From Oscillibacter valericigenes (GTDB lineage Bacteria > Bacillota > Clostridia > Oscillospirales > Oscillospiraceae): a DNA stretch of 64,000 bases. A program made the position numbers and the translations under genes. The notes beneath the pieces are model-generated. The model had not been told where the DNA came from. It saw only the letters and a program-made list of their open reading frames with translations, and did not search any database. The stretch covers positions 124,001-188,000 of the forward strand of contig NZ_JAFBIV010000003.1 of NCBI RefSeq assembly GCF_021531915.1, written 5' to 3'. This document shows, piece by piece, positions 1 to 64,000 of this stretch; positions within the stretch are counted from its first letter, which is position 1; every line of letters starts with the position of its first letter.

Positions 1-2
1 AA

Positions 3-749
3 TCACAATTTTTTTTGCAGCAAGTCTCCGATCCACACCAGCACAAGGAAGTGCGCCGGATAAAAAACATAGAAAAAATACTTCCACCCGTGTGTTCCCC
101 GCTCGCCGCTGTACAGCAGGAGCAGCGGCGCCGCCAGCAGGACCCAAGGCGAGGCCACCATCAGGGGCAGCAGTCCTGCCAGCCGCCAGGGGCCCTTCTC
201 CCGCAGGAGATAGAACAGCGCGGCCGCCGTGGTCCCCAGAAACACATATTCGCCCCGGACCAGAAACGCCAGTCCCCCGGCCGCGGCGATCATGGCGATC
301 ATGTACAAGATCCGCGCCTTTCCCCGGCGCTCGATTTCCGAAAGGCACCACAGCAGTCCGCAGGAGACCGTCAGGGTGAACAGCACATTCTGGAGCTGCC
401 AGCTCCACAGGACGCCGTAGTGCGCCCAGTCATAGACCGGCTCGGAGATCAGAGCCGCCGCCAGCAGCGTCAGCAGATACCGCTTCCGGCTGCGGGTGTG
501 TAGAAAGCCCTCGGGCACCAGAAAGACAAACAGCGGAAAAGCGGCATGTCCCAGAACATCCAGCACATCATAAATATGCGAGACCGCGGTCAGCCATGCC
601 GGCGCGGCGGAAAAATTCAGATATCCCTCCGGGGATAGGAAGGCTCCATAAACACCGCGCCGGATCACAAAGGCTGCAATATGGTCGCAGAGCATGAAAC
701 ACATGGCCCAGTATTTCAGGCCATAGCCGGAAATGCGCACCTTATCCAT
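3..749 (-). CDS. TraX family multi-spanning membrane protein
   Basis: The 248-residue protein is almost entirely hydrophobic, with about seven or eight membrane segments. It opens with the motif LKYWAMCFMLCDHIA (residues 11-25), which resembles the TraX family signature (LK-x-IA-x-x-x-M-x-x-DH). TraX was named for F-pilin acetylation; chromosomal Firmicute members are membrane acyltransferase-like proteins whose substrate is generally unknown, and a cell-surface acylation role is only inferred. The start has a clear AGGAGG six bases upstream and overlaps the end of the amidase gene by 8 bases, so the two are translationally coupled at the end of the GntR/ABC operon. The stop lies at the very edge of the window, so the gene is complete. 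Confidence 0.8.
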   Translation of the reverse strand: MDKVRISGYGLKYWAMCFMLCDHIAAFVIRRGVYGAFLSPEGYLNFSAAPAWLTAVSHIYDVLDVLGHAAFPLFVFLVPEGFLHTRSRKRYLLTLLAAALISEPVYDWAHYGVLWSWQLQNVLFTLTVSCGLLWCLSEIERRGKARILYMIAMIAAAGGLAFLVRGEYVFLGTTAAALFYLLREKGPWRLAGLLPLMVASPWVLLAAPLLLLYSGERGTHGWKYFFYVFYPAHFLVLVWIGDLLQKKL

Positions 750-1410
750 GGGCTTCCTCCTGTTCTTTCACAGCCGCCGCCACATCCGCCAGGAAGGTGT
801 CCCAGGCCTCTGGATGCTCCACGTAATACCGGGGGCACTCCTTCCCCGTCACGTCGTAGTGGCGGATGACGTCGGTTTCCGGGTCCAGCTTGAACTGCAC
901 GCACAGCCAGGCCGTCAGCTCCACCGTCCGGTCATAGGTGACGGGAGAGAATTCGCCCGTCTCGTCGGGGTGGCAGACCTCGATGGAAACCGTGTCGCCG
1001 TTGCGCCCGTTGGAAGCATATGCGATTTCCGTCAGGGGGATGCACTGGATGACCTCCCCCTCCAGGCCCACAATGAAATGGCTGCTGGCATAGGTGTTTT
1101 CTAACCCGGAGGACAGGGACTCGAAATAGTTGCGGTTGGCGCGGGCGGTGGTGCCGGGATTGCCCACGTAGTGGATGACCACGCCGCTGATCTCCTCCAG
1201 CGGCGTCCCGGGACGGGACCACTCGTTGACTGTCAGGTAATCCTGCTCCACATAATCCGGCACAGGGATATCTTTCGCCTCGGGACCCCGGTCCCGCAGC
1301 AGGACCCACAGCACGGCGGCAATCAGACACACCAGCACCGTCCCCAGCAGCAGGGGCACCGCCGGGACAGCCCGGCGGCGCCTGCGCCTTCTTCTGTATG
1401 GTTCCGGCAT
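742..1410 (-). CDS. membrane-anchored N-acetylmuramoyl-L-alanine amidase (Amidase_2/PGRP fold)
   Basis: A 222-residue protein with a very basic N-terminus (eight consecutive Arg near residues 6-13), one membrane anchor (about 16-38) and an extracytoplasmic type-2 amidase domain. The expected zinc ligands are visible: His80 in VVIHYVGN, His184 in RHYDVTGKECPRYY and Cys192, with Lys190 placed like the catalytic lysine of T7 lysozyme-type enzymes. It should cleave the bond between N-acetylmuramic acid and L-alanine in peptidoglycan while tethered to the outer face of the membrane. It begins 3 bases after the ABC permease stop and overlaps traX, so it is expressed with the GntR-controlled exporter, suggesting an envelope-stress or cell-wall role for the operon. 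Its own ribosome site is weak, consistent with coupling. Confidence 0.9.
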   Translation of the reverse strand: MPEPYRRRRRRRRAVPAVPLLLGTVLVCLIAAVLWVLLRDRGPEAKDIPVPDYVEQDYLTVNEWSRPGTPLEEISGVVIHYVGNPGTTARANRNYFESLSSGLENTYASSHFIVGLEGEVIQCIPLTEIAYASNGRNGDTVSIEVCHPDETGEFSPVTYDRTVELTAWLCVQFKLDPETDVIRHYDVTGKECPRYYVEHPEAWDTFLADVAAAVKEQEEAHG

Positions 1411-1413
1411 GGC

Positions 1414-3408
1414 TCAGCCCGTCACCCCGGCAACGACCACGGTGGTGGGGCCGTCGGCGCCGCCGATGATACCCACAGAGGCGGTCTCCTGGGCCATTTT
1501 CTCCTCATACGTCTCGGTTTTACTGGTATTCCAGTCGTTCGTTTTCTCCATGTCCTCCCGGATCACCAGGTCCTTGTCCGTGACCAGGCCCAGGTCCTTC
1601 AGGCAGGCGATGGTGTTGTCCATGCCCGGACGGACGTTGATGCTGATCCAGTCATAGTTCCAGTGGTCCTGCTCCAGGCGGGCAAACCGCAGCTCCAGGC
1701 TCATGGCATAGGCGCTGTTATTGTTCTGATCGAACCAGTTATAGTCGCCCCAGGCACCCGAGGCGGCGTCCCTGGCAACGGCGTCCAGAAGGGCGGCGCA
1801 CTCCCGGCTGTTCAGGTCATAGCCGTCGCCCCGCATCTCCAGCCACAGATTGCCGCTGTCCACGGTGTAGCGGCTGTCCCCGGCGTGGAGGCGCTTGGCC
1901 TTCATGGTCCGGCTGTTCACCAGTGTATCCAGCAGGCTGTCGTAGGTGTCCGCCTGCGCAAGGCGCTCCTGCGTCAGAGGGATGGAATACCGGCGCTCCA
2001 CCTTTCTTCCATTGTTCAGAGTGTAGATGAAGCGGACGTAGGTTTCGGTCACATTGTTTTGCTCGGTATGTCTCCAATCAGACTGATAGCCCAGAATGTA
2101 GCTTTGGTCCTCCACGATGGCCTTGTGGACGGCCCGCACCTGCTCCAGCAGTTCTGCGTCCTCGCCGGGATACAGGGTGTAGGTATTGTCGGCGGCGTAG
2201 AACTCCACCTGCTCTACCTGCCCGGCCTCCGGCACCCGGCGGGAGACGCCCAGCAGGTCAAAGTGCAGCACGCAGCACAGCGCCACGCAGCCCGCGGCCA
2301 CCACCACAAGGCCCTTCCAGCTGCCCCGGAAGACCTTCAGAGATTTGGCCAGCAGCATGGAGGCGGCGTAGTAGCCAATGGCCCCGGCCACCAGCATGCA
2401 GACCACCATGGGCAGAACGTCGTAATACCGACCGTCCTGGAAGCTGCTCCAGAACAGTTCATAAAGGGCAATGCCTCCCAGCAGGGCCGCCAGAGCCGCC
2501 AGGCCGAAGCGGAAGAAGGGCTTCATCCAGCCCACAGCCACCACGTCGCCGGCGCTCTCACTGCGGCGGCGGGTATAGAGGGCATAGGCCAGCGCCAGCA
2601 GCACCGCACCCACCAGGGCGTAGACAGCGATGAGCCAGGCGTTTTCCAGGGTGACAGAGGTGAGCTTGCTGACATAGGACTCCGTGTGGGTCATTTCCGT
2701 GAAGGCACGGACCTCTTCATAGGTGCAGTCCGCATAGACCTGCTGCTCCAGATACACGGTAGGAGACAGGAATTCCACCGCGCCGGAGTACCATCTGTTC
2801 AGACCGAAGATAAAGTTCCCGGCAAACATGCTCAGCAGCCAGTCCAGCAGGGGCGCCAGGAAATGCAGCAGGAAGTACAGGGCGGGCAGGGCAAACACGT
2901 TGCCCACCATGAAGGCCACGAAGGTGGCAGTGGCAAAGTAGAAAAAGCTCTCTCCCAGCACACTGAGGACGGTCACCAGCAGGCCCACTGGCTCGAAGCC
3001 GCCGCAGGCAATGGAGATCAGCACGCACAGCGCTCCCGTGACCGCGTAGGGAATGGTCATCATGGCCATGCCGGAGAGGAAGTTAGTGACGAACACGCCC
3101 CGCCGGGTGACGGGCAGGGTGTGCATCAGCCCTACGCTGCGGCTGTTATAGAGGTAGCTCCACACCAGCATGGCGCAGAGGATGGCATAGATCAGGGAAA
3201 TGATGGGCAATCCATAGACCACTACATTATAATAGGCCTGGGTTGCCTCCAGAGGCTCGGCAAACCAACGGTGGCCCCGCATGAGCTGCAGCAGAATGGC
3301 CAGAGGGAACAGGCTGCCCAGGAAGCTGGCGCCGCCCCACAGGGGCCAGAACCGGGTCAGGTTCTTGCGGAATAAGGTAATATTAAAGAACGATGTTCTT
3401 GACTGCAT
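1414..3408 (-). CDS. ABC-2 type transporter permease with large C-terminal domain and GGADGPT tail
   Basis: A 664-residue membrane protein with about nine hydrophobic segments in the first 380 residues, then a soluble region of roughly 270 residues. It follows the ATPase gene and overlaps its 3' end by 26 bases, as in YtrBCD-type exporters. The ATG at 3408 is chosen because GGAGGTG lies 6 bases before it; an in-frame ATG at 3429 has no such site. The extreme C-terminus (codons at about 1417-1480) reads SVGIIGGADGPTTVVVAG, a match to the GGADGPT signature I know from the beta subunit of sodium-translocating decarboxylases (OadB/GcdB). The rest of the protein is not a decarboxylase subunit, so this tail is unexplained. 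Transported substrate unknown. Confidence 0.85.
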   Translation of the reverse strand: MQSRTSFFNITLFRKNLTRFWPLWGGASFLGSLFPLAILLQLMRGHRWFAEPLEATQAYYNVVVYGLPIISLIYAILCAMLVWSYLYNSRSVGLMHTLPVTRRGVFVTNFLSGMAMMTIPYAVTGALCVLISIACGGFEPVGLLVTVLSVLGESFFYFATATFVAFMVGNVFALPALYFLLHFLAPLLDWLLSMFAGNFIFGLNRWYSGAVEFLSPTVYLEQQVYADCTYEEVRAFTEMTHTESYVSKLTSVTLENAWLIAVYALVGAVLLALAYALYTRRRSESAGDVVAVGWMKPFFRFGLAALAALLGGIALYELFWSSFQDGRYYDVLPMVVCMLVAGAIGYYAASMLLAKSLKVFRGSWKGLVVVAAGCVALCCVLHFDLLGVSRRVPEAGQVEQVEFYAADNTYTLYPGEDAELLEQVRAVHKAIVEDQSYILGYQSDWRHTEQNNVTETYVRFIYTLNNGRKVERRYSIPLTQERLAQADTYDSLLDTLVNSRTMKAKRLHAGDSRYTVDSGNLWLEMRGDGYDLNSRECAALLDAVARDAASGAWGDYNWFDQNNNSAYAMSLELRFARLEQDHWNYDWISINVRPGMDNTIACLKDLGLVTDKDLVIREDMEKTNDWNTSKTETYEEKMAQETASVGIIGGADGPTTVVVAGVTG

Positions 3409-4279
3409 AGTCCGCACCTCCCAACTCATAAATAAAGATCTCCTCCAAAGTCAGCGGCACCGCATCCACCAGCATGGGGTTATAGGTGGACAACTTGGCG
3501 GTGGCTTCCTCCGCGTTCATGCGCATAATTAAGGTATGGATACGGCCCACCCTGGAGGCGTGGAGCACCGGCAGCTCTGCCGGGACCTCGGTCACGCCGT
3601 CCTGGAACACCACCTGCAGCTTCACCATGTTGTCCTGCAGCTGAGCCAGGGACCGCTCCAGCAGCACCTTGCCGTGGTCCATGATGCCCACGTGGTCGCA
3701 GACGTCCTCCAGCTCCCGCAGGTTGTGAGAGGAGACCAGCACCGTGGTGCCACGCTCGCTGACATCGCCCATCATCAGGCTCCACACCTGACGGCGCATC
3801 ACCGGGTCCAGACCGTCCACCGGTTCGTCCAGGACCAGGTAGTCCGGCATACAGCTCAGGGCCAGCCAGAAGGCCACCTGCTTCTGCATACCCTTGGACA
3901 GGCGGCGGATGGTCTTTTTCTCGTCGATATGGAAAACTTCCTTCAGCTTTTCATAGCGCTCCATGGAAAAGTTGGGGTAAAACCCCTTATAGAAACGCAT
4001 CATATCCCGGACGCTGGCCTGGTTGAAATAGTACCAGTCGTCGGGGATGGCCGCGATGCGGCTCTTCAGAGCCGCGTTCTCCCAGACGCTCTCGCCGCCG
4101 ATGGCCACGGTGCCGCTGTCCTGGCGGTAGATGCCCGTCAGGTGGCGGATGATGGTGGACTTGCCGGCGCCGTTGGGGCCCACCAGGCCATACACGCTGC
4201 CCGTGGGCACCGACAGCGACGCCCCGTCCAGGGCCGCAAAGCCGTCAAATTTCTTGACGACGTCTCTCACTTCGATCAT
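3383..4279 (-). CDS. ABC transporter ATP-binding protein (YtrB-like)
   Basis: The 298-residue ATPase has Walker A GPNGAGKST (34-42), signature LSKGMQ (127-132), Walker B YLVLDE (147-152) and the switch histidine in SSHN (185). The Q-loop position reads IPDDWYYF rather than a glutamine, as in several YtrB/BcrA-type exporters. A C-terminal extension of about 80 residues follows the nucleotide-binding domain. The start codon overlaps the gntR stop (ATGA, 4276-4279) and the stop lies inside the permease gene, so all three are translationally coupled. With the permease it should form a cytoplasmic-membrane exporter of the type often linked to cell-wall antibiotics or peptides; the substrate cannot be read from the sequence. 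Confidence 0.92.
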   Translation of the reverse strand: MIEVRDVVKKFDGFAALDGASLSVPTGSVYGLVGPNGAGKSTIIRHLTGIYRQDSGTVAIGGESVWENAALKSRIAAIPDDWYYFNQASVRDMMRFYKGFYPNFSMERYEKLKEVFHIDEKKTIRRLSKGMQKQVAFWLALSCMPDYLVLDEPVDGLDPVMRRQVWSLMMGDVSERGTTVLVSSHNLRELEDVCDHVGIMDHGKVLLERSLAQLQDNMVKLQVVFQDGVTEVPAELPVLHASRVGRIHTLIMRMNAEEATAKLSTYNPMLVDAVPLTLEEIFIYELGGADYAVKNIVL

Positions 4280-4638
4280 GTGGTCTCCTCCTTCCGCAGA
4301 AGCGTCAGCAGCTCTTCCTCGCTGACGCCCAGATACCGAAGCTCCGCCAGAAGCTCCCGGACCTTCTCCTTCAATTCCTTCTTGCGGTTCTCATCTGTTC
4401 CCACATCTCCGGCGGCAAAGCTGCCCTTGCCGGGAATGGAGTAGATGTAGCCCTCGCTCTCCAGTTCGTTGTAGGCCCGCTGGATGGTGTTGGGGTTGAT
4501 ACTGAGCTGGGTGGCCAGGGCCCGGACCGACGGCAGCTTCTCGTCCGCCGCCAGAGCGCCGGACACCATGAGCTTTTTCAGTCCGTCCTTGATCTGCTCG
4601 TAAATAGGGCGGGAATCCCGGTAGTTCAGACTGATCAT
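4276..4638 (-). CDS. GntR family (YtrA subfamily) transcriptional repressor
   Basis: A 120-residue protein: an N-terminal winged helix-turn-helix (SRPIYEQIKDGLKKLMVSG then LPSVRALATQLSINPNTIQ, residues about 8-55) and a short helical C-terminal tail without a large ligand domain. This is the YtrA-type architecture that controls a downstream ABC transporter. GGAGGTGAGGGTATG gives a strong ribosome site that overlaps the stop of the 27-residue peptide gene upstream. A near-perfect palindrome at 4753-4768 just downstream of the promoter is the likely autoregulatory operator. Effector unknown; cell-wall-active compounds are the usual inducers in this subfamily. Confidence 0.92.
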   Translation of the reverse strand: MISLNYRDSRPIYEQIKDGLKKLMVSGALAADEKLPSVRALATQLSINPNTIQRAYNELESEGYIYSIPGKGSFAAGDVGTDENRKKELKEKVRELLAELRYLGVSEEELLTLLRKEETT

Positions 4639-4642
4639 ACCC

Positions 4643-4726
4643 TCACCTCCTGCTCATCAGGACTGCCACGAGAAGGATGACGCCCAGCACGCCGACCCCG
4701 CAGGTCAGTAAAAATACGATAGACAT
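4643..4726 (-). CDS. 27-residue single-span membrane peptide, first gene of the gntR operon
   Basis: An ATG at 4726 preceded by GGAGGTG opens a 27-codon frame ending in TGA at 4643. The product starts MSIVFLLTCGVGVLG and continues as an unbroken hydrophobic stretch to a MSRR end, i.e. one membrane helix with a positive C-terminus. It lies directly after the promoter and operator and its stop codon is embedded in the gntR ribosome site (GGAGGTGA), so ribosomes reaching the stop would be delivered to gntR. It could be a small regulator of the ABC exporter, or a leader peptide whose main role is coupling. No recognised family. Confidence 0.65.
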   Translation of the reverse strand: MSIVFLLTCGVGVLGVILLVAVLMSRR

Positions 4727-4752
4727 TGCGCACCTCCGTGTCAACTGTATTA

Positions 4753-4768
4753 ACTGTACTAGTACGGT
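4753..4768. promoter_or_regulatory. candidate GntR operator palindrome
   Basis: ACTGTACTAGTACGGT is a 16-base palindrome with one mismatched pair and a perfect GTACTAGTAC core. It lies immediately downstream of the -10 element of the minus-strand promoter, where bound repressor would block initiation. Position and symmetry fit a YtrA-type GntR site; assignment to this regulator is inferred from adjacency. Confidence 0.65.
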
Positions 4769-4769
4769 C

Positions 4770-4798
4770 AGGTTATCACGAAGCGCCCATTCTGTCAA
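4770..4798 (-). promoter_or_regulatory. promoter of the gntR-ABC operon
   Basis: On the minus strand TTGACA (4798-4793) is followed after exactly 17 bases by TAACCT (4775-4770). The -35 is a perfect consensus and the -10 is weak (3 of 6). The transcript would begin in or beside the operator palindrome. Confidence 0.65.
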
Positions 4799-4889
4799 GA
4801 AAAACTTTCAGCAGGCAGGATGCACACATTTTTCACTCTTTTCCGGGAAAACTTATCTGGAAAACCGGTCAAAAAGGCGCAGTTTCCTC

Positions 4890-4918
4890 TTTACAATTGA
4901 AAATAGGTGTGGTATATT
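4890..4918 (+). promoter_or_regulatory. rpsO promoter and leader
   Basis: TTTACA (4890-4895), a 17-base spacer and TATATT (4913-4918) form a good sigma-A promoter. It leaves a leader of about 100 bases before rpsO, rich in short GC inverted repeats. S15 often represses its own mRNA through leader structure; I see no specific match to a known S15 leader motif, so such control is only a possibility. Confidence 0.7.
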
Positions 4919-5026
4919 CATAAAGCACGCGAATGTGCGGAAAACATCCCCAGGACCTCGTTTCGCGGAACTTCACCGTCCCGATGCGCAGTCCCGCGGG
5001 GAATCTTATGAAAGGTGGAAAACACT

Positions 5027-5293
5027 ATGCTGCGCAAAGAACAGAAGACTGCTATCATCGACGCCAACCGTACCCATGAGACCGACACTGGTTCTCCCGA
5101 GGTCCAGATCGCCATTCTGACCGAGCGGATCAACCAGCTGACCGTTCACATGCAGAACAACCCCCAGGACAAGCACTCCAACCGGGGCCTGCTGAAGATG
5201 GTCGGTAAGCGCCGCAGCCTGCTGGATTACCTGCAGAAGAAGGACATCGAGCGCTATCGTGCTCTGATCGCCAAGCTGGGTATCCGTAAGTAA
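5027..5293 (+). CDS. rpsO: 30S ribosomal protein S15
   Basis: The 88-residue protein carries the S15 hallmarks: [23 protein letters not shown], then [10 protein letters not shown]-type sequence (here [23 protein letters not shown]) and the C-terminal [13 protein letters not shown]15 binds the central domain of 16S rRNA early in 30S assembly. The ATG at 5027 gives the family's usual length and has AAAGGTGG eight bases upstream; an in-frame GTG four codons earlier lies within that ribosome site. It precedes pnp, the classic rpsO-pnp arrangement, but a terminator separates the two. Confidence 0.98.
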
Positions 5294-5304
5294 TTGCTGA
5301 ATGA

Positions 5305-5336
5305 GGGTGGTGTGGATACCCGCACCACCCTTTCTT
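5305..5336 (+). terminator. rpsO terminator
   Basis: Stem GGGTGGTG (5305-5312) pairs with CACCACCC (5323-5330) over a 10-base loop and is followed by TTTCTT. It lies 11 bases after the rpsO stop. It may leak into pnp. Confidence 0.85.
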
Positions 5337-5360
5337 CACATTTTCCCATGGCGTCCATGA

Positions 5361-5443
5361 GAGCCGCTCAAAGCCTTTAGCAGTTGAAAATGGGCTTGAA
5401 AACGCGCTTCAAACCTCTTTTCAAGTGCTAAATGGTTTGGCTC
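5361..5443 (+). promoter_or_regulatory. long imperfect hairpin in the pnp leader
   Basis: The 5' arm 5361-5390 pairs with the 3' arm 5418-5443 (for example CAAAGCCTTTAGCA with TGCTAAATGGTTTG, 12 of 14 pairs, flanked by GAGCC/GGCTC and TTGAAAA/TTTTCAA). A 27-base apex itself holds TTGAA/TTCAA. A stem of this length just upstream of pnp recalls the E. coli pnp leader, where RNase III cleavage allows autoregulation by PNPase. The structure is seen in the sequence; the mechanism is inferred. Confidence 0.6.
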
Positions 5444-5479
5444 CCATGGAGAAAAGATTCAACGAAAAGGAGACAAATC

Positions 5480-7630
5480 ATGTCAACCATTATCAAGCAG
5501 AGACAGTTCCCCGGCTACCACAAGTATGAGATGGAGCTGGCCGGCCGTCCCCTGACCCTGGAAGTGGGCAAGCTGGCTGAGCTGGCCAACGCCGCCGTCA
5601 TGGTGGGCTACGGCGACACCCGCGTGCTGGTGTGCGCCACCGCCGCTCCCCGTCCCCGGGACGGCATCGACTTCTTCCCCCTGAGCGTGGACTTTGAGGA
5701 GAAGATGTACTCCGTGGGCCGCATCCCCGGCAGCTTCAACCGCCGCGAGGGCCGCCCCGGTGAGAAGGGCATCCTGACCGCCCGTGTCATCGACCGCCCC
5801 ATCCGCCCCCTGTTCCCCTACGACTTCCGCAATGACGTCAGCATCATGGCCACCGTCATGAGCGTGGACCATGACTGCTCTCCCGAGGTGGCCGCCCTGA
5901 TCGGCACCTCCGCCGCCCTGGCCATCTCCGACATCCCCTGGAACGGCCCCGTGGGCGCCGTGAAGGTGGGCCTGGTGGACGGCAAGCTGGTCATCAACCC
6001 CGATTCCGAGATGCGCAAGGTCAGCGACCTGGACGTCACCGTGGTCTCCACCGGCAAGAAGGTGGTCATGATCGAGGCCGGCGCCAACGAGGTGGACAAC
6101 GACACCATGTTCAAGGCCATCCAGATGGCCCACGAGGAGAACCAGAAGCAGATCGCCCTCATCAACCAGATGGTCTCCGAGATCGGCAAGCCCAAGTTCG
6201 ACTATCCCCACGCCGCCTTTGACCAGGAGCTGTTCGACGATATCGTGGCCAACTTCATGGACGAGGCCAAGGCCGCCATGGACACCGATGACAAGAACGT
6301 CCGGGAGTCCCGCTGGAACGCCATGATCGAGAAGTGGCACGAGAAGTATCTGGACACCCATCCCGACATGGACCAGTACCTGGAGGAGATCACCTACAAG
6401 TTCCAGAAGAAGATCGTCAAGGCCTGGCTGCTGGAGGGCCACCGCGTGGACGGCCGTGCCAAGAATGAGATCCGCCCCCTGGCCGCCGAAGTGGGCGTGC
6501 TGCCCCGGGTCCACGGCTCCGGCCTGTTCACCCGCGGTCAGACTCAGGTCCTCTCCGTCGCTACCCTGGACACCCTGTCCGCCAACCAGAAGCTGGACAC
6601 CATCTGGGAAGAGACCGAGAAGCGCTATATGCACCACTACAACTTCCCCGGCTACTCCGTCGGCGAGGCCAAGCCCGCTCGCAGCCCCGGCCGCCGCGAG
6701 ATCGGTCACGGCGCCCTGGCCGAGCGTGCCCTGCTGCCCGTAATCCCCTCTGTGGAGGAGTTCCCCTATGCCATCCGCGTGGTGTCTGAGGTGGTTAGCT
6801 CCAACGGCTCCACCTCCCAGGGCTCCATCTGCGGCTCCACTCTGGCTCTGATGGACGCCGGCGTGCCCATCAAGGCCCCCGTGGCCGGCATCTCCTGCGG
6901 CCTGATCCAGGATGACGACGGCTCCTTCACCACCTTCATCGACATCCAGGGCGTGGAGGACTTCCACGGCGAGATGGACTTCAAGGTAGCCGGCACCAAG
7001 AAGGGCATCACCGCCATCCAGATGGACCTGAAGAACGACGGCCTGACCATGGAGATCATCCGGAACGCCCTGGACATCACCTACGACGCCCGTGTGCAGA
7101 TTCTGGACCAGATCATGCTGCCCTGCATCGCCGAGCCCCGTCCCGAGGTCAGCAAGTACGCTCCCAAGATGATCACCATGCATATCGATCCCGACAAGAT
7201 CCGGGACGTCATCGGCAAGGGCGGCTCCGTCATCCAGAAGATCGTGGCCGACACCGGCGCCAAGATCGACATCAACGACGACGGCTCCATCTTCATCGCC
7301 GCTCCCAACCCCGAGAGCTGCGACGCCGCCAAGAAGTGCATCGACGACATCGTCTTCGTGCCCGAGGTGGGTCAGCTGTACTACGGCCGCGTGGTGCGCC
7401 TGATGACCTTTGGCGCCTTCGTGGAGCTGGCTCCCGGCAAGGACGGCCTGGTGCACATCTCCAAGCTGGCCGACCACCGCATTGAGAAGGTGGAGGACGC
7501 CTGCAAGATCGGCGACATGATGTGGGTCAAGGTCACCGAGATCGACGAGAAGGGCCGCGTGAACCTGTCCCATAAGGACGCCATGAAGGAGATCGCCGCC
7601 AAGGAAGCCGCCGGCGAGCGCATTAAATAA
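5480..7630 (+). CDS. pnp: polyribonucleotide nucleotidyltransferase (PNPase)
   Basis: A 716-residue protein with two RNase PH-like domains separated by a helical domain, then a KH domain (VIGKGGSVIQKI near 580) and an S1 domain (YYGRVVRLMTFGAFVELAPGK near 634). It degrades RNA 3' to 5' phosphorolytically and can add tails, acting in mRNA turnover. ATG 5480 is preceded by AAAAGGAG seven to eight bases away and begins MSTIIKQRQFPGYHKYEM, the usual PNPase start; longer in-frame starts lie inside the leader hairpin. A long leader stem (5361-5443) and a strong terminator (7659-7686) bound it as its own unit. Confidence 0.98.
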   Translation: MSTIIKQRQFPGYHKYEMELAGRPLTLEVGKLAELANAAVMVGYGDTRVLVCATAAPRPRDGIDFFPLSVDFEEKMYSVGRIPGSFNRREGRPGEKGILTARVIDRPIRPLFPYDFRNDVSIMATVMSVDHDCSPEVAALIGTSAALAISDIPWNGPVGAVKVGLVDGKLVINPDSEMRKVSDLDVTVVSTGKKVVMIEAGANEVDNDTMFKAIQMAHEENQKQIALINQMVSEIGKPKFDYPHAAFDQELFDDIVANFMDEAKAAMDTDDKNVRESRWNAMIEKWHEKYLDTHPDMDQYLEEITYKFQKKIVKAWLLEGHRVDGRAKNEIRPLAAEVGVLPRVHGSGLFTRGQTQVLSVATLDTLSANQKLDTIWEETEKRYMHHYNFPGYSVGEAKPARSPGRREIGHGALAERALLPVIPSVEEFPYAIRVVSEVVSSNGSTSQGSICGSTLALMDAGVPIKAPVAGISCGLIQDDDGSFTTFIDIQGVEDFHGEMDFKVAGTKKGITAIQMDLKNDGLTMEIIRNALDITYDARVQILDQIMLPCIAEPRPEVSKYAPKMITMHIDPDKIRDVIGKGGSVIQKIVADTGAKIDINDDGSIFIAAPNPESCDAAKKCIDDIVFVPEVGQLYYGRVVRLMTFGAFVELAPGKDGLVHISKLADHRIEKVEDACKIGDMMWVKVTEIDEKGRVNLSHKDAMKEIAAKEAAGERIK

Positions 7631-7658
7631 TAAAGCGGGGCTTGTCCCCCCTCTCCGA

Positions 7659-7690
7659 AAAACGGACGCCGAAGGGCGTCCGTTTTCCGC
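7659..7690 (+). terminator. pnp terminator
   Basis: A perfect 12-bp stem AAAACGGACGCC (7659-7670) / GGCGTCCGTTTT (7675-7686) with a GAAG loop, ending in a T-run. It is symmetrical and would also work on the opposite strand. Confidence 0.92.
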
Positions 7691-7691
7691 A

Positions 7692-8010
7692 TACAGGCCA
7701 TTGGCGGGAACCATGCGATAACCACCACCGAAAGCCGCACCCAGACCACCAAATGCGGGAAAGCACCATCTCTGTTCCCCCAAGGGAATAGCGCACCCGG
7801 TACAGGCCCTTAAGTTTGCACCGCAACGATCACGATGACCCCCGTATTTGCGGTCAACTTGACACAGCCGTGTCAAGTTGATCCGCCCAGCGTCTTTCTT
7901 TTCCACCGCTGCGGCGGCGACTTTTCTTTCGGCAAGACGAAAGAAAAGTGGGGGCCGCATTCCCGCCCGGCAAAGCCGGGCATCCCCCGTCCCCCGCCCC
8001 GTGGGCGGAC
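7692..8010 (+). repeat. dispersed structured repeat, family A, copy 1
   Basis: This fills most of the 404-base gap between pnp and mnmE. The 5' block (CCGAAAGCCGCACCCA ... AAATGCGGG ... CACCATCTCTGTTCCCC ... GCGCACCCGG) matches copies at 21176 and 56998. The 3' half is a row of hairpins: 7854-7865/7870-7881 (TCAACTTGACAC arms, AGCC loop), 7920-7931/7938-7949 (12 bp, GCAAGA loop) and 7965-7971/7975-7981 (7 bp, AAA loop). It ends about 25 bases before mnmE. No reading frame in it looks like a protein. It may be transcribed as a leader of mnmE. Confidence 0.8.
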
Positions 8011-8034
8011 ACCCCTATTCAAGGAGCTGATCTC

Positions 8035-9417
8035 ATGGACATCATCGCCGCCATCGCCACCGGCGGGAACCCCACCGCCATCGGCATCGTCCGGGTATCC
8101 GGCGAGGGCTGTTTCGCCCTCTGCGATAAGGTCTTCCGCGCCCTGAACGGCAAAGCGTTTTCCGCCCAAGAGCCCCGGAAGATGATCTACGGCGACATGC
8201 TGGACGCCGAAGGCCGCGTTATTGACCGGGGCCTGGCCATCCGGTTCCCCGGCCCCCGCAGCTACACCGGCGAGGACTCCGCCGAGTTCCACTGCCACGG
8301 CTCTCCCGTGGTGCTGCGGGAGCTTTTGAGCGCCCTCTTTGCCGCCGGAGCCCGGCAGGCCAAGGCAGGAGAATTCACCCGCCGTGCCTTTTTGAACGGG
8401 CAGCTGGACCTGACCCAGGCAGAGGCCGTCATCGACCTCATTGACGCGGAGACTGCCTCCGCTGCCCGGAACGCCGCCGCCCAGCTGGACGGCGGTCTGC
8501 GCCGGATGCTGGAGCCCATTCAGGACGCCCTGCTGGAGATCGCCTCGCGGTTCTACGCCGTGGTGGACTACCCCGACGAGGACATCGAGGACATCCAGCC
8601 GGAACAGGTGACGGAAGCCCTGGACACCGCTGACCGCCAGCTCACCTCCCTGCTGGCCACCTGCCAGCGGGGCAAGGTGCTGAAGTCCGGCGTCCGGACC
8701 GCCATTGTGGGACGGCCCAACGCCGGCAAGTCCTCCCTGCTCAACGCCCTGGTAGGGTATGAACGGGCCATCGTCACCGACATTCCCGGCACCACCCGGG
8801 ACACGGTGGAGGACACCGCCGTGGTGCGGGATGTGCTGCTGCGGCTGGTGGATACCGCCGGCATCCACGACACCGCCGACACCGTGGAGCGGCTGGGCGT
8901 GGAGCGCAGCCGGAGGGCCGTAGAGCAGGCCGACCTGGTGATCGTCGTGGTGGATGGCCTGACCGGCCCCACGGAAGCAGACCGGGAGATCCTGGAGCTG
9001 GCCAGCCGCGCACCCCATTGGATTCTTGGCCTCAGCAAGTCCGACCTGCTTCCCGACGGCTTCTGCCAGATCCTGAAGCGGCCCAAGGGGCTGCGGGGAC
9101 CGGATGAATGCCTGTCCTTCAGCTCTGTGGCTCCCGGTGGACTGCGCCTTCTGGAGGACGCCATCGCAGAGCTGTACCCCGCAGGCTCCCCCTCCCAGAC
9201 CGGAAGCCTTTTGACCGACCAGCGGCAGGAGGAAGCCGCCAGCCGGGCCCGGGACGCCGTCCGCCGGGCCAAAGCTGCCCTGGAGGGCGGTCTGACCCCC
9301 GACGCGGTGCTGACTGACGCAGAGGAGGCCCTGGAGGCCCTGGGTGAACTGACAGGCCGCACCGCCCGGGAGGAGATCATCTCCCGCATCTTTGAACGGT
9401 TCTGTGTCGGAAAATGA
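8035..9417 (+). CDS. mnmE: tRNA uridine-5-carboxymethylaminomethyl modification GTPase MnmE
   Basis: The 460-residue protein has the N-terminal folate-binding domain (IIAAIATGGNPTAIGIVRVSG), a helical domain with an inserted G domain (G1 GRPNAGKS near 226, switch region IPGTTRDT, G3 DTAGIHDT) and the C-terminal CVGK catalytic cysteine (Cys457). With MnmG it modifies the wobble uridine of tRNAs reading two-box codons. The G4 motif reads SKSD near 335 instead of the usual NKxD. ATG 8035 follows AAGGAG and gives the normal length. In many Firmicutes mnmE sits next to jag and mnmG; here both neighbours are absent and the gene lies 41 kb from jag. Confidence 0.97.
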   Translation: MDIIAAIATGGNPTAIGIVRVSGEGCFALCDKVFRALNGKAFSAQEPRKMIYGDMLDAEGRVIDRGLAIRFPGPRSYTGEDSAEFHCHGSPVVLRELLSALFAAGARQAKAGEFTRRAFLNGQLDLTQAEAVIDLIDAETASAARNAAAQLDGGLRRMLEPIQDALLEIASRFYAVVDYPDEDIEDIQPEQVTEALDTADRQLTSLLATCQRGKVLKSGVRTAIVGRPNAGKSSLLNALVGYERAIVTDIPGTTRDTVEDTAVVRDVLLRLVDTAGIHDTADTVERLGVERSRRAVEQADLVIVVVDGLTGPTEADREILELASRAPHWILGLSKSDLLPDGFCQILKRPKGLRGPDECLSFSSVAPGGLRLLEDAIAELYPAGSPSQTGSLLTDQRQEEAASRARDAVRRAKAALEGGLTPDAVLTDAEEALEALGELTGRTAREEIISRIFERFCVGK

Positions 9418-9450
9418 GAAAAATCCGGTTCCCATCTTTGCAAAATATGA

Positions 9451-9479
9451 TTTACAAAACTAGATTACAGTGGTAAAAT
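9451..9479 (+). promoter_or_regulatory. promoter of the DUF1836-degV-prmA unit
   Basis: TTTACA (9451-9456), a 17-base spacer and TAAAAT (9474-9479) make a good sigma-A promoter 42 bases before the DUF1836 start codon. Confidence 0.75.
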
Positions 9480-9521
9480 AGTCTCTGTACCAAGTTTCAA
9501 ACTGGAAAAGGAGGCTTTTGC

Positions 9522-10076
9522 ATGCAGGATCTGTCATCTCTGCTGGAATGTCTGCGGCAGCAGCGACCGGTGGAGTGGGAACAGCTTCCCGATTTCGCCC
9601 TGTATATGGACCAGGTCCTCAGCTACATGGACCGCCAGGTCATCCGCTTTGACGAGGACGACGGACTCACCGCCGCCATGGTGAACAACTACACAAAAAG
9701 CGGCCTGGTGCCCCGGGCCGAAGGCAAGAAATACAACCGGGACCACCTGGCCTATCTGACCGCCATCTGCGTCCTCAAGCATGTCATGTCCACCCGGGAC
9801 ATGGATCTGCTGATCAAGGAGGAGCTGCAGGGGGACCGGACCATTCCGGACAGCTACGCCGCCTTCTGCGGCAGTCTGGATAAGGCCCTGACCCTGACCG
9901 CCGACGAGATGGAGGCCCAGGCTCCGGACCAGTCCCTGGCAGACGCCGCCATCCACTTCGCCCTGCTGAGCTATGCCGCCGGCGTGGCCAGCAGCCGGTA
10001 TGTGACCCTCCTGCGGCAGCAGAAGGAATCCGCCCAGGAAACCCACGGAAAAAAATCCAAGAAGGAGCATGATTGA
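9522..10076 (+). CDS. DUF1836 domain protein (MerR-like)
   Basis: The 184-residue protein carries the DUF1836 core: PDFALYMDQVLSYMDRQ, then AAMVNNYTKSGLVPRAEGKKYNRDHLAYLTAICVLKHV, which reads like a MerR-type winged helix (the segment YTKSGLVP is typical). This family is common in Clostridia and Bacilli and is presumed DNA-binding, but no target is known. AAAAGGAGG precedes the ATG. It opens a three-gene run with degV and prmA and nearly abuts degV. Confidence 0.85.
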   Translation: MQDLSSLLECLRQQRPVEWEQLPDFALYMDQVLSYMDRQVIRFDEDDGLTAAMVNNYTKSGLVPRAEGKKYNRDHLAYLTAICVLKHVMSTRDMDLLIKEELQGDRTIPDSYAAFCGSLDKALTLTADEMEAQAPDQSLADAAIHFALLSYAAGVASSRYVTLLRQQKESAQETHGKKSKKEHD

Positions 10077-10077
10077 T

Positions 10078-10950
10078 ATGAGAGACTTTGTCATCATGAC
10101 CGACAGCTGCTGCGACATGACCGCTCAAATGGCGGAGGAGCTGGAGCTGAAAGTCCTTCCCCTGAGCCTGCTGATGGGCCAGGATACGTACCGCAACTGG
10201 CTGGACGGCCGGGAGATCGGCTTCCATGACTTCTATGAGCGCATCCGGGCAGGCGCCACCGCCACCACCTCCGCCATCAGCGTGGGTGATTTTGAGGAGG
10301 CCATGCGGCCCATTCTGCAGGAGGGCAGGGACATTCTGTACCTGGCCTTCTCCTCCGGCCTGTCCACCACCTACCAGTCCGCCGTCATTGCGGCAGACGG
10401 CCTGCGGGAGGAATTCCCCGACGCCAAAATTTACACGGTGGACTCTCTGGCCGCCTCTCTGGGCCAGGGCCTGTTCGTCTATCTCTGCGCGCAGCAGAAG
10501 CGGGCGGGAAAAACGATTGACGAGGTCCGGGACTACGCCGAAGAGATCAAGCTGAAGGTCTGCCACTGGTTCACCGTGGACGATCTGAACCACCTGAAGC
10601 GGGGCGGCCGCATCAGCGCCGCCACTGCCCTGTTCGGCACCATGTTGACCATCAAGCCCGTGCTGCATGTGGATGACGAGGGCCACCTGATCTCCGTCAG
10701 CAAGGCCCGGGGCCGGAAGGCCTCCCTGCTGGCTCTGGTGGACCGGATGGAGAAGACTGCCATCGACCCCAAGAACCAGACCGTCTTCATCAGCCACGGC
10801 GACTGTGAGGCCGACGCCCAGTTCGTGGCCGACGAGGTCCGCCGCCGCTTCGGCACGGAGGACATCCACATCAACTACGTGGGCCCCGTCATCGGCAACC
10901 ACTCCGGTCCGGGCACCCTGGCTCTGTTCTTCCTGGGCACTGAACGATAA
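10078..10950 (+). CDS. DegV family fatty-acid-binding protein
   Basis: This 290-residue protein has the DegV hallmarks: FVIMTDSCCDMTAQMAEE at the start, the segment TTSAISVGDFEE, SSGLSTTYQSA and HLKRGGRISAATALFG. DegV/FakB proteins bind a fatty acid and, with the kinase FakA, present it for phosphorylation into phospholipid synthesis. No fakA is nearby, so its partner would be encoded elsewhere. The ATG at 10078 is preferred because GGAG is about 10 bases upstream; an in-frame ATG at 10069 is almost touching that site. Confidence 0.93.
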   Translation: MRDFVIMTDSCCDMTAQMAEELELKVLPLSLLMGQDTYRNWLDGREIGFHDFYERIRAGATATTSAISVGDFEEAMRPILQEGRDILYLAFSSGLSTTYQSAVIAADGLREEFPDAKIYTVDSLAASLGQGLFVYLCAQQKRAGKTIDEVRDYAEEIKLKVCHWFTVDDLNHLKRGGRISAATALFGTMLTIKPVLHVDDEGHLISVSKARGRKASLLALVDRMEKTAIDPKNQTVFISHGDCEADAQFVADEVRRRFGTEDIHINYVGPVIGNHSGPGTLALFFLGTER

Positions 10951-10970
10951 CACAGGAGGCTTCTCAACAT

Positions 10971-11927
10971 ATGAACTGGCTGGAACTTCACATCGACACT
11001 ACCCACGCCGGATTGGACACGGTGACGGCCATGCTGTCCGCCCTGGACATTGACGGCGTCATCATCGACGACGAGACCGACTTCCAGGACTTCCTGGAAA
11101 ACAACCACCAATACTGGGACTATGTGGACGAGGACCTGGAAAAGGCCATGGCCGGCAAGTCCCGCATCACCTTCTACCTGCTGGCCAACGACACCGGCTA
11201 CGGCAAGCTGGGCGAGGTCCGGGTGGCTCTGCAGAAACTGAAGGAGAGCCGGGATGACTGCGGCACCCTGCTGCTGAGCATGGAGAACATCCAGGACGCC
11301 GACTGGGAGACCAGCTGGAAGAAGTATTACAAACCCCTTGAGATCGGCGACCGGCTGCTGGTCATCCCCCAGTGGGAGACCGCCGATCCCAAGGGCAGAG
11401 TCCCCCTGATCCTGGACCCCGGCCTGACCTTCGGCACCGGCAGCCACGCCACCACCCGCCTGTGCCTGACGGCCCTGGAAAAAGCCGTTCAGGGCGGCGA
11501 GCGGGTACTGGACCTGGGCTGCGGCAGCGGCATTCTGTCCATCGCCGCCCTGCGGCTGGGCGCCGCGGAGGCCACCGCCGTGGACATTGACGACAAGTGC
11601 CTGACGGTGGCCTATGACAACGCCGCCCTCAACGGCATCGGCAAGGACACCTATACCGTGAAGGTAGGCAACGTCCTCACTGACGAGGCCATGCGGGCCC
11701 AACTGGGCGGCGGCTATCAGATCGTCCTGGCCAACATCGTGGCGGACGTCATTATCGGCCTGGCTCCCCTGGTGCGGTCCATGCTGGCCCCCGGCGGCCT
11801 GTTCCTCTGCTCCGGCATCATCGACACCCGGGCCGAGGAGGTGGCGGACAAGCTCCGGGAAGCGGGGCTTGTGATCGAAGAGACCCGCTCTGCCGAGGGC
11901 TGGTTCGCCTACACCTGTCATTTCTGA
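10971..11927 (+). CDS. prmA: ribosomal protein L11 methyltransferase
   Basis: This 318-residue protein has the PrmA layout: an N-terminal substrate-recognition domain, then an AdoMet-binding Rossmann domain with VLDLGCGSGILSIAALRLGA (motif I, near 180) and the LANIVADVI motif in place of the NPPY-like segment. It trimethylates ribosomal protein L11. ACAGGAGG lies upstream of the ATG at 10971. It follows degV by 20 bases and is the last gene with an obvious link to that transcription unit. Confidence 0.96.
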   Translation: MNWLELHIDTTHAGLDTVTAMLSALDIDGVIIDDETDFQDFLENNHQYWDYVDEDLEKAMAGKSRITFYLLANDTGYGKLGEVRVALQKLKESRDDCGTLLLSMENIQDADWETSWKKYYKPLEIGDRLLVIPQWETADPKGRVPLILDPGLTFGTGSHATTRLCLTALEKAVQGGERVLDLGCGSGILSIAALRLGAAEATAVDIDDKCLTVAYDNAALNGIGKDTYTVKVGNVLTDEAMRAQLGGGYQIVLANIVADVIIGLAPLVRSMLAPGGLFLCSGIIDTRAEEVADKLREAGLVIEETRSAEGWFAYTCHF

Positions 11928-11947
11928 CTCCACAAGGGGGTTTTCCT

Positions 11948-12931
11948 TTGCAAAAGCTGTCCCGGTGGGACCGGTTCCTCGGTTCCTACTTTCCCTGGTT
12001 CGTCCTGGCCTGCGCCACTACCGGCGTTCTGTTTCCCGACACCTTTTCCTGGCTCAACGGCAGCATCACCATGGGCCTGTTCGCTTTCATGACCTTTGCC
12101 AACAGCCTGGGCGGCGGCTTCCGGGAGCTGGGGCGGGTATTCCTCCGGCCCTTGCCGGTGGTGGTCACCCTGCTCCTGCTCCATGTGGTCATCCCCCTGC
12201 TGACGCTGGGCCTTGGAAATCTGCTGTTCCCGGACGCCCCCCTGTTTACCATCGGCCTGGTGCTGGAATACGTCATCCCCACCGGAGTGGCCTCTCTCAT
12301 GTGGGTGGGCATCTGCGGCGGCAATGCGCCCCTCTGCCTCTCCATCGTCCTGCTGGACACCCTGGCGGCTCCCGTGGTGATCCCCCTGTCCCTCAAGCTG
12401 CTGGTGGGCTCCGTGGTGGAGGTGGACACCTGGGGCATGATGGGCGACATGATGGTGATGGTGGCCCTGCCCGCTCTGGCGGCCATGACGGTGTACCAAG
12501 TCACCGGAGGCCAGGCGGCTATGACGCTGAAGCCCAGACTTGCGCTGTTCGCCAAACTGGCCCTGCTGACCGTCATCACCGCCAACGCCACCTCCTGTTC
12601 CTCTTTCCTGCGCAGTATCGACGGCACGCTGGTACTGGTGATGGCGGCGGTGTTTCTGCTGTGCCTGTTTGGGTTTCTGGCGGGCTACTGGGCAGCGAAG
12701 CTCCTGGGGCTGGATTTCCCCACCCGGGCGACCATGTGCCTGAACACCGGTCTCAGGAACATCAGCGCCGGGTCGGTGCTGGCGCTGCAATACTTCCCCG
12801 CCCAGGTGGTCTTTCCCGTTGCCTTCTCGCCGCTGTTTTTACAGTTCACCACTTCCATCATTGTGAAAGTCCTGATGCGGACCCCCTCCGGGCGGGCATA
12901 CGCCGCAAAAAAAGAAGACATTTCCGTATAA
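11948..12931 (+). CDS. bile acid:sodium symporter (BASS) family transporter
   Basis: A 327-residue integral membrane protein with about ten hydrophobic segments and the BASS/SBF features: glycine-rich helices, a VIPTGVASLMWVGI segment near residue 112 and the terminal-half motif TMCLNTGLRNISAGSVLALQYFP. The family moves organic anions or vitamins with sodium; despite the name most bacterial members do not move bile acids, and the substrate is unknown. Translation seems to start at TTG 11948, with AAGGGGG upstream; no better ATG exists nearby. It follows prmA by 20 bases and ends at a strong terminator. Confidence 0.85.
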   Translation: MQKLSRWDRFLGSYFPWFVLACATTGVLFPDTFSWLNGSITMGLFAFMTFANSLGGGFRELGRVFLRPLPVVVTLLLLHVVIPLLTLGLGNLLFPDAPLFTIGLVLEYVIPTGVASLMWVGICGGNAPLCLSIVLLDTLAAPVVIPLSLKLLVGSVVEVDTWGMMGDMMVMVALPALAAMTVYQVTGGQAAMTLKPRLALFAKLALLTVITANATSCSSFLRSIDGTLVLVMAAVFLLCLFGFLAGYWAAKLLGLDFPTRATMCLNTGLRNISAGSVLALQYFPAQVVFPVAFSPLFLQFTTSIIVKVLMRTPSGRAYAAKKEDISV

Positions 12932-12942
12932 CGAACAATTTT

Positions 12943-12971
12943 GTGCGTGGCAAAAGCCGCGCACTTTTTTT
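12943..12971 (+). terminator. terminator after the BASS transporter
   Basis: Stem GTGCGTGGC (12943-12951) / GCCGCGCAC (12956-12964), AAAA loop, followed by seven T. It ends the DUF1836-degV-prmA-BASS run. Confidence 0.92.
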
Positions 12972-13057
12972 GCCGCTGTGGCCACTCTTCGACAGGATAC
13001 ACCCGACTTTTCGTCTTTTATTGGGTAAAATGGTAAAAACCGGAAGGAAGTGAATCC

Positions 13058-13858
13058 ATGAAGCCGACCATCCAAGTGCTGCAGCTGCCTGCGGAGGAGA
13101 TCCGCCCCAATCCCCGCCAGCCCCGCCGGGTCTTTGACGAAACGGGGCTGCGTGAGCTGGCGGACTCCATCCGCACCCACGGCGTCCTCCAGCCCCTGAC
13201 GGTCCGCCGCACGGCGGAGGGCTGGGAGCTGATCGCCGGAGAACGGCGCCTGCGAGCCTCCCGGCTGGCGGGACTGGAGACCGTCCCCTGTATTGAGAGC
13301 ACCGCCGGCGACGAGGAATCCGCCCTGCTGGCCCTGATCGAAAACCTGCAGCGGCAGGACTTGCACTACTTTGAGGAGGCCGCCGCCATCGGGGATTACA
13401 TCCACCGGACCGGCATCACCCAGGAGGAGGCCGCCCGACAGCTGGGCCGCAGCCCCTCGGCCCTGGCCAACAAGCTGCGGCTGCTGCGGCTCTCCCCCGC
13501 TTGCCGGGAGCAGCTGGTGCAAAGCGGCCTGACAGAGCGCCACGCCCGGTGCCTGCTGCGGCTGGAGGACGAATCGGAGCGGCTGGCGGCCCTCAAGTAC
13601 ATCGCGGACCACCAGCTGAACGTGGCCCAGACGGAGCAGTACATCGAGCGGCGGCTGGCAGCCCTGCAGACTACGCCCCCGGCGGGACGGCGGACCTTCA
13701 TTCTCAAGGATGTACGGCTGTTCCTCAACAGCGTGGACCACGGCCTGCGGCTCATCCGCAGTGCCGGGGTGAACGCCGCCTGTGACCGCCAGGAGACGGA
13801 AGAGGACATTCTTCTGACCATTCGCATCCCCAAGCAGCGGGCGCCAAAAGTGCCCTGA
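13058..13858 (+). CDS. noc: nucleoid occlusion protein Noc (ParB family)
   Basis: The 266-residue protein has the ParB/Srx-type N domain (EIRPNPRQPRR, GERRLRAS at 61-68, ENLQRQDLHYFEEA) and a helix-turn-helix with RSPSALANKLRLLRL. The NKLRLL ending is the form I associate with Noc, while the true ParB of this window has NALRLL. Both families bind CTP and slide on DNA; Noc binds its own sites and keeps the division septum off the nucleoid. It lies 15 kb from parA-parB instead of beside them. I saw no convincing Noc site in the window. GGAAGGAAG precedes the ATG. Confidence 0.85.
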   Translation: MKPTIQVLQLPAEEIRPNPRQPRRVFDETGLRELADSIRTHGVLQPLTVRRTAEGWELIAGERRLRASRLAGLETVPCIESTAGDEESALLALIENLQRQDLHYFEEAAAIGDYIHRTGITQEEAARQLGRSPSALANKLRLLRLSPACREQLVQSGLTERHARCLLRLEDESERLAALKYIADHQLNVAQTEQYIERRLAALQTTPPAGRRTFILKDVRLFLNSVDHGLRLIRSAGVNAACDRQETEEDILLTIRIPKQRAPKVP

Positions 13859-13876
13859 TTGTTACGGGATTGTAAT

Positions 13877-13904
13877 TTGTTTTTCCCCAAACCTGTGTTA
13901 AAAT
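13877..13904 (+). promoter_or_regulatory. probable promoter of the VanW gene
   Basis: TAAAAT (13899-13904) with TTGTTT 16 bases upstream (13877-13882), in the gap between noc and the VanW-type gene. The -35 is weak. Confidence 0.45.
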
Positions 13905-13964
13905 GGGAAACTGAGCATAGAGTGTTCTGTGCCTGTCCACATTTGAAACAACAGGAGGGGCTTC

Positions 13965-15782
13965 ATGGAGCAGACGACAAACGAAGCCAGCGTGCAGAAA
14001 AAAGGCGGTGCCCGACTGCAGAAGCCGGAGGCCGTAAAATCCGGCAGCAAAAAGCCGCTGGCGGTCCTGGGGATCGTCGTGGGCGTGCTGGTGCTGGCCT
14101 ATGTGGGCCTATGCGCCTATGCCGGGTCTCTGAATACCTTTTACCCCAATTATCACATCAACGGCATCGCCGTGGGCGGGATGACCGTGGACCAGGCGTC
14201 CCGGGCGCTGGCGGCGGAACTGCCGGAGCAGGCCATGGCTCTCCACTGCGGGGATGATCCGGTCAAATTGGGCTGGCCTTCGGACTCCCTCCCCCCTGTG
14301 ACTCTGGGGGAGCTTGGCTATACGGAGGAGCGCTGCGGCGCCATTGCCCAGCGCCTGTTTGACCAGCAGAGGAGCATCGGCTTTTTCAGCCGGGGCAGCC
14401 GGTTCCTGTCCGCTCAGTTTTCCTCCACGGGGGACACGGTCTCCAGCGAGGACATGGATGCGACTGTTTTTCAGGAGCGGGTGACCCAGCTGGCGCAGGA
14501 GCTGGCCCTGGAGCCCCAGGACACCACTTACTCCATCGGTGAGAACAGCATCTCCATCACCAAGGCCGTCAACGGGCGCTCCGTCAAGGAGGACGCCCTG
14601 GCCGATGCGCTGATGCATGCCATTAGTACATACGGCGCCCAGGGAGAGTTGATCGCTTACATCAGCTTTGCCCATTTCAACCCCTGGAACCTGACGGCCC
14701 AGGCCATCCACGACGAGGTGGCCGCCGAGATGAAGAACGCCGGGTACGATCCGGAGACCAAATCCATCACCCCGGAGCAGCTGGGAGCGGACTTCGACGT
14801 GACCGCCGCCCAGAAAGCGCTGGACGCTGCGGACCCCGGTGAGACCGTGGAAATTCCCGCTGTCATTGAGTACCCCACCGTCACCGCCGAGACCCTAAAA
14901 GGTGTCCTGTTCCGGGACGTACTGGGCGAGGCCAAAACCAAGGTGGGCGGCACCGCCGCACGCATCTCCAACGTAAAGCTGTCCGCTTCCTCCATCAACG
15001 GCCATGTGATGAACAGCGGCGACGTGTTCTCCTATAACGGCGTGGTGGGCAAGCGGACCGCCGCCAACGGCTATCAGCCCGCTCCCGCCTATGTGAAGGG
15101 CGAGACGGTGGACGAGATCGGCGGCGGCATCTGCCAGACCTCCTCCACGTTGTATCTGGCCTGCCTGCGGGGCAACCTGGAGATCACGGAGCGCCACGCT
15201 CACCGCTACATTCCCGCCTACATCGCCGCCGGCATGGACGCCACCGTGTCCTGGGGCGGCCCGGACTACAAATTTACCAACAATACCGACTATCCCATCA
15301 AGATCGTCACCAGCTATGAGGGCGGCTATCTGACGGTGAAGGTGCTGGGCACCAACGTCACCGGCATCACCGCCAAAATGACCAACGAGAAGCTGTCCAC
15401 CACCGATTTCCAGGTGGTGTACGAGGACGATCCCACCCTGGCCCCCGGCACGGAGCAGGTCAAGACCACGCCCTACACCGGGTCCAAGTGGAAGACCTAC
15501 CGCCACCTGTACGATGCCAACGGCAAGCTGATCTCCACCACCTACGAGGATACCAGCGACTACAAGGCCCGGAACAAGGTCATCCTAAAGGGTCCCGCTG
15601 CCGCCGCATCCACGGACCCCACTGTCCCCGCCGTCAGCCCCGGCACCCCGGAGACGCCGCCCACCTCCACGGAAACACCGGCGGTGGAGACACCCGCCGT
15701 GCCGGAGACGCCGCCGGACACACCTGCGGAGCCCGCCGACGGTCCCGCCATCATCGTCATGCCGGAGGAACCTGAATTCTGA
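13965..15782 (+). CDS. VanW family membrane-anchored cell-wall protein
   Basis: The 605-residue protein has a short cytoplasmic tail, one membrane anchor (about 28-48), a large extracytoplasmic region with repeated peptidoglycan-binding-like segments (IHDEVAAEMKNAGYDPETKSI type) and a VanW domain (DVFSYNGVVGKRTAANGY, then GGGICQTSSTLYLACL and the HRYIPAYI-A-GMDATV segment, residues about 345-470). A Pro/Thr/Glu-rich tail ends the protein. VanW is named from vancomycin-resistance clusters, but its biochemical role is not established; an envelope function is likely. AGGAGGGG precedes the ATG and a strong terminator follows, so it is a single-gene unit. Confidence 0.92.
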   Translation: MEQTTNEASVQKKGGARLQKPEAVKSGSKKPLAVLGIVVGVLVLAYVGLCAYAGSLNTFYPNYHINGIAVGGMTVDQASRALAAELPEQAMALHCGDDPVKLGWPSDSLPPVTLGELGYTEERCGAIAQRLFDQQRSIGFFSRGSRFLSAQFSSTGDTVSSEDMDATVFQERVTQLAQELALEPQDTTYSIGENSISITKAVNGRSVKEDALADALMHAISTYGAQGELIAYISFAHFNPWNLTAQAIHDEVAAEMKNAGYDPETKSITPEQLGADFDVTAAQKALDAADPGETVEIPAVIEYPTVTAETLKGVLFRDVLGEAKTKVGGTAARISNVKLSASSINGHVMNSGDVFSYNGVVGKRTAANGYQPAPAYVKGETVDEIGGGICQTSSTLYLACLRGNLEITERHAHRYIPAYIAAGMDATVSWGGPDYKFTNNTDYPIKIVTSYEGGYLTVKVLGTNVTGITAKMTNEKLSTTDFQVVYEDDPTLAPGTEQVKTTPYTGSKWKTYRHLYDANGKLISTTYEDTSDYKARNKVILKGPAAAASTDPTVPAVSPGTPETPPTSTETPAVETPAVPETPPDTPAEPADGPAIIVMPEEPEF

Positions 15783-15785
15783 AAC

Positions 15786-15823
15786 AAAAGAGATCGCTTT
15801 TTTGAAAAAGCGATCTCTTTTTT
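15786..15823 (+). terminator. terminator after the VanW gene
   Basis: AAAGAGATCGCTTTTT pairs with AAAAAGCGATCTCTTT around a short loop, and runs into further T residues. Starts five bases after the stop. Confidence 0.93.
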
Positions 15824-15877
15824 CGCCTTTTTGGGCATACTATGAATAAATTTCGACGGATTTGGGAGGGGAATTTC

Positions 15878-16501
15878 ATGGAAAAATACCGGTGGCTGCC
15901 GCTGGCAGCGCTGCTGGCGGGAACACTGGCCCTGTGGCCCCTGCGGGACCAGCTGACGGCAGAGCGCATCGCCGCCTGGTCTCCCCGGGAGACAGGACTG
16001 GCAGCGGTTTTTCTGCTGGCCCTGTACGCCGTCAAGAGCCTGTCGGTGGCCTTCCCCCTCTCCGCCCTGGAGGCCGCCGGGGGACTGCTGTTCCCTTTGC
16101 CCGCCGCCCTGGCCGTAAACCTGTTGGGGGTGCTGACGGCGCAGGTGATCCCTTTTCTCCTGGGCCGCCGGGAGCAGGCAGCGCTGGAGACCCTGACAGC
16201 GCGGCATCCCCGCCTGGCGGCCCTGCGGCCCAGAGACCGTCCGGGCCGGTCCGTGTTCCTGCTGCGGCTGGCGGGTGCCACTCCCGGAGACCTGGTGAGC
16301 CTGTATCTGGGGGCCTCCGGGGTGCCCCTTCGGGCCTATCTTACCGGCGGTACCCTGGGGAGTTTGCCCCGGGTGGCCGCCGCCACGGTACTGGGAGCGG
16401 CCCTGTGGGAAATTGGCAGTCCCCGGTTCTGGCTGTCCCTGCTGCCCGGGGCGGCGCTGACAGGACTGTCGCTTGTCTTGTGGCGACTGTGGAAACCGTA
16501 A
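15878..16501 (+). CDS. VTT-domain (DedA/TVP38) membrane protein
   Basis: A 207-residue polytopic protein with about five or six membrane segments. The central part (LYAVKSLSVAFPLSALEAAGGLLFPLPAAL, later LRLAGATPGDLVSLYLGASGVPLRAYL) has the layout of the VTT domain, whose members are linked to lipid scrambling or undecaprenyl-phosphate recycling. The usual phenylalanine/arginine pattern of the re-entrant loops is only partly present. ATG 15878 is chosen because GGGAGGGG lies just upstream; an earlier ATG at 15842 has no ribosome site. It converges on the dnaI-like gene across a shared terminator. Confidence 0.78.
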   Translation: MEKYRWLPLAALLAGTLALWPLRDQLTAERIAAWSPRETGLAAVFLLALYAVKSLSVAFPLSALEAAGGLLFPLPAALAVNLLGVLTAQVIPFLLGRREQAALETLTARHPRLAALRPRDRPGRSVFLLRLAGATPGDLVSLYLGASGVPLRAYLTGGTLGSLPRVAAATVLGAALWEIGSPRFWLSLLPGAALTGLSLVLWRLWKP

Positions 16502-16527
16502 AAACCGGCCCTTTCGGGCCGGTTTTT
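16502..16527. terminator. bidirectional terminator between VTT gene and dnaI-like gene
   Basis: Stem AAACCGGCCC / GGGCCGGTTT (16502-16511/16516-16525) with TTTC loop; T-rich on both strands. It serves converging genes that stop on each side. Confidence 0.9.
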
Positions 16528-16530
16528 GGG

Positions 16531-17520
16531 TTATCTGCGCTGTTTTTTCAGTTTTCGGATATCCTCTCCAAAGAAGGGCAGCATTTGGTACTCGCCCTCG
16601 ATGCGGGAGGCGATCTGAGGAGAATAACGACGGCTGATATCCTCAACCTTCAGATTGGTACTGAGGATGGTAGACCGCTTCTCGATTAGGCGGCCGTTGA
16701 TGATCTGGTACAGGGCGCTCTGAATGAAGGCAGTGGTCATCTCGGTGCCCAGGTCATCCAGGATCAGCAGGTCGCAGTTCAGCACCCGGTCCACATCGCT
16801 CTCCGCTTCCTCTTCCCGGCCGAACTTCTGCGTCTCAAAACGCTGGAAAATATGGCCGGCGGTGTCGTACACCACAGACCAGCCGTCACCGCTGACCTCC
16901 CGGGCAATGGCGGCGGAGAGATGCGTCTTGCCCAGCCCGGGGGCGCCACTCAGCAGCAGGCTCCCGCTCTCCGGGCCGAAGTTCTCGGCATACGCCTTAC
17001 AGGTCTTATATACCCAGTCCATATTCTCCCTGGCGGAGATGCCCAGGGACGGCGTGGATTCCTCGGAATACCAATCCAGAGAAAAGGTATCAAAGCTCTG
17101 GCTGCCCAGGTCCAGCATCCGGCTCAGCTCCTTCTGCTGCTCCCGGGCGTAATAGGTCCGCAGGCAGCGGCACACCTGGCCGTTGCGGTAACCTGTGTCG
17201 CCGCAAAGGCGGCAAAACGGTTTTTCCTCCAGGCAGGCCTCCGGCAGGCCCATGCGGGCCAGCAGATCCCGCTTTTCCGCCTGCAAACTCAGGTTTTCGT
17301 CCCGCAACCGCTCCACCGCCGGGCGGGGGTCCGTACCCTGGCGCAGGGCATTGGCGATGATGCGGCTCATGGTGGACCGCAGCTCGCTGTCCACCTCCCG
17401 CAGGCGGGGCTGACGGCGAAACACGTTCTCACGCCGCTCCTGAAACTGCTCCTCCCGCCGGCGCTTGTCCTCCTCGAACCGTTGGAGTGCCCGGTGCATG
17501 ATCTTTCCGTCATAAGCCAT
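16531..17520 (-). CDS. DnaI/DnaC-type replicative helicase loader ATPase
   Basis: The 329-residue protein has an N-terminal helical region, a cysteine cluster (FCRLCGDTGYRNGQVCRC, near 102-119) like the zinc-binding part of DnaI, and an AAA+ domain: Walker A SGAPGLGKTH near 190, Walker B LLILDDLGTE near 250, sensor STNLK and SRIEGEY. It should load the DnaB-type helicase at the origin and at restart sites together with DnaD. ATG 17520 is chosen over GTG 17526 because AAGGGGG is then seven bases away; the gene starts within a few bases of the dnaD stop, so the pair is coupled. Confidence 0.92.
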   Translation of the reverse strand: MAYDGKIMHRALQRFEEDKRRREEQFQERRENVFRRQPRLREVDSELRSTMSRIIANALRQGTDPRPAVERLRDENLSLQAEKRDLLARMGLPEACLEEKPFCRLCGDTGYRNGQVCRCLRTYYAREQQKELSRMLDLGSQSFDTFSLDWYSEESTPSLGISARENMDWVYKTCKAYAENFGPESGSLLLSGAPGLGKTHLSAAIAREVSGDGWSVVYDTAGHIFQRFETQKFGREEEAESDVDRVLNCDLLILDDLGTEMTTAFIQSALYQIINGRLIEKRSTILSTNLKVEDISRRYSPQIASRIEGEYQMLPFFGEDIRKLKKQRR

Positions 17521-17522
17521 GG

Positions 17523-18461
17523 TCACACCCCCTTCTCACGCTGCTGGATGTACTTCTTCATCCAGGACACATCCTCGCCGCCGGACGCAGCCGGATGGCT
17601 TTCCTTCCGGGGGGCGGGCCGGTCTCCGGCCTGGATCTCCTCCGGCGTATGTAGGCCCGCCTCGTGCCAGCGCTTCAGAATACCATTGCAGTAAGGCCAC
17701 TTCAGCTCGTGGCACTTCAGCACCGTCTTGTCGTAGGCCAGGGCTACCGATTCCGGCGGGAACCCCATCTCCTGCCAGGCGGTGAGGTACTTCTCCTCCG
17801 ACGCCACCGGCAGCCGGTCCCCCAGCCCCAGCACCTGCATATAGCGGGGCACGGATGCCTGCTTTTCGGCGTATTTTTTCAGGTATTCCACCGCGGCCTT
17901 CTGGGTGTCGATGCCCATACGGGCCCAGGCGTAGCCCTCCTTCTCGATCTGCCGCAGAGTGGGCCGGCGGCCCTCGCCGTACCGGCGGCGGATGCGCTGG
18001 TCACAGTGGCACACCAGCAGATAGATCACGTCGGCGGGCAGGCCCAGATAGTCGTTGAGCCCCAGCAGGACCCCCACGTCCGGGGTGGTCAGCTTCTTGC
18101 CCAGCTTTTTCTCCACCTCGGCCACCAGACCGCGGAATTCCCCACTGTCCTCCAGCCGCTCCATAATATCGGAGCGCTGATAGACCGGCCGCTCGTCGGC
18201 GGGTTCCAGGGGCGCGGCCTTCTCCGGGGCGGCGGATGCGATGAGCCCCAGCTGCCGCAGGGTCTCTTCCGCCGCTTCGATGCGGCTCCGCTCCCAGCGG
18301 AGCTCTCCCGCCAGGGACCGGGGCGGCACGGTGCCGTGGTGCCGCAGGAGGGCCAGATACAGCAGCGCCGCGTCGCCGTCGCCCTTTTCCAGCAGCCGCC
18401 GGGCCGCCTGGGCCGACAACGTCACGTTTTCTTCCGCCGTATGGACCAGCACACTTGCCAT
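17523..18461 (-). CDS. DnaD domain replication-initiation protein
   Basis: The 312-residue protein has an N-terminal winged-helix region and two DnaD/DnaB-type C-terminal modules, recognised from helical segments ending in GYAWARMGIDTQKAAVEYLKKY and from MGFPPESVALAYDKTV and PYCNGILKRWHEAGLHTPEEI; the latter is the YxxxILxxW motif typical of these domains. DnaD-type proteins remodel DNA bound by DnaA and recruit the helicase loader, which is the next gene. GGAGGGAGGGG precedes the ATG. The pair is minus strand within a largely plus-strand region, so it follows the replication direction expected here. Confidence 0.92.
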   Translation of the reverse strand: MASVLVHTAEENVTLSAQAARRLLEKGDGDAALLYLALLRHHGTVPPRSLAGELRWERSRIEAAEETLRQLGLIASAAPEKAAPLEPADERPVYQRSDIMERLEDSGEFRGLVAEVEKKLGKKLTTPDVGVLLGLNDYLGLPADVIYLLVCHCDQRIRRRYGEGRRPTLRQIEKEGYAWARMGIDTQKAAVEYLKKYAEKQASVPRYMQVLGLGDRLPVASEEKYLTAWQEMGFPPESVALAYDKTVLKCHELKWPYCNGILKRWHEAGLHTPEEIQAGDRPAPRKESHPAASGGEDVSWMKKYIQQREKGV

Positions 18462-18621
18462 GGCTGCCCCTCCCTCCTTCGTTTTTCGTGTTCCCTTATT
18501 CTACACGAAAAACAGCTTCCCGGCAAGTCCTTTGCCCATTCCCGTGCAAGGCTGACCCGCGAAGTTTATGAATTTTTTCAAAATCCACGGTTTTCTTATA
18601 GCGCACATCTGTCTCGTATGA

Positions 18622-18627
18622 TATACT
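18622..18627 (+). promoter_or_regulatory. -10 element of the zapA promoter
   Basis: TATACT lies 58 bases before zapA in a 223-base divergent gap shared with dnaD. No clear -35 at standard spacing. The rest of the gap is AT-rich and shows no other feature. Confidence 0.45.
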
Positions 18628-18684
18628 ATACGCTGAAAAAATGGGTGGCTTCTGCCCTTTTACCAATGAAGAGGAGGAATCGTC

Positions 18685-19014
18685 ATGGCAAACCGCGTCG
18701 TCGTCACTATTTGCGGAGAGGAATACACCTTTGTGGCCGAGGAATCTGCCGCCTACATGCAGAAGGTGGGCAGCTATGTGGGGGACAAGATGGCGGAAGT
18801 TCTGGGCAGCGCCAAGGTGGGCCGCACCGATGCCGCCGTCCTGACCGCCGCCAACATCGCCGACGAGCTGTTCAAGGCCCAGGCCTCCGCCGAGCAACTG
18901 CGGGCCCAGATCAAGGGATATCTGGATGAGGCCGGCAAGGCCCAGGCCGAGGCCAGCGAGCTGCGCCGGGAGGTCTTCCGTCTCCAGCAGCGGCTGAACC
19001 AGCAGAACAAGTGA
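18685..19014 (+). CDS. zapA: cell division protein ZapA
   Basis: The 109-residue protein matches ZapA: an N-terminal beta-rich head (NRVVVTICGEEYTFVAEESAAYMQKVGSYV) followed by a long coiled coil ending in RREVFRLQQRLNQQNK. ZapA crosslinks FtsZ filaments at the Z-ring. AGAGGAGG precedes the ATG. The stop overlaps the GTG start of the U32 gene (GTGA), a conserved-looking coupling between the two. Confidence 0.93.
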   Translation: MANRVVVTICGEEYTFVAEESAAYMQKVGSYVGDKMAEVLGSAKVGRTDAAVLTAANIADELFKAQASAEQLRAQIKGYLDEAGKAQAEASELRREVFRLQQRLNQQNK

Positions 19015-21125
19015 CCAGCAAACCGGAACTCCTGGCCCCTGCCGGGTCCCCGGAATCCCTGCGGGCCGCCGTGCAGAACGGCGCCGGCGCGGTGTACCTG
19101 GGCTGGGGCGATTTCAATGCCCGCCGGAGCGCCAAGAATTTCTCCGAGGAGGAATTCAAGGAGGCTCTGGTCTATTGTCATATCCGGGGCGTCCGGGTCT
19201 TTCTGACCCTGAACACCCTGCTGACGGACCGGGAGCTGCCAAAGGCCCTGGAGACCGCCCGGGAGGTCTGCCGTCTGGGGGTGGACGCCATCCTGGTGCA
19301 GGACTGGGGCCTTTTTGAGCTGTTGCGGAAAAGCCTGCCGGACCTGCCCCTTCACGCCAGCACCCAGATGAGCGTGTTCACCTCCGGCGGAGCCTGCGAG
19401 ATGGCCGCCGACGGCTGCGAGCGCATCGTGCTGGCCCGGGAGAACTCCGCCGAGGACACCGCCGCCATCTGCAGAAACTGCCCCGTGGAGGTGGAGGTGT
19501 TCGTCCACGGCGCCCTGTGCATGTGCTACTCCGGCCAGTGCGCCATGAGCGCCCTGATCGGCGGCCGGTCGGGCAACCGGGGTCGCTGCGCCCAGCCCTG
19601 CCGTCTGCCCTATGGCGTCAACGGACCTGCCAAAAAGGACTATCCCCTGAGCCTCAAGGACAACTGTCTGGCCTGCGAGTTGGGGGACATGGCGGAGATG
19701 GGGGTGGCCTGCCTGAAAATGGAGGGCCGCATGAAGCGGCCGGAGTATGTGGCCATCATCACCCGCATCTACGCCCGCCTGCTGGAGGAAGACCGGGAGC
19801 CCACCGCCGCCGAGCTTTCAGAGCTGGAGCAGGCCTTCTCCCGCTCCGGCTTCACCGACTGGTACTGGCAGGGGAAGCACGGCGCCAGGATGTTCGGAAC
19901 CCGCCCGGAAAACGCAAAAGACCCCAAGGAATTGTTCGAGGCGGCGAAATCCGCCTATGAGAAGGACGACCTGCGCACGGTCCCCGTGCGCTTCACCGCC
20001 GCCATCCGGGCCGGAGCACCCTGCGCCCTGACCGCGGAAGACGGCACCCACGCGGTCACCGTCACCGGTCCCGTGCCGGAGGCCGCCCGGAACCGCAGTC
20101 TGACGGCGGAGGAAGTGGCAGACCGGCTGAAAAAGACCGGCGGCACCGCCTACCGCTGCGAAAGCGCGGAGGTCACGGTGGACGAGAGCCTGTCCCTCCC
20201 CGCCAGCGCCGTCAACGCCCTGCGGCGAGACGCCCTGGCCGCCCTGACGGAGGCCCGGACCGCGGTCCCGCCCCGCCGGGAACTGCCCCTGCCGGCGCTG
20301 CCGGATGTCGATTGCAGCGAGTCCGCCCCCGCCCTGACTGTTTCCGTCTCCACCGCCGCCCAGATCACGGAGGGCCTGTTGGCCTGCGGCCCCGCCCGGG
20401 TCTACGTGCCTCTGGAGGTGCTGGCAGAGCTGGAATCTCTGCCCCGGGCTGATACCGAATGGTGCGCCATCCTGCCCCGCATTTGGCGGGACCGAGACGA
20501 GGTCCTGCTGAAGGACTGGCTGGCCCACGCCAAAGAGCTTGGCGTCTCTGCCGCCGCCGTGGGCAACATCGGCCAGCTCTCCATCCTGCGGGGGCTGGAC
20601 ATGGCCCTGTACGGCGACTACGGTCTGAACGTTTTCAACAGCTGGTCCCTGGTCTACCTGCGGGACAAGGGGCTGTCCTCCGCCTGCCTCTCTTTCGAGC
20701 TGCGGGGGTCCCAGATGCGGGACCTGAAAAAGGTCCTGCCCGCCGAGGCTATTGTCTATGGCCGCCTGCCCCTGATGATCACGGAGAACTGCCTGGTGCA
20801 GAACGGCTGCGGCTGCCGCCTGGACCGGAACGGCCCGGCGGTGCCGGAAAACGGCCCCTGCCACCGGCCCAACTTCCTTCAGGACCGCACCGGCGCTGCT
20901 TTCCCCCTGCTGCCGGCCTACGGCCACCGGACAGAGGTCCAGAACAGCCGGGTGCTGTGGCTGGCGGACCGGCCCGACTGGAAGCGGCTGGGACTGGCCT
21001 ACGCCCGCCTGCGGTTCACCACCGAAAGCCCGGAGGAGTGCGTCCGGGTCATGCGGGCCTATCAGGAAGGCCGCCCCGCGGAGGGCGAATTCACCCGGGG
21101 CCTGTACGAACGGGGCGTGGAATAA
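19011..21125 (+). CDS. U32 family protein with DUF3656-like C-terminus (RlhA-type)
   Basis: The 704-residue protein starts KPELLAPAGSPESLRAAVQNGAGAVYLG and carries the U32 signature around EVFVHGALCMCYSGQCAMSALIGGRSGNRGRCAQPCR (residues about 163-200), with the four cysteines thought to hold an iron-sulfur cluster. The extended C-terminal part resembles E. coli RlhA (YdcP), which hydroxylates C2501 of 23S rRNA; other U32 members modify tRNA. They are annotated as peptidases for historical reasons. The start is GTG 19011 inside the zapA stop (GTGA). A cysteine-rich segment near 600 (ENCLVQNGCGCRL) may bind a second metal. Confidence 0.88.
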   Translation: MTSKPELLAPAGSPESLRAAVQNGAGAVYLGWGDFNARRSAKNFSEEEFKEALVYCHIRGVRVFLTLNTLLTDRELPKALETAREVCRLGVDAILVQDWGLFELLRKSLPDLPLHASTQMSVFTSGGACEMAADGCERIVLARENSAEDTAAICRNCPVEVEVFVHGALCMCYSGQCAMSALIGGRSGNRGRCAQPCRLPYGVNGPAKKDYPLSLKDNCLACELGDMAEMGVACLKMEGRMKRPEYVAIITRIYARLLEEDREPTAAELSELEQAFSRSGFTDWYWQGKHGARMFGTRPENAKDPKELFEAAKSAYEKDDLRTVPVRFTAAIRAGAPCALTAEDGTHAVTVTGPVPEAARNRSLTAEEVADRLKKTGGTAYRCESAEVTVDESLSLPASAVNALRRDALAALTEARTAVPPRRELPLPALPDVDCSESAPALTVSVSTAAQITEGLLACGPARVYVPLEVLAELESLPRADTEWCAILPRIWRDRDEVLLKDWLAHAKELGVSAAAVGNIGQLSILRGLDMALYGDYGLNVFNSWSLVYLRDKGLSSACLSFELRGSQMRDLKKVLPAEAIVYGRLPLMITENCLVQNGCGCRLDRNGPAVPENGPCHRPNFLQDRTGAAFPLLPAYGHRTEVQNSRVLWLADRPDWKRLGLAYARLRFTTESPEECVRVMRAYQEGRPAEGEFTRGLYERGVE

Positions 21126-21143
21126 AACCGGCACCCCAATAGC

Positions 21144-21162
21144 GGGCGGATGATATCCGCCC
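21144..21162. repeat. short palindromic (REP-like) element
   Basis: GGGCGGAT / ATCCGCCC with a GAT loop, followed by CCTACGAA. I recognise this style of GGGC...GCCCCTACGAA palindrome as a frequent extragenic repeat in gut Clostridia. It sits between the U32 gene and repeat A copy 2. Confidence 0.55.
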
Positions 21163-21175
21163 CTACGAATTGCAC

Positions 21176-21460
21176 CAGGGCAGCGGCAGCAGAAAGAGAA
21201 GCTGAGGCCATTCGATCAGCGCCCCGAAAGCCGCACCCAGCTACCAACTGCGGGGAAGCACCATCTCTGTTCCCCAGGAGTCCAGCGCACCCGGTACCAG
21301 CCTGCAAGTCTGCACTGCAACGATCACGACGACTCCGGTTCTTCTCTTTTGGACCGCCCAGCGGCCCGTTTTCTCTTCTTCGCAAGAAGAGAAAATGGGG
21401 GGGGGGGGCTGGCCCCGCGGCGGAGCCGCACGTCCCCGCGCCGTCCGCAGACGGCGCCTT
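21176..21460 (+). repeat. dispersed structured repeat, family A, copy 2
   Basis: This fills the 401-base gap before dut. The 5' block (AGCGGCAGCAGAAAGAGAAGC ... CCGAAAGCCGCACCCA ... AAGCACCATCTCTGTTCCCC ... GCGCACCCGGTACCAG) aligns with the other two copies. Hairpins: 21369-21380/21384-21395 (12 bp, CGC loop), 21417-21421/21425-21429 and 21438-21445/21450-21457 (GCGCCGTC arms). This copy lacks the TCAACTTGACAC hairpin of the other two, and carries 12 consecutive G at 21397-21408. Confidence 0.78.
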
Positions 21461-21477
21461 CGCCTAACTACGATTTG

Positions 21478-21483
21478 TATAAT
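21478..21483 (+). promoter_or_regulatory. -10 element of the dut promoter
   Basis: A perfect TATAAT lies 43 bases before dut, preceded by the last hairpin of repeat A copy 2; any -35 would fall within the repeat's 3' end. This hints that the repeat contributes to dut expression. Confidence 0.5.
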
Positions 21484-21526
21484 ATTCACCTGATATTACA
21501 ATATATCATCAATTTTGGAGTTTCAC

Positions 21527-21958
21527 ATGGAAGAAATCAAGGTAAAATATTTTGCAGAGGACCTTCCGGAGCTGTGCTACGTGGAGGGCAAATCCGACTG
21601 GATCGACCTCTGCGCCGCTGAGGAAGTGACCTTGAAGGCCGGGGAGTTCCGGCTGATTCCCCTGGGGGTGGCCATTGCTCTTCCCCGGGGATACGAGGCC
21701 CACATCGCCCCCCGCAGCTCCACCTTCAAAAACTACGGTATTCTGCAAACCAACTCCGTGGGGGTGGTGGACTGCTCTTACTGCGGCGACAACGACCAGT
21801 GGCGGATGCCCGTCTACGCCACCCGGGACGTGACCATTGAGAAGCACGCCCGCATCTGCCAGTTCCGCATCGTGGAGAATCAGCCCCGGCTGACCTTCAC
21901 CCGGGTAGCGCACCTGGACGGCCCCGACCGGGGCGGCTTCGGGTCCACGGGAAAGTGA
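21527..21958 (+). CDS. dut: deoxyuridine 5'-triphosphate nucleotidohydrolase (dUTPase)
   Basis: This 143-residue trimeric-type dUTPase shows the five family motifs: DLCAAEEVTL (1), APRSSTF (2), GVVDCSYCGDND (3), RICQFRI (4) and RGGFGSTG (5). It hydrolyses dUTP to dUMP, keeping uracil out of DNA and feeding thymidylate synthesis. Motif 3 is somewhat divergent (CSYCGD rather than xxYRGE) but the catalytic aspartate is present. ATG 21527 has TTGGAG six bases upstream; an in-frame TTG at 21515 is part of that ribosome site. Confidence 0.95.
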   Translation: MEEIKVKYFAEDLPELCYVEGKSDWIDLCAAEEVTLKAGEFRLIPLGVAIALPRGYEAHIAPRSSTFKNYGILQTNSVGVVDCSYCGDNDQWRMPVYATRDVTIEKHARICQFRIVENQPRLTFTRVAHLDGPDRGGFGSTGK

Positions 21959-21962
21959 GGAA

Positions 21963-22096
21963 AATTCGCATTCTCATGCGAATTCATATACATGCCCATT
22001 TGCTCGCCGCTGAAACGGCAGCCGCAAATGATGGCAAAGGACCTTCCTGCGCGGAGGTCTGGTGAAACTTGAGGCGCTATCTGGCGCAGGAAGGTC
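21963..22096 (+). promoter_or_regulatory. structured leader of maf with ribosome-site sequestering arm
   Basis: Three inverted repeats lie in a row: AATTCGCAT/ATGCGAATT (21963-21971/21976-21984), CATTTGC/GCAAATG around an inner GCCG/CGGC, and a perfect 13-bp pair GACCTTCCTGCGC (22040-22052) with GCGCAGGAAGGTC (22084-22096). The last arm contains the AGGAAGG that should serve as the maf ribosome site, so folding would hide it. The first hairpin may also end dut transcription. No known riboswitch class is recognised. Confidence 0.5.
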
Positions 22097-22104
22097 GTTA
22101 TATC

Positions 22105-22680
22105 ATGGCAAGGATCGTACTGGCCTCCGGGTCTCCCCGGCGGCAGGAATTATTGCAGCGCATCGGCATCACGGACTTTGATATCCGGGTGCCGGAGGCG
22201 AATGAGGATTATCCCGCCGGTCTGACGCCCCAACAGATCGTGGAATATATCTCCCGGGAAAAGGCGGATGCCGCCGCAAAGCTGTGCACCCCCGACGAGA
22301 TCGTCATCACCGCCGACACCATGGTGTTTCTGGACGACCAGCGTCTGGGCAAGCCCGCTGACGAGGCGGACGCCCTGCGGATGCTGACCGCCCTCCAGGG
22401 CCGGCACCACACCGTCTGCACCGGCGTCACCGTCCGGCAGGGAGACCGGAGCCTGACAGAGAGCGAGACCACCGAGGTCTACTTCCGCTCCGCCACGGAG
22501 GCAGAGCTGCGGGCCTATATCGCCACCGGGGAGCCCATGGACAAGGCCGGGTCCTACGGCGTTCAGGGCAAGGGCGCCCTACTGGTGGAGAAGCTCAACG
22601 GCGACTTCTTCAACGTCATGGGCCTGCCGGTGCTGCGCCTGAGCCGGATGCTGGCGCAATTTGGTGTCAACCTTCTGTAA
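22105..22680 (+). CDS. maf: Maf-type nucleoside triphosphate pyrophosphatase
   Basis: The 191-residue protein starts MARIVLASGSPRRQELLQRIG, the Maf signature, with later motifs SREKADAAA, ITADTMVFLDD, GRHHTVCTGV and DKAGSYGVQGKG. Maf proteins hydrolyse non-canonical or m5-UTP/dTTP nucleotides and are linked to division arrest. ATG 22105 is used since the protein then begins exactly at the family start. It sits 14 bases before mreC, the frequent maf-mreCD arrangement. Confidence 0.95.
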   Translation: MARIVLASGSPRRQELLQRIGITDFDIRVPEANEDYPAGLTPQQIVEYISREKADAAAKLCTPDEIVITADTMVFLDDQRLGKPADEADALRMLTALQGRHHTVCTGVTVRQGDRSLTESETTEVYFRSATEAELRAYIATGEPMDKAGSYGVQGKGALLVEKLNGDFFNVMGLPVLRLSRMLAQFGVNLL

Positions 22681-22694
22681 TTGGAGGCTTTTTC

Positions 22695-23540
22695 TTGAAA
22701 AATTTCCTGAAAAACAACGGATTATGGGTTTTGTTCGCCGCGGCGGTCATCGCCGTGGCGCTGACACTGCTGTCCGTGTTCAGCTACACCTCCTCTCCCC
22801 TGGCCAACGCGGCCAACGTGCTCGCCTCCCCCTTCCGGGCCGCCTATACGGCGGTGGCGGACTGGTTCAATGACTTCCAGAAGCACTACCAGGACACCAC
22901 GGCCCTGGAGGAGGAAAACGCCACCCTGCGGCGCAAGATCGCGGAGATGGAGGCGGAGATCCGCCAGGCCCGGGAGGACAGCGCGGAAAACGGCCGTCTG
23001 AAAGAGCTGCTGGGGCTCCAGGACCGGCGGCCGGACCTGACCGGCGACCTGCAGCAGGCCATGGTGACGGAGCATGCCGTCACCAACTGGACCTCCTCCC
23101 TCACCATCAACAAGGGCACCTCCAGCGGCCTGGAGGTAGGCGACTGCGTCATGGACGAGACCGGCGCCCTGGTGGGCATCATCCACGAGGTGGGCACCAA
23201 CTGGGCCACCATCCTGACGCTGGTGGATACGGATACCTCTCTGGGCGCCCAGGTGTTCCGCACCGGCGACCTGGGGCTGGCCCAGGGCGATTTCTCCCTG
23301 ATGCAGGAGGGGCGCCTGCGGCTGAACCTGCTGCCCGCCGACGCCAGCCTGCTGGGCGGCGACCTGGTCATCACCAGCGGTCTGGGCGGCTTCTATCCCC
23401 AGGGGCTGGTGATCGGCTCCGTGGAGAAGGTCCAGATGGACCCCTCCGGCTCCGATTCCTATGCCATCCTGACTCCCGCCGTGAACTTTGACCAGCTGAC
23501 GGAGGTCTTTGTGATCCGCTCCTTTGACCCGGGCACCTGA
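22695..23540 (+). CDS. mreC: rod shape-determining protein MreC
   Basis: The 281-residue protein has a short cytoplasmic start, one membrane anchor (about 10-30), a coiled coil (about 65-108) and the beta-rich MreC domain (TINKGTSSGLEVGDCVMDETGALVGIIHEVG...). MreC organises the elongasome outside the membrane and activates PBP2. The start codon appears to be TTG 22695 with GGAGG seven bases before it. mreB is not upstream as it usually is; maf takes that position. Confidence 0.95.
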   Translation: MKNFLKNNGLWVLFAAAVIAVALTLLSVFSYTSSPLANAANVLASPFRAAYTAVADWFNDFQKHYQDTTALEEENATLRRKIAEMEAEIRQAREDSAENGRLKELLGLQDRRPDLTGDLQQAMVTEHAVTNWTSSLTINKGTSSGLEVGDCVMDETGALVGIIHEVGTNWATILTLVDTDTSLGAQVFRTGDLGLAQGDFSLMQEGRLRLNLLPADASLLGGDLVITSGLGGFYPQGLVIGSVEKVQMDPSGSDSYAILTPAVNFDQLTEVFVIRSFDPGT

Positions 23541-23577
23541 CCCGGGGCTTCTCAGTCTTTGGAAAGGAGGTGCCGCC

Positions 23578-24090
23578 GTGCTGGCACGCAATGAAGTCAT
23601 TTTCAAGTGGACTCTGTACGCCGCCGCCACGGCGCTGTGCTTCCTGCTGCAGGGGGCGCTGTTTCAGCGCGTCACCATCTGGGGGGTCATCCCCTTTGTC
23701 TATCCCCTGCTGGCAGCCATCCCCGCTACCTACGAGGCCCCTGCTCCCGCTGCAATCTTCGCCCTGTGCGTGGGCGTGGTGTGCGATGCTCTGCTGCCGG
23801 GGTCCATCCCCTGTTTTTACACCTTGGTCTTTCCCGTGATCGGACTCTGTTCCTCCCTGCTGGCCCAGAGAGTCCTGCCCGCCGGCTTTTTCTGCTCCCT
23901 GGCAGTGAGCCTCATGGCCTTCTGCCTGACGGACCTGTTCCGCTGCTTTCTGCTGTGGGTCACAGGCCATGGCGCCTGGAAGGCGGGGCTGTTCCTGCTG
24001 CTGCGGGAGCTGTGCGTCACCCTGCCCCTGAGCATTCCCACAGCGTTTCTCTACCGCGCCGTGGCCCGCAAGGTCCACATGTATGATTAA
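23578..24090 (+). CDS. mreD: rod shape-determining protein MreD
   Basis: A 170-residue integral membrane protein with about five membrane helices, the size and hydrophobic layout of MreD. The DALLPGSIPCFYTLVFPVIG segment resembles the family's conserved D-x-x-x-G-xxG-x-x-x-L region. It belongs to the elongation machinery with MreC and PBP2. The GTG at 23578 is chosen because AAAGGAGG is seven bases upstream. It sits between mreC and mrdA. Confidence 0.9.
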   Translation: MLARNEVIFKWTLYAAATALCFLLQGALFQRVTIWGVIPFVYPLLAAIPATYEAPAPAAIFALCVGVVCDALLPGSIPCFYTLVFPVIGLCSSLLAQRVLPAGFFCSLAVSLMAFCLTDLFRCFLLWVTGHGAWKAGLFLLLRELCVTLPLSIPTAFLYRAVARKVHMYD

Positions 24091-24101
24091 GAGGAGATCC
24101 C

Positions 24102-26306
24102 ATGAAAGATTCCCGAACCCCTCGCCTGCTGGCATTGGCGGGCTTTCTGGCGGCTGTGCTGCTGGTTTACCTGGGCGTGCTGTACAACACCCAGGTCCTT
24201 CAGCACGAGAACTATCTGGCCCAGTCCCTGCATTCCATTGCCACGGAGGAGACCATCAACGCCTCCCGCGGCATCATTACGGACCGCAAGGGCCGCACCC
24301 TGGTATCCAATGATTCTGTTTACGACCTGACCTTTGACACCAGTCTGCTGAAAGAGGGCCAGGACCAGAACGAAGCCATTCTGCGGCTGCTGGAGCTGTG
24401 CCGGGAGGAAGGCCTGACCTGGGCGGACAACCTGCCCATCTCCACCACCGCGCCTTACCTATACAAGCTGGAGGCCATGTCCGATACCCAGCGGAGCCGG
24501 TTCCGCACCTATCTGCTTTCCCTGAAGGAGGCCAGCAGCCTGCTGGGCGCCTATCTGCTGGAACACCCGGAGCTGGCGGAGGTGCCGGAGGAGGAAAACG
24601 GCGACGGAACCGCCTCGTCCAAAGCGGAGAACAGCAGCACCACTCAATCTCCGGAGACTCAGGGCAAGGCGCTGTTGAAGCAGCTTCCCCTCTCCGCCTT
24701 TACCAGCCAGCTGCTGAACGCCGCGGGGCTCACCCCCGCCAGGCTGCTGGAACTGATGGGGAAGGAGATGAAGCTCCCCTCCCATTTCTCCCAGAAGGAC
24801 ACCCGGCAGGTGCTGGGCGTCCGCTATGAACTGGCACTGCGGCGACTGAACGGCTATACCGACTATGTGCTGGCAGAGGATATCGACATCGAACTGATCT
24901 CCGTCATCACCGACGGCGGCTATGCCGGCGCCAGAATCTCCAACTCCTCCGTCCGCAAATATGAGACCTCCTACGCCGCCCACATTCTGGGCACCGTGGG
25001 ACCCCTGTACGCGGAGGACATGACCAACCCCCTGTACGCCGACTATCCGGGAGACGCCACTGTGGGCAAATCCGGCGTGGAGTCCGCCTTTGAGGAATAT
25101 CTCCGGGGCAAGGACGGCAAGCGGGTGGTGTCCACCAACAGCGAGGGAAAAATCACCGGTGAGTATTATGCAGTTGAGCCAAAACCCGGCGCCACTGTGG
25201 AGCTGACCATTGACCTGGAACTCCAGCAGGTGGTGGAGGACGCCCTGGCGGAGACCGTCACCAGCATGAATCTGGAGGACGGCCGGGATGACCGTGGAGC
25301 CGCCGCCGTGGTAGAGAAGGTGGGCACCGGAGAAATTCTGGCCCTGGCCTCCTATCCCACCTATGACCTGTCCACCTACCGCCAGTCGGCTGTCTACGCT
25401 CAGCTGGCCGCGGACCCCGCCAAGCCCTTCCAGAACCGGGCCACCTCCTATCCCTACGCCCCCGGCTCCACATTGAAGCCCCTGACCGCCGTGGCGGCCC
25501 TGGAATCCGGCGCCACCACCTTGGCGGAAAAAATCCGGGACACGGGCTGGTGGTCCTATCCCAACGACCCCACCGGCAGCGGCACCTGGTGCTGGTTCCG
25601 GTCCGGTCACGGTCTGATCAACGTGATCCAGGCCATCACCAACTCCTGCAACTACTTCTTCGCGGAAATGGGCTACCGCATGGGCATGGATATCCTGCGG
25701 GAATACCTGACTGCCTTTGGCCTGGGAGAGCACACCGGCATCGAGATCGGCGATAACGCCGGCACCCTTCCCGAGAATGAGACGGGCCACAACTATGCCC
25801 CCTGGGCGGCCTACGGCCAGGCCAACCAGGAGTACACGCCCCTGCAGCTGGCCAACTACATCGCTACCCTGGTCTCCGGCGGCAAGCACTGCCAGGCCCA
25901 TCTGCTGAAGGCCGTCAAGACCTACGACAACTCGGAGGTCCTGGCCCTGGGCGATACCAGCCCCGACCGCACGGTAGAGATCCATGACTCCACCCTGGAG
26001 GCCGTAAAGAAGGGCATGCTGGGCTATACCCAGCCCGGCGGCATGGTCTACAGCTATTTCAAGGACTGCGTGGTGTCCGCGGGCGCCAAGACCGGCACCG
26101 CCCAGCTGGGCGGCAAGCAGACCAACAACGGCGTGTTCGTGTGCTTCGCTCCTTATGAGGAGCCGGAGATCGTGGTGTCCATCGTCATTGAAAAGGGCGG
26201 CGCGGGCGCAGCTCTGGCCTCCACCGCCGTGAAGATTCTCAACGCCTACTTCACCGCCGACGAGATCGGCACTGCCACCCTGCCCGAAAACCAGCTGCTG
26301 CCGTAA
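24102..26306 (+). CDS. mrdA: penicillin-binding protein 2 (elongation transpeptidase)
   Basis: The 734-residue protein has an N-terminal anchor (about 9-28), the class-B PBP dimerisation domain beginning ASRGIITDRKGRTLVSND, and a transpeptidase domain with active-site GSTLKPL (Ser nucleophile near 457), SCN in TNSCNYFF and KTGTAQ. It crosslinks peptidoglycan during side-wall growth, together with MreC and MreD just upstream. The pedestal carries an unusual Ser/Glu/Gly-rich insertion near residues 160-190. It ends the maf-mreC-mreD-mrdA unit. Confidence 0.94.
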   Translation: MKDSRTPRLLALAGFLAAVLLVYLGVLYNTQVLQHENYLAQSLHSIATEETINASRGIITDRKGRTLVSNDSVYDLTFDTSLLKEGQDQNEAILRLLELCREEGLTWADNLPISTTAPYLYKLEAMSDTQRSRFRTYLLSLKEASSLLGAYLLEHPELAEVPEEENGDGTASSKAENSSTTQSPETQGKALLKQLPLSAFTSQLLNAAGLTPARLLELMGKEMKLPSHFSQKDTRQVLGVRYELALRRLNGYTDYVLAEDIDIELISVITDGGYAGARISNSSVRKYETSYAAHILGTVGPLYAEDMTNPLYADYPGDATVGKSGVESAFEEYLRGKDGKRVVSTNSEGKITGEYYAVEPKPGATVELTIDLELQQVVEDALAETVTSMNLEDGRDDRGAAAVVEKVGTGEILALASYPTYDLSTYRQSAVYAQLAADPAKPFQNRATSYPYAPGSTLKPLTAVAALESGATTLAEKIRDTGWWSYPNDPTGSGTWCWFRSGHGLINVIQAITNSCNYFFAEMGYRMGMDILREYLTAFGLGEHTGIEIGDNAGTLPENETGHNYAPWAAYGQANQEYTPLQLANYIATLVSGGKHCQAHLLKAVKTYDNSEVLALGDTSPDRTVEIHDSTLEAVKKGMLGYTQPGGMVYSYFKDCVVSAGAKTGTAQLGGKQTNNGVFVCFAPYEEPEIVVSIVIEKGGAGAALASTAVKILNAYFTADEIGTATLPENQLLP

Positions 26307-26344
26307 CCGACTCCGGCTTTCACCGCCTTGCGGTGCGCAGCTTT

Positions 26345-26360
26345 CTGGAAACGTTTCCAG
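26345..26360. promoter_or_regulatory. cre/LacI-type palindromic operator upstream of GH13 gene
   Basis: CTGGAAACGTTTCCAG is a perfect 16-base palindrome 42 bases before the amylase start. Its core closely resembles a catabolite-responsive element or a LacI-family operator, which fits control of a glucan-degrading enzyme by sugar supply. Which regulator binds is unknown. Confidence 0.65.
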
Positions 26361-26402
26361 TTCTCACTGTTCCATCAAACCAACACAAGGAGCTCCCCAT
26401 CC

Positions 26403-28277
26403 ATGAGTGAACCGTTTGTTTTTGATTCCCGCTATCCCCTGTTCAAAACGCCTTTCGGCGCCGTCACCTGCGGCCAGACCGTGACTTTCCGCTGCCGTCC
26501 CCTGGCAGCGGAGGGCTTCACCCACTGCGCCCTGGTGCTGCGCGCGGAATTCTCCGGGATATCCCGCGAGACCGAGCTAACTTTGGCCGGTCCGGCGGAG
26601 GAAGACGGCCGTCTCTCCTTTACCGGTGAGATCAGCGCCCCGAAGAGTCCCGATCTGGTCTGGTATCACTTCCGCTTCTGGCGGGAGGATGGAACCGGAT
26701 GCGATCTGGACAAGACCGGCTACCGCAGCGACGGCCAGGTGGACCCCTGGCAGCTGACGGTCTATGAGAAAACCTATACCCCCGCCTGGTTCGGCGCCGG
26801 GGTAACGTATCAGATCTTCCCAGACCGATTCCACCGGCTGTCCATCCCAGACCCCACCGGGATGGTGGGCGACCGCTGGGTCCATGAGGACTGGGGCGAC
26901 GCCCCCGTCTGGAAACCCGATCCGGACGGTGAGGTGCGAAACCGGGACTTTTTCGGCGGCTCTCTGGCAGGCATCACTGCCAAGCTGGATGATTTTGCGG
27001 AGCTGGGCGTCACCACCCTGTATCTGAACCCAATTTTTGAGGCGGCCTCCAACCACCGCTACAACACGGCGGACTACTCCAGGGTGGACCCCATGCTGGG
27101 CACGGAGGAGGACCTGCGGACCCTCTGCGCCCAGGCCAGGCAGCGGGGCATCCGGGTCATGCTGGACGGCGTGTTCAACCATACCGGCTCCCAGAGCCGC
27201 TACTTCAACGCCGACGGCTTCTACCCCACTCTGGGCGCCGCCCAGAGCCAGGAGAGCCCCTACTACAACTGGTTTTCTTTCCATCACTGGCCTGATGATT
27301 ACGAGTCCTGGTGGGGCATCCGCACCCTACCCGCCGTCCGGGAGGAACATCCGGATTATGTAAACTATATCATTGAGGATGAGGACTCCATTATCCGCCA
27401 CTGGCTCCGGGCGGGCATCTCCGGCTGGCGGCTGGACGTGGCGGACGAGCTGCCGGACTGGTTCATTGAAAAGCTCCGGGCCACTGCAGTGAAGACTGAC
27501 CCGGAGGCCTTCATCCTGGGCGAAGTCTGGGAAGATGCTTCCACTAAGGTGGCCTATGACCAGCGGCGGAAATACCTGCTGGGTCACGAGCTCCACGGCG
27601 TCATGAACTACCCCTTCCGAACAGCCCTGTTGGACTATCTGCGTGGAGGCGACGCTGCTGTCTTTGCCGAAGCCATGGAGACCCTGCGGGAGAACTATCC
27701 CCCGGACGCTTTCAACTCCGCCATGAACTTCCTGGGCACCCACGACACCCCCCGCATCCTGACGGTGCTGGGCGCACACAAAATGCCCAAGGACCGTGAG
27801 AAGCGTGCGGTATACCGTCTCTCCCCCAAAGAGCGGGAAAAAGGCCTGGCTCTGGTGGAGCTGGCGGCGCTGATCCTGTTCACCTTCCCCGGCTCCCCCA
27901 CTGTCTACTACGGCGACGAGGCCGGCATGGAGGGCTGGGAGGACCCCTTCAACCGAGGCACCTACCCCTGGGGCCACGAAGACGAGACCCTGAAGGCCCG
28001 CTTCGCCCTGCTGGGCCGCCTGCGGAACCAGCGGTCCGCCCTGCAGAAAGGCACCATTCGCTACCGCTTTGCGGAGGGGCCCCTGCTGGCCTATGAGCGG
28101 GAATACGGCCAGGAGGTCTGCCTGACCGTGGTCAACGCCGACCACAAGCCCCATCACCTGACCCTCCCCTGGTCCCGGGACCGGGCGAAGGACCTGCTGT
28201 CCGGTCAGGTCCTTGAGACTTCGGAAGGAGACCTGTCTCTGACCCTCCCTCCCTATAGTGGGCTGCTGCTCAGTTGA
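26403..28277 (+). CDS. cytoplasmic GH13 alpha-glycosidase (neopullulanase/maltogenic type)
   Basis: The 624-residue enzyme has an N-terminal beta-sandwich of about 115 residues, as in cyclomaltodextrinase/neopullulanase enzymes, then the (beta/alpha)8 barrel with region I DGVFNH, region II GWRLDVADE (nucleophile Asp), region III ILGEVWED (acid/base Glu) and region IV NFLGTHD. A short beta domain ends it. No signal peptide is visible, so it should hydrolyse imported maltodextrins. ATG 26403 has AAGGAG upstream. A palindromic operator at 26345-26360 suggests sugar-responsive control; the downstream terminator contains parS. Confidence 0.92.
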   Translation: MSEPFVFDSRYPLFKTPFGAVTCGQTVTFRCRPLAAEGFTHCALVLRAEFSGISRETELTLAGPAEEDGRLSFTGEISAPKSPDLVWYHFRFWREDGTGCDLDKTGYRSDGQVDPWQLTVYEKTYTPAWFGAGVTYQIFPDRFHRLSIPDPTGMVGDRWVHEDWGDAPVWKPDPDGEVRNRDFFGGSLAGITAKLDDFAELGVTTLYLNPIFEAASNHRYNTADYSRVDPMLGTEEDLRTLCAQARQRGIRVMLDGVFNHTGSQSRYFNADGFYPTLGAAQSQESPYYNWFSFHHWPDDYESWWGIRTLPAVREEHPDYVNYIIEDEDSIIRHWLRAGISGWRLDVADELPDWFIEKLRATAVKTDPEAFILGEVWEDASTKVAYDQRRKYLLGHELHGVMNYPFRTALLDYLRGGDAAVFAEAMETLRENYPPDAFNSAMNFLGTHDTPRILTVLGAHKMPKDREKRAVYRLSPKEREKGLALVELAALILFTFPGSPTVYYGDEAGMEGWEDPFNRGTYPWGHEDETLKARFALLGRLRNQRSALQKGTIRYRFAEGPLLAYEREYGQEVCLTVVNADHKPHHLTLPWSRDRAKDLLSGQVLETSEGDLSLTLPPYSGLLLS

Positions 28278-28280
28278 TAT

Positions 28281-28323
28281 AAGGACCTGGATGTTTCACG
28301 TGAAACATCCAGGTCCTTTTCTT
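28281..28323 (+). terminator. terminator hairpin containing a perfect parS site
   Basis: Positions 28281-28318 are a perfect 38-base palindrome followed by further T residues, 3 bases after the amylase stop, so it should act as an intrinsic terminator. Its central 16 bases (28292-28307) are TGTTTCACGTGAAACA, the exact ParB-binding parS consensus. Confidence 0.85.
28292..28307. promoter_or_regulatory. parS: parS site 1 (perfect consensus)
   Basis: TGTTTCACGTGAAACA matches the parS consensus at all 16 positions. It lies 158 bases before parA and is the centre of a terminator palindrome. Confidence 0.95.
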
Positions 28324-28347
28324 GTTTGCCCCGGCCCGACTCCGCAG

Positions 28348-28363
28348 TGTTTCACGTGAAACC
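28348..28363. promoter_or_regulatory. parS: parS site 2
   Basis: TGTTTCACGTGAAACC matches 15 of 16 consensus positions. It lies 40 bases right of site 1 and 36 bases before the -35 of the parA promoter. Confidence 0.92.
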
Positions 28364-28398
28364 TCCGCAATTTTTTCGTGCTTTTTCTCCTGAAGCCC

Positions 28399-28427
28399 TT
28401 GCAAGCCATATGACACATTGTTATAAT
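28399..28427 (+). promoter_or_regulatory. parA-parB promoter
   Basis: TTGCAA (28399-28404), 17 bases, TATAAT (28422-28427): a near-consensus promoter. Two parS sites lie just upstream, so ParB loading there could affect initiation. Confidence 0.75.
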
Positions 28428-28464
28428 ATATCTTGTCTGTTAACTATGGAAAGTAGGTGCCTTC

Positions 28465-29223
28465 GTGGCTAAAATCATCGCAATCGTCAATCAAAAAGGC
28501 GGTGTCGGTAAGACCACCACCTGTGTCAATCTGGCCGCCGCCCTGACCGAGGCTGGGAAACAGGTCCTGCTGTGCGACTTTGACCCCCAGGCCAATGCCA
28601 CCTCCGGCATAGGGGTGGATAAGACTGTCTCCAAGGGCATTTATGAGGTGGTCATCGGGGACGTGCCCGCCGCTGATGCGGTGGTCCGCACCCGGTACGG
28701 CGACGTGTTGCCCTCCAACAAGGCTCTGGCCGGCGCCGGCATCGAGCTGATCACCATGGAGCGCCGGGAATTCCTCCTGCGGGACGCTCTGGGCTCCCTC
28801 CAGGGCCAGTACGACTACATCTTCATCGACTGCCCGCCCTCCCTGGAGCTGCTGACCCTCAACGCCCTCTGCGCCGCCGATGGCATTTTGGTGCCGGTTC
28901 AGGGGGAATACTTCGCACTGGAGGGTCTCTCGGACCTGATGAACACGGTCCGCCTGGTGCGCCGGTCTCTGAATCCCCGGCTGGAGCTGGAGGGCGTTCT
29001 GCTCACCATGTTCGACGGCCGCACCAATCTGGCCCTGCAGGTGGCGGAAGAAGTGAAGCACTACTTCCCCGGCAAGGTCTACGCCACCGTTATCCCACGC
29101 AACGTCCGGCTGTCCGAAGCCCCCAGCCACGGCAAGCCCATCACCTCCTACGACCGCTCTTCCCGCGGTGCGGAGGCCTATACCGCCCTGGCGGCGGAAT
29201 TTTTGAAGCGTCAGGCCAAGTGA
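28465..29223 (+). CDS. parA: chromosome-partitioning ATPase ParA (Soj)
   Basis: The 252-residue protein has the deviant Walker A KGGVGKTT (11-18), the switch segment FDPQANATSG, Walker B FIDCPPSL and the PRNVRLSEAPSHGKPI motif of chromosomal ParA/Soj. It binds the nucleoid in the ATP state and, with ParB, moves origins apart and controls DnaA. The start is a GTG at 28465 with AGTAGGTG upstream. parB follows after 19 bases. Confidence 0.97.
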   Translation: MAKIIAIVNQKGGVGKTTTCVNLAAALTEAGKQVLLCDFDPQANATSGIGVDKTVSKGIYEVVIGDVPAADAVVRTRYGDVLPSNKALAGAGIELITMERREFLLRDALGSLQGQYDYIFIDCPPSLELLTLNALCAADGILVPVQGEYFALEGLSDLMNTVRLVRRSLNPRLELEGVLLTMFDGRTNLALQVAEEVKHYFPGKVYATVIPRNVRLSEAPSHGKPITSYDRSSRGAEAYTALAAEFLKRQAK

Positions 29224-29242
29224 CGCTGAAAGGAGTATCCCC

Positions 29243-30133
29243 ATGGCATCCAAAAAGCCCTCCGGCCTTGGCCGGGGCCTGGGCGCCCTGCTGGGTGACG
29301 ATGTGATGGACACCGAGACCCAGGGCGCCATGTATCTCCCCATCAGCGAGGTGGAGAGCAACTCCGCTCAGCCCCGCAAATTCTTTGACGAGGCCGCTCT
29401 GGCAGAGCTGGCAGACTCCATCCGGCAGCACGGCATTATTCAACCCCTAACCGTCCGCAGGCTCTCCTCCGGCTATTACCAGATCATTGCCGGCGAGCGC
29501 CGCTGGCGGGCCGCCCGTCTGGCGGGCCTCAGCGAGGTGCCCGTCACCGTCATCGAGGCCGACGACCGCAAGGCTGCTGAGCTGGCCATGATTGAAAACC
29601 TCCAGCGGGAGGACCTGAACCCCATGGAGGAAGCGGCGGGCTACCGCTCCCTTATCGACCAGCATCACATGACCCAGGAGGAGGCCGCCAACCGCGTGGG
29701 TAAATCCCGCAGCGCCGTCACCAATGCATTGCGGCTGCTGGAGCTCACTCCCGCGGTTCAGAACCAGGTGGAAGCAGGCCTGCTGTCCGCAGGTCACGCC
29801 CGGGCGCTGGTGCCCCTCTCCCCCGCCCAACAGGTCCAGGCCGCCAACGCCATAATCGAAGGCGGTCTGTCCGTACGTCAGACGGAAGCGCTGGCCAAGC
29901 GTCTGTCCGTCGGGGAAAAGCCGGAAAAGAAGGCCCCCGCCGACGAGGTGGACTACGCCGCCGTGGCTCAGAAGGAGCTGTCCTCCCGATTGGGCCGGGG
30001 TGTGAAGATTGTGAATGGCCGGAAAAAGGGCCGCATTGAATTGGAATACTACGGAATGGACGACCTGAACGATCTGCTGGAGGCTCTGGCACTTCTGAAG
30101 GTCCGCAAAGCCCGGAAAGGACCGAAAGCATGA
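29243..30133 (+). CDS. parB: chromosome-partitioning CTPase ParB (Spo0J)
   Basis: A 296-residue ParB with the N-terminal GLGRGLGALLGDD motif that contacts ParA, the CTP-binding motifs QPRKFFDE, GERRWRAA (84-91) and ENLQREDLNPMEEA, a helix-turn-helix ending NALRLLEL, and a C-terminal dimer domain. It loads at parS and spreads as a sliding clamp. Three parS sites flank the operon (28292, 28348, 30831). AAAGGAG precedes the ATG. Its stop overlaps the next start (ATGA). Confidence 0.97.
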   Translation: MASKKPSGLGRGLGALLGDDVMDTETQGAMYLPISEVESNSAQPRKFFDEAALAELADSIRQHGIIQPLTVRRLSSGYYQIIAGERRWRAARLAGLSEVPVTVIEADDRKAAELAMIENLQREDLNPMEEAAGYRSLIDQHHMTQEEAANRVGKSRSAVTNALRLLELTPAVQNQVEAGLLSAGHARALVPLSPAQQVQAANAIIEGGLSVRQTEALAKRLSVGEKPEKKAPADEVDYAAVAQKELSSRLGRGVKIVNGRKKGRIELEYYGMDDLNDLLEALALLKVRKARKGPKA

Positions 30134-30699
30134 GTCTGGAAAACGAAAACAAGGCTTCCCAGCCGGAGGCCTCCGATGCTGAGACATCCAAAAAGGGGAA
30201 TCCCACAGGCAGCAAGCCCGTGATCATCTATATTATGATCCTCTTCATTGCTGCGTTTTTGCTGATGGCCTTGTCCTTCCTGATGCATCAGCGCAGTAAC
30301 ACAGAGGCTCTGGGAGACCTGCAGAACTCCGTCACCGCCATGCAGGAGGTCCAGAGCTATCAGGACAAGGTCATCGAGCTCCAGGAGGAACTGGCAGCCG
30401 CCGAGGATGCCCTGGAGGAACAGGAGAAAACTTCCCAGGAGGCCCTGGCCGCCAAGGAGCAGGAGTTGGCCCAGCAAGGCCAGGTGCTGGAGGCCATGAC
30501 GGACCTCTACCGCCTGCAGCAGGCCTACAGCAACAAGGACTATGAAAGCTGCCAGACCATCATCCGCCAGATGGAGAGCAGCGGCTCCGTGGAAAGTCTG
30601 CCCAAGCAAGTTGCCGGAGACGCCGCTGTCACCGCTCCCTATGAGCGTTTCACCCAGTTCAAGGAGGCCGTCACCGCCATCCTGGCCCTGGGCGATTGA
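30130..30699 (+). CDS. ParB-coupled single-span coiled-coil membrane protein, unknown function
   Basis: The 189-residue protein has a polar, acidic cytoplasmic start of about 28 residues, one membrane helix (about 31-53), a long coiled coil (about 60-125, rich in QEELAAAEDALEEQ-type heptads) and a C-terminal helical segment with a repeat-like stretch (LYRLQQAYSNKDYESCQTIIRQM). It starts inside the parB stop codon (ATGA), so it is translationally coupled to parB. I do not recognise a family. The layout would suit an envelope-side scaffold; a role in tethering the origin complex to the membrane is only a guess from context. Confidence 0.75.
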   Translation: MSLENENKASQPEASDAETSKKGNPTGSKPVIIYIMILFIAAFLLMALSFLMHQRSNTEALGDLQNSVTAMQEVQSYQDKVIELQEELAAAEDALEEQEKTSQEALAAKEQELAQQGQVLEAMTDLYRLQQAYSNKDYESCQTIIRQMESSGSVESLPKQVAGDAAVTAPYERFTQFKEAVTAILALGD

Positions 30700-30830
30700 C
30701 CCGCATATTCCCCCCGTTAACCCGGCCCGAAGCCCAGCGAAGCGGGTTCGGGTCGGAGAGGAGGCGTGACGGAATGTATGAGCTTTCGCGCTGCACGCGG
30801 AAGCGAAGGATATGGAGTCTACGCCGACGA

Positions 30831-30846
30831 CGTTTCACGTGAAACA
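30831..30846. promoter_or_regulatory. parS: parS site 3, beside the serS promoter
   Basis: CGTTTCACGTGAAACA matches 15 of 16 consensus positions. Its right end lies 15 bases before the serS -10 (TATAAT, 30862-30867), so it covers the place where a -35 would be. Confidence 0.92.
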
Positions 30847-30861
30847 TTTCCCCAAAACTCT

Positions 30862-30867
30862 TATAAT
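30862..30867 (+). promoter_or_regulatory. -10 element of the serS promoter
   Basis: Perfect TATAAT, 28 bases before serS. At 17-18 base spacing the -35 would be within parS site 3 and is non-consensus. No T-box-type leader is present upstream of serS. The remaining gap (30700-30830) holds a GC-rich imperfect hairpin (CCCGAAGCCC / GGGTTCGGG) after the parB-coupled gene. Confidence 0.6.
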
Positions 30868-30894
30868 TTGATATACAAAAGGAGATACCACATC

Positions 30895-32199
30895 ATGCTC
30901 GACATTCGTTTTGTTCGGGAAAATCCCGACATTGTCAAGGAAAACATCAAGAAAAAGTTCCAGGACGCCAAGCTGCCCCTGGTAGACGAGGTCATTGACC
31001 TGGACACCAAGCGCCGTGCCGCCATCGTAGAGGCCGACCAGCTGCGCTCCAACCGCAACACCCTGTCCAAGCAGATCGGCATGCTGATGGGCCAGGCCAA
31101 GAAGGACCCCAGCAAGCTCCAGGAGGCCGAGGCCGTCAAGGCTCAGGTGAAGGAGCAGGCCGACCGTCTGGCCGAACTGGAGAAGATCGAGACCGAGCTG
31201 GACGAGAAGGTCCGCAAGATCATGCTGGTCATTCCCAACATCATCGACGAGTCCGTGCCCATCGGTCCCGATGACTCCTGCAACGTGGAGGTGGAGCGCT
31301 TCGGCGAGGCCAAGACCCCCGACTTCCCCATCCCCTACCACACCGAGATCATGGAGTCCTTTGACGGCATCGACCTGGACGCCGCCGGCCGGGTCTCCGG
31401 CAATGGCTTCTACTATCTGCTGGGTAACATCGCCCGGCTGCACGAGGCCGTGCTGGCCTACGGCCGCGACTTCATGATCGACAAGGGCTTCACCTACTGC
31501 ATCCCCCCCTTCATGATTCACGGCAACGTGGTGGAGGGCGTCATGAGCCAGACTGATATGGACTCCATGATGTACAAGATTGAAGGCGAGGACCTGTACC
31601 TGATCGGCACCTCCGAGCACTCCATGATCGGCCGCTTCATCGACCAGATCATCCCCTCCGAGCAGCTGCCCCAGACCCTGACCTCCTACTCCCCCTGCTT
31701 CCGCAAGGAGAAGGGCGCCCACGGCATCGAGGAGCGCGGCGTGTACCGCATCCACCAGTTCGAGAAGCAGGAGATGATCGTGGTCTGTAAGCCCGAGGAG
31801 TCCAAGGACTGGTACGAGAAGCTGTGGCGTTATTCTGTGGAGCTGTTCCGCAATCTGGACATTCCCGTCCGCCAGCTGGAGTGCTGCTCCGGCGACCTGG
31901 CCGACCTGAAGGTCAAGTCCTGCGACATTGAGGCCTGGTCTCCCCGCCAGCAGAAGTTCTTTGAGGTCTGCTCCTGCTCCAACCTGGGCGACGCCCAGGC
32001 CCGCCGCCTGCGCATCCGCTACAAGGACGAGAACGGCAAGATGCAGCTGTGCCACACCCTGAACAACACCTGCGTGGCGCCTCCTCGCATGCTGATTGCC
32101 TTCCTGGAGAACAACCTCCAGGCCGATGGCACCGTGCTCATCCCCGAGGTCCTGCGTCCCTACATGGGCGGTAAGGACAAGCTGGTGCCCAAGAAGTAA
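30895..32199 (+). CDS. serS: seryl-tRNA synthetase
   Basis: The 434-residue class II synthetase has the N-terminal coiled-coil arm (about 30-105) that grips the long variable arm of tRNA-Ser, then the catalytic core with motif 2 (SPCFRKEKGAHGIEERGVYRIHQF) and motif 3 (NNTCVAPPRMLIAFLENN). ATG 30895 follows AAAGGAGAT and begins MLDIRFVRENPDIVKENIKKK, the usual start. It stands alone, between parB's operon and mscL. Confidence 0.98.
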   Translation: MLDIRFVRENPDIVKENIKKKFQDAKLPLVDEVIDLDTKRRAAIVEADQLRSNRNTLSKQIGMLMGQAKKDPSKLQEAEAVKAQVKEQADRLAELEKIETELDEKVRKIMLVIPNIIDESVPIGPDDSCNVEVERFGEAKTPDFPIPYHTEIMESFDGIDLDAAGRVSGNGFYYLLGNIARLHEAVLAYGRDFMIDKGFTYCIPPFMIHGNVVEGVMSQTDMDSMMYKIEGEDLYLIGTSEHSMIGRFIDQIIPSEQLPQTLTSYSPCFRKEKGAHGIEERGVYRIHQFEKQEMIVVCKPEESKDWYEKLWRYSVELFRNLDIPVRQLECCSGDLADLKVKSCDIEAWSPRQQKFFEVCSCSNLGDAQARRLRIRYKDENGKMQLCHTLNNTCVAPPRMLIAFLENNLQADGTVLIPEVLRPYMGGKDKLVPKK

Positions 32200-32275
32200 T
32201 TCTTCCCCGGCAGCTTAAGCAAAATATTCCGTATTGTAATATTTTTAATGTTATATACAGAAAGGAATGAACCTT

Positions 32276-32719
32276 ATGGCTAAAACATCTGGTTTTATGG
32301 CAGAATTCAAGCAGTTCATCGCCCGCGGCAACGTGATGGACATGGCTGTCGGCGTGATCATCGGCGGCGCCTTCGGCAAGATCTCCACCTCCCTGGTCAA
32401 CGATGTCATCATGCCTGCCGTGTCCATGCTCACCGGTGGTGTGGACTTCTCCAACTGGAAGATCGTCCTGAAGGCCGCCGTGGCTGGTGCCGACGGCGTG
32501 ATCGACCCCGCCACCGAGGTCGCCATCAAGTACGGCAGCTTCCTGGCTACCATTCTAGACTTCATCATCATCGCCTTCGCCGTTTTCTGCCTGATCAAGT
32601 TTATCAACGGCCTGCACCGCAAGAAGGAAGAGGCCCCTGCCGCGCCCCCCGCTCCTCCCGAGCCTTCCGCTGAGGAGAAACTGCTGGCAGAGATCCGGGA
32701 CCTGCTGAAGAACAAGTAA
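32276..32719 (+). CDS. mscL: large-conductance mechanosensitive channel
   Basis: The 147-residue protein shows [26 protein letters not shown] (N-terminal helix and first membrane helix), a periplasmic loop, a second membrane helix ([18 protein letters not shown]) and a Pro/Ala-rich linker to the C-terminal helix bundle ([14 protein letters not shown]). MscL opens under membrane tension to protect from osmotic shock. ATG 32276 is chosen because AAAGGA is nine bases upstream; the ATG at 32267 is too close to it. Its stop overlaps rsmG (TAATG). Confidence 0.96.
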
Positions 32720-33414
32720 TGGAACAGCTCCTACAAGAGGGTCTGGCCGCCCTGGGGCTCCCCCGGGACGGCATCCCCGCCCTGGTCCGCTACGCGGACC
32801 TGTTAGTGGAGAAAAACAAGGTCATGAACCTGACTGCCATCACGGAACCGACGGACATCGCGACCCTGCACTTCCTGGACTGCGCCGCCTTGCTGAAGCT
32901 CACAGACTTTCAGGGCAAGACTGTCGCAGACGTGGGCACCGGGGCCGGGTTCCCCGGCATGCCCCTGCGTATCCTGGAGCCCTCCATCCGCCTGACCCTG
33001 CTGGATTCCCTGAACAAACGCATCGACTTTCTGAAAGAAGTCTGTGATGACTTTGGCTTCGGGGATGTGGACTGCGTCCATGCCCGGGCCGAGGAGTTTG
33101 CCGCAGAGCACAGGGAGGGCTTTGACATCGTCACCTCCCGGGCCGTGGCCAACCTGCGGATGCTCTCCGAGCTTTGCCTGCCCCTGGTGAAGGTAGGCGG
33201 CACCTTCTTGTCCATGAAATCCGTAGACTCCGATGCGGAACTGGCGGAGGCCCAAAAGGCCATTGCCACACTGGGGGGCCGGGTGACAGACGTAAAGGAT
33301 TACGTCATCCCCGGCACCGAGATCACCCACCGTGTCATTTTTGTTCAGAAAATGAAAGAAACACCCCAAAAATACCCCCGTGCTTTCGCAAAAATCAAGA
33401 AATCCCCCCTTTAA
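32719..33414 (+). CDS. rsmG: 16S rRNA (guanine-N7) methyltransferase RsmG
   Basis: The 231-residue protein has the GidB/RsmG signatures: NKVMNLTAITEPTDIATLHFLDCAALL, the AdoMet motif VADVGTGAGFPGMPLRI and SRAVANLRMLSELCLPLVKVGG. It methylates G527 of 16S rRNA. The ATG overlaps the mscL stop, so expression depends on that gene. Usually rsmG follows mnmG near the origin; here mnmG is absent from the window and rsmG has this unusual mscL coupling. Confidence 0.97.
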   Translation: MEQLLQEGLAALGLPRDGIPALVRYADLLVEKNKVMNLTAITEPTDIATLHFLDCAALLKLTDFQGKTVADVGTGAGFPGMPLRILEPSIRLTLLDSLNKRIDFLKEVCDDFGFGDVDCVHARAEEFAAEHREGFDIVTSRAVANLRMLSELCLPLVKVGGTFLSMKSVDSDAELAEAQKAIATLGGRVTDVKDYVIPGTEITHRVIFVQKMKETPQKYPRAFAKIKKSPL

Positions 33415-33510
33415 TTCGATTATTTTTCCATTTTGGGCTGTACGGTTTCGAAAATCATGGTATAATGTGCCATGGACTAGTAAACAATTTTGGTCGGAAG
33501 GAGGTCCGCC

Positions 33511-34257
33511 ATGGGTCAGTGCATCGCTGTGGTGTCCGGTAAGGGCGGCACGGGAAAAACGTCTTTCACCGCCGGTGTCGGTGAAGCCCTGGCCCTGTCG
33601 GGGCGCAGGGTGCTGTGCATGGACTGCGATGTGGGCCTCCGGAACCTGGACCTGGCCCTGGGTCTCTCCGACCGGGCCCTGATGGACTTCTCCGATGTGG
33701 CCCAGGGGCGCTGCTCTCTGGAGTCCGCCGTGGTGGAGCACCCCCGGCTGCCGGGACTGTTCCTGCTGACCGCGCCTGTCCGCACCCGGGGCCGTCCCGT
33801 GACGGAGACCCAGATGGCGGACCTGCTGGCGGAGGTACGGAAGCGATATGACTTCTGCCTGCTGGACGCTCCGGCGGGCCTTGGCACCGGCTTTTTACTG
33901 GCCACTGCCGCAGCGGACCGGGCCGTGGTAGTCACTACCACAGACCCCTCTTCCCTGCGGGACGCCCAGCACACCGTCATGGAGCTGGACCGCTTCGGCA
34001 GCGGAAAGCTGCACCTGGTGGTGAACCGTGTCCGAAAGAAGCTTCTGCGCAGCATGCACGCCACCATTGACGACGCCATCGACAAAGCGGGTCTGCCCCT
34101 CATTGGCGTCGTGCCGGAGGATGATACCCTGTTGATCAGCCTGAACCGGGGCACGCCTCTGCTTCTGGCAAACAGCCAGAGCCCTGCCGCGCTGGCCTAC
34201 CGGAATATCGCCGCACGCCTGCAGGGCGGACGAGTCCCCCTGCTGCGCATCAAATAA
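33511..34257 (+). CDS. MinD-like ParA family ATPase
   Basis: The 248-residue protein has the deviant Walker A KGGTGKTS (about 11-18), the MinD-type switch MDCDVGLRNLDLALG and Walker B FCLLDAPAG. Sequence and position before mgsA match the Clostridia mre-min cluster, so it descends from MinD. However, minC and minE are not next to it, and the C-terminus (GGRVPLLRIK) lacks the usual amphipathic membrane-targeting helix. It may be an orphan MinD working with another division-site partner, or a MinD-like regulator. GGAGG precedes ATG 33511. Confidence 0.82.
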   Translation: MGQCIAVVSGKGGTGKTSFTAGVGEALALSGRRVLCMDCDVGLRNLDLALGLSDRALMDFSDVAQGRCSLESAVVEHPRLPGLFLLTAPVRTRGRPVTETQMADLLAEVRKRYDFCLLDAPAGLGTGFLLATAAADRAVVVTTTDPSSLRDAQHTVMELDRFGSGKLHLVVNRVRKKLLRSMHATIDDAIDKAGLPLIGVVPEDDTLLISLNRGTPLLLANSQSPAALAYRNIAARLQGGRVPLLRIK

Positions 34258-34275
34258 AGAAAGGAGACCCCTCCG

Positions 34276-34689
34276 ATGAATATCGCTCTCATGTCCCACG
34301 ATAACAAGAAGGACCTGATGGTCCAGTTCTGCACTGCCTACGCGGGCATTCTGTCCCAGCACCATATTTATGCCACCAACACCACCGGCCACATGGTCGC
34401 CGACGCCACCGGTCTCAAGGTCCACTGCTTCCTGTCCTACGCCCACGGCGGCAGCCAGCAGATCGGCGCCCGCATCGCCTACAATGAATTCGACCTGGTG
34501 CTGTTCTTCAATGACCCCAACAACGAGAAGATGGCTGGAGAGATCTCCTACATCTCCCGTCTCTGTGACCAGAACAACATCCCCTTCGCCAGCAACATCG
34601 CCACCGCCGAGATGCTGGTGCTGGGCCTGGCCCGGGGCGATCTGGACTGGCGCTGCATCGTGAACCCCTCTACCCGTCCCATCGCTTGA
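34276..34689 (+). CDS. mgsA: methylglyoxal synthase
   Basis: The 137-residue protein has the MgsA motifs: MSHDNKKDLMVQF near the start, NTTGHM (phosphate binding), SYAHGGSQQIGARI, DLVLFFNDP with the catalytic aspartate and NIATAEMLV. It converts dihydroxyacetone phosphate to methylglyoxal and phosphate, relieving sugar-phosphate stress. It follows the MinD-like gene by 18 bases; minD-mgsA proximity is common in Clostridia. Its stop codon lies within the -35 of the hisS promoter. Confidence 0.97.
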   Translation: MNIALMSHDNKKDLMVQFCTAYAGILSQHHIYATNTTGHMVADATGLKVHCFLSYAHGGSQQIGARIAYNEFDLVLFFNDPNNEKMAGEISYISRLCDQNNIPFASNIATAEMLVLGLARGDLDWRCIVNPSTRPIA

Positions 34690-34714
34690 CATTTCGGCAA
34701 AAAACGGATACAAT
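34686..34714 (+). promoter_or_regulatory. hisS operon promoter
   Basis: Perfect TTGACA (34686-34691), 17 bases, TACAAT (34709-34714). The -35 overlaps the mgsA stop codon. A T-box leader follows. Confidence 0.85.
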
Positions 34715-34720
34715 CTGTGC

Positions 34721-34964
34721 GTAAATCTACCGCAAAGATGCCGCAGCAGTAACCCAGGCACCGATCCTCAGAGAGGGGCGCAGCGCTGAGAGCGCCCTGT
34801 TCGGACTGGACGAAGGACAGCGGCGGAGCGGAGGCGGAAACGCCCACGGCTCCCTCCCCGTAACAGGAGGCCAAAGGAGGCCCTTGAGGCCTTGAATTTG
34901 GGTGGCACCACGAAGCGAATGTTCGCTCTCGTCCCAAAAGCCTTGGGACGGGAGCATTCTTTTT
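34721..34964 (+). promoter_or_regulatory. T-box leader of hisS (hisS-SLH-aspS unit)
   Basis: Diagnostic parts are present in order: AGAGAGG in stem I (34770), a stem-I apical hairpin GGGCGC/GCGCCC, the T-box sequence GGGTGGCACCACG (34900-34912) and an 11-bp terminator stem (34925-34935/34945-34955) ending in ATTCTTTTT. Uncharged tRNA should pair and stabilise the antiterminator. The likely specifier is GAC (34816-34818) in GAAGGACAG, which would sense tRNA-Asp; a CAC near 34845 (His) is the alternative. An Asp reading would suit the downstream aspS. The specifier needs folding to confirm. Confidence 0.88.
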
Positions 34965-35002
34965 ATATCGGTCCCACATATAACGAAAGAAGGAGAACAA
35001 CC

Positions 35003-36361
35003 ATGGCTAAAATGACCCCCCGGACGCTGTCCGGCTTTATGGAGCTCCTCCCCGCGCCCCAGCAGCAGATGGAGCGCATCATGGAGGTGCTGCGCCGCAC
35101 CTATTCCCTGTACGGCTTCACCCCCCTGGACACCCCCGTCATCGAGTCCAGCGACGTGCTGCTGGCAAAGGGCGGCGGCGAGACGGAAAAACAAATTTAC
35201 CGCTTCCAGAAGGGCGACGCCGACCTGGCTCTGCGGTTCGACCTGACCGTTCCCCTGGCGAAATACGTGGCCCTGCACTACAACGACCTGACCTTCCCCT
35301 TCCGCCGCTATCAGATCGGCAAGGTGTACCGGGGTGAACGGGCCCAGCGGGGCCGCTTCCGGGAGTTCTATCAGGCGGACATCGACATCATCGGCGACGG
35401 CAAGCTGTCCATCGTCAACGAGGCGGAGATCCCCTCCATCATCTACAAGACCTTCTCCACCCTGGGCCTGAAGCGGTTCCAGATTCGGGTCAACAACCGG
35501 AAGATTCTGAACGGCTTCTACGCCATGCTGGGCCTAACGGAAAAATCCGGCGACATCATGCGCACCGTGGACAAGCTGGACAAGATCGGCCCCGAGAAGG
35601 TCAAGGCCATCCTCATGGACGAGGAAATTGCTCTCACCGAGGAGCAGGCCAGCGAAATTCTCAAGTTCATCGCCATCACCGGCACCAACGAGGAGGTGCT
35701 GGCAGCCCTGGAGGGTTACCAGGGCCGGAACGAGGTCTTTGACGAGGGCCTCACGGAGCTGAACACCGTGGTAAAGTATCTGGCCGCTTTCGGCGTGCCC
35801 GCTGAGAACTTCGCCGTAGACCTGACCATCGCCCGTGGCCTGGACTACTACACCGGAACCGTCTACGAAACCACTCTGCTGGACCATCCGGAGATCGGCT
35901 CCGTCTGCTCCGGTGGCCGCTACGACAACCTGGCGGAGTATTACACCGACAAGCAGCTGCCCGGCGTGGGAATTTCCATCGGCCTGACCCGGCTGTTTTA
36001 CGTGCTGGGTGAGCAGGGCATGCTGAACCCCGACCTGCCCACCGCCCCCGCCGACGTGCTGATTCTGCCCATGACCGACGACCTGTCCGCCGCCATCGGC
36101 TTCGCCACGGCGCTCCGGGAGAACGGCATCCGGGCCCAGATCCACGGCGAGAACAAGAAGTTCAAGCAGAAGATCTCCTACGCGGACAAGCTGGGCATCC
36201 CCTACGTCATCTTCCTGGGAGAGGACGAGATCAATGCCGGCGTGGTGGCCTGCAAGGACATGGCCACCGGCGAGCAGACCAAGCTGGAGCCTGCCGCCAC
36301 CATCTATCGCATCAAGGCGGGCCTGGCGGAGAAGGGAAAGGGCGCCGTCATCCTGGGATAA
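35003..36361 (+). CDS. hisS: histidyl-tRNA synthetase
   Basis: The 452-residue class II enzyme has motif 2 (YRGERAQRGRFREFYQADIDIIG), the histidine-specific motif LTIARGLDYYTGTVYE and motif 3 (GVGISIGLTRLFYVL), followed by the anticodon-binding domain. It charges tRNA-His. ATG 35003 follows GAAGGAG and lies 39 bases after the T-box terminator, so synthesis depends on antitermination. aspS lies downstream with one surface-protein gene between them and no terminator. Confidence 0.97.
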   Translation: MAKMTPRTLSGFMELLPAPQQQMERIMEVLRRTYSLYGFTPLDTPVIESSDVLLAKGGGETEKQIYRFQKGDADLALRFDLTVPLAKYVALHYNDLTFPFRRYQIGKVYRGERAQRGRFREFYQADIDIIGDGKLSIVNEAEIPSIIYKTFSTLGLKRFQIRVNNRKILNGFYAMLGLTEKSGDIMRTVDKLDKIGPEKVKAILMDEEIALTEEQASEILKFIAITGTNEEVLAALEGYQGRNEVFDEGLTELNTVVKYLAAFGVPAENFAVDLTIARGLDYYTGTVYETTLLDHPEIGSVCSGGRYDNLAEYYTDKQLPGVGISIGLTRLFYVLGEQGMLNPDLPTAPADVLILPMTDDLSAAIGFATALRENGIRAQIHGENKKFKQKISYADKLGIPYVIFLGEDEINAGVVACKDMATGEQTKLEPAATIYRIKAGLAEKGKGAVILG

Positions 36362-36414
36362 TTGAATACTATCTGTAATATACTATTAAAACTATACAAT
36401 CAGGAGTTGATTTT

Positions 36415-37620
36415 GTGAGAAAATCACGCCTTGCAGCCCTGTTCCTGGCTCTGACGATGCTCCTGTGCACCCTCCCTGTCTCTGCCGCTGAAAGCAGCGG
36501 ATGGCTGATACCCAAAGTCAAGGGCAGCCCCTCCTTTGCGGATGTAACAGGGACCTGGTGCGAAAGCTATGTGGAGACGGTCTATCAGGCCGGGCTCATG
36601 GAGGGAAAGTCCACCGCGAAATTTGATGCTGTCTCTCCCCTGACCGGCGCTCAGATCACCGTCATCACCGCCCGGCTCCACAGCCTGCTGCGGGGCGGCG
36701 ACGGTGTGCTCCCCGCCCCCGGCGAGGGGGAACCCTGGTATCAGCCCGCCGTGGACTATCTGAGCAGCCATTGCGAGGATGACAGTGTCCGGGAAATTCT
36801 CCGGCGGTTTGATTGGACCACTTTAGATTTCGCTAACACCCCCTGCACCCGGCTTTGCTTTGTCACCATGCTGGCAGGCGTGCTGCCGGAGCCGCTTCCC
36901 GCCATCAACGAAGTCCATATTGTCCCCGACAGTACAGATACCCGCGTCCTGGCCTTTTACCGGGCCGGTATCCTCAACGGCAGCGACGCTTACGGCACCT
37001 TTGGGGAATCCGCATCCCTGACCCGGGGCGCAGCCGCCGCCATGCTGGCCCGCCTGACGGACCCAGCCCAGCGGCTGACCTTCACGCTGAAATCCTTTGA
37101 CCTGTGCCGAGACGTTCTCGGTGTGGAACCGGAGACGGTTCTCTTGACCGTAGACGGTAAGGAAGTCACCGCGGCATTGTTTGGCAACCAGCTGTGCACC
37201 GCTCTCTATCAACGCAAGGGCGGAGCAGACAAAGCACTGACCGATGCCATTCGGTTCTGGTGCGATTACTCCGCGCCATTCCAAGTCATGGCGAAAGAAA
37301 AGGGGATTTCCCTTTCCGAGAAAGAGCTTGCGGAAAGCGCGGCGTACGCTCAAAGCATGGACGGCTATCTGGGGCTTTCCGCTGCCTGCTGGCAGCAGCA
37401 AAGCCAAAACAGCAAGCTGAACCTGAAATTGAAAGATTTTTACTGCGAAGCCGACTGGAAGTCGGGTGAATATCTCTATCACAGTGATCTGGAAAAGCTC
37501 TCCAAGTCCCTGCTGCAAAAGGCAGTTCCCACCGACATGCTGCTTTCCATGGACCTCCGTGCCGTTTATCAGCGGCTGATGGCTTCGCCCTTCATCACCT
37601 GGAATTTTCAAAATCAATAA
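36415..37620 (+). CDS. secreted SLH-domain protein with SurA_N-like C-terminal region
   Basis: The 401-residue protein starts at GTG 36415 with a signal peptide (KSRLAALFLALTMLLCTLPVSAAES) and two S-layer-homology-like modules (FADVTGTWCESYVETVYQAGLMEGK near 41-66; TRVLAFYRAGILNGSDAYGTF near 175-200), which attach proteins to cell-wall polymers. The C-terminal half (VDGKEVTAALFGNQLCTALYQ onward) resembles the chaperone-like N domain of PrsA/SurA foldases without a prolyl isomerase domain; that likeness is by eye. It lies between hisS and aspS with no terminator on either side. A weak promoter-like TTGAAT-16-TATTAA occurs just upstream. Its 3' half is visibly less GC-rich than its neighbours. 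Confidence 0.75.
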   Translation: MRKSRLAALFLALTMLLCTLPVSAAESSGWLIPKVKGSPSFADVTGTWCESYVETVYQAGLMEGKSTAKFDAVSPLTGAQITVITARLHSLLRGGDGVLPAPGEGEPWYQPAVDYLSSHCEDDSVREILRRFDWTTLDFANTPCTRLCFVTMLAGVLPEPLPAINEVHIVPDSTDTRVLAFYRAGILNGSDAYGTFGESASLTRGAAAAMLARLTDPAQRLTFTLKSFDLCRDVLGVEPETVLLTVDGKEVTAALFGNQLCTALYQRKGGADKALTDAIRFWCDYSAPFQVMAKEKGISLSEKELAESAAYAQSMDGYLGLSAACWQQQSQNSKLNLKLKDFYCEADWKSGEYLYHSDLEKLSKSLLQKAVPTDMLLSMDLRAVYQRLMASPFITWNFQNQ

Positions 37621-37653
37621 ACCCATTTCATATACAGAAAGGAACAACCAACT

Positions 37654-39429
37654 ATGATGCAGAATCGTACCCATACCTGCGGGGAGCTGCGCCTGACCGA
37701 CGCCGGCAAGCAGGTCAAAATCGTGGGCTGGATGGAGAACGTCCGCGTGGTCTCCGCCAGTCTGGCCTTCATCGTCGTCCGGGATTTCTACGGCACCACC
37801 CAGGTGGTGGCCGAGACCGAGGACATGGTGAACACCTTCAAGGCCATCACCAAGGAGTCCACCATCTCCGTGGAGGGCACCGTCCGGGAGCGTGACTCCA
37901 AAAACAGCAAGATCCCCACCGGCGACATCGAAGTCGTCCCCGCCAAGGTGGAGGTCCTGGGCCGCTGCCGCCACAACGAGCTGCCCTTCCAGATCAACCG
38001 CAGCCGGGAGGCCGACGAGGCCCTGCGGCTGAAGTACCGCTACCTGGACCTGCGGAACCCCGAAGTCAAGAGCAACATCATCCTGCGCTGCAACGTGGTG
38101 GCCGCCCTGCGGCAGGCCATGACCGCCGAAGGCTTCCTGGAGATCACCACCCCCATCCTGACCGCCTCCTCCCCCGAGGGTGCCCGGGACTACCTGGTGC
38201 CCGCCCGGAAGCATCCCGGCAAGTTCTACGCCCTGCCCCAGGCTCCCCAGCAGTTCAAGCAGCTGCTGATGACCTCCGGGTTCGACAAGTATTTCCAGAT
38301 CGCTCCCTGCTTCCGGGACGAGGACGCCCGGGGCGACCGCTCCCCCGGCGAGTTCTATCAGCTGGATATGGAGATGGCCTTCGCCTCCCAGGAGGACGTG
38401 TTCGCCGTCTGCGAAAAAGTCCTCCCTCCCATCTTCGCCAAGTACGGCAAGTATGACCGGGCCAGCGGCGCACCCTTTATGCGCATCCCCTACCTGGAGG
38501 CCATGGAGAAGTACGGCTCCGACAAGCCTGACCTGCGTATCGACCTGACGGTTCAAGACGTGACCGAGGTGCTGGGTGGCTGCGGCTTCGGTCCCTTCGA
38601 GGGCAATAAGGTCAAGGCCGTGGTGGTCTCCGACTTCCATGAGACCCGCAAGTTCATCGACAAGACCCTGGCCGATGTGGAAGTCGTCTCCGGCGGCAAG
38701 CCCTACTGGTTCCGCCTGGATGAAAACGGCGAGATCGTGGGCGGCATCGCCAAGTTCGTCCAGCCCATCAAGGAGCAGGTGGTCTCCGCTCTGGGCCTGA
38801 AGGCCAACGACTTTGTGGCCCTTTCCGCCGGCACCCTGGGCGTCGCCCAGAAGACCGCCGGTGTCCTGGTCAAGACCCTGGGCGCCGCTGTTCCCGGCCA
38901 TCAGGACCGCGAGCAGTACGCCTTCTGCTGGATCGTGGACTTCCCCATGTACGAGATCGGCGACGAGTCCGGCGAGCTGGAGTTCTGCCACAATCCGTTC
39001 TCCATGCCCTCCGGCGGCCTGGAGGTCCTGCTGCAGGCCGAGCGGGGCGAGATCGATCCCCTGAGCATCACTGCCGACCAGTACGACCTGGTGTGCAACG
39101 GCGTGGAGCTCTCCTCCGGCGCCGTGCGGAACCACGACCCCGAGATCATGATCAAGGCCTTCGAGCTGGTCCGCCTGGGTGAGGAGGATGTGAAGGCCAA
39201 GTTCCCCGCCATGTACAACGCATTCACCTACGGCGCTCCCCCTCACGCGGGCATCGCCCCCGGCGTGGACCGCATGGTCATGCTGCTGGCCGGTGAGGAC
39301 TCCATCCGGGAGATCATCCCCTTCCCCATGAACAAGAACGCCCAGGACGTCATGATGGACGCCCCCAGCGAAGTCACGCAGAAGCAGCTGGACGAGCTGC
39401 ACATCGCCTTGGTGAAGCCCGAGGAATAA
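37654..39429 (+). CDS. aspS: aspartyl-tRNA synthetase
   Basis: The 591-residue enzyme has the N-terminal OB anticodon-binding domain (VKIVGWMENVRVVSASLAFIVVRDFYG), a class II core with motif 2 (FDKYFQIAPCFRDEDARGDRSPGEFYQLDMEMAF), the bacterial GAD insertion and motif 3 (GVDRMVMLLAGEDSIREIIPFPMNK). It charges tRNA-Asp. AAAGGAAC is upstream of two adjacent ATG codons; the first is used. It ends the hisS-SLH-aspS unit at a strong terminator. Confidence 0.98.
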   Translation: MMQNRTHTCGELRLTDAGKQVKIVGWMENVRVVSASLAFIVVRDFYGTTQVVAETEDMVNTFKAITKESTISVEGTVRERDSKNSKIPTGDIEVVPAKVEVLGRCRHNELPFQINRSREADEALRLKYRYLDLRNPEVKSNIILRCNVVAALRQAMTAEGFLEITTPILTASSPEGARDYLVPARKHPGKFYALPQAPQQFKQLLMTSGFDKYFQIAPCFRDEDARGDRSPGEFYQLDMEMAFASQEDVFAVCEKVLPPIFAKYGKYDRASGAPFMRIPYLEAMEKYGSDKPDLRIDLTVQDVTEVLGGCGFGPFEGNKVKAVVVSDFHETRKFIDKTLADVEVVSGGKPYWFRLDENGEIVGGIAKFVQPIKEQVVSALGLKANDFVALSAGTLGVAQKTAGVLVKTLGAAVPGHQDREQYAFCWIVDFPMYEIGDESGELEFCHNPFSMPSGGLEVLLQAERGEIDPLSITADQYDLVCNGVELSSGAVRNHDPEIMIKAFELVRLGEEDVKAKFPAMYNAFTYGAPPHAGIAPGVDRMVMLLAGEDSIREIIPFPMNKNAQDVMMDAPSEVTQKQLDELHIALVKPEE

Positions 39430-39434
39430 AGAAA

Positions 39435-39466
39435 AAACTCCCCATTCCAAACGGAATGGGGAGTTT
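39435..39466. terminator. bidirectional terminator between aspS and the XRE gene
   Basis: Perfect 14-bp stem AAACTCCCCATTCC / GGAATGGGGAGTTT (39435-39448/39453-39466) with an AAAC loop. It ends aspS on the plus strand and touches the stop of the XRE gene on the minus strand. Confidence 0.9.
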
Positions 39467-39674
39467 ACTCTTCTTCTGACTCCTGATAGCAAATCAAATC
39501 CTCTGGATGACAGTGCATGATTTTACACAGCCTTCCCAGGGTCGTGGTCGTAACAGGCTGATCATGACGAATCCGCTGGAGCGTTCCAGATTCTATACCC
39601 TCATTAGCAAGATAGTAATAGGAAATATTGTGTTCCTTCATATATTTCCGCATAGGTGCAAATGAAATCGGCAT
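39465..39674 (-). CDS. small XRE/Cro-type repressor
   Basis: A 69-residue protein made of one helix-turn-helix: FAPMRKYMKEHNISYYYLANEGIESGTLQRIRHDQPVTTTTLGRLCKIMHCHPEDLICY. This is the compact HTH_26/Cro-like form often found in integrated elements. It is divergent from a 51-codon gene, and a palindrome over that gene's -10 is the probable target. Its start codon lies in a GGCATG/CATGCC inverted repeat (39670-39675/39685-39690) that also spans its ribosome site. The low GC of this segment compared with its neighbours suggests a recent small insertion. Confidence 0.85.
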   Translation of the reverse strand: MPISFAPMRKYMKEHNISYYYLANEGIESGTLQRIRHDQPVTTTTLGRLCKIMHCHPEDLICYQESEEE

Positions 39675-39703
39675 GGTATCACCTCATGCCAATTATATGG
39701 AAC

Positions 39704-39742
39704 TTGACTTCTTTCGTTATAGTTATTATAATGCCTATAACG
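39704..39742 (+). promoter_or_regulatory. promoter of the 51-residue gene with overlapping operator
   Basis: TTGACT (39704-39709), 17 bases, perfect TATAAT (39727-39732). An inverted repeat CGTTATAG (39715-39722) / CTATAACG (39735-39742) straddles the -10, where a repressor would exclude RNA polymerase. The adjacent XRE protein is the obvious candidate. Confidence 0.75.
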
Positions 39743-39754
39743 AGGTGATAGGTC

Positions 39755-39910
39755 ATGGATTATCAGGCACTCTATTACAAACTATTCAACGCCTGCACCG
39801 ACGTTTTGGAAGCGTTGGAAGCGCAAAACTACGGACAGGCCAAAGCGCTTTTGATCGCCGCACAGCAGGAAACAGAAGAACTGTACATAAATACAGAAAA
39901 GGATGCGTGA
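39755..39910 (+). CDS. 51-residue acidic helical protein, unknown function
   Basis: ATG 39755, preceded by GAGGTGATAG, opens a 51-codon frame (starts MDYQALYYKLFNACTDVLEAL, ends ELYINTEKDA). It is predicted to be all helical. I recall similar short proteins in Clostridia genomes and phage-related regions but know no function. It has its own near-consensus promoter, an operator and a terminator overlapping its end, so despite its size it is a complete gene, paired with the divergent XRE repressor. Confidence 0.75.
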   Translation: MDYQALYYKLFNACTDVLEALEAQNYGQAKALLIAAQQETEELYINTEKDA

Positions 39911-39933
39911 TCATCGCATCCTTTCTTTTTTTC
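39898..39933 (+). terminator. terminator of the 51-residue gene
   Basis: AAAGGATGCG / CGCATCCTTT (loop TGATCAT, which includes the stop codon) followed by CTTTTTTT. Confidence 0.9.
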
Positions 39934-39977
39934 TCCAACTATGATACACTATCCCCATCAACTTCCGGGAGGTGCCT

Positions 39978-41144
39978 ATGAAACGACTGCTGGCGGCGCT
40001 GCTGGCCGCTTTGACGCTTATTTCCCTTGCCGCCTGCGGCGGCGCTCCGCAGACAGCGGAGCCATCTCCCGCTCCAGAGCCTCCCCCCGCTCCATACGAA
40101 CCCTCTCCCGCGCCGGTACCGGAACCGCCTGTCGACCCGCTGGAGGAATTGCTGGGCCGCATGACCTTGGAAGAAAAGGTGGGCCAGTTGTTTTTCGTCC
40201 GCTGTCCGGCAGAGAGCGCCGCGGAGGATGTGCGGACCTATCACTTGGGCGGCTACATCCTCTTCGGCCGGGACACCAAGGACAAGACCGCCAACGAGCT
40301 GATCCAGGCCATCCAAAGTTATCAGGACAACGCATCCATTCCTCTGCTGATCGGCGTGGATGAAGAGGGCGGCAGCGTGGTACGGGTCAGCTCCAATCCC
40401 TGTCTTCGCTCCTCCAAATTTCAGTCTCCCCAAAAACTGTTTGCCAGCGGCGGCATGGAGCGCGTTGCGGCAGACACCCGGGAAAAGGATGTGCTGCTGA
40501 AGGCTCTGGGCTTCAACGTCAATCTGGCTCCGGTGGCGGACGTGTCCACCAATTCCAGTGACTTCATCTACCCCCGCACCTTCGGCCAGGACGCAGCCGC
40601 CACAGCGGGCTATGTCTCTGCCGTCACTGGCCAGATGACCGCTGACGGTATGGGCAGCGTTCTGAAACACTTTCCCGGCTACGGCGACAACGCGGACACC
40701 CACACCGGCATTGCTGTGGACGATCGGCCCTACGAGGACTTTGTGAACAGCGACTTCCTCCCCTTTTCCGCCGGGTTTGAAAGCGGCGGAGACATGACCG
40801 CCGTGCTGGTCTCCCACAATATCGTGGAGTGCATGGATGCGGACCTGCCCGCTTCCCTGTCCCCCGAGGTCCACCGCATCCTGCGGGAGGAGCTGGGCTT
40901 TGACGGTGTGGTCATGACCGACGATCTGGCCATGGACGCCGTAGCAGCCTACGCCGGGGAGGGTGCCGTGGCCGTTATGGCCCTGGAGGCCGGGAACGAC
41001 CTGGTCCTCACCACCGACTACCGGACCCAGATCCCCAGGGTCATGGAGACCGTGGAAACCGGCACCCTGGACGAAGCCGTCATCAACACCGCCTGCCGCC
41101 GGGTGCTGCGGTGGAAGCAATCGCTAGGACTCCTGCAAATCTAA
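39978..41144 (+). CDS. GH3 family beta-N-acetylhexosaminidase lipoprotein (NagZ-like)
   Basis: A 388-residue lipoprotein: signal peptide with lipobox LISLAAC (Cys near 20), a Pro/Glu/Ala-rich linker of about 30 residues, then a GH3 barrel with KHFPGYGDNADTHTG (the acid/base His-Asp loop of NagZ enzymes) and the nucleophile aspartate in GVVMTDDLAMDAV. It should remove N-acetylglucosamine from cell-wall fragments or glycans outside the membrane. ATG 39978 follows GGGAGGTG; a GTG six bases earlier lies in that site. Confidence 0.92.
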   Translation: MKRLLAALLAALTLISLAACGGAPQTAEPSPAPEPPPAPYEPSPAPVPEPPVDPLEELLGRMTLEEKVGQLFFVRCPAESAAEDVRTYHLGGYILFGRDTKDKTANELIQAIQSYQDNASIPLLIGVDEEGGSVVRVSSNPCLRSSKFQSPQKLFASGGMERVAADTREKDVLLKALGFNVNLAPVADVSTNSSDFIYPRTFGQDAAATAGYVSAVTGQMTADGMGSVLKHFPGYGDNADTHTGIAVDDRPYEDFVNSDFLPFSAGFESGGDMTAVLVSHNIVECMDADLPASLSPEVHRILREELGFDGVVMTDDLAMDAVAAYAGEGAVAVMALEAGNDLVLTTDYRTQIPRVMETVETGTLDEAVINTACRRVLRWKQSLGLLQI

Positions 41145-41241
41145 ATACAATTTGTATTGTTTTTGATCGAATATACTATTTGTTCACTTCATTGATTTGA
41201 AAGATGCCTCTTAATGGCTGAAAGGAAAGGAAGTTTTCCAC

Positions 41242-42390
41242 ATGGAGACGGAAAAGCTATACTATCAAGACCCATTCATGGGGGAATTCACCGCCACGGT
41301 CCTGGCCTGTGAGGCCGGGAAAACCGGCTTCCAGGTGGTTCTGGACCGCACGGCCTTTTACCCGGAGGGCGGCGGCCAGCCTGCGGACCACGGCACTCTG
41401 GGCGGTTCCAACGTCACCGACGTCCACGAAAAGGACGGGGTCATTTTCCACACCTGCGACCAGGCTGTGGAAATTGGGGAGACTGTCACCGGGCGCATCG
41501 ACTGGGCCCGCCGCTTTGACCACATGCAGCAGCACTCCGGCGAGCACATCATCTCCGGCATTCTCTGCGCCGATTACCACTGCGACAACGTGGGCTTCCA
41601 CCTGGGCGCCGACACCGTCACCATTGACTACAACGCCGACATCTCCTGGGATCAGGCTCTGGACGCCCAGCGCAAGGCCAACGAGGTCATCTGGGCCGAT
41701 CAGGCGACGGAGATCGCCTATCCCTCCCCCCAGGAGCTGGCGACTCTGGACTACCGCAGCAAGAAGGAGCTGACCGGGAAAGTCCGCATCGTCACCTTCC
41801 CGGAGGCGGACTGCTGCGCCTGCTGCGGCACCCATGTTCTGCGGGCGGGACAAGTCGGCATCATCAAGGTCCTGTCCTGCCAGAAGTTCCGGGAGGGCGT
41901 CCGCCTGGAAATTCTGTGCGGCAAACGGGCCCTGGACTACCTGTGCCGGACCTACGACCAGGCCAGGGCCATCGGCCAGCAGCTCTCCGTCAAGCCCCAG
42001 GATACCCTGGCCGCCGTGGAGCGGCTGGAGGCGGAACTGTCCGCCGCCAAAGTCCGCATGGCCCAGCTGGAGGAGGCAGTCTTTGAATCCATGGCCCGGG
42101 ACAACGAGGGCCGGGGCGACGTGGTACTGTTCCAGCCCCCCATGAAGGGCGACAGCGTGCGGAAGCTGGCAGACGCTGTGGCAAAGCGCTGCGGCGGTCT
42201 GGCGGCGGTGTTCGCCGGGGAGGACGGGCAGTACGCCTACGCCCTGGTGAGAGCCGACGGCACTGACATTGCCCCTCTGGTAAAGGACCTGAACAAAGCC
42301 CTGAACGGTCGGGGCGGCGGCCGGGGCGGCTTCGCCCAGGGCAGCGTGCAGACGGACCGGGCGGCCATTGAAGTATTTTTCAGCAAGTGA
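41242..42390 (+). CDS. alanyl-tRNA editing protein (AlaX type) with DHHA1 domain
   Basis: The 382-residue protein matches the editing half of AlaRS: RTAFYPEGGGQPADHGTL near the start, zinc motif HSGEH (His98, His102), a second CxxxH-type element in CCACCGTH near 192-199, and a C-terminal DHHA1 domain (ending in GRGGGRGGFAQGSV). It should clear mischarged Ser- or Gly-tRNA-Ala. A typical AlaX-L protein lacks the aminoacylation core, as here. It is followed by a small DUF6881-like gene after 10 bases. Confidence 0.93.
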   Translation: METEKLYYQDPFMGEFTATVLACEAGKTGFQVVLDRTAFYPEGGGQPADHGTLGGSNVTDVHEKDGVIFHTCDQAVEIGETVTGRIDWARRFDHMQQHSGEHIISGILCADYHCDNVGFHLGADTVTIDYNADISWDQALDAQRKANEVIWADQATEIAYPSPQELATLDYRSKKELTGKVRIVTFPEADCCACCGTHVLRAGQVGIIKVLSCQKFREGVRLEILCGKRALDYLCRTYDQARAIGQQLSVKPQDTLAAVERLEAELSAAKVRMAQLEEAVFESMARDNEGRGDVVLFQPPMKGDSVRKLADAVAKRCGGLAAVFAGEDGQYAYALVRADGTDIAPLVKDLNKALNGRGGGRGGFAQGSVQTDRAAIEVFFSK

Positions 42391-42400
42391 GGAGAACGCT

Positions 42401-42676
42401 ATGCAGTATTATATGATCGAATGGGACCACGAGGAAGAGGACGAGCCCTGGAAGCTGTATCTGGAGCTGGACAGCCGGGGCTGCCCCCGGCGGAAGGTAG
42501 AGGTCTTCCGGGTGGGTGTGTATCAGTCCTTTGATGACCTGGACGAGCCCCCCACGGATCCCCGCCAGGCGGCCGGGTCCGAGGGCAATGTGACGGCCCT
42601 GAACCGGGTGCAGTTTGACGATGTCTGGGAGCAGAGCCGCCAGATGCCCGATGGCTTCATGGGTATGTTCTTCTGA
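42401..42676 (+). CDS. small DUF6881-like protein
   Basis: The 91-residue acidic protein (MQYYMIEWDHEEEDEPWKLY, then LDSRGCPRRKVEVFRVG) has the pattern of DUF6881, in which a short beta-rich protein begins with a W-x-H-x-x-x-(D/E)EP motif. Some members occur as immunity proteins in toxin loci, but no toxin is adjacent here. ATG 42401 follows GAGGAG. It is probably co-transcribed with the AlaX gene and ends at a strong terminator. Confidence 0.65.
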   Translation: MQYYMIEWDHEEEDEPWKLYLELDSRGCPRRKVEVFRVGVYQSFDDLDEPPTDPRQAAGSEGNVTALNRVQFDDVWEQSRQMPDGFMGMFF

Positions 42677-42683
42677 AGAAAGC

Positions 42684-42716
42684 ACGGCCCCGGGACGATG
42701 TCCCGGGGCCGTTTTA
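42684..42716 (+). terminator. terminator after the AlaX unit
   Basis: A 13-bp stem ACGGCCCCGGGAC / GTCCCGGGGCCGT (42684-42696/42700-42712), GAT loop, then TTTT. It lies between converging genes. Confidence 0.92.
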
Positions 42717-42733
42717 CATTGATGTATGGGATG

Positions 42734-44167
42734 TCACACCACCAGGAAGAACTTGATGAGGAACAGCGCCGAAATGACATATGTCAGGGCGGACACGTCC
42801 TTGGCCTTGCCGGAGAAGACCTTGATGACGGTGTAGGAGATCAGGCCCAGGCCGATGGCGTGGCCGATGGAACCGGAGATGGGCATACCGATCAGCATGA
42901 GGGACACGGGCAGCATCTGGTCCATGTCGCTGAAATCCACGTTCTTCAGGCCCATCAGCATCAGGACGCCCACGTAGATCAGCGCTGCGGAGGTAGCGGC
43001 TGCCGGAATGATGGCGGCGATGGGGGCGATGAACATGCAAGCCAGGAACAGCACGCCGGTGGTCAGGGCCGTCAGGCCGGTGCGGCCGCCGGCCTCCACG
43101 CCGGAGGCGGACTCCACGAAGGTGGTGACGGTGGAGGTGCCGGTGCAGGCGCCGGCCACAGTGCCGATAGCGTCGGACAGCAGGGCCTGCTTCATGTTAG
43201 GCATGTTGCCCTCCGCATCCACCATGCCGGCCCGGGACGCGGTACCCACCAGGGTGCCAATGGTGTCGAACATGTCGATCATGCAGAAGGTGATGACCAG
43301 GGTGATGACGGTGAACCAACCCACCTGCAGCAGGCCGGCAAAGTTGAACTTGAACAGAGTGGTCTGGGCCATATCGGCGAAGGGCGGCGCGAAGGAAGCG
43401 GTCGCCAGAGAGGCGAAGGGATTGATGCCCAGGAACAGGGCTTCACCGGCCCAATAGACCACAGACGCCACCAGCATACCCAGCAGCACGGCGGCCTTGA
43501 TGCCCTTCTTCGCCAGGATCACCATGACGAACAGGCCCACAAACATGGTGATGACCGTCAGCAGCATGGCGTGGTAGCCCGCGTCACCCATGGAGCCCTT
43601 GATGACACTGGGCGTCAGGGCGCCGAAGAAGTCCCGCATCACATAGAAGGGAGCAGCAAAGCCGTTGCCCTCGCAGTAGATGCCCGCGTTGGAACCCAGG
43701 CCGATATTCATCAGCATGATGCCGATGGCGGGGGCGATACCCAGGCGGACACCCAGGGGGATGGCCTCCACGATCTTCTCACGAATGTTCAGGATGGACA
43801 GGGCGATGAACACGATACCCTCAATGAGAATGATGATCAGGGCCGCCTGGAAGCTCTCCACATAGGTCATGCCCGTCAGGCCCACGATGTTGGTGACCAC
43901 CACGGCAAAGAAGCTGTTCAGGCCCATGCCGGGGGCCAGGGCAAAGGGCTTGTTGGCCAGGAAGGCCATGCAGAACATGGCGATGGCGGAGGCGATGCAG
44001 GTGGCCATGAACACGCCGTTCCACAGCTGGGAACCCACATCAAAGTTGGTCAGCAGGTTGGGGTTCAGGGCGATGATATAGGCCATGGTCATGAAGGTGG
44101 TGAGACCCGCCAGGATCTCGGTACGGACAGAAGTTCCGTTCTCTTTGAGTCGAAAGATTTTCTCCAT
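42734..44167 (-). CDS. NCS2 family purine permease (AzgA/PbuG-like)
   Basis: A 477-residue transporter with about 13 or 14 membrane segments and the AzgA-type signatures: TEILAGLTTFMTMAYIIALNP, LAPGMGLNSFFA, a GLGSNAGIYCE loop, and DMFDTIGTLVGTASRAGM with GTSTVTTFVESASGVEAGGRTGLTAL. These carry adenine, guanine or hypoxanthine with protons. ATG 44167 follows GGGAG. The promoter lies within 100 bases and overlaps a palindrome; no purine riboswitch is present. Confidence 0.93.
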   Translation of the reverse strand: MEKIFRLKENGTSVRTEILAGLTTFMTMAYIIALNPNLLTNFDVGSQLWNGVFMATCIASAIAMFCMAFLANKPFALAPGMGLNSFFAVVVTNIVGLTGMTYVESFQAALIIILIEGIVFIALSILNIREKIVEAIPLGVRLGIAPAIGIMLMNIGLGSNAGIYCEGNGFAAPFYVMRDFFGALTPSVIKGSMGDAGYHAMLLTVITMFVGLFVMVILAKKGIKAAVLLGMLVASVVYWAGEALFLGINPFASLATASFAPPFADMAQTTLFKFNFAGLLQVGWFTVITLVITFCMIDMFDTIGTLVGTASRAGMVDAEGNMPNMKQALLSDAIGTVAGACTGTSTVTTFVESASGVEAGGRTGLTALTTGVLFLACMFIAPIAAIIPAAATSAALIYVGVLMLMGLKNVDFSDMDQMLPVSLMLIGMPISGSIGHAIGLGLISYTVIKVFSGKAKDVSALTYVISALFLIKFFLVV

Positions 44168-44227
44168 ACTCTCCCTCTTTTCTCCGTTTTCTCTCCATAT
44201 CAAACAAATTTTCATGAAGGAAAACAG

Positions 44228-44252
44228 TTTTTGTATCCTTATGATACAAAAA
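44228..44252. promoter_or_regulatory. palindrome over the NCS2 permease promoter
   Basis: TTTTTGTATC / GATACAAAAA (44228-44237/44243-44252), a perfect 10-bp inverted repeat with a CTTAT centre. It covers the -10 of the minus-strand promoter, so it is probably an operator. A second palindrome, AAAAAGGTCGACCTTTTT, lies at 44295-44312. Confidence 0.6.
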
Positions 44253-44269
44253 GACGGGCAGAATTACAA
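44241..44269 (-). promoter_or_regulatory. NCS2 permease promoter
   Basis: On the minus strand TTGTAA (44269-44264), 17 bases, TATCAT (44246-44241). The transcript starts about 65-70 bases before the start codon. Confidence 0.65.
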
Positions 44270-44323
44270 GTATTCCCGCTGAAATACACCGCAGAAAAAG
44301 GTCGACCTTTTTTGGTGAATATC

Positions 44324-44356
44324 ACAAAACAGGGGGCACGCATAGCGTGCCCCCTG
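44324..44356 (-). terminator. terminator of the LTA-synthase-like gene
   Basis: CAGGGGGCACGC / GCGTGCCCCCTG (44330-44341/44345-44356) with ATA loop. Read on the minus strand it follows the stop by 14 bases and ends in TTTTGTG. Confidence 0.88.
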
Positions 44357-44370
44357 TCCTTTCGAATGAT

Positions 44371-46218
44371 TCAATAGCGGAAATGGGTGCCATAGTAGTA
44401 TTCCAGAGCCTTGTAGGTCTCAAGGGCCTTCTGTCCGGCTTCGTCCAGGGTCTCGGTGAACTGCCCGTCCTGCACGTATCCCCCCACCGTGGTCACGGCA
44501 GGGATGACCTGCCATACATCCGTAGTGGCCTGGGTCCAGGCGTTACCCTCCCAGCCGCACAGGTCAAAGAGCAGATTCATCAGGAAGCAGGAGGACACAT
44601 CCGGCCCCTCCCCCACGAAGTCCTTGCCCAGTGCTTTTTTGGCGGCGTCGTTGGCCCAGAGGAAATACCGGGTGCCGTAGTAGTTATAGAAGCCCTCCTC
44701 CGTGGAGGTGTTCAGATTGATCCCCAGCTCCTGATAGGCGGAGTTTCCGTCCCCGAGCCAAGGCTTGTGATCCCCGAAGCCCACCACGACCACAGGCCGC
44801 TCCTCGACGGCGAAGTCATCCAGCAGCTTGCGCAGCTGCTCCGCCGTGTCGGACACAGAGCCCAGATAGTTATCCACAATGTTGGTGGTAGCTGTGGAAT
44901 ACCGGCCGTCGGTGTAGTGCATGCCCCGCCATACGCTCTCCGTGTCGTATGGCCCATGGCCCTGATAGGTCACGTTGAAAGAGAAGTAGGGCTTTCCCTC
45001 CCCGTCCCGGTTTTCCTCATACAGCCTGAAAATCTCCGGAAAGAGCACATTGTCCGTGGCGATACCGCCGGTGTACAGGTCGCTGTACCGGTTTTCGTAG
45101 TAATAATACGTGGGAATGCCCAGATAACCGTTGACGTTCTGGCGGTTGTAGAACCAGGCGTAGCTGGGGTGACTGCCCTCCACGGTGTAGCCCTGGTCCT
45201 GGAAATACCAGCCGTAGGAATTGGTGTTGACCCGGTAGTTCCACTGGTCCGCGAAGCCCGTCAGCACCGCCCGCTCCGTGTTCACCGTGCCGCCGGCAAA
45301 AATGTTGGTCAGCAGGTTGCCGGTATAGCTCTCGGCCTCGATCTCATGGTAAACCTCGTAGGCCTTCTCAAAGTCAATACCTTCAACGCCCTCAAACCGG
45401 GAGAAATCGGCAAAGGCCTCCAATTGCAGAACGATCACATCCACCTGCTTCTCCGCCGGAATGTCGGCGTCCTCATAGGAGGCCAGCAAGGCCGCCGTCT
45501 CCCGCTGGTTGTAGCCCGCCGGGGCCTTGATGGTGCCGGTGGTGGCGCTGTGGAGGAAGGGATAGACGAAGCCCTTGGAGAAATACACCTGGGTAGAGGA
45601 CCAGCGGTTGATATAATCGTAATTCTGTGTCTTGGCGTTATAAATGTTTTTGTCGGCGCAGAGCTTCCAGACAGGAACACACAGCAGCACCCCCGCCAGC
45701 AGCAGCGGCAGGCGGGCCTTCCACCGGAGCCGTCCCCGTACCAGGAACCACAGGAACACCGTTCCGAAGATCAGGCACAGCAACCCGAACCACACCCGCT
45801 TGTCGGGAGTCAGGTCGTAGTTGGCGGTGAGGGCAATGGAACCTGCCTCCCGGATGTGGCGGATATCCTCGAACATCAGGGGATCGTCCCGGAACCGCAG
45901 CTTATAATAGTTACCCAAGGAGAAGCCCCAGACCACCACCCCGGTGATGAGAAAGGCCAGCCAGGGCCGCCCCACCAGGAAATACACCAGAAACAGCCCC
46001 AGCACCACCGGCAGAATGTTCAGCACCGCGATGAGGGGATGCTGGAAATAGCTTTTCATCAGGATATCGGGGTAGTCACCGTAAGCGAAGAACAGGGACA
46101 GCCCCCCCAGACACAGGCCCGCCAGCAGCAGGACCAGTCCGTTCCAAAGCCAGAAGGCCGCTTTCTTTCCTCCTGAAAGTCCGGCGGCTGAGGGTTGGAA
46201 CAGCCAGAAGTTTTTCAA
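44371..46218 (-). CDS. LTA synthase family (sulfatase-fold) membrane protein
   Basis: A 615-residue protein with about five N-terminal membrane helices and a large extracytoplasmic alkaline-phosphatase/sulfatase-fold domain. The nucleophile threonine should be in FAGGTVNTERAVLTG (near 305), and a metal-binding FGDHKPW occurs near 480. The family adds glycerol phosphate or phosphoethanolamine to surface polymers; polyglycerol-phosphate (LTA-like) synthesis is likely but the substrate is not certain. TTG 46218 is chosen because GAGGTG lies six bases upstream; a GTG at 46227 is inside that site. It is 36 bases after the AAA gene and likely co-transcribed. Confidence 0.9.
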   Translation of the reverse strand: MKNFWLFQPSAAGLSGGKKAAFWLWNGLVLLLAGLCLGGLSLFFAYGDYPDILMKSYFQHPLIAVLNILPVVLGLFLVYFLVGRPWLAFLITGVVVWGFSLGNYYKLRFRDDPLMFEDIRHIREAGSIALTANYDLTPDKRVWFGLLCLIFGTVFLWFLVRGRLRWKARLPLLLAGVLLCVPVWKLCADKNIYNAKTQNYDYINRWSSTQVYFSKGFVYPFLHSATTGTIKAPAGYNQRETAALLASYEDADIPAEKQVDVIVLQLEAFADFSRFEGVEGIDFEKAYEVYHEIEAESYTGNLLTNIFAGGTVNTERAVLTGFADQWNYRVNTNSYGWYFQDQGYTVEGSHPSYAWFYNRQNVNGYLGIPTYYYYENRYSDLYTGGIATDNVLFPEIFRLYEENRDGEGKPYFSFNVTYQGHGPYDTESVWRGMHYTDGRYSTATTNIVDNYLGSVSDTAEQLRKLLDDFAVEERPVVVVGFGDHKPWLGDGNSAYQELGINLNTSTEEGFYNYYGTRYFLWANDAAKKALGKDFVGEGPDVSSCFLMNLLFDLCGWEGNAWTQATTDVWQVIPAVTTVGGYVQDGQFTETLDEAGQKALETYKALEYYYGTHFRY

Positions 46219-46254
46219 ACAGGTCACCTCTTTTGTGGAAAACTAGGGCATTTT

Positions 46255-47130
46255 TCAGAAATCACACGCATGGGACTTGAAAAAGTCGTAAAAGGTCCGG
46301 ACGTTTTCCACCTCCGTCCAGCGGCAGGTGGAGACCGGGGTCCGGTCCAGGTCGTAAATGCGGGCGCCCTTCAAGGCCAGCAGGAAGGGCGAGTGGGTGG
46401 CGATGACGAACTGGCAGCCGTAAAACCGGGCGGAATCCTCCAGAAACCGGGCCAGCTCCAGCTGCAGCCGGGCGGACAGACTGTTTTCCGGCTCGTCCAG
46501 CAGGTAGAGACCATTCTCCTGAATGTGGCGGGTGAAGTATAAAAAACCGCTCTCGCCGTTGGACTTGCCGGGCACGTCCCGCATCAGCTGGTCATTCACA
46601 TAGCGGGAGCCGGTGTGCCGCTGGGCATCCACCACCTTCCGCAGCTCGTCCAGGTCCTCCAGAGACCGCATCTGCATGCGGGAATACCGCTTGTCCATGT
46701 ACTCGGACAGCAGCTCCCGCCGTCTGGTCTCAATGTTCTCGTTCATACAGCGAAAATCCAGCAGATAGTCGAAGACGTCGTCGCTGGTGATGACCCGGCT
46801 GTTGGCCAGGACTTCCCGGTCAAAGGTGCGGGTGGTCTCCGCCCGGCACAGATCCAGATAAGCGCCGTAAAAGGAGCTGCGGTTGAACACCGCCCCCCGC
46901 TGCAGCGCCAGCTTTTCGCCGATCAGGTTCAGCAGGGTGGTCTTGCCGCTGCCGTTTCCGCCGCAGAAAATGGTGATAGGTTCAAACTCCAGTTTTGGAA
47001 TGCCCTTGTTCTGAAAAATGCCGAAGGGATAGCGGCTGCCGTAGCAGGTGCGCCTGTTTTCCGGGTCCTTCTCCAGAAAGGTCCACTCCCGGCACTCATC
47101 AGGCAGGGAAAACGTCTGTAAATACAGCAA
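46255..47130 (-). CDS. AAA-family ATPase (SMC/OLD-like, standalone)
   Basis: This 291-residue protein has Walker A GGNGSGKTT near residue 58, and a C-terminal YLLDEPENSLS (signature/Walker B) followed by FVIATHSPFL (switch His). That is the compact ABC-type ATPase fold seen in RecF/OLD-like and YbhA-like proteins, with no nuclease domain. Its role is unknown. TTG 47130 is chosen because GGAGGAG lies six bases upstream; the frame is open further but without a ribosome site. It is followed by the LTA-synthase-like gene. Confidence 0.8.
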   Translation of the reverse strand: MLYLQTFSLPDECREWTFLEKDPENRRTCYGSRYPFGIFQNKGIPKLEFEPITIFCGGNGSGKTTLLNLIGEKLALQRGAVFNRSSFYGAYLDLCRAETTRTFDREVLANSRVITSDDVFDYLLDFRCMNENIETRRRELLSEYMDKRYSRMQMRSLEDLDELRKVVDAQRHTGSRYVNDQLMRDVPGKSNGESGFLYFTRHIQENGLYLLDEPENSLSARLQLELARFLEDSARFYGCQFVIATHSPFLLALKGARIYDLDRTPVSTCRWTEVENVRTFYDFFKSHACDF

Positions 47131-47194
47131 CCATCTCTCCTCCCTTCTTTTTTCCGATTTTACCACAACTATCCCCAAAAAGCGTGAACTTTGT

Positions 47195-47226
47195 GAAAAC
47201 AGGGCGGGTGAAACACCCGCCCTGTT
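47195..47226 (-). terminator. glyS terminator
   Basis: A perfect 13-bp stem AACAGGGCGGGTG / CACCCGCCCTGTT (47198-47210/47214-47226). On the minus strand it follows glyS by 10 bases and ends in TTTTC. Confidence 0.88.
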
Positions 47227-47235
47227 GGGTCATTC

Positions 47236-48657
47236 TTAATAAGCCAGCTTCTCAGTCAGATAGGCCTTCAGCTCGCTGATGGGAATACGCACCTGCTCCA
47301 TGGTGTCGCGGTCACGGACGGTGACGCAGTTGTCGCCTTCCTTCTCGGCGTCGCCCACGGTGTCGAAGTCCACGGTGACGCAGTAGGGCGTGCCGATCTC
47401 GTCCTCACGGCGATAGCGCTTGCCGATGGAACCGGTCTCATCGAAGTCCACCATCCACTCCTTGCTGAGCTCGGCCTGGATCTCGCGGGCCTTGTCGCTG
47501 AGCTTCTTGCTCAGCGGCAGGACGGCCACCTTGAAGGGGGCCAGAGCGGGATGGAAGTGCATGACCACGCGGACGTCGTTCTTGGCCTCGTCCACGACCT
47601 CCTCGTCGTAGGCCTCCACCAGGAAGGCCAGCACCACACGGTCGGCGCCCAGGGAGGGCTCCACCACGTAGGGGATATAGTGCTCATTGGTCTCCTGGTC
47701 GAAGTAGGTCATATCCACGCCGGAGGTGTTCTGGTGCTGGGTCAGGTCGTAGTCGGTGCGGTCTGCCACGCCCCACAGCTCGCCCCAGCCGAAGGGGAAC
47801 ATGAACTCGAAGTCGGTGGTGGCCTTGGAGTAGAAGCACAGCTCCTCGGGGTCGTGGTCCCGCAGGCGCAGGTTCTCGTCCTTCATGTTCAGGTTCAGCA
47901 GCCACTCATGGCAGAAGTTCCGCCAGTAGTTGAACCACTCCAGGTCGGTGCCGGGCTTGCAGAAGAACTCCAGCTCCATCTGCTCGAACTCGCGGGTACG
48001 GAAGGTGAAGTTACCCGGGGTGATCTCGTTGCGGAAGGACTTGCCGATCTGGCAGACGCCGAAGGGCAGCTTGCGGCGGGTGGTGCGCTGGACGTTGTTG
48101 AAGTTCACGAAGATGCCCTGGGCGGTCTCGGGACGGAGGTAGACCGTATTCTTGGCGTCCTCGGTGACACCCTGGAAGGTCTTGAACATCAGGTTGAACT
48201 GACGGATATCGGTGAAGTTGTGCTTGCCGCAGGTGGGGCAGGGCACGTTATGGTCCTCGATGAAAGCAGCCATCTCCTCCTGGGAGAATGCGTCGATGGG
48301 CTTTTCCAGGGTGATGTTCTGCTCAGCGCAGAAGTCCTCGATCAGCTTGTCGGCACGGAAACGCTCCTTGCACTCCTTGCAGTCCATGAGGGGATCGGAG
48401 AAGCCGCCCAGATGGCCGGAGGCCACCCAGGTCTGGGGGTTCATCAGAATGGCGGCGTCCTGGCCCACGTTATAGGGGTTCTCCTGGACGAACTTCTTCC
48501 ACCAGGCCTTCTTCACGTTGTTCTTCAGCTCCACACCCAGAGGGCCGTAGTCCCAGGTGTTGGCCAGGCCGCCGTAGATCTCGCTGCCTGCGAAGATGAA
48601 GCCGCGGTTCTTGCACAGAGCCACGATCTTTTCCATGGTCTTTTCGGTGTTTTTCAT
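47236..48657 (-). CDS. glyS: glycyl-tRNA synthetase, dimeric (eukaryote/archaea-like) class
   Basis: The 473-residue enzyme is the single-chain alpha2 type: [26 protein letters not shown] at the start, motif 1 and 2 ([38 protein letters not shown]) and motif 3 ([15 protein letters not shown]), then the anticodon domain. A CxxC pair ([18 protein letters not shown]) suggests a zinc site. It charges tRNA-Gly. Expression is controlled by the T-box leader just upstream. Confidence 0.97.
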
Positions 48658-48689
48658 GTCTTTCGTCTCCTTTTTTGGTTTGGCTCAAG

Positions 48690-48924
48690 ACGTAAAAAAC
48701 GCCCTGAGCCGGTTTTCGGCTCAGGGCGAATCAAAATCGATCCGTGGTTCCACCTGAATTCGTATCTGGCTGATACGCACTCTGTCCCGGTAACGGCGGG
48801 GGCCGGCGGAGCATTTCCGCTCCGCTGCTCAAGGGTGCCTTCTCCCCCTTCCCGACTGAGGCTTTCACCAACCGCCTCTTCTCTGAACCCGGGTGCCGGG
48901 GATACTGTTCCCTGTCAACACAGT
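48690..48924 (-). promoter_or_regulatory. T-box leader of glyS
   Basis: Read on the minus strand: AGAGAAGAGGCGGTTGGTGAAA-type stem I (near 48885), a probable GGC glycine specifier (48839-48837) in GAAGGCAC, the T-box CAGGTGGAACCACGG (48756-48742) and a terminator stem CGCCCTGAGCC / GGCTCAGGGCG (48728-48718/48710-48700) followed by TTTTTTAC. Uncharged tRNA-Gly would stabilise the antiterminator and allow glyS expression. Confidence 0.92.
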
Positions 48925-48930
48925 GTCCAC

Positions 48931-48959
48931 ATTTTAGTATAAAATGTTCTCTATGTCAA
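48931..48959 (-). promoter_or_regulatory. glyS promoter
   Basis: On the minus strand TTGACA (48959-48954), 17 bases, TAAAAT (48936-48931). It begins the T-box transcript. Confidence 0.85.
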
Positions 48960-48972
48960 GGAAAATCCCATA

Positions 48973-49311
48973 TCATGTCCTTTTCAATCGCCATTTCTTC
49001 CGTTTTTCTCTGCGCCTGCTCCAGGATGCACACCGCCTGCAACAACTTTTCCACATAGATCGCCTCCCATGCATCCGCCGCTTCCGCCAGGGACTTTTCA
49101 GAGCATCCTTGCAGACGTTCACCGTCACCCGCAGCAGCCAGCGGCGCAGATGCTCCGGCCCATCGAAGGGCTTTTCCTCCATATACAGCCGCAGAAACAC
49201 CTCCTGCACCGCGTCCTCCGCGTCCTGTGGGACGCCGAACCAGTGCAGGGCCACACGGTATACCATATCCTGATGCTGGGCCACAGCATCCATAAAGGCT
49301 TGTCGTTCCAT
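48973..49311 (-). pseudogene. truncated ECF sigma factor (region 2 only)
   Basis: The 112-residue frame begins like an ECF sigma factor: FMDAVAQHQDMVYRVALHWFGVPQDAEDAVQEVFLRLYME then RRWLLRVTVNVCKDALKSPWRKR, i.e. sigma region 2. After residue 78 the text turns into low-complexity Arg/Cys sequence and no region 4 (promoter -35 recognition) follows. A shifted frame stays open to 48956 but does not encode region 4 either, so this looks like a 3' deletion plus frameshift. Ribosome site and a weak GTGACA-18-TATCAT promoter remain upstream. It could still be a stunted protein, but a working sigma factor is unlikely. Confidence 0.65.
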
Positions 49312-49374
49312 GCCGGTCTCCTGTTTTGAAAGCTTTCATCTATGATACGACGATGGGGACGGTTTTGTCACGAA

Positions 49375-49408
49375 CAGAAAAAAACTGCCCGGAAAACTCC
49401 GGGCAGTT
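49375..49408 (-). terminator. terminator of the rpmH-rnpA-yidD-yidC-jag unit
   Basis: AACTGCCCGG / CCGGGCAGTT (49383-49392/49399-49408). Read on the minus strand it ends in TTTTTTTCTG. Repeat B copy 1 lies between it and the jag stop. Confidence 0.88.
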
Positions 49409-49422
49409 CTCTTGTTCCAATC

Positions 49423-49541
49423 ATTTTCGCCGTGGCATGTACGTGGCGAAAATACCCCGACCTGTGCGCCCTTGGGGCGCACGCACCAGTGACCGACGTC
49501 ACTGGTGGTAGGGGATTCTCAAGGGGGAGCCTGCTCCCCCT
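49423..49541. repeat. four-hairpin repeat, family B, copy 1
   Basis: Four hairpins in a row: ATTTTCGCC/GGCGAAAAT (49423-49431/49445-49453), GTGCGCCC/GGGCGCAC (49464-49471/49475-49482), CACCAGTGAC/GTCACTGGTG (49484-49493/49498-49507) and GGGGGAGC/GCTCCCCC (49523-49530/49533-49540). It sits in the 3' untranslated part of the jag transcript. A second copy is at 51647. Confidence 0.82.
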
Positions 49542-49550
49542 CGAAAGCGC

Positions 49551-50384
49551 TCAGCGCTTGTCGCGGTCGTAGGCTACGATCACACGGCGGTTGGGGTCCA
49601 CGCCGGTGGAGTAGGTGGTGACACCGGGCACATCCTGCAGGGCGGTATGGATCACATGGCGCTCGTAGGCGTTCATGGGCTCCAGGGTCACACTGCGGCG
49701 GTACTTGACCACCTTGCCGGCCACCTTGCAGGCCAGATGCTGCAGGCTCTGCTCCCGCTTTTCCCGGTAGCCCTCGGCGTCCAGCTGGACCCGGACGCGG
49801 CCGCCGGTACGGTTCACGGCGTAGCTGGTCAACTGCTGAATGGCGTCCAGGGTCTCACCCCGGCGGCCGATCAGGGCGCCCAGGTTATCGCCCACCAGGA
49901 ACACCTTGTAGCGGCCCTTTTCGGGCTGGTAGACCTTCACCTCGGCGTTGCTCTCCATCTGGGCCAGAAGGCCGTTCAGGAAGGTCTTGATGGCTTGAGC
50001 CTTCTCATCGTCCACTTCCTCGCCCAGGTCCTGGGAAGGAACGGCGGGAGTGCTTTCCTTCTTGGGGGGATTCTCCTTCTTGGGAGCGGGCTTTTCAACC
50101 TTCTTCTCCGGCTTCTTCTCCGGAGCCTTGGGCTTTCTGACCTGCTCGACGGGCTCTGCCTTCTCGGTCTTGGGCTGGGGTGCGGGAGGAATGATCTCCT
50201 CCTCTTCCTCCGGACCGTAGCTGACACGGACCTTGGCCGGGCAGCTGCCCAGGCCCAGGAAGCCGGATTTGGCGCGCTCCAGGATCTCAACGGACACATC
50301 GTCACGATCCAGGCCCAGCTGGGCCAGGGCCTTGCTGATGGCCTCGTCCTCGGTCTTACCCGTTACGTCAATAAACTCTCTCAT
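49551..50384 (-). CDS. jag: RNA-binding protein KhpB (Jag)
   Basis: The 277-residue protein has a Jag N-terminal domain (REFIDVTGKTEDEAISKALAQLG, then SGFLGLGSCPAKV), a Lys/Glu/Pro-rich linker (about 60-120), a KH domain with the GxxG loop IGRRGETL (near 170) and an R3H domain (REQSLQHLACKVAGKV ... MNAYERHVIHTALQ). KhpB with KhpA binds many RNAs and affects division and cell size. It is 9 bases after yidC and is the last gene of the unit. Confidence 0.95.
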   Translation of the reverse strand: MREFIDVTGKTEDEAISKALAQLGLDRDDVSVEILERAKSGFLGLGSCPAKVRVSYGPEEEEEIIPPAPQPKTEKAEPVEQVRKPKAPEKKPEKKVEKPAPKKENPPKKESTPAVPSQDLGEEVDDEKAQAIKTFLNGLLAQMESNAEVKVYQPEKGRYKVFLVGDNLGALIGRRGETLDAIQQLTSYAVNRTGGRVRVQLDAEGYREKREQSLQHLACKVAGKVVKYRRSVTLEPMNAYERHVIHTALQDVPGVTTYSTGVDPNRRVIVAYDRDKR

Positions 50385-50393
50385 AACGGCTCC

Positions 50394-51536
50394 TTATTCC
50401 TTTTCGTCATAGCGGTCGGCCTTGTAGGCACGTCCGCGGGCATAGGGGCGGTTACCCACACGGCCCGCCTCCGTGGTGCTGATACCGGCCTTGGCAGCCT
50501 TGGTGGCCTTGGCAGCCTGGGCGGCCTTCTGCTTTTCCTTCAGGGTCTGCTTGCGCTCTTCCTGATTTTTGCGTTCTGCCTGCTGCTTCCGGCCTTCCTC
50601 CATGCGCTTCTGGCGCTCGGCCTGACGGGCCTCATAGCGGGCGTTCTCCTCTTCCTCGATCTTCTTGTTGAAGAACTTGGTCATGATGACTTCCTGAATC
50701 AGAGAGAACACGCTCTGGGCGATCCAGTACACACCCAGGGCGGCGGGCATGATGAAGCCGATGTACACAGACATCAGGGGCATCATGTACATCATGCTCT
50801 TCATGGAAGCGCCGTTGGCTCCCTGCTGAGGCTGGTTCTTCATGGTGTAAATGCTCATCAGCAGCTGGAAGCCGCCTGCCAGGATGGGGATCAGGATCAG
50901 TCCGATGATGGCGGCGGTGAAGGTAAAGTTCTTCACGGCTTCCCAGGGCGTGACCGTCAGGTCCATGCCCAGAAAATTGTAATTCAGGTTGATCCAGCCG
51001 TCCACACCCTCCACGATCTCAGGGCACTGGGAAGTAATGGCCTTCACCAGGCCGATCTGGCCATAGGCAGAGAACTGTACGGTATCCTTGCTGGTCATGG
51101 TCAGGGCGCTGATATCCACACCCGCGGCAGCAGCCTTGTCCAGCAGACCCAGAGCGGTCTCCTTGGAGATCATCATGAAGTGGGTGATGGGCTGACGGAT
51201 GATGGAGTACAGGGCGATCAGAATGGGCAGGGGAATGAAGCTCCAAAGGCAGCCGCTCATGGGGCTGACGCCCTCTTCTTCGTAGAGCTTCTGCATCTCT
51301 TCATTCATTTTTGCCTGGTTGTTGGCGTACTTCTTCTGGATCTCCTGCATCTTGCCGGACATGCGGTTCATCCGGATCATGCTCTTCTTGGACTTGATCT
51401 GGAAGGGCAGCATGATGAGCTTGATGGCGACGGTGAACAGAATGATAGCCACACCGTAGGAGTTGGTCAGGTTGTAAAACAGCTTGACCAGCGCGGCAAA
51501 GGGGATACAAATGTAGTATCCAAGGGTTGAAAACAT
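50394..51536 (-). CDS. yidC: membrane protein insertase YidC
   Basis: The 380-residue protein has the Oxa1/YidC core of five membrane helices, with IKLIMLPFQIKSKKSMIRM (hairpin C1 start) and the segment VYIGFIMPAALGVYWIAQSVFSLIQEVIMTKFF, and a long basic C-terminal tail (about 75 residues) for ribosome contact. There is no lipobox, so it is not the lipoprotein form common in Bacilli. ATG 51536 has GGAGGAAAC upstream. Repeat B copy 2 separates it from yidD. Confidence 0.95.
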   Translation of the reverse strand: MFSTLGYYICIPFAALVKLFYNLTNSYGVAIILFTVAIKLIMLPFQIKSKKSMIRMNRMSGKMQEIQKKYANNQAKMNEEMQKLYEEEGVSPMSGCLWSFIPLPILIALYSIIRQPITHFMMISKETALGLLDKAAAAGVDISALTMTSKDTVQFSAYGQIGLVKAITSQCPEIVEGVDGWINLNYNFLGMDLTVTPWEAVKNFTFTAAIIGLILIPILAGGFQLLMSIYTMKNQPQQGANGASMKSMMYMMPLMSVYIGFIMPAALGVYWIAQSVFSLIQEVIMTKFFNKKIEEEENARYEARQAERQKRMEEGRKQQAERKNQEERKQTLKEKQKAAQAAKATKAAKAGISTTEAGRVGNRPYARGRAYKADRYDEKE

Positions 51537-51646
51537 AAACGTTTCCTCCAAATAAAGATGGGGCCGAGGTAACAAAGGAAGGGGGCTAGGGGAAACCTCT
51601 TGTTTCCCCAGTTCTTTTGCCAAAGGCAAAAGAAGCAAATGAAATC

Positions 51647-51763
51647 ATTTTCGCCGCGACATGTGCGTGGCGAAAATACCTCGACCCAAGCGCCTTGGGC
51701 GCGCTCACCAGTGACCGACGTCACTGGTGGTGGGGGAGCTCGAGGGGGAGCCTGCTCCCCTTC
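51647..51763. repeat. four-hairpin repeat, family B, copy 2
   Basis: Same order of hairpins as copy 1: ATTTTCGCC/GGCGAAAAT (51647-51655/51669-51677), GCGCC/GGCGC (51690-51694/51698-51702), CACCAGTGAC/GTCACTGGTG (51706-51715/51720-51729) and GGGGAGC/GCTCCCC (51745-51751/51754-51760). It fills most of the 230-base gap between yidD and yidC; the rest of that gap also holds TTTTGCC/GGCAAAA (about 51615-51631). Confidence 0.82.
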
Positions 51764-51766
51764 GAA

Positions 51767-51976
51767 TTAGGGCACAGGGTCATATCCACCTTTATGGAAC
51801 GGATTGCAGCGGAGGATGCGCTTAAACGCCAACCAGCCGCCCTTCAGGGCGCCATATTTTTCAATGGCTTCCAGGGCGTACTGAGAGCAGGTCGGGATAT
51901 AGTTGCAGCAGCGGGGCCGATAGGGTGAAATGGCCCTCTGATAAAACCGGATCAAAGCCTTCAGAACATGCTTCAC
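51767..51976 (-). CDS. yidD: membrane protein insertion efficiency factor YidD
   Basis: The 69-residue protein shows the full YidD signature: [59 protein letters not shown], with the [11 protein letters not shown] motif. It helps YidC insertion. Its ATG overlaps the rnpA stop by four bases. yidC follows after the repeat-filled gap. Confidence 0.96.
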
Positions 51977-52317
51977 GGCTTGTCCTCCAGCAGTTCCAGC
52001 TTCCGGCAGAGCTTCACGAAGGTATCGTTCAACTCCTGCCAGGAGGCTTTCACCGTGCGGGTCCGGGCCACCAGGATAATATCATAGCCCTGCTTCAGCT
52101 CCGGACTGTGGAGACGGTATACCTCCCGCAGACGGCGCCGCGCCCGGTTGCGTACCACGGCGTGACCCAGCTTGGTAGAGGCAGTGAGACCAAGGCGGTT
52201 ATGGTCCAGCCGGTTTTTCCGGCAATACAGGACCATGCCGCCCCCCACCGCCGATTTACCTTTCTGGTAAAGCCGCCGGAACTCGTGATTTTCTTTCAAC
52301 GTGACCGCTCGCTTCAT
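51973..52317 (-). CDS. rnpA: ribonuclease P protein component
   Basis: The 114-residue basic protein has [17 protein letters not shown] at the start and the RNR motif [14 protein letters not shown] (about 60-73) that contacts RNase P RNA. It helps the ribozyme mature tRNA 5' ends. ATG 52317 is used since [13 protein letters not shown] is the family start and GGGAG lies just upstream. It follows rpmH, as in nearly all bacteria. Confidence 0.96.
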
Positions 52318-52431
52318 ACTGCTCCCTCTCGCCTTCGGACAGAAACCCAAATAGGGACGGAGGGATCTCGCAAAATCCCCGCCGTCCCATAAGGCGTCTG
52401 TTCAAGTGTCTCCCGCGCTTCCGTCTCCGTA

Positions 52432-52572
52432 TTAGTAGGACAGACGAGCGCGGCCCTTGGCGCGGCGGCGGGCCAGGACCTTGCGGCCGTTGGCGGTAGC
52501 CATTCTCTTGCGGAAGCCGTGGACCTTCTGGCCGTGGAGCTTCTTGGGCTGATAGGTACGTTTGGTAGCCAT
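52432..52572 (-). CDS. rpmH: 50S ribosomal protein L34
   Basis: A 46-residue basic protein ([20 protein letters not shown], ending [12 protein letters not shown]) that matches L34, apart from two residues more than the common 44. AGGAGGTG precedes the ATG at 52572. It is the first gene of the unit leading to jag and is divergent from dnaA across a 371-base gap. Confidence 0.97.
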
Positions 52573-52685
52573 GCTGAGACACCTCCTGTCAGATTTCCGG
52601 TCATGTTTCCATGACGCTTACTCGACACCGTTTTCAGGGAAAACGGCGCAGTAAATGATTTCAGGCGTCTATCGACGCGTGGATT

Positions 52686-52715
52686 AGTATAACATATTTT
52701 TGCAAAACATGTCAA
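52686..52715 (-). promoter_or_regulatory. rpmH promoter
   Basis: On the minus strand TTGACA (52715-52710), 18 bases, TATACT (52691-52686). Confidence 0.8.
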
Positions 52716-52860
52716 TAAAAACTTGAAATTTCAGAAAAACTCCTGTTTTTTTCCGCTTTTGAAACATCAAAATCAAAATATGGTGTTCATTTGCTGAACA
52801 GTCCCTATATCTGGTCATGTCTTTTCTCTGGAAATTCCAATTCTTATATTAGAATATGTA

Positions 52861-52889
52861 TTGCGTCTCTTTGGTTTTTTTGCTATAAT
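52861..52889 (+). promoter_or_regulatory. dnaA promoter
   Basis: TTGCGT (52861-52866), 17 bases, TATAAT (52884-52889), 54 bases before the dnaA start. Confidence 0.75.
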
Positions 52890-52943
52890 AAATGTGTATT
52901 GTTTTGTCATGATTCACTATTTACTAGAGAGAGGTGCATCTTT

Positions 52944-54260
52944 TTGAACTCAGTCGCTGACGTGTGGTCCATTGTCCTGCAACAGCTGAAAAAAGAACTC
53001 TCGGAGACCACCATCGCTGCCTTTTTCGACGAGCTGGAAGCGGTGGATATCCGGGGCAACACATTTATTCTCCACTGCGCCAATGATTTCAAGAAGGGTT
53101 ACATCGAATCCCTGTATCTGAAAAATATCAAGGACAGTCTCCACGATATCTTTTCCACCGACTTTGAAGTAAAAATTCTGGATGACCTTGCCTTTGCCGA
53201 GTTCAACGGCGGCACTGTCCGGAAACAGAGCGACCGCTTCACCTCCGACGAATTCACCTTCGAGACCTTCGTGGTGGGTCCCTCCAACAAGCTGGCCTAC
53301 GCCGCCTCCCAGGCCGTGGCCGAGCATCCGGCCCAGAACTACAATCCCCTGCTGATCTACGGTGACTCCGGCCTTGGCAAGACCCACCTGATCTACGCCA
53401 TCGCCAATGTGATCCGCCGCAACGATCCCCGGTCCAAAATCGCCTACGTGAAAGGCGATGACTTCACCAATGAACTGGTGGATGCCATCCGGGAGGGCAA
53501 GACTGCCGAGATGCGGGAAAAATACCGGCAGGCAGACCTGCTGCTGGTGGACGATATTCAGTTCATCGCCGGCAAGAAACAGACCCAGGAGGAATTTTTC
53601 CATACCTTCAATAATCTGTACGAATCCGGCCGTCAGATCGTCCTGACCTCCGACCGTCCCCCCTCTGAAATGACCCAGCTGGAGGACCGTCTCCGCACCC
53701 GGTTCGAGTGGGGCCTGCTGGTGGACGTGGCTCCCCCGGATTTTGAGACCCGGCTGGCCATCGTGAAGAACAAGGCCGCCCTGCTTGGCATGGAGCTGCC
53801 GGACAAAATTTCCGCCTATATCGCGGAGAACGTCACCGCCAACGTCCGCCAGCTGGAGGGTACCATCAACAAGATTCTTGCCTACAAGGACCTGCTGGGC
53901 AACGACGCCGATGAGGAGACCGTCACCCGCGCCATGCAGGACATTCTGAAGCGCAGCAACGAGTATATCCCCACCCCCGAAGCCATTCTGGAATACATCA
54001 GCAAGTATTACAGCCTGGAGGAATCCGTGATCCGGGGACAGCAGCGCGTCCGGGACGCGGTACAGGCCCGCCAAATCGCCATGTATCTGATCCGGTCCAT
54101 GACCAACCTGAGCCTGGACGACATCGGCAAGGTCTTCGACAACCGGGACCACTCCACCGTCCTCTATTCCATCCAGCAGGTGGAGAAGAAAATGAAGAAG
54201 GAACCGGCCTTCGCGGAGACCGTCAAGGAGATCAAAACCAACATCAATTCCAAGCGCTGA
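52944..54260 (+). CDS. dnaA: chromosomal replication initiator DnaA
   Basis: The 438-residue protein has domain I (VWSIVLQQLKKELSETTIAAFFDELEAV), a short linker, AAA+ domain III with Walker A YGDSGLGKTH (near 137) and Walker B LLLVDDIQFI, the AAA+ arginine region (LRTRFEWGLLVDV), and domain IV with the DNA-binding signature DHSTVLYSIQQV. It opens oriC. The start appears to be TTG 52944 with GAGAGGTG seven bases upstream; no ATG fits. A run of DnaA boxes follows directly. Confidence 0.96.
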   Translation: MNSVADVWSIVLQQLKKELSETTIAAFFDELEAVDIRGNTFILHCANDFKKGYIESLYLKNIKDSLHDIFSTDFEVKILDDLAFAEFNGGTVRKQSDRFTSDEFTFETFVVGPSNKLAYAASQAVAEHPAQNYNPLLIYGDSGLGKTHLIYAIANVIRRNDPRSKIAYVKGDDFTNELVDAIREGKTAEMREKYRQADLLLVDDIQFIAGKKQTQEEFFHTFNNLYESGRQIVLTSDRPPSEMTQLEDRLRTRFEWGLLVDVAPPDFETRLAIVKNKAALLGMELPDKISAYIAENVTANVRQLEGTINKILAYKDLLGNDADEETVTRAMQDILKRSNEYIPTPEAILEYISKYYSLEESVIRGQQRVRDAVQARQIAMYLIRSMTNLSLDDIGKVFDNRDHSTVLYSIQQVEKKMKKEPAFAETVKEIKTNINSKR

Positions 54261-54492
54261 TTTTCCACGAACCGTGTGGAAAAGGAAAACTCTTCTGTGG
54301 AAAACATTTCGTCTGAAAATGCTGTTGAAAAACGCCTGACTTTTTCCACATGATCTGTGAAGTCTCAAAGTCCTGCTATTTCAAGGGTTTTCCCCTTTTT
54401 CCACATGCTTTTGTTCTACGACTGCTTTTTCTAAAAACTTTTGTTCTTTTCTTTTGAAAAGCGACACACTCCATACAGAGAGGAAGTCTACT
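54261..54492. other. oriC: origin of replication (dnaA-dnaN DnaA-box cluster)
   Basis: Five near-identical 9-mers lie in 145 bases: TTTTCCACG (54261-54269), TGTGGAAAA (54275-54283 and 54296-54304, minus orientation) and TTTTCCACA (54342-54350 and 54397-54405). They differ from the standard box TTATCCACA by T in place of A at position 3. An AT-rich stretch (54420-54460) next to the last box may be the unwinding element. The first two boxes form an inverted pair that could also fold as the dnaA terminator. Confidence 0.85.
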
Positions 54493-55608
54493 ATGATTCA
54501 ATTCAGCTGCGAAAAAGTCCTGCTGCAGAATGCCATCGCCGTCACCAGCAGAGCCGTGGCCCAAAAGAGTTCCATCCCCGCGCTGGAGGGTCTGCTGATC
54601 CATGTAGACCACCAGCTGACGGTCTCTGGCTACAATATGCAGACCGGCATCCGCACCAAGGTAGGTGCTGATGTGGTTCAGGGCGGTGATATTGTCCTGA
54701 ACGCCCGCCTTTTTGGAGATATCATCCGCCGGATGCCTGACGATGTGGTGACCTTTACCGCTGACGAACGCCAGATGGTACACCTCTCCTGCGGAGATGC
54801 GGACTTTGATATTCTGGGCTTGTCTGCCGCAGACTATCCCGACCTGCCGGAGGTAGAGGATGAGTTTTCCGTGTCCATCCAGCAAAAGACCCTGCGGGCC
54901 ATGATCGAGGAGACAGCCTTTGCCGTGTCAACCAACGAAAGCCGCCCGGTCCACACCGGAGCCCTCTTTGAGATCAATGACAAGGGCCTTACCATGGTGG
55001 CTGTGGACGGTTTCCGCCTGGCGGTCCGTCGGGAACCCCTGGAAAAAATTGACGGAGGTGCTTTCTCATTCGTGGCTCCCGGCGCGGCTCTCAACGAAGT
55101 CAAAAGTATCTGCGGCGACGCGGAGGATCTGGCATCCGTCACTCTTGGTAAGCGCCACATTCTCTTTGAGGTGGGTGACACGGAGCTGATCTGCCGCCGA
55201 CTGGAGGGTGAGTTTCTGGATTATAAGAACGCCATTCCCCGGAAGAACCCTATTTCCGTCGTTGCCGATACCAAATCCCTCATTCAGAGCATCGACCGCG
55301 TGTCCGTGGTGATTTCCGAAAAGCTGAAAAGCCCTGTCCGCTGCATCTTTGACCATGACAAGGTGATGCTGTCCGCAAAGACCGGCAACGGCGAGGCCAA
55401 GGACGTCTGCCGCGTCTCCGGTGACGGCGACGGGTTGGAGATCGGCTTCAACAACCGCTATTTGATGGAGGCCCTGCGATTTGCTCCGGCGGATACGGTG
55501 AAAATCGAACTGAACACCGGTGTTTCTCCGGCAGTCATCGTTCCCGTGGAGGGCGAGGAAAACTTCCTCTATATGGTGCTGCCCGTCAGACTGAAAAGTG
55601 CGGAGTAA
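54493..55608 (+). CDS. dnaN: DNA polymerase III beta sliding clamp
   Basis: The 371-residue protein has the three-domain beta clamp layout: begins MIQFSCEKVLLQNAIAVTSRAVAQKSSIPALEGLLI, has FAVSTNESRPVHTGALFEI in the middle and ends in VEGEENFLYMVLPVRL, the family's typical MPMRL-like terminus. It encircles DNA and holds the polymerase. GAGAGGAAG precedes the ATG. The S4 and recF genes follow closely. Confidence 0.97.
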   Translation: MIQFSCEKVLLQNAIAVTSRAVAQKSSIPALEGLLIHVDHQLTVSGYNMQTGIRTKVGADVVQGGDIVLNARLFGDIIRRMPDDVVTFTADERQMVHLSCGDADFDILGLSAADYPDLPEVEDEFSVSIQQKTLRAMIEETAFAVSTNESRPVHTGALFEINDKGLTMVAVDGFRLAVRREPLEKIDGGAFSFVAPGAALNEVKSICGDAEDLASVTLGKRHILFEVGDTELICRRLEGEFLDYKNAIPRKNPISVVADTKSLIQSIDRVSVVISEKLKSPVRCIFDHDKVMLSAKTGNGEAKDVCRVSGDGDGLEIGFNNRYLMEALRFAPADTVKIELNTGVSPAVIVPVEGEENFLYMVLPVRLKSAE

Positions 55609-55611
55609 CTT

Positions 55612-55827
55612 ATGAAAACGATTACGATTAACACTGAATTTATCAAGCTACAGGACCTGCTGAAATTTGCCAACCTGGTGGAGACCGGCGGCATGGCCAA
55701 GGAGTGCGTCCAGTGCGGCGAGGTCCTGGTCAACGGAGAGGTCTGCACCATGCGGGGCAAGAAGATCCGTCCCGGGGACGTGGTGTCCTTTGAGGGACAG
55801 GAACTGACGGTCGCCTATGCGGATTGA
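55612..55827 (+). CDS. yaaA: S4 domain RNA-binding protein (YaaA)
   Basis: The 71-residue protein is one S4 domain: [48 protein letters not shown]. It is the conserved small gene between dnaN and recF (RlbA/YaaA) and is thought to act in ribosome assembly. It begins 3 bases after dnaN and overlaps recF by 11 bases. Confidence 0.92.
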
Positions 55828-56920
55828 CCGCCTGGAACTGGAGAACTTCCGCAATTACGGCTGCCAGACCGTGGACTTCGACGCCCGGTGCAACGTGATC
55901 TTCGGCGAGAATGCCCAGGGAAAGACCAACCTGCTGGAGGCGCTGGTGTACCTCTCCTGCGGCAAGTCGCCACGGGCCAGGACGGACCGGGAGATGATCC
56001 GGTTCGATGCCCCCTCCGCCCGGATGCTGGCTCAGGCATTTGCCCGGGACCGGGAATTTAAGGTACAGGTAGACCTGTTCCGGGACCGGCGGCGGAAAAT
56101 GTCCGTCAATCAGGTGCCCGCCAAAAACAGCGCGGCCCTCAGTGACGTGTACAACACCGTGTTTTTCTGTCCGGAGGACCTGTTTCTGATCCGGGAGGGA
56201 GCCGCCGCCCGGCGGAGGTTCATGGATACAGCTTTATGTCAACTTCGGCCCCGGTACGCCGCCGTCCTGGCGGAGTATAACCGGGCCTACGACCACAAAA
56301 CTCGCATTCTGCGGGACGCCGAGGAGCGGCCGGACTTGCTGACCGCCCTGCCGGAGTTCAATGAGCAGCTGGTGCGCTTCGGCGCGGTGCTGGTCCACTA
56401 CCGCCACCAGTTCGCCCTGCGGCTGCGGGAATACGCCGCCGCCAACCATCGGGAGTGTTCTGGCGGAAGAGAGCAGCTGGATATCCAATATCAGACGGTG
56501 TCCTCTGTCACGGACCCGGCCGTGGACATTGCAGTTCTGACCGAGCAGCTCCGGCAGCACATGGAATCCCATCAGTCAGCGGAGCGGTCCTCCCGTTTGT
56601 GCTTGTCGGGACCACACAAGGATGACCTGTTGGTAACCATTAACGGCCGGGACGCCAAGCAGTACGCCTCCCAGGGTCAGACCCGGACGGCGGCTCTGGC
56701 GCTGAAGCTGGCAGAGCGGGAGATCTATAAAAACGTCACCGGAGAGTATCCAGTGCTGCTTCTGGACGATGTTTTGAGCGAACTGGACCCGAAACGGCAA
56801 GAGTTCGTCCTGAACCGCATCAACGGCGGGCAGGTGTTCATCACCTGCTGCGAGGATGACCGCCTGCCGCAGCTTCTGGGCGGCAAGGTGCTTCATGTAC
56901 ATGGCGGGGAGTTGGTCTGA
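55817..56920 (+). CDS. recF: DNA recombination/repair protein RecF
   Basis: The 367-residue SMC-like ATPase has Walker [15 protein letters not shown] (near 30), signature [10 protein letters not shown] and Walker [12 protein letters not shown]. RecF helps load RecA at gaps. It overlaps the S4 gene and closes the dnaA-dnaN-yaaA-recF group. Repeat A copy 3 separates it from the next gene; a partial hairpin (TCTTTTGAAAAGA near 56960-56972) lies just after it. Confidence 0.95.
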
Positions 56921-56997
56921 TGGTCCTCCTGCCAGGGGACGGAGGAGGAAAGGGAAGGACTCTTTTGAAAAGAGCCCTCCCCTTTGGAAACCTCACC

Positions 56998-57330
56998 CGG
57001 GGACAGGGCAGCGGCAGCGGAAAGAGAAGCAGCGGCCATTCGATGACCACTACCGAAAGCCGCACCCACGCCATCAAATGCGGAGACGTACTTTCTCTGT
57101 TCCCCAAAGACTCAAGCGCACCCGGCAGGGGACTATCAAATTACGTAAGCACCGGCTACGACAACCTTCGCGTTTGCGGTCAACTTGACACTTCCGTGTC
57201 AAGTTGAGCCGCCGAAAGCGCCTTTTTCTTCCACCGGGCGCGGCGCATTCTTTTTCGGCAAGACGAAAAAGAATGAGGGGCGCCTTTCAGCGCCGCAAAG
57301 CGGCGCATCCCCCCGTCCCCTATAAGAGGA
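56998..57330 (+). repeat. dispersed structured repeat, family A, copy 3
   Basis: This fills most of the 433-base gap between recF and the PH-domain gene. The 5' block (CAGCGGCAGCGGAAAGAGAAGC, CCGAAAGCCGCACCCA, AAATGCGGA, TCTCTGTTCCCC, GCGCACCCGG) matches copies 1 and 2. Hairpins: 57180-57191/57196-57207 (TCAACTTGACAC arms, TTCC loop), 57246-57257/57264-57275 (12 bp, GCAAGA loop) and 57290-57296/57300-57306 (7 bp, AAA loop). The arms differ from copy 1 at several positions, each matched by a change in the partner arm. Confidence 0.8.
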
Positions 57331-57353
57331 CTACCTCAGAAAGGAGATTTTCT

Positions 57354-57770
57354 ATGGAACCTATCCAATATCTCTGGAAAGACCGCAAGCGTCATCTTGG
57401 CCTTCCCCTGTCCTTCACCCGCTACCGTCTCAGTGAAGACCGCCTGTTCTGTGAAAGGGGTTTTTTCAATATCAAGGAAGATGAGGTGCTGCTGTATCGT
57501 GTCCGGGACCTGCAACTGAACATGTCCCTGGGTCAGCGCATCTTCGGCGTGGGCACCATCTGCGTGGTGTCCTCGGACAAGAGTGTGCCACATCTGGATC
57601 TGAAGAATGTGAAGCAGCCTCGTGAGGTCAAGGAGCTGATCCATCAGAACGTGGAAGCCGCCAAGGACAAGCGCCGCATGCGCACCACGGAGATCATGAG
57701 TGACATGGACGCGGATGACTTCTCCCATGATTTTGATGATGGTCTGGACGATGTGAACGGAGCAGAGTAA
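57354..57770 (+). CDS. PH-domain (bPH_2-like) protein
   Basis: The 138-residue protein (MEPIQYLWKDRKRHLGLPLSF, then YRLSEDRLFCERGFFNIKEDEVLLYRVRDLQLNMSLGQRIFGVGTICVVSSDK) has the bacterial PH fold pattern: a strand ending in Y-x-L-(T/S), a short basic loop and a beta-hairpin, as in YdbT-type proteins but without membrane helices. The acidic tail (about 110-138) is unlike the usual family. Function unknown. ATG 57354 follows AAAGGAGAT. remB starts 4 bases after its stop. Confidence 0.8.
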   Translation: MEPIQYLWKDRKRHLGLPLSFTRYRLSEDRLFCERGFFNIKEDEVLLYRVRDLQLNMSLGQRIFGVGTICVVSSDKSVPHLDLKNVKQPREVKELIHQNVEAAKDKRRMRTTEIMSDMDADDFSHDFDDGLDDVNGAE

Positions 57771-57774
57771 AACC

Positions 57775-58041
57775 ATGTATCTGCATATCGGTCAGAACGA
57801 GATCATTCAAGAGCACCGGATCATCGGTATCTTTGATCTGGACAAGTGCTCCACCAGTAAGCGGACCCGGGACTATCTGTCCGCCGCTGACAAAGAGGGT
57901 GTGGTGCTGGATATCTCCGGCGATATCCCCAAGAGCTTCGTGGTCTGCGACCATCCCTACCATGAGCAGATCGTCTATCTGAGCCAGCTGAACACCTCCA
58001 CCCTGAAAAACCGGGCGGAGAGCCGAAAACTGGAGTTGTGA
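57775..58041 (+). CDS. remB: extracellular matrix regulator RemB (DUF370)
   Basis: The 88-residue protein starts MYLHIGQNEIIQEHRIIGIFDLDKCSTSKRTRDYLSAADKEG, a good match to DUF370/RemB. The related RemA is a DNA-binding regulator of biofilm and osmoprotection genes in Bacillus. remB is commonly near recF and gyrB. It is 4 bases from the PH gene and 1 base from the next. Confidence 0.88.
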   Translation: MYLHIGQNEIIQEHRIIGIFDLDKCSTSKRTRDYLSAADKEGVVLDISGDIPKSFVVCDHPYHEQIVYLSQLNTSTLKNRAESRKLEL

Positions 58042-58042
58042 T

Positions 58043-58357
58043 ATGCACATTTGGAACACATTTCTTTTGGTTTTGCGTTTTTGGGAAATTGGCAGTCCCA
58101 GCCGCGTGCTGCTTCCTTGTACCTGCTTGTTGTTCGCCGTACTCCACGGGTTTCTCCGTTGGGGAACAAATGGGCATGGGCGGTGGCTGCCTGTTCTTTT
58201 GACGGCGACGATTTTGGCCTGCGAGGTCACCATTTTGCCGCTCCACAGCTATCTGGCAATGCTGGTGGTCATAGGAATGTGCTACGCGGAAGCTGCATTA
58301 TTGGGTACAGGATTGGGAGAGCTGTTCTATCGTTTTTTTGATAAGAAAGTATTCTGA
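58043..58357 (+). CDS. 104-residue membrane protein, unknown function
   Basis: A short protein with about three membrane helices (near 20-35, 47-65 and 70-95) and charged ends (FFDKKVF). I do not recognise a family. It starts 1 base after remB, with GGAG inside the remB end, so it is the last gene of a PH-remB unit upstream of gyrB. GC content dips relative to its neighbours. Confidence 0.6.
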   Translation: MHIWNTFLLVLRFWEIGSPSRVLLPCTCLLFAVLHGFLRWGTNGHGRWLPVLLTATILACEVTILPLHSYLAMLVVIGMCYAEAALLGTGLGELFYRFFDKKVF

Positions 58358-58378
58358 ATCATTCTTTGTATGAGATTG

Positions 58379-58431
58379 AAGGCAAGGAGAAACGGGCCGG
58401 AAATGGCTCCGGCCCGGCTCTTCTTGCCTTG
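58379..58431 (+). terminator. imperfect long hairpin before gyrB
   Basis: AAGGCAAG...CGGGCCGG pairs with CCGGCCCG...CTTGCCTT (58379-58401/58410-58431). It may end the PH-remB unit, though there is no T-run, or act in the gyrB leader. Confidence 0.5.
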
Positions 58432-58466
58432 TGTAAGGAAAACGACCCCTTGAAAGGAGAAACCAC

Positions 58467-60434
58467 ATGGCTGAAAATGAAATTTTGAATTCCACGGCAG
58501 TCAATGCGCAGAACGAGTATGACGCCTCCGAGATCCAGGTCCTGGAGGGACTGGAAGCTGTCCGGAAGCGTCCCGGTATGTACATTGGCTCCACCTCCAC
58601 CTCCGGTCTCCACCATCTGGTGTACGAGATCGTGGACAACGCCATCGATGAGGCCCTGGCAGGCTACTGCACGGAGATCCAGGTCACCATCAACGAGGGC
58701 GACACCATCACCGTGGTGGACAACGGCCGCGGCATCCCCGTGGACATCCAGGCCCAGACCGGCAAGCCAGCTCTGGAAGTGGTCTATACCGTCCTCCATG
58801 CCGGCGGCAAGTTCGGCGGCGGCGGCTACAAGGTCTCCGGCGGCCTCCATGGCGTGGGCGCCTCCGTGGTCAACGCCCTGTCCGAATGGCTGACGGTCCA
58901 GGTCCACCGGGATGGTAAGATCCATGAGATGAAGTTCGCCCGGGGCCACGTGACCCAGGAGATGACCGTGGTGGGTACCACCGACCACACCGGCACCACC
59001 GTCACCTTTAAGCCGGACCCGGAGATGTTCGAGGACACCATTTACAATTATGAGACCCTCCACACCCGTATGCGGGAGGAGGCCTTCCTGAACGCGGGCC
59101 TGCGCATCACCATTGCCGATGAGCGCGCTGCTTCCGCCAACAAGCCGGAGAGCGAGCGGTATCACTCCATGTGCTATGAGGGCGGTATCCGGGAGTTCGT
59201 CACCTGGCTCAACAAGAGCAAGGACGCCCTGCATAACGACGTCATTTACATGGCCGGCCAGAAGGATGACTCCGTGGCGGAGGTGGCCCTGCAGTACAAC
59301 GACGGCTATAACGAGACCATCCTCTCCTTTGCCAACAACGTCCACACCCCCGAGGGCGGCATGCACGAGGAGGGCTTCAAGAGGGCACTGACCACTGTGC
59401 TGAACAATTACGGCCGCAAGATCAAGATGCTGAAGGACGACGAGAAGATCTCCGGCGAGGACTGCCGGGAGGGTCTGACCTGCGTCATCTCCGTGAAGCT
59501 GACCGAGGCCCAGTTCGAGGGTCAGACAAAGGCCAAGCTGGGCAACAGCGAGATCCGGACCCTGGTGAACAACATCGTCTCCGACAAGCTGGATACCTTC
59601 CTGGAGGAGAATCCCCAGGTGGGCCGCATGATCCTGGACAAGGCTCTCACCGCCAACCGCGCCCGGGAAGCCGCCCGCAAGGCCCGTGAATCCATCCGCC
59701 GCAAGACCGCTCTGGGCGGCGCGGCCATGCCTGACAAGCTGCGGGACTGCAATGAAAACAACCCCGAGCTGACCGAGATTTATATCGTCGAGGGTGACTC
59801 CGCAGGCGGCTCCGCCACCCAGGGCCGGGACAGCCGGTTCCAGGCCATCCTCCCCCTGTGGGGCAAGATGCTGAACGTGGAGAAGGCCCGGGCCGACAAG
59901 GTCTACGGCAACGACAAGCTCCAGCCCGTCATCACGGCTCTGGGCGCCGGCATCGGCGATGAGTTCGACCCCGCCAAGCTGCGGTATCACAAAGTCATCA
60001 TCATGGCCGATGCCGATGTGGACGGCTCCCATATCCGCACCCTGCTGCTGACCTTCTTCTTCCGCTTCATGCGGCCTTTGATTGAGCACGGCTACGTCTA
60101 TTCCGCCGTGCCGCCCCTGTATAAGCTGACTAGGGGCAAAACCACAAGGGTAGCCTTCTCCGACGAGGAGCGGGACGCCGTGTCCGCCGAGATGCGGGGC
60201 GGCAACCCCAACGTGAAGATCGACATCTCCCGCTTCAAGGGCCTGGGCGAGATGAACCCCCATGAGCTGTGGGAGACCACTATGGACCCGGAGAAGCGGA
60301 CCCTGCGCCGCATTACCCTGGACGACGCCGTGAAGGCCGACGAGACCTTCACCATCCTCATGGGCGAAAAGGTGGAACCCCGGAAGGAGTTCATCGAGAA
60401 GAACGCCCAGTACGCCGTCAATCTGGATTATTAA
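58467..60434 (+). CDS. gyrB: DNA gyrase subunit B
   Basis: The 655-residue protein has the GHKL ATPase fold ([39 protein letters not shown]), a transducer domain, the TOPRIM motifs [11 protein letters not shown] and DADVDGSHI, and the C-terminal [12 protein letters not shown]-type core. With GyrA it introduces negative supercoils. GAAAGGAG precedes ATG 58467. gyrA follows after 15 bases. Confidence 0.98.
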
Positions 60435-60449
60435 AGGAGGGATACCGAC

Positions 60450-62945
60450 ATGTCTAAGAAACCCCAATACGACCCCGAGGAGATTCGGTATCCCGACCAG
60501 AAGATCGTGGAATCTCCCCTGGTCCCCGAGATGGAGAAATCCTATATCGAGTACGCCATGAGCGTCATCGTGGGCCGCGCCCTGCCGGATGTGCGGGACG
60601 GCCTGAAGCCCGTCCACCGGCGTATTCTGTATGCCATGTACGAGGACAACCTGACCTCTGACCGCCCCTTCAAGAAGTCCGCCACCTGCGTGGGCGACGT
60701 GCTGGGCCGGTACCATCCCCATGGCGATGCCTCCGTCTACGACGCCCTGGTCCGTCTGGCCCAGGACTTCTCCATGCGCTATATGCTGGTGGACGGCCAC
60801 GGCAACTTCGGCTCCGTGGATGGCGATCCCCCGGCGGCCTACCGTTACACCGAGGCCCGCATGAGCAAGATTTCCGAGGAAATGCTGCGGGATATTGAGA
60901 AGGAGACCGTGGACTGGGACCCCAACTTCGACGAGAGCCGGAAGGAGCCTCGGGTCCTCCCTGCCCGTTTCCCCAACCTGCTGGTCAACGGCTCCAGCGG
61001 CATCGCCGTGGGCATGGCAACCAACATCCCGCCCCACAACCTGCGGGAGGTCATCGGCGCCTGCATTTGCGTGCTGGATGACCCCAACGCCACCCTGGCG
61101 GACCTGATGCAGCACATCAAGGGCCCCGACTTCCCCACAAAGGGCATCATCATGGGCCGCAGCGGCATCCGGGCGGCCTACGCCACCGGCCGGGGCCGGC
61201 TGGTGATCCGGGCGCGGCATGAGTTTGAGGAGTTCGGCAAGGACCGGACCCGCATCGTCATCACGGAAATTCCCTATCAGGTCAACAAGCGCATGCTGAT
61301 CAAGAGCATGGCCGACCAGGTGGAGGACAAGCGGCTGGAGGGCATCTCCGATATCCGGGACGAGTCTGACCGCAACGGTATGCGCATCGTCATCGAGCTG
61401 AAGCGGGATGCCAATCCCCAGGTGGTGCTGAACCGCCTGTTCAGCCAGACCCAGCTGCAGACCACCTTCGCCATCAACATGCTGGCCCTGGTGGACAACC
61501 AGTCTCAGCCCAAAATCCTGTCCCTGCGGCACATCATCGACGAGTACCTGGCTTTCCAGGAAGAGATCATAGTCCGCCGCACCCGGTACGACCTGAAAAA
61601 GGCCCAGGAGCGTGCTCACCTGCTGGAGGGCCTGCTGATCGCCCAGGACAACATCGACGAGGTCATCCGCATCATCCGCAGCGCCTATGACGACGCCAAG
61701 CAGAAGCTGATGGAGCGGTTCGGTCTGGACGATATCCAGGCCCAGGCCATCCTGGACATGCGGCTGAAAGCCCTCCAGGGCCTGGATCGGGAGAAGCTGG
61801 AGACCGAGTACAAGGAACTGGAGGAGAAGATCGCCTGGTACAACAAGGTCCTCTCCGACGAGGGACTGGTCCGCCAAATCCTGAAAGAGGAATTGCAGGC
61901 CATCTCCGACAAGTTCGGCGACGACCGCATGACCGAGATCCAGGACGTGGAGGACGAGATCGATATCGAGGACCTGATCGAGGAGGAGCAGTGCGTCTTC
62001 ACCATGACCCAGGCGGGCTATATCAAGCGGACTCCCGTCAGCGAGTATGCCGCCCAGGGCAAGGGCGGTCAGGGCCGCAAGGGCATCACCACCCGGGACG
62101 AGGACTACGTGGTGGATGTGTTCACCGCCTCCACCCATGACTATATCCTTTTCTTCACCGACACCGGCAAGGTGTACCGAAAGAAGGGCTATCAGATCCC
62201 CGAGAGCGGCAAGGCCGCCAAGGGCACCAATATCATCAACATTCTGCAGGTGGAACCGGGCGAGCGGGTCCAGACCATGATCCACTTCCGGGAGACCGGC
62301 AACGAGGAGCTGTTCCTGGTGATGGTCACCCGGAACGGCACGGTCAAGCGGCTGCCGGTGTCCACATTGAAGAATCTCCGCAACAACGGCATCCGGGCCC
62401 TGACGCTGGACGAGGGCGACGCCCTGGTCACCGTCCGGGAGACCGACGGCACCAAGAAGATCCTGATTGCCACCCACGACGGCATGGCGGTCTGCTTCGA
62501 CGAGAACGACATCCGGCCCATGGGCCGTATCGCTGTGGGTGTCCGGGGCATCCGTCTCCGGGAAGGCGACTACGTGGTGGGCGCCGCCCGTGCCGCCGAG
62601 GGCAAGTGCGTCCTCTCCATTACGGAGAAGGGCTACGGCAAGCGGACGCCTGTGGAGGAGTACCGCATCACCAACCGCGGCGGTATCGGCATCAAGAACT
62701 ATATGGTGACGGAAAAGACCGGACCCGTGGTGGGTATCAAGGTGGTGGACGGCACCGAGGACCTGCTGCTGGTGACCCAGGCGGGCATCCTGATCCGCAC
62801 CGCTGTGGAGAACATCCGCACCGCCGGCCGTGCTACCCAGGGCGTTATCGTCATGCGCTTCAAGGAAGAAGGCGACAAGGTGATCGCCATGGCTCTGACG
62901 GACCGGGACGAGGCTGAGGAGACCGAGACTGGGACGGAGAACTGA
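60450..62945 (+). CDS. gyrA: DNA gyrase subunit A
   Basis: The 831-residue protein has the winged-helix domain with the quinolone-region [15 protein letters not shown] and the active-site tyrosine in [10 protein letters not shown], a coiled-coil domain ([16 protein letters not shown]), and a C-terminal six-bladed domain whose GyrA-box-like motif is GQGRKGI rather than the textbook QRRGGKG. The tail after about 800 is acidic. AAAGGAGG precedes the ATG. Confidence 0.98.
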
Positions 62946-62968
62946 GACCGTATAAGGAGGAACCAGAA

Positions 62969-63229
62969 ATGCCGGGTTTGGGATTTGCAATTGCAAAACT
63001 GCTTGTGATTGGTGTGGCCTTAGGACTTGGAGCGGCATTCCTGTATCTTTGGATTCTGAAACGGTTTACGAAAAAGGACACGCCCACGAAACCGCCCCAT
63101 ACCCCAAAGCATGAGAGCGAAGTGGTACAGAAGCAGATATCCCAACTTCGCCGTCAGTTGGACAGCGGCCTGCTGACAAAAGAGGAATACGCCGCCAAAA
63201 AGAAGGAACTTCTGCAGGAGAAGCCGTAA
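62969..63229 (+). CDS. SHOCT-domain membrane protein
   Basis: An 86-residue protein with one membrane helix (about 6-30), a Lys/Thr/Pro linker and a C-terminal SHOCT motif (ISQLRRQLDSGLLTKEEYAAKKKELLQ). SHOCT domains often sit on membrane or phage-related proteins and may bind oligomers. AAGGAGG precedes the ATG. It follows gyrA by 23 bases and is probably co-transcribed. A repeat linked to the DUF559 gene begins right after it. Confidence 0.85.
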   Translation: MPGLGFAIAKLLVIGVALGLGAAFLYLWILKRFTKKDTPTKPPHTPKHESEVVQKQISQLRRQLDSGLLTKEEYAAKKKELLQEKP

Positions 63230-63233
63230 AAAA

Positions 63234-63283
63234 GCCTTCCCCCATCAGGGGGGAAGGTGGCGCGAAGCACTGGATGAGGGGGC
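63234..63283. repeat. left inverted repeat of the DUF559 cassette
   Basis: GCCTTCCCCCATCAGGGG...GGAAGGTGGCGCGAAGCACTGGATGAGGGGG. It is an inverted copy of the repeat at 63633-63686 and also folds on itself (CTTCCCCC/GGGGGAAG type). I recognise the GGAAGGTGGC-x-GAAG-x-GGATGAGGGGG style as an extragenic repeat of gut Clostridia. Confidence 0.75.
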
Positions 63284-63292
63284 CTGTGTGAC

Positions 63293-63676
63293 ATGGACGC
63301 GCATATGAAACGATACGCGCAGGCCCTCCGGCGAAACGCGACAAAAGAAGAGCGTCGCCTATGGTATGATTTTCTGAAAGCATACCCGGTCCAGTTCCGG
63401 CGGCAGGTGGTCTTTGGCAGGTATATCCTGGATTTTTACTGCGCAAAGGCAAAGCTGGCAGTGGAACTGGATGGCTCCCAGCACTATCAGGACGAGGGTC
63501 CTGCGCAGGATGCGGCGCGCTCCGCGTATCTGCAAGAGACGTATGGCATCCATGTCCTGCGTTTTACAAATTTGGAACTACAACGTCAGTTTGAGGGTGT
63601 CTGCCAGAGGATCGACATGGAGGTCAGACGGAGGTCCCCCTCATCCGTCCCCTGCGGGGACACCTTCCCCCCATGA
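63293..63676 (+). CDS. DUF559 (Vsr/restriction-fold) endonuclease-like protein
   Basis: The 127-residue protein has the DUF559 pattern: [25 protein letters not shown], then [31 protein letters not shown], with the D...ExD residues of a PD-(D/E)xK nuclease in ILDFYC and VELDG, and an RF(T/R)N-x-x-(L/V) strand. The family is related to Vsr mismatch endonucleases but function is mostly unknown. The last 16 or so residues and the stop are encoded inside the right inverted repeat, and the left repeat supplies the GAGGGGG in front of the start. This suggests the gene and repeats move as one unit. Confidence 0.88.
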
Positions 63677-63686
63677 GGGGGAAGGC
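63633..63686. repeat. right inverted repeat of the DUF559 cassette
   Basis: Reads GGTCCCCCTCATCCGTCCCC...ACCTTCCCCCCATGAGGGGGAAGGC. Its reverse complement aligns with the left repeat (63234-63283) over about 50 bases: CCTTCCCCC, GGGGGGAAGGTG and GGATGAGGGGG are shared. It overlaps the 3' end of the DUF559 gene. Confidence 0.75.
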
Positions 63687-63701
63687 AACGGGAGAAACCT
63701 T

Positions 63702-64000
63702 ATGAAAACAGTTACCATTTATACCGACGGGGCCTGCTCCGGCAATCCCGGGCCGGGAGGCTGGGGCGCGATCCTGATGTACGGCGCCCACAAGCGGGAG
63801 CTCTCCGGCGGCGAGGCCAACACCACCAACAACCGCATGGAGCTGACGGCGGTCATTGAAGCGCTTTCTATTTTGAAGGAGCCCTGTATCGTGGACCTGT
63901 GGTCTGACTCCAAGTACGTCATCGACGGCTTATCCAAGGGCTGGGCCAAGGGTTGGAAGGCCCGGGGCTGGGTGAAGAGCGACAAAAAGCCCGCCCTGAA
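63702..64000 (+). CDS. rnhA: ribonuclease HI (partial, runs off the window)
   Basis: The first 99 codons are present: [22 protein letters not shown] with catalytic Asp, [16 protein letters not shown] with catalytic Glu, and [12 protein letters not shown] with the third acidic residue. The fourth catalytic aspartate lies beyond the edge. RNase HI removes RNA from RNA-DNA hybrids. GGGAG precedes ATG 63702. Confidence 0.95.

Follow-up and report, generated by a model that had tools for sequence, protein, structure and literature searches.

In the stretch of 64,000 nucleotides analysed here (the window), three intergenic sites carry copies of a dispersed, mobile-looking element, REP/BIME/MITE-like in character, whose sequences suggest that its conserved core is probably an intrastrand triple helix. 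Copies of the element have in common a pairing layout in which three strands and an outer stem covary; they are present or absent at orthologous sites, exchange modules with one another, and optionally carry cargo. It is very likely that the triplex and outer stem, as one pattern, are under selection or are copied faithfully together, and we are inclined to regard this pattern as the core of a mobile-like dispersed element. From 5' to 3' a copy consists of a conserved 5' block of ~140 bases, an exchangeable hairpin (hairpin-1, of which at least four unrelated kinds occur among the copies), a covarying hairpin, and a row of short GC hairpins. The consensus fold of the + strand gave no significant structure for the 5' block. 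The features of the three window copies are listed here, with (1), (2) and (3) denoting the candidate third strand, the pyrimidine arm and the purine arm.

7692-8010, + strand: element copy 1 (half unit), between an upstream ORF at 5432-7630 and an ORF with its ATG at 8035
7711-7849, + strand: copy 1, conserved 5' block, CCGAAAGC...AGCGCACCCGG...GCAACGATCACG
7850-7886, + strand: copy 1, exchangeable hairpin-1, TCAACTTGACAC/GTGTCAAGTTGA; other copies have different hairpins here
7894-7903, + strand: copy 1, candidate third strand (1), CTTTCTTTTC, parallel-complementary to 7939-7948
7910-7915, + strand: copy 1, outer stem 5' strand, TGCGGC
7920-7931, + strand: copy 1, hairpin 5' (pyrimidine) arm (2), ACTTTTCTTTCG
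7938-7949, + strand: copy 1, hairpin 3' (purine) arm (3), CGAAAGAAAAGT, with T7949 as the junction base
7954-7959, + strand: copy 1, outer stem 3' strand, GCCGCA
7965-7981, + strand: copy 1, short AAA-loop hairpin of the 3' hairpin row, GCCCGGC-AAA-GCCGGGC
21176-21460, + strand: element copy 2 (half unit), without hairpin-1; orthologous site empty in at least 5 related genomes
21339-21350, + strand: copy 2, candidate third strand, TTCTTCTCTTTT; G21351 lies opposite the junction T21396
21358-21362, + strand: copy 2, outer stem 5' strand, CCAGC
21369-21380, + strand: copy 2, hairpin pyrimidine arm, TTTTCTCTTCTT
21384-21395, + strand: copy 2, hairpin purine arm, AAGAAGAGAAAA
21408-21412, + strand: copy 2, outer stem 3' strand, GCTGG
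56998-57330, + strand: element copy 3 (half unit)
57222-57230, + strand: copy 3, candidate third strand, CTTTTTCTT
57237-57241, + strand: copy 3, outer stem 5' strand, GGCGC
57246-57257, + strand: copy 3, hairpin pyrimidine arm, CATTCTTTTTCG
57264-57275, + strand: copy 3, hairpin purine arm, CGAAAAAGAATG
57280-57284, + strand: copy 3, outer stem 3' strand, GCGCC

The three elements lie where an earlier note on this DNA had located them, and the 5' block is common to all of them. The paired changes described there between copies 1 and 3 are also found, both in the 12-bp hairpin (ACTTTTCTTTCG/CGAAAGAAAAGT versus CATTCTTTTTCG/CGAAAAAGAATG) and in the AAA-loop hairpin (GCCCGGC/GCCGGGC versus GCGCCGC/GCGGCGC), as is the hairpin of different sequence in copy 2 (TTTTCTCTTCTT/AAGAAGAGAAAA). 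The note read these changes as compensation: the structure is indeed maintained, but since the copies are mosaics with modules swapped between them, part of this compensation represents module exchange rather than stepwise paired mutation. The hairpins had thus been recognized, but not what is most important in the element, a third strand and an outer stem that would make a triple helix.

This feature consists of a mirror image (1) of the pyrimidine arm (2), located upstream of it in all three copies at a spacing of 17-18 bases (CTTTCTTTTC for CTTTTCTTTC in copy 1, TTCTTCTCTTTT for TTTTCTCTTCTT in copy 2, CTTTTTCTT for TTCTTTTTC in copy 3). Because (1) is the mirror image of (2), it is parallel-complementary to the purine arm (3); antiparallel pairing between the two is impossible, while parallel Hoogsteen pairing is possible. 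By its sequence the mirror tract has the signature of a pyrimidine-motif triple helix, with predicted T.A-T and C+.G-C triplets. All three tracts are on one strand and would provide 9-15 base triplets, where at least 8 are expected of an intrastrand triplex. The hairpin/mirror pattern is more than a chance occurrence in the window: in a blind scan of both strands of the 64 kb for a Y-tract with an upstream mirror image and a downstream reverse complement of at least 9 nt, the only matches were the three elements, with 0 matches in 100 dinucleotide shuffles. In the structure that we propose, the order from 5' to 3' would be pyrimidine third strand (1), linker with one side of the outer stem, arm (2), loop, arm (3), and the strand that completes the outer stem. 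A Watson-Crick hairpin would be formed by arms (2) and (3), with strand (1) running parallel to (3) in its major groove and the outer stem holding the base of the triplex.

We have studied the covariation of these tracts in more than 100 loci from the genus of the window and from other genera, which yielded 87 distinct modules, 85 of them with asymmetric purine tracts. Among the latter, 64 modules have upstream a parallel complement of the purine arm over its full length, compared with 4 in which arm (2) is directly copied over its full length. When the two kinds of run are compared within a module, the parallel one is longer in 74 modules, equal in 10 and shorter in 1. The tracts are low in complexity, and the generic share of matches is given by a swap null in which the upstream regions were exchanged between modules (300 tries): full matches numbered 9.4 of 85 on average, and at most 16. 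At the level of distinct asymmetric tracts, 39 of 51 have a full match, with third-strand matches extending up to 13-15 nt; a separate parse recognized at least 9 consecutive triplets from the base in 103 of 118 modules, and up to 15. Since the copies are related and exchange modules, these counts do not represent independent events, and the argument rests on the number of distinct sequence classes and on the other genera, not on the raw counts. The purine arm of one module (L202-) is interrupted by a T, and at exactly that place a G is found in the third strand; in triplexes of the pyrimidine motif, G opposite a T-A pair (the G.T-A triplet) is the recognized exception. Exceptions that break the triplex or the outer stem are L178-, L166 and L005-, and decayed copies also exist. 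In the L166 pair (1504-1567 on the - strand, 1918-1982 on the + strand) the third strands are mismatched and each fits the purine arm of its partner, a pattern suggestive of an inversion across the CCGTGCACGG palindrome that both share; these exchanged third strands indicate that parts of the element recombine. L178- and L005- are hybrid in the same way.

A second, outer stem also covaries. It is formed by bases of the linker with bases immediately following the purine arm and its G-run, and its sequence, as read from per-copy alignment, is TGCGGC:GCCGCA in copy 1, CCAGC:GCTGG in copy 2 and GGCGC:GCGCC in copy 3, and TGCAC:GTGCA, TGAAC:GTTCA, TCCAC:GTGGA or CGCAC:GTGCG elsewhere in the genus, with TGCGG:CCGCA and TCCGG:CCGGA in further copies. 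Wobbles in the outer stem are few, and include one A.C. Minimum-energy RNA folds of copies 1 and 3 enclose the inner hairpin with a stem at or near the place of the outer stem; the fold of copy 2 retains the hairpin with the outer part paired differently. The RNA folding z-scores are in the range -2.3 to -3.4. Immediately below the hairpin, 49 distinct modules have a G.T pair and none has A.C, and the third strand usually ends in G (sometimes C) opposite the conserved junction T, relative to which the register of the upstream tract is fixed. Because G.T never changes to A.C at this position, and because the third strands are T-rich with isolated C, the data favour folding of the strand that carries (1)-(2)-(3), by the pyrimidine motif; the geometry would also permit a purine motif on the opposite DNA strand. 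As a separate observation, in several copies the bases 5' of the third strand could pair with the hairpin loop (AACAT with the loop GATGTT in L009+/L019+, AGCGCC with GGCGC in L008+, AGCG with CGCT in L012+), a pairing that does not hold for copies with the GCAAGA loop; where present, it would pin the third strand at the apex as well.

A search of the genome that contains the window gave dozens of matches. The search of related genomes with a covariance model, which the earlier note had proposed, recovered ~37 copies in the genome of the window and showed the element to be present in 63 of 86 genomes of the genus, with up to 61 copies each; between species the copy number ranges from 0 to 61. 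In the family, the model identified the element in 13 further genomes of other genera, for a total of 11 of 106 genera including that of the window, and no match was found, at a stricter cut-off, in 244 other genomes sampled across the order. A degenerate pattern run over all GTDB genomes returned mostly unrelated matches and two true ones (L045, L078). In distant genera the layout is kept with little sequence in common, as can be seen in the following modules.

L325, + strand: third strand TTTTCTTTTG next to AAAAGAAAAT, outer stem GCGAAACCC:GGGTTTCGC
L331, - strand: third strand TTTTTCTTTG next to AAAAAGAAAT, outer stem TGCGGACC:GGTCCGCA
L322: third strand CCTTTCTTTG next to GGAAAGAAAT, outer stem TCCACC:GGTGGA
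L314, + strand: 13-14 triplets, outer stem TCAAC:GTTGA

The suggestion that selection or recombination keeps the structure is therefore strongly supported, by covariation across genera with unrelated sequences. The earlier note knew of no named family with these features, and a comparison with Rfam gave no family at gathering score for the element, only weak chance matches below threshold, and a T-box leader elsewhere in the window (48719-48927, - strand, RF00230, 115.7 bits). A phage or plasmid origin was considered and rejected, as there was no match in phage or plasmid records; the one exact match in viral contigs is a perfect module (TTTTTCTCTTTTGG...AAAAAGAGAAAAT, L304 6607-6690) near the end of an IMG/VR contig, whose sequence is likely chromosomal.

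Neighbouring modules are arranged head-to-head in 52 of 57 pairs, 280-1400 bases apart, and thus provide the terminal inverted repeats that are a feature of MITEs. In the usual unit two ends point away from each other on either side of central inverted 5' blocks, and single ends, such as those in the window, represent half units. The observation that the copies point in the same direction as the downstream gene is correct for the window, but does not extend to the whole genome: there, a gene start lies ahead of 13 of the 17 solo copies and a gene end ahead of the other 4, and another ten units are arranged head-to-head; 9 of these 10 pairs lie between co-directional genes, mostly 31-70 bases past the stop codon of the upstream gene. 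An XRE-type repressor gene is present in the interior of 6 of 46 pairs, in five cases together with a small divergent gene of DUF6809 type, and other pairs contain other small genes. Cassettes flanked by head-to-head triplex ends (L207, L209, L205, L206, L188, L193, L159, L177) contain an XRE or ribbon-helix-like regulator, often with a divergent DUF6809-like protein of ~80 aa, and their proteins are very different between units. A literature search, in which subscription journals were scarcely covered, found nothing on DUF6809 or on the repeat. Across genera (for example in L314, L159, L015), AGCGGCAGCGGAAA or close variants of it form an inverted pair at the centre of the units, which in L159 encloses the XRE gene; this motif may be a site of recombination or cargo entry. 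Many copies (for example L003-, L012+, L010-) have at their outer 3' end a short palindrome with a sequence of its own (ATACCTGTCAGGTAT, GTATCCCTTAGGGATAC, GTAAGCGGCCGCTTAC), which could be the trace of fold-back copying at the insertion end.

Comparison of orthologous sites between relatives, also proposed earlier, reveals both empty and filled sites. In G062, G073, G077, G064 and G025 the flanks of the copy 2 site align and the element is missing; in G061, G095, G018, G004 and G013 this site has a large insertion. An ssnA-like locus is empty in the genome of the window and in G064, and filled in G018, G061 and G062. Two relatives have an element between the same genes as copy 1, with modules that are different but self-consistent, and other relatives have a different gene order and no element. 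No target-site duplication or precise boundary was found at the ssnA-like and copy 2 loci, whose flanks are ~80-90% identical. Of the structured RNA, mobile DNA element and protein-binding platform offered by the earlier note, mobile-like behaviour is supported by the empty and filled orthologous sites, the head-to-head arrangement of the units and the genes that they carry. The search for transposases covered the Y1 family (PF01797), which is absent from the copy-rich genomes G000, G018, G061, G020, G102 and G006; a Y1/REP transposase was rejected as the mobiliser, because its presence does not follow the copies of the element. The window also contains two copies of a second dispersed repeat family (49419-49515 and 51643-51737, AATCATTTTCGCCGYG..CGTGGCGAAAATAC plus CACCAGTGACCGACGTCACTGGTG), and related repeats are found in G025 (L270) and G073 (L271) at the ssnA-like intergenic site, which in other species holds the triplex element.

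These results can be interpreted in other ways. According to one explanation, which we judge rather unlikely, the element is a cis-acting structured RNA, either the leader of the downstream gene or the 3' end of a small RNA, in which the triplex blocks exonucleases or controls expression. This explanation would account for the occurrence of G.T and never A.C below the hairpin, which suits a G-U pair in RNA of the + strand, for the U-rich third strands with isolated C, which suit RNA pyrimidine triplexes (pyrimidine-type triplexes occur in RNA, purine-type ones do not; PMC4666352), for the 13 of 17 solo copies that face a gene start, and for the folding z-scores. It is challenged by the arrangement of the pairs, in which one module is antisense to its neighbour and which lie in 9 of 10 cases between co-directional genes, by the four solo copies facing gene ends, and by the outer-stem wobbles, which are few and include an A.C; furthermore, no sigma-70-like promoter was found in copy 1, and the TATAAT-like box near copy 2 (21476-21481) is downstream of it, so that a promoter there would not transcribe the element. 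According to another explanation, in our judgement quite improbable, the units are a protein-binding or nucleoid/insulator platform (e.g. gyrase, IHF-like, terminator-associated), with hairpins that would be shaped by cruciform binding and the mirror tract as part of a DNA H-form site. The intergenic location of the units, about 30-70 nt past stop codons, the strand symmetry of the pairs, and the occupation of the same intergenic site by different repeat families in different species would all be consistent with such a platform; yet the sequence of triplex and outer stem is fully replaceable while the pairing stays, which is unusual for sequence-specific binding, and the copy number varies from 0 to 61 between species.

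It could also be argued that there is no triple helix, that only the hairpin matters, and that the upstream pyrimidine tract is a low-complexity by-product of slippage, duplication or alternative pairing. The tracts are T-rich with few C, and a swapped upstream region also fully matches in about 11% of the modules; duplication, however, predicts direct copies, and full direct copies number 4 as against 64 mirror copies, a ratio on which a direct-repeat origin of the upstream tract was rejected. Antiparallel pairing with the purine arm is impossible for mirror copies, the upstream tract keeps a fixed register to the junction T, and the pattern recurs in other genera, such that we give this explanation hardly any credence. 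Returning to a mobile-like element with a triplex core, the strand with (1)-(2)-(3), be it single-stranded DNA or a transcript, would form the triplex, which would serve the copying, recombination or protection of the element itself, the mover presumably being a host or trans-acting enzyme.

The closest known kind to this element is represented by the BoxC/PIT/TM-ECO intrastrand triplex repeats of E. coli and relatives, for which four classes are listed in a paper that also summarises Hoyne et al. 2000 (PMC4666352). They too are multi-copy intergenic bacterial repeats, able to fold into a triplex within one strand and with numbers that vary sharply between close relatives. TM-ECO is a G/C-rich class II triplex of the purine motif, with short loops and the consensus CCCTCNCCC-N3-6-GGGNGAGGG-N3-GGGNGAGGG (PMC4666352); the element, in contrast, has A/T-rich tracts of different sequence, which we read as class IV of the pyrimidine motif, and does not fit this consensus. 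It also has a linker of 17-18 nt with an outer stem, beyond the loops of 1-6 nt (ITxF) or 0-10 nt (Hoyne) allowed in published scans, which would therefore miss it. Finally, its sequence covaries on three strands, whereas PIT repeats are fixed in sequence and thus cannot show covariation; whether intrastrand triplexes form and matter in vivo has been argued since the discovery of PIT repeats.

REP/BIME sequences, and REPINs with their RAYT transposases, resemble the element as dispersed, mosaic, intergenic palindromes that are often paired and inverted, but the units here are far longer (halves of ~300 bp) and no Y1 transposase follows their presence. MITEs are likewise non-coding units of small size and high copy number, with inverted repeats, that are found at some orthologous sites and not at others; here no target duplication and, in the search for the Y1 family, no cognate transposase was found, and a triplex core is not a MITE feature. 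In the plant transposon Evade a triple helix in the transcript is reported to aid mobilisation (PMC12501189), which by analogy, and not by homology, makes a role of the triplex in mobilisation plausible. ENE/MALAT1-type RNA triple helices, which include those of plant transposons (PMC12501189), also have a U-rich strand that occupies the major groove of an A-rich helix; an ENE, however, combines a U-rich internal loop with a poly(A) tail, while in the bacterial element a 5' tract would be folded onto its own hairpin. H-DNA mirror repeats have similar mirror-symmetric pyrimidine tracts, but in the element the purine arm is on the same strand, so that one strand supplies all three tracts.

More tentatively, and with somewhat more doubt than conviction, we suggest from these patterns a previously undescribed mobile bacterial family, in which the selected feature would be a long natural triple helix of 9-16 triplets, clamped by an outer stem and acting as the structured substrate, RNA or single-stranded DNA, of a mobilising enzyme, and which can carry small regulator genes. 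If this is true, it would constitute rare evolutionary evidence for the selection of a natural three-stranded structure in bacteria: as three strands change together across dozens of variants and several genera, evolution itself would report the third strand. The formation and importance of bacterial intrastrand triplexes in vivo would become testable with natural variants, and the combination of mirror tract, linker stem and hairpin would provide a new search pattern, missed by earlier triplex scans. The element would also point to an undescribed system of mobilisation or maintenance in abundant Clostridia.

Follow-up and report, generated by a model that had tools for sequence, protein, structure and literature searches.

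Few bacterial repeats are as widespread as BoxC, PIT and related triplex motifs; those of Escherichia coli have been known since the 1990s. The E. coli motif folds as a triplex in vitro, as seen by CD and NMR (Holder et al. 2015 NAR, PMC4666352). It occurs 23 times in MG1655, in variable regions, where type A motifs are paired with type B motifs in inverted orientation (PMC4666352). Holder et al. never found transposases or integrases near the motif and left its origin open, and E. coli PIT elements showed neither promoter nor terminator activity in the assays described (PMC4666352). DUF559 and YcjD are not mentioned in PMC4666352, and our search of the open-access PMC literature returned no paper connecting DUF559 to the repeats. 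It yielded a single functional study of any DUF559 protein, on Caulobacter VsrA (CCNA_02930), which is tied to cytosine methylation and SOS induction; the protein triggers SOS when the YGCCGGCR methylase is absent, and its effects were interpreted as VSP-type repair (PMC12907096).

The window analysed here is a 64,000-nucleotide stretch of the Oscillibacter valericigenes genome, and near its end a DUF559 gene lies between two inverted repeats. We conclude that the repeats and the gene probably make up a single copy of an autonomous mobile element of ~450 bp that is widespread, has triplex motifs as its ends and carries the nuclease as its sole gene. The features of the locus are as follows.

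62969..63229, + strand: SHOCT gene, upstream neighbour; its junction with rnhA is an empty site in genomes G013 and G070
63234..63284, + strand: left end, triplex-type repeat, from self-comparison of the sequence and mirroring between tail and arm
63235-63257, + strand: hairpin A of the left repeat
~63258-63271, + strand: degenerate second hairpin of the left repeat
63272..63282, + strand: left purine tail GGATGAGGGGG, from the sequence; by position, the putative Shine-Dalgarno sequence of the nuclease gene
63293..63676, + strand: DUF559 (PF04480) nuclease ORF, 127 aa, from the Pfam match, conserved residues and predicted fold
63633..63686, - strand: right end, inverted triplex-type repeat, encoding the nuclease C-terminus and stop
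63636-63646, - strand: purine tail of the right repeat
63647-63661, - strand: hairpin B of the right repeat
63663-63685, - strand: hairpin A of the right repeat
63703..64000, + strand: rnhA (partial), downstream neighbour

The bracketing of the gene by inverted repeats of ~50 nt is as originally predicted from the DNA, and the outer arms (63234-63259 and 63661-63686) are 85% complementary across 26 nt. The right repeat does encode the end of the DUF559 protein, in the form of its last codons and stop, although these number ~14 rather than the ~16 that had been claimed. The left repeat was also correctly said to provide the purine-rich stretch before the start codon: its tail, GGATGAGGGGG, lies 10 nt upstream of the ATG, a placement that would fit a Shine-Dalgarno role for the nuclease gene. 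Each repeat consists of hairpin A (CCTTCCCCC/GGGGGAAGG), a second hairpin that is decayed in the left copy, and the purine tail. The tail mirrors the arm GGGGGAAGG at 8/9 positions when A:A/T is allowed. An Rfam scan returned a sub-threshold serC match and nothing else. The whole 2.49-Mb genome holds ~7 copies of the repeat, two of them at its single DUF559 gene, and the flanks of control ORFs almost never carry such repeats; the bracketing in the window is therefore not a chance arrangement.

The window protein is a DUF559 member, with an E-value of 1.6e-28 and 99.1 bits against a Pfam cut-off of 20.6. Among NCBIfam models it falls near YcjD, with a score under that model's cut-off. Residue D47 and the motif E58-x-D60-G-x-x-H64 are conserved, with D47, E58, D60 and H64 invariant across 23 sequences. 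The AlphaFold model (pLDDT 87.9) has a PD-(D/E)XK fold whose closest structures are 3hrl (NGO0050) and 3r3p (homing endonuclease I-Bth0305I), with weaker matches to the Vsr structures 1cw0 and 1vsr. As modelled, the protein is a small Vsr/EDxHD-like PD-(D/E)XK nuclease with predicted activity.

Repeat bracketing is general for DUF559 genes. Genes were taken from 149 related genomes and from the species collection (79 loci). For each gene, the upstream flank was compared with the reverse-complemented downstream flank. Of 127 DUF559 genes, 64% reached an inverted-repeat score of at least 32, compared with 0.9% of 211 control ORFs drawn from the same loci; at a score of at least 40, the values are 54% and 0%. 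The original prediction had proposed a search for the same repeats at other DUF559 genes, and a triplex motif finder run identically on genes and controls recovers repeats of this kind abundantly. A motif is present within 200 nt, at either end, for 88% of 129 DUF559 genes and 2.8% of 250 control ORFs, and at both ends for 61% and 0%, respectively. The ends are inverted in 68/79 two-ended elements, and elements of the common type measure 443-480 bp. The same DUF559-adjacent design occurs on named Pseudomonadota records (Sinorhizobium, Azospirillum, Sphingomonas, Novosphingobium, Neisseria, Photobacterium and E. coli), in three Deinococcus (Deinococcota) and in Synechocystis (Cyanobacteriota), with a weaker case in Picosynechococcus.

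The sequences of the repeats vary by clade (CTTCCCC, CTCCCTT, CTCCCTC, CTCTCCC, CCCTCTTT and CCCCTCC), and one rule is common to all clades: the tail mirrors the purine arm of hairpin A, either A or T being accepted for A. The mirror score of tail against arm averages 6.15, compared with 4.12 for a direct reading, 3.79 for cross-family comparisons and 3.64 for shuffled tails, for which the highest of 200 set means is 4.08. Arm G is faced by tail G in 332/350 positions, and arm A (n=161) by tail A in 88 and tail T in 73; the motifs counted here were picked by mirror score, so these counts are partly selected. The outermost position was left out of the alignment and is thus independent of the mirror score. 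At this position arm G faces tail G in 33 cases and arm C faces tail T in 23, with 4 exceptions. T is tolerated opposite a C-G pair in an antiparallel purine triplex. The pairing between tail and arm covaries and reads as an antiparallel purine triplex (reverse-Hoogsteen) code: G:G, A:A/T, and T opposite C-G.

Judged by sequence, the repeats either match or are close variants of the intrastrand triplex motifs (BoxC/PIT) that Holder et al. described in 2015. As in those TM/ITx motifs, a hairpin with a purine arm is combined with an antiparallel purine third strand, and the E. coli motifs likewise form inverted pairs of types A and B, are intergenic and are polymorphic between strains. The third-strand rule of Holder et al., in which the purine arm is mirrored by G:G and A:A/T, holds at 8/9 triplets in the window ends. 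Their rule of a 1-6 nt loop fails for the window repeats, in which the second loop is 14-16 nt and contains a hairpin; loops of 1-6 nt are present in the E. coli, S. meliloti and Deinococcus motifs that adjoin DUF559. Clostridial motifs have a second hairpin (14-25 nt) that exceeds the 1-6 nt loop permitted in an ITxF search, and would be missed by that rule for this reason.

Motif type is tied to the nuclease clade. The DUF559 tree was built with the C-terminal columns encoded by the right repeat left out. On it, motif type switches 34 times, compared with a mean of 76 and a minimum of 68 for shuffled types; the underlying alignment is short and its support values are modest. DUF559 paralogs in the same genome have a motif type in common in 2/24 pairs, compared with 15/24 for the nearest DUF559 relative in another genome. 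The motif thus travels with the nuclease and not with the host.

The elements have inserted repeatedly, with direct duplications of 23-56 bp. In genus g9, genomes G135 and G093 carry the element (L019 and L020); in G149 and G117 the site is uninterrupted and its flanks are 84-91% identical. A ~40-bp direct duplication of the target is present at the filled site and is single copy in G149 and G117; neither of these resolved empty sites contains a triplex motif. Flanking direct repeats with a score of at least 30 occur at 20/78 two-ended elements and 1/459 shuffled pairs, with part of the 20 being neighbouring motif copies and about eight being independent insertions that have clean duplications of unique sequence. 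The duplications of unique sequence measure 56 bp (L017), 39-40 bp (L019/L020), 42 bp (L166), 37 bp (L121), 40 bp (L123), 40 bp (L099), 30 bp (L094) and 23 bp (L112), and the duplicated target sequences are unrelated to the triplex motif. Most elements, including that of the window, have no visible duplication. In two Deinococcus species, the element occupies different positions within the hpa operon.

Gene-less copies, the solitary repeats for which the original prediction advised a search, were found both as single motifs and as pairs of left and right ends. Genome G086 has eight close motif pairs, each with one left-type and one right-type end and with tails inward. The ends are 61-63 bp apart, and the pairs make up a 155-bp family of MITE-like units with an alignable interior. 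All genomes with at least five CTCCCTT motifs have DUF559 (6/6, p 3e-5). DUF559 was not detected in G068 despite 132 motif copies, in a search that had no positive control of its own, nor in G063 (19 motifs) or in the motif-bearing genomes G026, G030, G092, G131 and G139. Such motif-bearing genomes require the assumption of another nuclease, of loss or of assembly gaps. The close pairs of G068 (L189-L192, L200) were rejected as simple derivatives: their tails point outward, their shared context is longer and no DUF559 was found, and they perhaps have a different mover. Arrays of motif-containing units with a spacing of ~210-228 bp were observed in G126 (C19:32154-33339, C15:37213-37822 and C11:127931-128605).

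The motif near ycjD in E. coli is BoxC, and in K-12 motifs lie only on the 3' side of the gene. ycjD is present in ~62% of complete E. coli, in the sapF-fabI interval (L185-L188). Among the complete E. coli sampled, the median number of further motif places is 18 in ycjD-positive and 4 in ycjD-negative strains (p 2e-9), a link that follows phylogroups and is confounded by phylogeny. We rejected ycjD as a clean empty-site case, as strains lacking ycjD carry multidrug efflux genes there. Between E. coli strains, two BoxC loci differ by ~100-110 bp; no clean duplication was found at these two aligned loci. At L267 (E. coli strain War, hrpB-mrcB), a BoxC pair has been reduced to a single hairpin by internal deletion.

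Several known systems share parts of this organisation. The window repeats had been predicted to be REP-like, and in organisation they are: as in REP/REPIN-RAYT systems, one gene lies between palindromic repeats, solitary and paired gene-less repeats exist, and repeat and enzyme are cognate. Their identity is different, since the repeats are purine-triplex motifs of the BoxC/PIT kind. The predicted difference in chemistry from RAYT also holds, the sole gene encoding a PD-(D/E)XK nuclease instead of an HUH Y1 enzyme, and the target duplications are long. A classical REP/RAYT system whose RAYT is distant or was missed would account for the organisation, but is scarcely credible when the motif follows a triplex code and the bracketed gene is DUF559. 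The genome contains no Y1_Tnp (PF01797) family member, and the window repeat sequence lacks a palindrome foot of the GTAG/CGTC type; RAYT/REP identity was ruled out by the absence of PF01797 together with the repeat sequence. DDE insertion sequences with MITEs resemble the element in their inverted ends, target duplication and internally deleted derivatives, and differ in that the DUF559 element has no DDE transposase and duplicates 23-56 bp. DDE target duplications are typically 2-14 bp.

The fold and recognisable homology that DUF559 shares with I-Bth0305I (3r3p) and NGO0050 (3hrl) raise the question of whether the nuclease is a free-standing homing endonuclease, which cuts solitary triplex motifs and is copied in by gene conversion. 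We regard this as improbable. DUF559 genes lie outside introns and are flanked by cognate repeats that are mostly inverted rather than direct, the duplicated sequences bear no relation to the motif, and the motif-free empty sites in G149 and G117 rule out homing into a resident motif at the resolved sites. An explanation of the repeats as purely regulatory hairpins that control DUF559 expression, through termination, ribosome binding or start-site occlusion, is very improbable: it fits the left tail at the expected RBS position and the overlap of the right repeat with the 3' end of the gene, but not the target duplications, the empty sites, the gene-less copies and pairs elsewhere, or the lack of promoter and terminator activity in E. 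coli PIT elements (PMC4666352). Less easily dismissed, though still unlikely, is that an unrelated transposase mobilises the element in trans, with DUF559 as cargo such as a Vsr-like mismatch-repair or defence nuclease. Caulobacter VsrA, which shares the DUF559 domain and in one background damages DNA in vivo, was studied as a mismatch-repair nuclease and is tied to cytosine methylation, SOS and VSP-type repair (PMC12907096), and some motif-rich genomes have no detected DUF559. Against a cargo role, DUF559 is the sole gene of ~450-bp elements in different clades and phyla, motif type goes with the nuclease clade and not with the host, this genome has no RAYT, and no transposase was seen near BoxC by Holder et al. 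(PMC4666352).

A mobile element with the nuclease as its own agent thus remains the preferred explanation, and on comparative grounds DUF559 is a strong candidate for the mover of BoxC-type repeats. A single-stranded element end, for example at a replication fork, would fold into a hairpin-triplex that the nuclease may recognise and nick. Host target DNA would be opened by staggered nicks ~40 nt apart, and host polymerase and ligase would complete the insertion and leave long duplications. Such nickase action would explain why the duplications are long and variable; the nuclease alone leaves strand transfer unexplained. Gene-less copies, whether single motifs such as E. coli BoxC or left and right pairs, would be non-autonomous derivatives, comparable to the REPs and REPINs of RAYTs. 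The chances are evenly balanced that this amounts to a new class of transposable element, in which a Vsr-like nuclease recognises triplex ends and moves by nicks with host-completed insertion (23-56-bp duplications), and from which BoxC/PIT/triplex repeats across the bacteria derive, with YcjD as the resident E. coli copy. The cognate nuclease link offers a function for DUF559 and a mover for the repeats, and E. coli ycjD makes the question testable. If true, the transposition principle is new, with triplex ends and no known transposase chemistry, and may yield a small DNA-structure-specific tool.

The history of the window copy itself differs from the original prediction of a recent insertion with empty sites in relatives. 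The empty sites exist: the SHOCT-rnhA junction is uninterrupted in the congeners G013 and G070, and the L019/L020 site is uninterrupted in G149 and G117. Both outcomes named in advance as refuting, a lack of association between the repeats and other DUF559 genes and a lack of empty sites, were checked and neither occurred. Other members have both an empty site and a target duplication, whereas no target duplication was found flanking the window copy. Together with the one decayed second hairpin and the occurrence of relatives from its nuclease clade at this gyrA-rnhA site in three further genomes (L015, L038 and L092), this indicates that the insertion is old or that the site is a hotspot, and the claim of recency falls. 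The surrounding recF-gyrB-gyrA-rnhA segment (window 55817-64000) is enriched in DUF559 elements, accounting for 12/128 other loci (L015, L029, L038, L043, L049, L092, L095, L122, L134, L141, L142 and L166), where other window ORFs match 0-2 loci each. L095 and L134 have the element in the gyrB-gyrA interval. At L015 and L038 the DUF559 frame reads through the right repeat into rnhA, giving fusion ORFs of ~290-350 aa. Antisense to gyrB-gyrA, the window also contains a 1559-aa open frame (58359-63038, - strand), which is probably a composition artefact.
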